Source of the DNA: Phycisphaerae bacterium
GTDB lineage: Bacteria; Planctomycetota; Phycisphaerae; UBA1845; Fen-1342
DNA: 11,637 nucleotides
Reading direction: 5' to 3'
Assembly (NCBI GenBank): GCA_026984555.1
Contig: JALSRY010000432.1
Span: forward strand, 1-11,637
Part shown: positions 1-11,637 of the stretch, piece by piece
Numbering within the stretch: the first letter of the stretch is position 1
How the letters are laid out: every line of letters starts with the position of its first letter
The notes under the pieces: model-generated
What the model was told of the DNA's origin: nothing
The model's database searches: none
Seen by the model: only the letters and a program-made list of their open reading frames with translations
Program-made: the position numbers and the translations under genes

Positions 1-1
1 A

Positions 2-745
2 TCGTCGAAGGGGGGTGTGCCGGAGGGGTATTGGCGTAAAGACATCTGGCACCAGATGGGGCACGAGGCGTTGGCGCTGGGTACGCACGATTTCTGGCGG
101 GGGATGAAAACGTCGTTCTGGGATCTCGACAACGCCCTGGTGCTGACGGCGACGATGGGTGCCAGCATCGCGATTCGGGGGACGGATGTGGATGATGCCA
201 TTCGGCGGCGGACGCATCACCACCGGCAGCTCGGGGATTTTGACGAGCCGATTCAGCTCATGGGGAACCCGGGCACGCATTTCGCCGCGACGGGGGTGCT
301 GTGGCTGTCGAGCGCGTTGATGAAAGACGCCAAGCAACACGAGGTCGCGAAGGCGCTGACGCAGGCGCTAGCCGTGACCGGCGCGAGCACGCTACTGCTG
401 AAAGTCTCGGCGAACACGCGGGCACCGGACAACGAACCGTTCGCGTGGCCCAGCGGACACACGTCGAGCTCGTTCGCGGTGGCGGCGGTGCTGAACGAGT
501 ATTACGGTCCGTGGGTGGGCGTCCCGTCGTTCGCGTTGGCGGGGTTGGTCGGCTATCAGCGGCTGGATTCGCGTGTGCACGATTTTTCCGACGTGGTGTT
601 CGGGGCGGTGCTGGGCTATGTGGTCGGTACTTCCGTGGCGCGCGATCAGAAGGCGCAGTTTCCCGAGATCTGGGGTATGAAAGTGCTGCCCTTCAGCGAT
701 CCCGAAACCGGCACGGCGGGGCTGGCGCTGTACAAGTCGTGGTGA
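2..745 (+). CDS. PAP2-superfamily phosphatase, probably 5'-truncated by the window edge
   Basis: Membrane-associated type 2 phosphatidic acid phosphatase-like protein; the family hydrolyses phosphate from lipid phosphates or undecaprenyl pyrophosphate. The frame is open to the left edge. A GTG at 17 preceded by GAAGGGGGG could be the true start (242 aa), but no signal peptide or first membrane helix follows it, so I favour a truncated N-terminus. Numbering from that GTG, motif 1 is K129 ... R135-A-P137, motif 2 is W-PSGH (145-148), and motif 3 is R182-x5-H188-x3-D192. The catalytic His pair and Asp are therefore present. Motif 1 is off-consensus (KX6RP becomes K-x5-R-A-P), and the Ser before the motif 3 Arg is Gln (YQR). 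Hydrophobic stretches lie near 41-53, 90-101, 152-180 and 193-207. The gene ends 186 bases before mntR on the same strand. The family is well supported; the substrate cannot be read from the sequence. Confidence 0.8.
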   Translation, partial: SSKGGVPEGYWRKDIWHQMGHEALALGTHDFWRGMKTSFWDLDNALVLTATMGASIAIRGTDVDDAIRRRTHHHRQLGDFDEPIQLMGNPGTHFAATGVLWLSSALMKDAKQHEVAKALTQALAVTGASTLLLKVSANTRAPDNEPFAWPSGHTSSSFAVAAVLNEYYGPWVGVPSFALAGLVGYQRLDSRVHDFSDVVFGAVLGYVVGTSVARDQKAQFPEIWGMKVLPFSDPETGTAGLALYKSW

Positions 746-876
746 GTCGCCGCGGGGGACACGGGTCGGCGGGACGGGGTGGGATCTATGCAGAAACCGC
801 CGAGCGGGAGAACGGCCGCCAGAGACGCGCGGGCGGAGGCACGGGGTGCGTGGTTTGCGGGAAGGTTGGCGGCGCG

Positions 877-904
877 TTAACATTTGTAGCCTGTGCTTAA
901 CAAT
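877..904 (+). promoter_or_regulatory. Candidate promoter/operator of mntR
   Basis: This AT-rich island in GC-rich DNA lies just before mntR. TTAACA (877-882, 5 of 6 to the -35 consensus) and AACAAT (899-904, 4 of 6 to the -10 consensus) are 16 bases apart. Transcription would begin near 911 and the ATG at 932 follows. The hexamer TTAACA recurs 20 bases later (897-902), about two helical turns, and ACATT (880-884) is mirrored by AATGT (902-906). Autoregulation by MntR is possible, but no known MntR box is matched. Confidence 0.3.
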
Positions 905-931
905 GTGATCTCCAGCAACAGGACGCGTGTC

Positions 932-1417
932 ATGCCCCGCTCGTCCAAACGACCATCCGGCAGCAACGCGCGTCGCACGGCGGTGCGGCGCAGTCCCCGG
1001 CAGCAAGCGGACAACCATCGCCAGACGCGCAGAGCCCGGCGGAACGAGCTGACGGAAGATTATGTCGAGGTGATCGCGGACTTGATCGACGAGACGGGCG
1101 AGGCGCGGGTCGTGGACATCGCGGCGCGACTGGGGGTATCACACGTCACGGTGACGAAGACGGTGGACCGGTTGCAGCGTGAGGGGTTCGTGACGTCGCG
1201 GCCGTATCGCTCGATCTTCTTGACGGAGGCGGGGCGACAGAAGGCGGAATCGATCCGCCGGCGTCACGCGATCGTGCTGCGTTTTCTGCTGGCGATCGGG
1301 GTGAGCGTGGAGACGGCCCACGCGGACGCGGAGGGGATCGAGCACCACGTCAGCGAAGAGACGCTGGCGGTGTTCGATCGCATCGCGCGCGAGCGGCCGC
1401 CGGGCTCGACGGAGTGA
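932..1417 (+). CDS. mntR: Manganese-responsive transcriptional regulator, MntR/DtxR family
   Basis: DNA-binding regulator that senses Mn(II) and normally represses manganese uptake genes or activates efflux. The 161-aa protein resembles enterobacterial MntR. Residues 1-38 are a strongly basic tail, 39-100 are the winged helix-turn-helix (VVDIAARLGVSHVTVTKTVDRL near 60-81), and the rest is the dimerisation/metal domain. All six ligands known from Bacillus MntR can be placed: D43 and E46 (EDYVE), H112 (RRRH), and E134, E137 and H138 (AEGIEHH). There is no SH3-like third domain, which is normal for MntR and unlike DtxR/IdeR. I chose ATG 932 because AGGA (920-923) lies 8 bases upstream; an in-frame GTG at 893 would add 13 residues and fall inside the promoter candidate. 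No Mn transporter gene is in view. The gene converges on the LptC-like gene with a 61-bp gap. Confidence 0.93.
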   Translation: MPRSSKRPSGSNARRTAVRRSPRQQADNHRQTRRARRNELTEDYVEVIADLIDETGEARVVDIAARLGVSHVTVTKTVDRLQREGFVTSRPYRSIFLTEAGRQKAESIRRRHAIVLRFLLAIGVSVETAHADAEGIEHHVSEETLAVFDRIARERPPGSTE

Positions 1418-1448
1418 TTCTCGCCGCGCCGAAGGTGATGGCGCGGGA

Positions 1449-1463
1449 TGCCGGACACCGGCG
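1449..1463 (+). terminator. Weak hairpin between convergent mntR and lptC-like gene
   Basis: GCCGG (1450-1454) and CCGGC (1458-1462) form a 5-bp stem with a 3-base loop, with one more G-T pair outside. GGGGGTTT follows on the + strand, 32 bases after the mntR stop. The T-run is short and the stem small. It could end either convergent transcript, but the evidence is thin. Confidence 0.25.
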
Positions 1464-1478
1464 GGGGTTTGGGCGGGG

Positions 1479-4400
1479 TCAGCCACCGACGCGGCCGCGG
1501 ACGGCTCCGGTTTCGATGGTGCGGGTCTGAAGATTGATGATGAACTTGGGGCCGACCGCGGGCCGGTTGAGGCGGTGGGTCTGGAGGTTTTCGTCGAAGA
1601 TGCGGGCCATGATGCCGCGTTTGGGGTCTCCGAGCACCCAAGCGAGTTTTTCCTTGGCGTCGTATTCGAGCTGGTGGGCGTAGATGGTGCGTATGTCGGC
1701 GCCCTGCTGGTCGCGCAGGTAGACGTTGCCGGTGGCGTTGAGCCAGGTGAGCTGCATCCTGGCGGTACCGAGCGAGGATGAGGCACCGGAGGTGACCTCG
1801 AAGGCGACCTCGAGCCGATCGCACGTCACGATGGTGTGGCGGCCGGGGATGTTGTGCAGCGGTCCGCCGTGCTCGATGATCCGTCGCAGCGTGGGCTCCA
1901 GGTCGGCGGGGCGTGTGACGGCGACGTGCTGGAACTGGACCTTGTCGCGAAAGAGCACGGTATCGCGGCGGCGTGGTCCGTCGGCACCGAGGGCGTAGAT
2001 CAGGCCGGAACGGCAGCTCATCGCGGTGATACTGGGGCCGGTGGAGACCAGCGCGGACGAGACGCCGAGCATGGGGCGGGCGGATTTTCCGCCGACGGGC
2101 CGTCGATTCGTCATGCCCAACACGGTTTGGCCGGTGGTGTGGATGATGCGACGGCGGACGTCGATTTCGAGCTCGGGCGCGGTGAGGCTGCGTTCGACGA
2201 TGGGCCGGCCGCGGGGGGAGGCGAGCATCTTGCTTTCGATGAGGGCGTTGGTCGCGCGGATGTGGTCGAGGTCTTTCCGGCCGGAGCCGCCGCGCGGCTT
2301 GGCCCACATGGCGCGGGCGGCGCTGGTGCCGGTGGCGGGGTGGGTTGTGCGCCCGCGGAAGACGTCGGCGACCATCGTGATGCGATCGAGGAGGGATGGC
2401 GGGGGGACGTCGAGCGCGGGCGCCAGCCTGAGGGCCAGTGTGTCGGCGTGAAGCTTATCCGAGCGGGTGCCCGCGACAACCCGGCCGGAAAACTCGACAC
2501 GATCGCGGCGTTCGTCGACGAGCAGGTGCTGCTCGCTGGTCACGGTAATCCACTGGTCGCGCAGGTTGGCCAGTCCCTGTAACCCGCGACGGGAACGAAA
2601 CGCGAGCGTCGAGCGGCCATCGACGCGCAGCGTGCGGGCCTGGTTGTCCGCGTGGATCACGTTGCCGCGCAGCCGGTAGCCGCGAGCGAACACGCGCGCG
2701 GGCACGCGGCTGGAACCGCGGATCGTGGCCCGGCCGAGATCGTTTTGTTCCACGAAGTCGGCGTCGATCTCGCGGCCGGCGGCGGCGAAGTGCGACCGCC
2801 GATCGCGGAGGTTCACGTCGCCGGTGGCGCGCATGTGGCGTACCTGGGCTCGGCCGGACGCCTGGGCGAAATCGAGCTCGAGGCGGGCACAGCGCAGCGC
2901 GCGATCGACGTTGTCGGCGGGTGTGCGCGGCCCGGAGCCGAGCGTTCGGCGGGCGGCGTCGGCGATCGTGCGGACGTCTTTTCGCAGGACGCGCAGCCAC
3001 GGGGGGCCGCTGGTGGGTTCGGAAACGACGAGCTCCACGTCGCCCGTCGCGACGGCCGTATCGAGCAGGCCGGCGAGGGTGGCGGTCTGGTCGCGGCCGG
3101 CGGTTCTGGTGGAGCCGCGCTGCGAGTGCGGCTGTGAAGCGGCGGAGGGTTCGCGGAAGCGGGTGTCGAGGCGGTTGGCGCGGAGCAGTTGTTCGTCGAG
3201 GCGGACCTTGACATCGCCGACGAAGGTGGCGGACTCGGGCGGGCTGGACGCGAGCGGGTTGTCGAAGACGGTGGCGGCGCGCGGGGTGGTCCGGGCGGGG
3301 GCAAGGTGCAGCTCGGCCCATCCGTCGCAGCGGATGTCGAGCGGGCCGGTCGTGTCGGAGACGCCGGAGGAAAGCATGACATCGCCGACGAGCTTGATGA
3401 TGCGCGACTCGAGATCGACGAAGATGCTGGCGGCCCGGACGGAGAGTTTGTCACCGGAAGTGAGATCGACGGCTCCACCGGCGGCGGGGTAGAGCCACAA
3501 CCGGCGGGCCTGCTCGTGCAAGATGAGGCGGCCGCAGCATACTTGCCCGTTGGGCGTTTGCAGCACGAGCGGGCGGCCGCGGGCCTCGACGCGTCGGCGC
3601 GGCCGGGTCGGCTGTTTGGGGGACGCGACGGGCAGCAACGAGAGTCGGCGGCCCCATGTGACGACCACGCGGCGGGTGGGCGCGCTCGCGGGAGCGGACG
3701 CGGCCGCGGGCGCGGAGCCGGGGGGGCCGGCCGGGTGGCGCGGCGCGGCGCGGGGAGTGGCCGGCGGTTCGGTGGCGGGCTTGGGTCGCGGAGCGAGGGT
3801 GCCACGGCGGGCCATGTCGATGAGCAGCGTGAGCTCGTCGCCGCGGAGGGCACCGCGGCGTTGGTCGCCGACGAAGTGATCGACGCGCACGCCGCCGGTG
3901 AGCACGCAACGGTAGGTGGTGGGTTTGCGCCGGCGGCGGCGTTCCGCGGGAGAGGGCGAGGCGGTCTCGGGGGCGGATGCGGGGCGGGTGACGAGGGTGG
4001 CGGATTCGGCGGTGGAGGGTTGCGGGCCGGTGCCGAGCGAGGCGAGCATCTCGCCGCGGAGTGTCATCGTTCCACCGCTGTCGATTTCGAGTTTTTCGAT
4101 GCGGTTGTCTTCGCGGTTCCAGACGAGTTGGAGGCCGGTGCCGCTGATTTCGAAGTCCTCGCCGGCCACGTGGAGGGGGCGGTCGGTCTTGACCTGGCCG
4201 AGGTTCATGTCGAACTCGATGCGGTCGGTCTGGATCGCGATGCGGTCCTCGGGGCGTTGGCTCAGGGGGCTGCGCTGGTAGCTGGTTTCGCGATCGAGCA
4301 CGATCCGGACGTGGCCTTCGAGCCAGCCGCGTTTGGGCTCGATGCGGCGTTTGCGGATCGAGTCGGCCTTTACCTGTCCGCGGTCCGCGGCGATGGTCAG

Positions 4401-4742
4401 GATCATTCCGCTGGGCAGGCGCATCATCAGCTCGGGGCGTGTCAGCAGGATCTGATCCTGCGTGCCGGGGACTTTTTCCCAGGTATCGAGGCGCAGGTAC
4501 TCGGTGGGCTGGCCGGTGAGGGGGTCGTAGTTGACGTAGCCCATCTGTCGCCCGGGGGTGATGTTGACGTCCTTGACGTTGATCTGTTTCTCGGGGGCGA
4601 CATCGATCGCGCCGGGCAGGGGCTGGTGCGCGTCTTCGGCGAGTTCGGGGGGGCGCGCGGGCTCGATCCACGCCTGGTAGCCGAGAAACATCAGCACCAG
4701 GACGGCGGCGGTCGAGATGAGCAAGATGACGTTTCGCGCCAT
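1479..4742 (-). CDS. Giant LptC/LptA (OstA)-like LPS export protein, inner-membrane anchored
   Basis: A 1087-aa protein with an N-terminal membrane anchor (about residues 5-25, VILLISTAAVLVLMFLGYQ) and a long periplasmic part. LptC proteins share this layout but are usually about 190 aa. The body repeats the strand signature of the LptA/LptC/LptD jelly roll, x-G-[DNGH]-V followed by alternating hydrophobics: LEGHV (141-145), LTGGV (281-285), LVGDV (451-455), FVGDV (507-511), ATGDV (565-569), ATGDV (639-643) and ATGNV (1003-1007). Partner strands such as CDRLEVAF, CARLELDF and AHQLEYD lie between them. Pro/Ala-rich linkers lie at about 231-270 and 314-357. I chose ATG 4742 because AGGAA lies about 10 bases upstream and the anchor begins directly; an upstream in-frame start would add 24 unlikely residues. 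It follows kdsC, as in the enterobacterial kdsC-lptC-lptA-lptB order. Family membership is well supported; the idea that it also does the work of LptA is inference. Confidence 0.75.
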   Translation of the reverse strand: MARNVILLISTAAVLVLMFLGYQAWIEPARPPELAEDAHQPLPGAIDVAPEKQINVKDVNITPGRQMGYVNYDPLTGQPTEYLRLDTWEKVPGTQDQILLTRPELMMRLPSGMILTIAADRGQVKADSIRKRRIEPKRGWLEGHVRIVLDRETSYQRSPLSQRPEDRIAIQTDRIEFDMNLGQVKTDRPLHVAGEDFEISGTGLQLVWNREDNRIEKLEIDSGGTMTLRGEMLASLGTGPQPSTAESATLVTRPASAPETASPSPAERRRRRKPTTYRCVLTGGVRVDHFVGDQRRGALRGDELTLLIDMARRGTLAPRPKPATEPPATPRAAPRHPAGPPGSAPAAASAPASAPTRRVVVTWGRRLSLLPVASPKQPTRPRRRVEARGRPLVLQTPNGQVCCGRLILHEQARRLWLYPAAGGAVDLTSGDKLSVRAASIFVDLESRIIKLVGDVMLSSGVSDTTGPLDIRCDGWAELHLAPARTTPRAATVFDNPLASSPPESATFVGDVKVRLDEQLLRANRLDTRFREPSAASQPHSQRGSTRTAGRDQTATLAGLLDTAVATGDVELVVSEPTSGPPWLRVLRKDVRTIADAARRTLGSGPRTPADNVDRALRCARLELDFAQASGRAQVRHMRATGDVNLRDRRSHFAAAGREIDADFVEQNDLGRATIRGSSRVPARVFARGYRLRGNVIHADNQARTLRVDGRSTLAFRSRRGLQGLANLRDQWITVTSEQHLLVDERRDRVEFSGRVVAGTRSDKLHADTLALRLAPALDVPPPSLLDRITMVADVFRGRTTHPATGTSAARAMWAKPRGGSGRKDLDHIRATNALIESKMLASPRGRPIVERSLTAPELEIDVRRRIIHTTGQTVLGMTNRRPVGGKSARPMLGVSSALVSTGPSITAMSCRSGLIYALGADGPRRRDTVLFRDKVQFQHVAVTRPADLEPTLRRIIEHGGPLHNIPGRHTIVTCDRLEVAFEVTSGASSSLGTARMQLTWLNATGNVYLRDQQGADIRTIYAHQLEYDAKEKLAWVLGDPKRGIMARIFDENLQTHRLNRPAVGPKFIINLQTRTIETGAVRGRVGG

Positions 4743-4789
4743 GGGGGCGATTCCTGTCCTGTCGTGCGTGCCGGTCCCAGGCCGGCGGC

Positions 4790-4823
4790 AAAAGCCCGTG
4801 GGTCCGGGCCCCACCCGCGGGCT
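4790..4823 (-). terminator. Hairpin plus T-run between kdsC and the lptC-like gene
   Basis: Arms 4793-4803 and 4813-4823 pair over 11 positions around a 9-base loop. One pair is T-G on the + strand and A-C in the - strand RNA. Read on the - strand the stem is followed by TTTT (4793-4790). It sits about 120 bases after the kdsC stop and 48 bases before the lptC-like start. It may end or attenuate transcription between the two genes. Confidence 0.4.
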
Positions 4824-4944
4824 ACGGATGGCAGGCCCTATCCGCGGGGCCGGCGTCGTTCGGCGCTCGCGAGGCCGCCGGCGGGCGGCGTTCGGGCCGG
4901 CCGGGGGCAGATGGTGCCCGGTCGATGCCCGCGGAGCGGCAACT

Positions 4945-5469
4945 TCACGAACGCGCGGCCGGCTCGCCGATGCCGTACTGTTCGAGGACGCGGCCCCAAC
5001 GGCCGTCGTCGCGGGTCAGGTGCTCGACGATCTCGCGGACGGCGCCCTCGCCGCCGGCGTGTTTGGTGACGAAGCGGGCGATCGCTTTGACCTCGGGCGC
5101 GGCGTTGGCGACGGCGACGGGGTATCCGCTGAGCTGCAACATGCCGATATCCGGGAGGTCGTCGCCGACGGCGGCCGCGCGTTCGGGCGGGGCGTCGAGT
5201 CGGTTCAAGAGCGCGCGGAGGTCGGCGGCCTTGTCGCGGCTTCCCTGGATGACGTGGCGGATACCGAGCTCGGCGGCGCGGGCTTCGAGCGCGAGCGACT
5301 CCTTGGCGGTGATGATGGCGACGGTTCCGCCGAGCCTGGTGAACCAGTGCAGGGCGAAGCCGTCGTGCACATGGAAGGAGCGCAGCGGCTCGGTGCAGCC
5401 GCCGTAGAGGAGTTTTCCGTCGGTCAAGACTCCGTCAACGTCGAGGACGAGTATGTCGATTTCCGCCAT
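4945..5469 (-). CDS. kdsC: 3-deoxy-D-manno-octulosonate 8-phosphate phosphatase (KdsC), HAD superfamily
   Basis: Cytoplasmic HAD phosphatase converting KDO 8-phosphate to KDO plus phosphate, the step before CMP-KDO formation for the LPS inner core. The 174-aa length matches the cap-less KdsC family. HAD motif I is LDVDGVLTDG with D10 (nucleophile) and D12. Motif II is IITAKES with T54 (many KdsC have ITGRxS). The motif III Lys is K80. Motif IV is GDDLPD with D103, D104 and D107. The C-terminal signature GGEGAVREI (139-147) matches the KdsC tail that closes the active site. The ATG at 5469 has AAAGGTG about 8 bases upstream. The next gene on this strand is the LptC-like protein, 202 bases on, a pairing known from LPS loci. 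A divergent hydrolase lies upstream. Confidence 0.93.
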   Translation of the reverse strand: MAEIDILVLDVDGVLTDGKLLYGGCTEPLRSFHVHDGFALHWFTRLGGTVAIITAKESLALEARAAELGIRHVIQGSRDKAADLRALLNRLDAPPERAAAVGDDLPDIGMLQLSGYPVAVANAAPEVKAIARFVTKHAGGEGAVREIVEHLTRDDGRWGRVLEQYGIGEPAARS

Positions 5470-5527
5470 TGGGTGGCACCTTTCCGTATGGTGAGCGCCG
5501 GCGGGAGTCCCACGCCGACGTTGATTG

Positions 5528-5540
5528 GGGTATCATACCC
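5528..5540. promoter_or_regulatory. Perfect 13-bp palindrome in the divergent kdsC/hydrolase gap (operator candidate)
   Basis: GGGTATCATACCC is a perfect inverted repeat (GGGTAT/ATACCC) around a single central base. It lies in the only AT-richer stretch of the 113-bp gap between two divergent starts. It contains a -10-like hexamer on both strands (TATCAT on +, TATGAT on -, each 5 of 6). A repressor bound here could control both genes. The identity of any regulator is unknown. Confidence 0.4.
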
Positions 5541-5560
5541 GCGCCGACGACAATTGTTAG
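5532..5560 (-). promoter_or_regulatory. Candidate promoter for kdsC
   Basis: Read on the - strand, CTAACA (5560-5555, 4 of 6 to the -35 consensus) and TATGAT (5537-5532, 5 of 6 to the -10 consensus) are 17 bases apart. This would give a leader of roughly 55 bases before the kdsC ATG. The -10 lies inside the palindrome. Confidence 0.4.
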
Positions 5561-5582
5561 CAGCCGGCCAGGAACCGTGCGT

Positions 5583-6473
5583 ATGAACGAGTCTGCCCCG
5601 CGCGTCATCGACCTCGGAAACATGACCGTCACGCTGCTCGACGGGGGTCGTTTACGGCTGGACGGCGGTGCGATGTTCGGCATCATTCCGCGTCCGCTCT
5701 GGGAGCGTCAAACGCCGGCCGACGAGCGTCACCGCATTCCGCTGGCGTGCAACTGCCTGCTGGTGGAATGGCGCGGCGAGCGCGACCGGCGGGTGATCAT
5801 CGAAACCGGGCACGGGGAGAAATACGGGGCGAAGGAGCAGGCGATTTACGCGATCGATCCGGGTCGCTGGCTGGTGTCGGGGCTGGCCCGGGCCGGTGTC
5901 GAGCCGGAGTCGATCACCGACGTGATCGTGACGCACCTGCACTTCGACCACGCCGGCGGACTGACCCGCCTGGGGGGGGACCGGGTGGTGCCGACGTTTC
6001 CGAACGCCACGGTCCATGTTCAGCGGCGGGAATACGATGATGCCCGCTGTGGTCTGGGGATCATGACGGCGACCTACCGGGACGAGAACCTTCGACCGCT
6101 CGAGGAGGCCGAGCGGTGGAACCTGATCGAGGGGGAACCGGAGATCGCTCCGGGGATTCGGCCGCTTTTGACGCCCGGCCACACTCGCGGCCACCAGGCG
6201 GTGTTGATCCGCGGACGAGACGGGACGGTGGTTTTTCCCGGCGACGTGATGCCGACCGCGGCGCATGTCGGCGCCCCGTACAACATGGCATACGACCTGT
6301 TTCCGCTCGACAACCGCGAATCGAAGAACCGGGTGCTGCGGCAAGCGGCGAACGAGGGGTGGCTCATCGTGCTCGATCACGAACCGAATACGCCGGTGAT
6401 GCGGGCGCAGATCGAAAAAACGTGGTACGGCCTCGTACCGGCCGAAGAGCCGGGGGGGGTGTCGCAGTCGTAA
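5583..6473 (+). CDS. Metallo-beta-lactamase-fold hydrolase (lactonase-like)
   Basis: A 296-aa cytoplasmic metallo-hydrolase with the full zinc site: HLHFDH (H118, H120, D122, H123), H200 in TPGHTRGH, D221 in PGDVMPTAAH and H266 in LDHEPNTP. The layout, with an N-terminal strand region, FGIIPRPLWERQ (32-43), the HxHxDH motif near residue 118 and a TPGHTxGH motif near 198, resembles the N-acyl homoserine lactonase/YtnP-type branch rather than glyoxalase II or RNase Z. Quorum-signal lactonase activity is only a possibility. Start ATG 5583 has AGGAA about 9 bases upstream; an in-frame TTG at 5469 lies at the kdsC start and would add 38 residues with no domain. There is no signal peptide. It is divergent from kdsC and shares the palindromic gap, so co-regulation with LPS synthesis is possible. 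It converges on the prepilin-like gene with 110 bases between. Confidence 0.85.
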   Translation: MNESAPRVIDLGNMTVTLLDGGRLRLDGGAMFGIIPRPLWERQTPADERHRIPLACNCLLVEWRGERDRRVIIETGHGEKYGAKEQAIYAIDPGRWLVSGLARAGVEPESITDVIVTHLHFDHAGGLTRLGGDRVVPTFPNATVHVQRREYDDARCGLGIMTATYRDENLRPLEEAERWNLIEGEPEIAPGIRPLLTPGHTRGHQAVLIRGRDGTVVFPGDVMPTAAHVGAPYNMAYDLFPLDNRESKNRVLRQAANEGWLIVLDHEPNTPVMRAQIEKTWYGLVPAEEPGGVSQS

Positions 6474-6583
6474 GCGGCACCGGGCGCAACGCCGGGCGGC
6501 GCCGGCGAGACGTGGCATGACGGGTTTCGCCGCGCCGGCCGCGTTTACCGCCGCCCTTCCCCGCGATACCGCGAACGGTGACG

Positions 6584-7315
6584 TCAGAACTGGGCGCCGG
6601 CGTCGGTGAAGTTGGGAGCCAGGTCGCGGGTGATGGTGTTCTGGTCGCGGTACTGCACGTGGAGGTCGCGGTTGAGGCAGTTGATGCCCTTGAAGTGCGG
6701 TCCGACGACGGCTGGTCCTTCGCGGGCGATGAGGTCGCGCAGGTAGGTACCGCGGGTCTTGCCGTATTCGAGGGTGTCGTTGAGCGCGTCGCCGTTGTAC
6801 TCGGGCATGAAGCGTCGCAGGACACGTCCGTCGAGAAAGCCGAAGAATTCACGGGAGTAGGTTCCCTCGCGGGTCACGACGCCGTTGGGCTGGTTGGCGG
6901 CGGCGGGGCGATAGGTGTACTGGAAATCGCCGCCGGCGCGTGGCCAGCCACGGATGGCGGATGGGCAGGCGAAGACTCGCTTGTCGTTTCCCATGTGGGT
7001 GGGCATGAGCACGTTCGGGAGCGAGAGGGGCCAGCGTTGCCGATCGAACGGGTTGCACTGGTCGTCGGAGACCTGGGTGACCGCGCGGCCGAACTTCGTA
7101 TTGGTCATGGGCGATTCGACCCAGGGGACGTGGCCGTTCCAGACGGTCCAGTAGTTGTAGATTCCCACGCCGACCTGGCGCATCTGCGATGCGCAGACGG
7201 TGGTGCGGGCCTGTTCGCGAGCGCGAGAGAGCGACGGCATGAGGATCGCGAGCAGCATCGAGATGATGGCGATGACGACGAGCAGCTCGATCAGCGTAAA
7301 GGCGTGTTTTTTCAT
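6584..7315 (-). CDS. Type IV prepilin/pseudopilin-like protein with degenerate H-X9-DG motif
   Basis: A 243-aa protein beginning MKKHA|FTLIELLVVIAII. Residues 1-4 form a short basic leader, prepilin peptidase would cut before F5, E10 is the conserved Glu+5 of the mature protein, and residues 5-27 form the membrane/assembly helix. The segment AREQARTTVCASQMRQVG (32-49) is the typical link to the globular domain in planctomycete pseudopilins. Near the C-terminus the processing-associated H-X9-DG motif appears as H207-x9-D217-L218, so Gly is Leu. The usual following His-Val is present (219-220). Start ATG 7315 has GAGG about 9 bases upstream; an extended frame to 7594 reads Arg-rich noise. It lies 92 bases downstream of the dockerin gene on the same strand, separated by hairpins. 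Such proteins are abundant in Planctomycetota, and their cargo or filament is usually unknown. Confidence 0.85.
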   Translation of the reverse strand: MKKHAFTLIELLVVIAIISMLLAILMPSLSRAREQARTTVCASQMRQVGVGIYNYWTVWNGHVPWVESPMTNTKFGRAVTQVSDDQCNPFDRQRWPLSLPNVLMPTHMGNDKRVFACPSAIRGWPRAGGDFQYTYRPAAANQPNGVVTREGTYSREFFGFLDGRVLRRFMPEYNGDALNDTLEYGKTRGTYLRDLIAREGPAVVGPHFKGINCLNRDLHVQYRDQNTITRDLAPNFTDAGAQF

Positions 7316-7346
7316 GGCGGTGCCTCGCGGATTGGTTGCCAACGTT

Positions 7347-7395
7347 ATTCGGAAACCGAATCGGCGGGGCGGCCGGGGAGCGACCGCCCCACCGA
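7347..7395 (-). terminator. Two consecutive hairpins after the dockerin gene
   Basis: On the - strand, 7395-7361 forms a 12-pair stem (core GGGGCGG/CCGCCCC, one G-T pair) with an 11-base loop, starting 12 bases after the dockerin-gene stop codon. It is followed at once by a 6-bp stem with a TTT loop (ATTCGGTTTCCGAAT, 7361-7347). The long stem pairs better as - strand RNA (G-U) than as + strand RNA (C-A), which agrees with the transcription direction. No T-run follows. It could be a terminator or an RNA-stability element giving unequal expression of the two genes. Confidence 0.45.
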
Positions 7396-7407
7396 TCACG
7401 CCGTCAG

Positions 7408-8766
7408 TTACGGACAGGTGGTTCCGTAGACACTCAGTAGCGTGGCGAGGTCGCTGAGTCCGACCACGCCATCGCCGTCGATATCGGCGTCCGAGTTGTA
7501 GTCCGCATCGGCGGAGTCGAGCCCGTACGAAGCGAGCAGCGCGGCGAGGTCGCTCAGGCCGATCTGGCCGTCGCCGTCGAGGTCGCCGGTGCAAGTCAGG
7601 TCGGCGGCGACGAAGACGGTGTCGTAGTCGATGGTGTCGGAGAAGATGGGGTCGGTCGCGTTGTTGATGCCGAACCCGACACCTTCGAGATAGACGAATC
7701 GCTCGGCGCTGGGCGGGAGAAGGGGCACGACGACGGCATCGAGATAGGCGCCGAGGTCGCCGCCGAAATCGGCGAGGGCCTGGCCGCCGTTTCCGGGCGC
7801 GGTGAAGTCATCGCCGGGGGCGCCTTCGGCGACGGTCGCGGTACCGCCGGCGAGGCCGTGGGCGGTGTTGACGGTCTGGCCGACGTACTGATCGGCGACG
7901 GCGGGCCAGGCGGTGGTTCCGAGCCCGTGACCGGCGAGGGTGGGGAACTGTCCGGTGGCGGGATCGCGTTCGACGAGGTAGCCGTTGAGCGTTCCGAGGA
8001 ACTGGAAGGTGCCGAGGAGGTCGGCCGAGCCGGAAGCCGGGTCGATGGAGTCGTACCAGAACTCGTATCCGAGGTTGGAGATGCGGTAGACGCCGGCGAG
8101 TTGGCCGGAGCCGTTGAAGGGTGTCAGGGTGCCGATGCGGGTATCGAGGTCGGGGTTGATGGCGGGGCCGCGCGTGCCGTCGTTTTCGGTACCGGCGAGC
8201 GTGAGGAGGACGGTTGCGGTTTCGGCCTGGATGCCGGGGCCGCCCTCGTTGCTCCCGGTGGCATCGACGTTGATGAGCTCGACGATTCCGCCGGCGATAT
8301 CGAAGCGCAGGTCGAGGTAGCTTTCGATTCCGTCCATCGTCACGGGGGTTTGTCCGTCGACGGGGACGAGGCTGCGCACGCCGTTGCCGAGGTCGCCATC
8401 GAGATCGAGCCGCGGGCCGCCGAGGTAATCCACTCCCATCAGCGGCATCTGGCCGGTGAACGGAATGGGCACGGATCCGCGGTGGAAGAGGAAGCTCAGC
8501 GAGCCGAACTCGTTGGGCTGGAACATGGGCGTGCCGACGCCGACGAACTGGATTTCGGGTCCGTCGTCGGCGGTGCCGGCCAGCCGGTCGCCGTCATAGA
8601 AGGTGCCGTCGATTCCCGGTCCGGGCACGGGGGTGACGGCTCGTTCGGAACCGGGCCAGTGACGAACATTGACGCCGGTGAGCAGTGTCAACTTGTCGGC
8701 GCCGGCGGACGAAACGAGAAACGCTGCGAGGACTACGGCGGCGATACGACGATTGGTGGTTTTCAT
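7408..8766 (-). CDS. Secreted protein with C-terminal dockerin type I repeat pair
   Basis: A 452-aa exported protein with a Sec signal peptide (basic MKTTNRR, hydrophobic 8-20, likely cut after A23 in SAGA). Residues 24-390 are acidic, Gly/Asp-rich and beta-prone, with no family I recognise. Residues 391-452 are a dockerin-like module with two Ca-binding loops followed by helices: GDLDGDGQIGLSDLAALL (394-411) and ADIDGDGVVGLSDLATLL (427-444). C392 and C451 flank the module and could form a disulphide. Planctomycetota often carry such C-terminal pairs outside any cellulosome. The ATG at 8766 has AGGGAGAAGGAA directly upstream; a longer in-frame reading to 8889 would bury the signal peptide. 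The prepilin-like gene follows on the same strand. The function of the main domain is unknown; it may be a surface or extracellular structural protein. Confidence 0.85.
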   Translation of the reverse strand: MKTTNRRIAAVVLAAFLVSSAGADKLTLLTGVNVRHWPGSERAVTPVPGPGIDGTFYDGDRLAGTADDGPEIQFVGVGTPMFQPNEFGSLSFLFHRGSVPIPFTGQMPLMGVDYLGGPRLDLDGDLGNGVRSLVPVDGQTPVTMDGIESYLDLRFDIAGGIVELINVDATGSNEGGPGIQAETATVLLTLAGTENDGTRGPAINPDLDTRIGTLTPFNGSGQLAGVYRISNLGYEFWYDSIDPASGSADLLGTFQFLGTLNGYLVERDPATGQFPTLAGHGLGTTAWPAVADQYVGQTVNTAHGLAGGTATVAEGAPGDDFTAPGNGGQALADFGGDLGAYLDAVVVPLLPPSAERFVYLEGVGFGINNATDPIFSDTIDYDTVFVAADLTCTGDLDGDGQIGLSDLAALLASYGLDSADADYNSDADIDGDGVVGLSDLATLLSVYGTTCP

Positions 8767-9055
8767 TTCCTTCTCCCTTTCCCCCATGCGGTTTCGTTCG
8801 ACGGCCCAACGGCGGGCGCGGGCGACCTTGCCGAGGCCGCGCGCCGGCCATGCCGCGCGCCGCGATCGAAACCGAAGCCTGTCTGGCATTCATGTTCGCG
8901 CAAGCGCCCCGCGCCGCCGGCGGCCTACGCGGCCGGTCGCGACACGATCCGGTTGGATTGCGCGTGCGTTGCGAACACCTGCTCTCTGCTCGTGCCCCAG
9001 GGCCCGCGGCGAGCGGGCGGCGGGGGCTACCGGAAACAACGACCCCGGTACACGA

Positions 9056-9610
9056 TCACGAAATCAGCGCAGGGAGAAAGGAAGGCGGCGCACGGTTGAT
9101 GGAAACCGCGCGACGAAGGAGGAGGAAGCGCGGCGGCAAACTGGCCGTCGCGAATGCTACCAGTGCGGACCAGAGCGCCCGCCGGCGGCAGCGAGAGACC
9201 TGCCGCGAGCGAGCTGTCGCGGTCGGATTGAGCAACTGGGGGAATTTGCGTCGCGCGGCGGCGGCCCCGCTGCCGAGGAAAAGCACGCACCAGGCATTGG
9301 GGTTGTCGATGCCGTGGACGGCGACGTGCCGCAACACGCCCGCATGCAGGAGCACGACGGCCATCGAGACGGCGAGCACGCTGCCGCGACCGGGTCGCAC
9401 CCGCAACCACGAGACATCGGCGAGCTTGAGGAGGAAGATGATTTCGGAAAGGGCCAGGACGGCCAACCGCAGCCACGAGGCTTCGCCGGCGAGCACGCCC
9501 TGCCAGGCCAGCAACAGCGCGGGGGCGTGGCCCAGCAGCATCACCGCCCAGAACAGCCGCCGAGTGGCGGTGCCGCTGCGTGATCGCCTGGCATGTGCCC
9601 GCGTCGTCAT
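9056..9610 (-). CDS. Small multi-pass membrane protein, function unknown
   Basis: An open frame of 184 aa that I do not recognise. After a basic cytoplasmic tail (residues 1-18, many Arg) come three clear hydrophobic segments at about 19-41, 46-68 and 76-96, and a weaker one at 104-119 (NAWCVLFLGSGAAAA). Arg-rich loops lie between them. The last 60 residues are basic and low in features, so the C-terminus could be wrong or frameshifted. The start ATG at 9610 is preceded by AAAGG with 8-base spacing; upstream codons in this frame (to 9775) look non-coding. A promoter candidate and the sulfatase-like gene's terminator lie upstream, so it is probably its own transcript. The stop is 289 bases before the dockerin gene start, and I see no gene or convincing promoter in that gap. 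Confidence 0.6.
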   Translation of the reverse strand: MTTRAHARRSRSGTATRRLFWAVMLLGHAPALLLAWQGVLAGEASWLRLAVLALSEIIFLLKLADVSWLRVRPGRGSVLAVSMAVVLLHAGVLRHVAVHGIDNPNAWCVLFLGSGAAAARRKFPQLLNPTATARSRQVSRCRRRALWSALVAFATASLPPRFLLLRRAVSINRAPPSFLPALIS

Positions 9611-9681
9611 GGGCAAGACCTTTCGCAACCGACCCGGCTGGCGTGTCCGGTTGCCCTGTTGCTCGCCCCCACCGGATAAAC

Positions 9682-9709
9682 AGCATACGCCTGGCGGCCC
9701 GCGAATCAA
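9682..9709 (-). promoter_or_regulatory. Candidate sigma-70-type promoter of the membrane-protein gene
   Basis: Read on the - strand, TTGATT (9709-9704, 4 of 6 to the -35 consensus) and TATGCT (9687-9682, 4 of 6 to the -10 consensus) are 16 bases apart. They lie just downstream of the terminator and about 70 bases before the ATG at 9610. Position and spacing both fit. Confidence 0.45.
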
Positions 9710-9721
9710 GCGAGGCGAAGG

Positions 9722-9752
9722 AAAAAAGCCCCGGGTACCGATCGCCCGGCGC
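9722..9752 (-). terminator. Intrinsic terminator of the sulfatase-like gene
   Basis: Read on the - strand, GCGCCGGG (9752-9745) pairs with CCCGGGGC (9735-9728) with one mismatch and a 9-base loop. Six T residues follow directly (9727-9722). It starts 62 bases after the sulfatase-like stop codon. It is the only hairpin in the window followed by a T-run of six. Confidence 0.72.
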
Positions 9753-9814
9753 GGGCGGCCGCGGTCGTTCACCACCCGCCGCGGGCGCGGAAAGCAGCGC
9801 GGGACGCGGCCGTG

Positions 9815-11329
9815 TTACGGCGACGGAGCCGAGGACGCCGGCGATTGCTCCGCGCCGCCCACGTAGCCGAGCGATTCGAGCTTGCGGAAGAGCTTGTCGG
9901 GCAAATCCGATATCTTCGGCGACCGCGGATACCGTTCGCGGAACCGCTTGAGCAAGCCACGCGAGAACTTCAAATCGCGAATACAAGCGCGAACGACCGG
10001 CGAGCGTTTGTTCTGTACGGCGACGTGCTCGGTCGGATCGTGCTTGAGATCGAACACCACGCCCCGGTCGACGGACAAGTCCCAAATGATCTTGCGGTTG
10101 AGGCGACGGAACGATTCGAAATGGTGCCCCCACGTGTCGAGCTCGCTGATGGCGGGGTCGTCGCGGTCGGTCTTGCGGCCGGCGAACAGGGGCGCCAGGC
10201 TCTGGCCCATCAGGCGCGGGGGCATGAAGTCGGCCAGATCGAGGACGGTGGGCAGGATGTCCACGGTTCGAGCTTGTTGGACTATGCGCATTCCCGCGGG
10301 TATGCGCCGGGGGAACCTGACGATCAGGGGGATGCGGATCAGCTCGTCGAAGAGGGTGTTGCGGTGTCCTTTCAGACCGTGCTCGAAAAAGGCCGTGCCG
10401 TGGTCGGCGGTGACGATGACCACGCTCGAATCGAGCAGGCCGCGGGTGCGCAGGTCATCGATGATCTTGCCGAAGTGCATGTCGGTCCAGGCGATCTCGC
10501 CGTCATAGAGGGCGATGATGTGTTCGAGATCCCGGCGGGGCATGTTCTTGTTGATTTTGGGGTTGAAGAAGAACCGCTCGCCGGTGATGTCGCCGTGGTA
10601 ATCCGGGTCGAACTTCTTGTCGAACGGCGGCGGGGGGATGAAATCGAAATGCACGTCCCACATATGGACAAACATGAAGAAGGGCTTGTGCTCGTTGCCC
10701 GCAAGCCACTTCCGGACCGCTGCGAGCACGCGCGGGTTGGTGATGTCGCGGTCCATCGCCTCCCAGATTTTCTGGCCCTCGACGGTACCGGTTTTTTCCG
10801 CGGAGGCCTTCATCAACCCGGCGTAAGAGGTGCAATCGATGTATTGGTCGAACCCCTGGTCGAGGCCGAAGACGGGGTGGAGATAGGGACCGGAGAAGAA
10901 CCCCACGGTGGCATAGCCGGCGTCACGGAGCCGTTCCGCGAGCGTGTAATACTTGTCATGGAGCCGGCGATCGGTGTTCGTACAGCCGTGCACCGAGCAG
11001 GCGACGCCGGTGAAGAGCGAGGCATGCGCCGGCAGGGTCCACGACGAGGCGCTGACGGCGTTCTCGAACAGGGCCCCCTCGCGGGCGAAGGCGTCGATAT
11101 GCGGGCTCGTGTCGCGTCCGTATCCGTAGCACCCCAGGTGGTCGGGTCGCAGCGTGTCGATCGAGAAGATGATGATGTTCGGACGTGGTCCGGTGGGTTT
11201 TTCGTTTTCGAGCGAGGGGCTCTCGACTTGCCTGGCCGGTGGCTTTTTGCACCCCGGGCACCATCCCGCTCCCAAGAGCAGCAGCCCCCCCACCGCCAGC
11301 CGCACGCACGCCCGCATCGTTCGCGTCAT
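9815..11329 (-). CDS. Sulfatase/alkaline-phosphatase-superfamily hydrolase with Thr at the nucleophile site, lipoprotein-like
   Basis: A 504-aa exported enzyme of the arylsulfatase family. Residues 1-27 are a signal peptide with Cys residues at 24 and 27 (GWCPGCKK), so a lipoprotein is possible although the lipobox is poor. The metal-site opening is SIDTLRPDHLGCYGY (56-70; D58, D63). The active-site signature, normally [CS]-x-P-S-R-x(4)-T-G, reads T98-L-P-A-H-A-S-L-F-T-G (98-108), with Thr where formylglycine would form. Distal metal residues are D309 and H310 (TADHG) and H322 (KGH). The tail ends in a LESLGYVGG motif (484-492), which I associate with planctomycete homologues. Thr nucleophiles occur in phospho-transferring relatives (LtaS, EptA, NPP), so phosphodiester or phospho-transfer chemistry is as likely as sulfate release. 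The ATG at 11329 has AGGAG 8 bases upstream. No anaerobic or FGE-type maturase is in view. Confidence 0.88.
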   Translation of the reverse strand: MTRTMRACVRLAVGGLLLLGAGWCPGCKKPPARQVESPSLENEKPTGPRPNIIIFSIDTLRPDHLGCYGYGRDTSPHIDAFAREGALFENAVSASSWTLPAHASLFTGVACSVHGCTNTDRRLHDKYYTLAERLRDAGYATVGFFSGPYLHPVFGLDQGFDQYIDCTSYAGLMKASAEKTGTVEGQKIWEAMDRDITNPRVLAAVRKWLAGNEHKPFFMFVHMWDVHFDFIPPPPFDKKFDPDYHGDITGERFFFNPKINKNMPRRDLEHIIALYDGEIAWTDMHFGKIIDDLRTRGLLDSSVVIVTADHGTAFFEHGLKGHRNTLFDELIRIPLIVRFPRRIPAGMRIVQQARTVDILPTVLDLADFMPPRLMGQSLAPLFAGRKTDRDDPAISELDTWGHHFESFRRLNRKIIWDLSVDRGVVFDLKHDPTEHVAVQNKRSPVVRACIRDLKFSRGLLKRFRERYPRSPKISDLPDKLFRKLESLGYVGGAEQSPASSAPSP

Positions 11330-11637
11330 CGAGTCGTCTCCTGTGCCGCCGCGTGCCCGCCGACAGGCGTCCGCGTACCTCGTGGCGAAGCCCCGGGGCG
11401 GGCGCGGCATCGGTCCGGCATGCTACCACATGACCCTATCGGGCGTCATCGGCGGGGAAGGTGCGGCGCAGGGGGAAGACGGCGCCGAAAACGAGGGGGG
11501 CGGGCGTGGATACGAGTCCGGGCGCCGGGCGATCCGGAGGTATGGCAGCGGCGCGAAGCGTGGCGCGGATTCGTGTACAGCCTGCCAAAACGGCGGGCGG
11601 AGTGCCGAAGCACGATCGCACAAGTCTTTCCCATTAC
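11330..11637. other. Gene-free right end upstream of the sulfatase-like gene
   Basis: These 308 bases hold no convincing coding region on either strand. The short open frames read as Arg/Pro/Ala-rich peptides without domains and lack good ribosome sites. The part nearest the sulfatase-like gene carries its ribosome site and a promoter candidate. I see no tRNA, repeat or attachment site. The neighbour beyond the edge is unknown. Confidence 0.5.
11420..11449 (-). promoter_or_regulatory. Candidate promoter of the sulfatase-like gene
   Basis: Read on the - strand, ATGACG (11449-11444, 4 of 6 to the -35 consensus) and TAGCAT (11425-11420, 4 of 6 to the -10 consensus) are 18 bases apart, with TGTGG just before the -10. 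The leader would be about 85 bases. This is weak evidence from sequence alone. Confidence 0.3.

Follow-up and report, generated by a model that had tools for sequence, protein, structure and literature searches.

Lipopolysaccharide (LPS) is exported by the Lpt pathway, in which LptB2FG extracts LPS and LptC accepts it, before LptA units hand it over to LptD for insertion. A gene from a Phycisphaerae bacterium raises the question of whether the LptC and LptA portions of this route can reside in one polypeptide. The window analyzed here, 11,637 nucleotides long, is an entire contig of a draft genome comprising 3.48 Mb in 808 contigs and estimated to be 88.7% complete. A first-pass annotation, made from the sequence alone, had described a gene of 1087 residues at 1479..4742 and proposed that its product could form a one-piece periplasmic LPS bridge. 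These coordinates proved exact: the open reading frame starts with an ATG at 4742 on the minus strand and stops at 1479.

A long protein with a single predicted membrane anchor

Hydropathy analysis placed a membrane helix at residues 4-23, with a Kyte-Doolittle 19-residue mean of 2.22. No second helix was found, all 19-residue windows starting after residue 40 having values of 1.27 or less, which agrees with the one N-terminal helix annotated before. The helix would stay uncleaved, and the protein beyond it is predicted to be periplasmic. Eight G-[DNGH]-V motifs, at least seven of which had been noticed in the first pass, were counted at residues 143, 283, 453, 509, 567, 641, 693 and 1005; shuffled sequences contained 1.1 on average, and none of 5000 shuffles reached eight. 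In an alignment of 29 sequences, the motif glycines at 143, 453, 509, 641 and 693 were invariant and that at 567 was at least 90% conserved, while those at 283 and 1005 were not among the positions in either class. The Pro/Ala linkers reported earlier correspond to stretches rich in Pro, Ala, Ser and Thr at approximately 241-265 and 311-365 and a shorter one at 481-505. In total, 972 of the 1087 residues sit in well-occupied alignment columns. A beta-type alternation of hydrophobic residues was also present (0.274 versus 0.220 in shuffles, sd 0.010). Because E. coli LptA (0.298 versus 0.271, sd 0.032) and LptC (0.293 versus 0.288, sd 0.029) barely exceed their own shuffles, this measure counts as weak support for the fold.

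Profile matches to both LptC and LptA

Two LptC profiles matched the same part of the protein. PF06835 matched residues 66-206 with 22.5 bits, above the Pfam cut-off of 21, and TIGR04409 matched residues 69-206 (E 1.5e-7) with a score of 31.1, under its equivalog cut-off of 38. Further along the chain, PF03968 (LptA/LptD_N) matched residues 502-533 with 19.8 bits, just under the cut-off of 20.4, and TIGR03002 (LptA) gave a weak match at residues 726-771, well under its cut-off. A search of 5.8 billion proteins, in which the best 8000 candidates by shared words were scored and lengths of 0.55-1.75 times the query were admitted, yielded at least 28 homologues of 1003-1220 aa. At least 70% of the query was aligned in 25 of the 28, and the remaining three covered 30-53%; one of them, P0001, shared 78% identity. 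When the protein and its 28 homologues were scanned at E<=0.1, TIGR04409 matched 24 of the 29 members (best E 3.3e-8), PF06835 matched 12 (4.6e-6), PF03968 matched 23 (1.7e-12) and TIGR03002 matched 21 (1.2e-9). Other families were found in one member each, except the LptD family PRK03761 in three and ProQ_C in two.

Searched against every sequence in the PDB, the family profile produced 19 matches at E<=10, comprising 10 LptD, 7 LptA and 2 Hfq sequences. Since the matches are weak one by one (best E 0.0068), the weight of this search lies in their agreement rather than in any single match. The LptD N-domains from the PDB align, weakly, at profile positions 466-535. Beyond this likeness the protein differs from LptD, having no beta-barrel, and LptD is encoded here by a separate gene.

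The long, anchored and beta-rich architecture also recalls the one-piece bridges TamB (about 1260 aa) and AsmA, a likeness of working manner only. A phospholipid bridge of this type that merely resembles Lpt proteins would share the size, the single anchor and the beta-rich pattern. However, nine Pfam families were matched by one or more of the 29 members at E<=0.1, and these included LptC and LptA/LptD_N but not AsmA, TamB or DUF490, which rules out membership in the TamB/AsmA group by sequence and leaves such a bridge a very improbable explanation.

Tandem modules within the protein

The profile built from 53 family sequences was compared with itself. Positions 387-1080 aligned with 110-871 at E 2e-16, and a second alignment paired 611-709 with 967-1080 at E 6.6e-10; the reversed profile gave E 0.03 and five column shuffles gave 0.46-0.94. 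From the self-alignments and motifs we set the boundaries of five modules, M1 to M5 (Table 1). All six pairs among M2-M5 aligned with hhalign at E 2.9e-6 to 2e-9, compared with 0.018 for the best of 60 shuffled controls, and the similarity of M1 to M2-M5 was weaker (E 5e-4 to 0.043). M4 aligned with the profile of E. coli LptA at a probability of 93.9% and E 1.6e-7. Direct matches to the same profile were absent for M2, M3, M5 and M1 (6.6, 6.1, 2.0 and 0.3%, respectively), and the tie of these four modules to LptA therefore runs through M4, PF03968 and each other. The E. coli LptC profile gave a probability of at most 0.5% with the family and with the modules; as it also misses E. coli LptA when compared in this way, the result is uninformative. 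As judged from these profile comparisons, the protein is made up of tandem modules related to LptC and LptA.

Table 1 Features of the bridge gene and its upstream neighbour, in window coordinates
Feature	Residues	Position	Strand	Evidence
Putative lptC/lptA-like one-piece bridge gene		1479..4742	-	Open reading frame; LptC and LptA/LptD-N profiles; homologues; presence across the order
Single N-terminal membrane helix	4-23	4674..4733	-	Hydropathy; family consensus start M-x-R-N-V-I-L-L
Module M1, LptC-like	60-232	4047..4565	-	PF06835 66-206 over cut-off; TIGR04409 69-206 below cut-off
Pro/Ala/Ser/Thr-rich linker	233-271	3930..4046	-	Composition at 241-265; gap-rich 262-267
Module M2	272-480	3303..3929	-	hhalign to M3, M4 and M5: E 1.8e-7, 2.9e-6 and 7e-7
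Pro/Ala-rich insert	311-355	3678..3812	-	Composition; gap-rich 328-347
Module M3, LptA/LptD-N-like start at 502-533	494-720	2583..3263	-	PF03968; PDB LptD N-domain; hhalign to M5, E 2e-9
Variable insert	534-610	2913..3143	-	Gap-rich 534-553 and 574-610 (53-sequence alignment)
Module M4, most LptA-like	725-885	2088..2570	-	TIGR03002 726-771, weak; hhalign to E. coli LptA
Module M5, C-terminal	905-1083	1494..2030	-	hhalign to M3, E 2e-9, and M4, E 8e-8
kdsC, Kdo-8-phosphate phosphatase, directly upstream of the bridge gene		4945..5469	-	TIGR01670, E 5.9e-41, over cut-off

The protein thus resembles LptC (PF06835, TIGR04409) in its N-terminal membrane anchor, in an LptC domain above the PF06835 cut-off and in the place of its gene directly after kdsC. 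It departs from the single-domain LptC of about 190 aa in size: E. coli LptC has 191 aa, whereas the protein described here carries about four further modules, and its homologues are of similar length within the length-restricted search. With LptA (PF03968, TIGR03002; 185 aa in E. coli) it shares the alignment of M4 and the PF03968 matches of most family members. However, its modules follow a membrane helix as a covalently linked tandem series, while LptA forms free periplasmic units with a cleaved signal peptide, and M2, M3 and M5 have no direct match to the E. coli protein. By sequence it is related to both families, with a size outside that of LptC and an architecture other than the free protein LptA.

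Genetic context

The kdsC gene next to the bridge gene is absent from the first-pass annotation. Across the family, 30 of 33 distinct loci have kdsC as the immediate upstream neighbour in the same orientation. In the three exceptions, one locus (L033) holds only 293 upstream bases, in another (L038) kdsC overlaps a long read-through of the match, and the third (L060) is without kdsC. The gene order in E. coli K-12 is kdsC-lptC-lptA-lptB. In contrast to that locus, no lptA or lptB follows the bridge gene in the window, as had been annotated: none was seen in the list of open reading frames, eight of which were searched for Pfam families and five for NCBIfam families.

The same-strand downstream neighbours vary between loci and include lepA (L054), lpxD (L051), genes for DUF1015 (L034) and DUF1559 (L047) proteins, and an Rce1-like gene. 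Downstream frames starting within 400 bases were tested in the 27 of 29 loci that hold at least 600 downstream bases. None of 34 same-strand open reading frames gave a match at E<=0.1 to a model of the family, of E. coli LptA or of E. coli LptC, which rules out a hidden lptA just downstream of the bridge gene in these loci. The LptA-sized downstream gene in L032 and L037 encodes an Rce1-like protease, not LptA.

The context also bears on the cargo. An LptC-like bridge with the same mechanics could carry another lipid or glycolipid instead of LPS, and there are proposals of Lpt-like systems that transport other cargo, for example for Borrelia, which is described as encoding Lpt orthologues yet having no LPS (PMC10353723). 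Nevertheless, the gene keeps its place after kdsC, a gene of Kdo synthesis, in nearly all loci, lpxD lies downstream of it in one of them (L051), and most genomes of the order have LptD and LptF/G. We consider a cargo other than LPS improbable.

Distribution in the order

The family profile, with the best seven candidates per genome scored, matched 107 of 114 genomes of the bacterium's order, including 63 of the 65 good ones; seven genomes gave no match. Uncut frames of the long gene were mostly about 1060-1370 aa from stop to stop. Each of the 11 named relatives comes from a Planctomycetota draft genome, and eight of these genomes bear the name Phycisphaerae or Phycisphaerales. The bridge gene is conserved across a Planctomycetota order.

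An artefact of assembly or reading frame, joining lptC to its neighbours, might be suspected for a gene on a single contig of 11.6 kb in a draft genome of 808 contigs. However, the same long frame recurs in independent genomes, among them the single-contig assemblies G010, G030, G107 and G108, and in P0001. This refutes an assembly artefact, the chance of which we regard as negligible.

Search for a separate LptA and other Lpt components

The first-pass annotation held that a normal lptC-lptA-lptB set elsewhere in the genome would refute a one-piece bridge. No such set was found: the sole PF06835 match in the genome is the bridge gene itself, PF03968 has no match, and one LptB was found above the cut-off, on another contig. 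This LptB gene adjoins apparent arginyl-tRNA synthetase and signal-peptidase genes (named by eye).

Across the order, 11 of 114 genomes contained PF03968 matches, 13 in total; nine of these matches fall within the long gene and the other four within frames that have an LptD match as well (compared by eye). The reach of this profile is limited, as it detected the long gene in only eight of the 114 genomes though 107 carry it. A module profile was built from 25 sequences over residues 630-790, and the best 32 candidates per genome were scored. Of its 104 matches, spread over 102 of the 114 genomes, every one falls in a frame that is also recognized by the long-gene profile (by eye), one such frame encoding a 763-aa variant; 12 genomes were without a match. 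With PF03968 and the module profile combined, no stand-alone LptA was detected in the 114 genomes, although a very divergent LptA could escape both.

These searches bear on the alternative that the protein is an extended LptC handing LPS to a separate, very divergent LptA, its extra modules just lengthening the inner-membrane end. The low yield of PF03968 and the match of only one of five modules to the E. coli LptA profile are compatible with it, as is the variable length of the family, exemplified by a second relative of 763 aa in one genome (G016, locus L100). By contrast, the family's own module profile finds no other frame in 102 genomes among the candidates scored, the downstream frames match none of the LptA, LptC or family models, and M4 aligns well with LptA. 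An extended LptC with a separate partner is therefore unlikely, though it is the most credible of the alternatives.

LptF/G had no match in the bridge gene's own genome. Given that LptF/G occurs in 112 of the order's 114 genomes, its absence here is most likely a gap in the incomplete assembly, and a loss of LptF/G in the lineage is ruled out. LptD was found in 97 of the 114 genomes, in 94 of them over the cut-off. It is a gene of its own with a product of about 1000 aa, and about 550 residues precede the PF04453 match in two genomes. In three genomes, one LptF/G protein is 548-573 aa long and, by its hydropathy, contains a loop of about 350 residues. These partners, LptD and LptF/G, are enlarged too in the few examined. 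The N-terminal part of LptD from the order gave probabilities of 9.6% with E. coli LptA and 36% with the bridge family, both weak.

Discussion

The explanation we favour, with good though incomplete confidence, is that the 1087-residue protein is a fused LptC-LptA, forming the periplasmic bridge of LPS export in one polypeptide. The one-piece bridge proposed in the first pass gained from homology to LptC in one part of the chain and to LptA/LptD-N in another, from the tandem modules, the place after kdsC and the lack of a detectable stand-alone LptA in 114 genomes. It lost ground in that a single module matches E. coli LptA directly and the E. coli LptC profile scores next to nothing. The protein probably does the work of both LptC and LptA in moving LPS toward the outer membrane. 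We infer a beta-taco fold, a groove, docking, LPS as cargo and the replacement of LptA.

In the mechanism we propose, the N-terminal helix would anchor the protein in the inner membrane beside LptB2FG. M1 would stand in for LptC and receive LPS from LptF, and the LptA-like modules M2-M5 would form a common groove along which the lipid part moves. The push along this groove would come from ATP hydrolysis by LptB, as in the known Lpt pathway, and the last module, M5, may meet LptD at that protein's long N-terminal region. TamB is described as a hydrophobic beta-taco 150-200 Å long (PMC5719984). Given this length and the 972 residues in well-occupied columns, the bridge protein could plausibly form a rod some 15-20 nm long.

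Both parts, LptC and LptA, are known, and the fusion appears to be undescribed: the listed titles and abstract openings, from at most 20 papers per search of the open-licence PubMed Central literature, mention neither a fused LptC-LptA nor this protein. Proteins with multiple OstA domains occur in Bacteroidetes and Deinococcus-Thermus. According to a survey of 903 genomes, Planctomycetes have a largely reduced Lpt system (PMC8871954). A genome study of Planctomycetes used LptD and BamA as markers and added TonB, LptD and BamA being presented there as the sole tested genes with sufficient specificity and conservation (PMC3422733).

The Lpt parts missing from Planctomycetes would be accounted for by a fused LptC-LptA. 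A natural bridge in one chain would also make the continuity of the groove, the stoichiometry and the length of the bridge relative to the width of the periplasm testable; such questions are hard to settle with LptA oligomers of unspecified number. Going further, the whole Planctomycetota order may export LPS without LptA, one covalent protein forming the entire slide from LptB2FG to LptD, a broader proposal for which we see the chances as evenly balanced. If it is true, periplasm width would be set or read out by the number of modules.

Genes surrounding the putative bridge gene

The genes accompanying the bridge gene, which encodes the proposed fused LptC-LptA protein, were examined in the window and in other loci of the same Planctomycetota order. 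The MntR-type metalloregulator scored 200 bits against its model, exceeding the cut-off of 153. Every Pfam match of the 493-aa protein, including the dockerin/EF-hand-like one, fell under its cut-off. For the hydrolase beside kdsC, the gene directly upstream of the bridge gene, the nearest relatives were YtnP-type lactonases, at 183.6 bits, under the cut-off of 425 bits for that type. A homolog of this hydrolase was found near the bridge gene in 14 of the 32 loci read, two of which were repeats. Downstream of the bridge gene, argS occurred in six loci, five of them distinct; its identity was established by scan in L042 only, and the genes in the other five loci were homologs of the L042 gene. 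In the window's own genome, a gene that by eye looks like argS adjoins lptB.

Features near the bridge gene and in related loci (L-numbers, loci)
Feature	Position	Remarks
MntR-type metalloregulator	window 893-1417	NF008273; converges with bridge gene
Metallo-beta-lactamase-fold hydrolase	window 5469-6473	divergent from kdsC
493-aa protein	window 7408-8889	dockerin/EF-hand-like repeat pair at C-terminal end
Sulfatase-family protein	window 9815-11410	PF00884, E 9.7e-44
argS	L042:11601-13757	homologs in L031, L039, L040, L043, L049
LptD	L101:2440-5439	own genome, contig C351
Bridge-protein relative, 763 aa	L100:3118-5409	genome G016, contig C31
Long LptF/G	L104:5138-6784; L105:4514-6235; L109:7199-8878	genomes elsewhere in the order

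Variation among the Lpt proteins

The own-genome LptD is about 999 aa long. Its PF04453 match is preceded by a stretch of about 550 residues, in which reading by eye gave two or more LptA-like start motifs. The shorter bridge-protein relative in G016 scored 94.8 bits against the family model and has an N-terminal membrane helix; this genome, 68% complete, additionally carries a piece of a normal long bridge gene. In three genomes, one LptF/G protein reached 548-573 aa; judged from hydropathy, membrane helices 3 and 4 are separated in it by a loop of about 350 residues. The entire 353-position profile was fitted within about 350 residues of another copy in these genomes. The loop may be an additional periplasmic module that corresponds to the long bridge protein.
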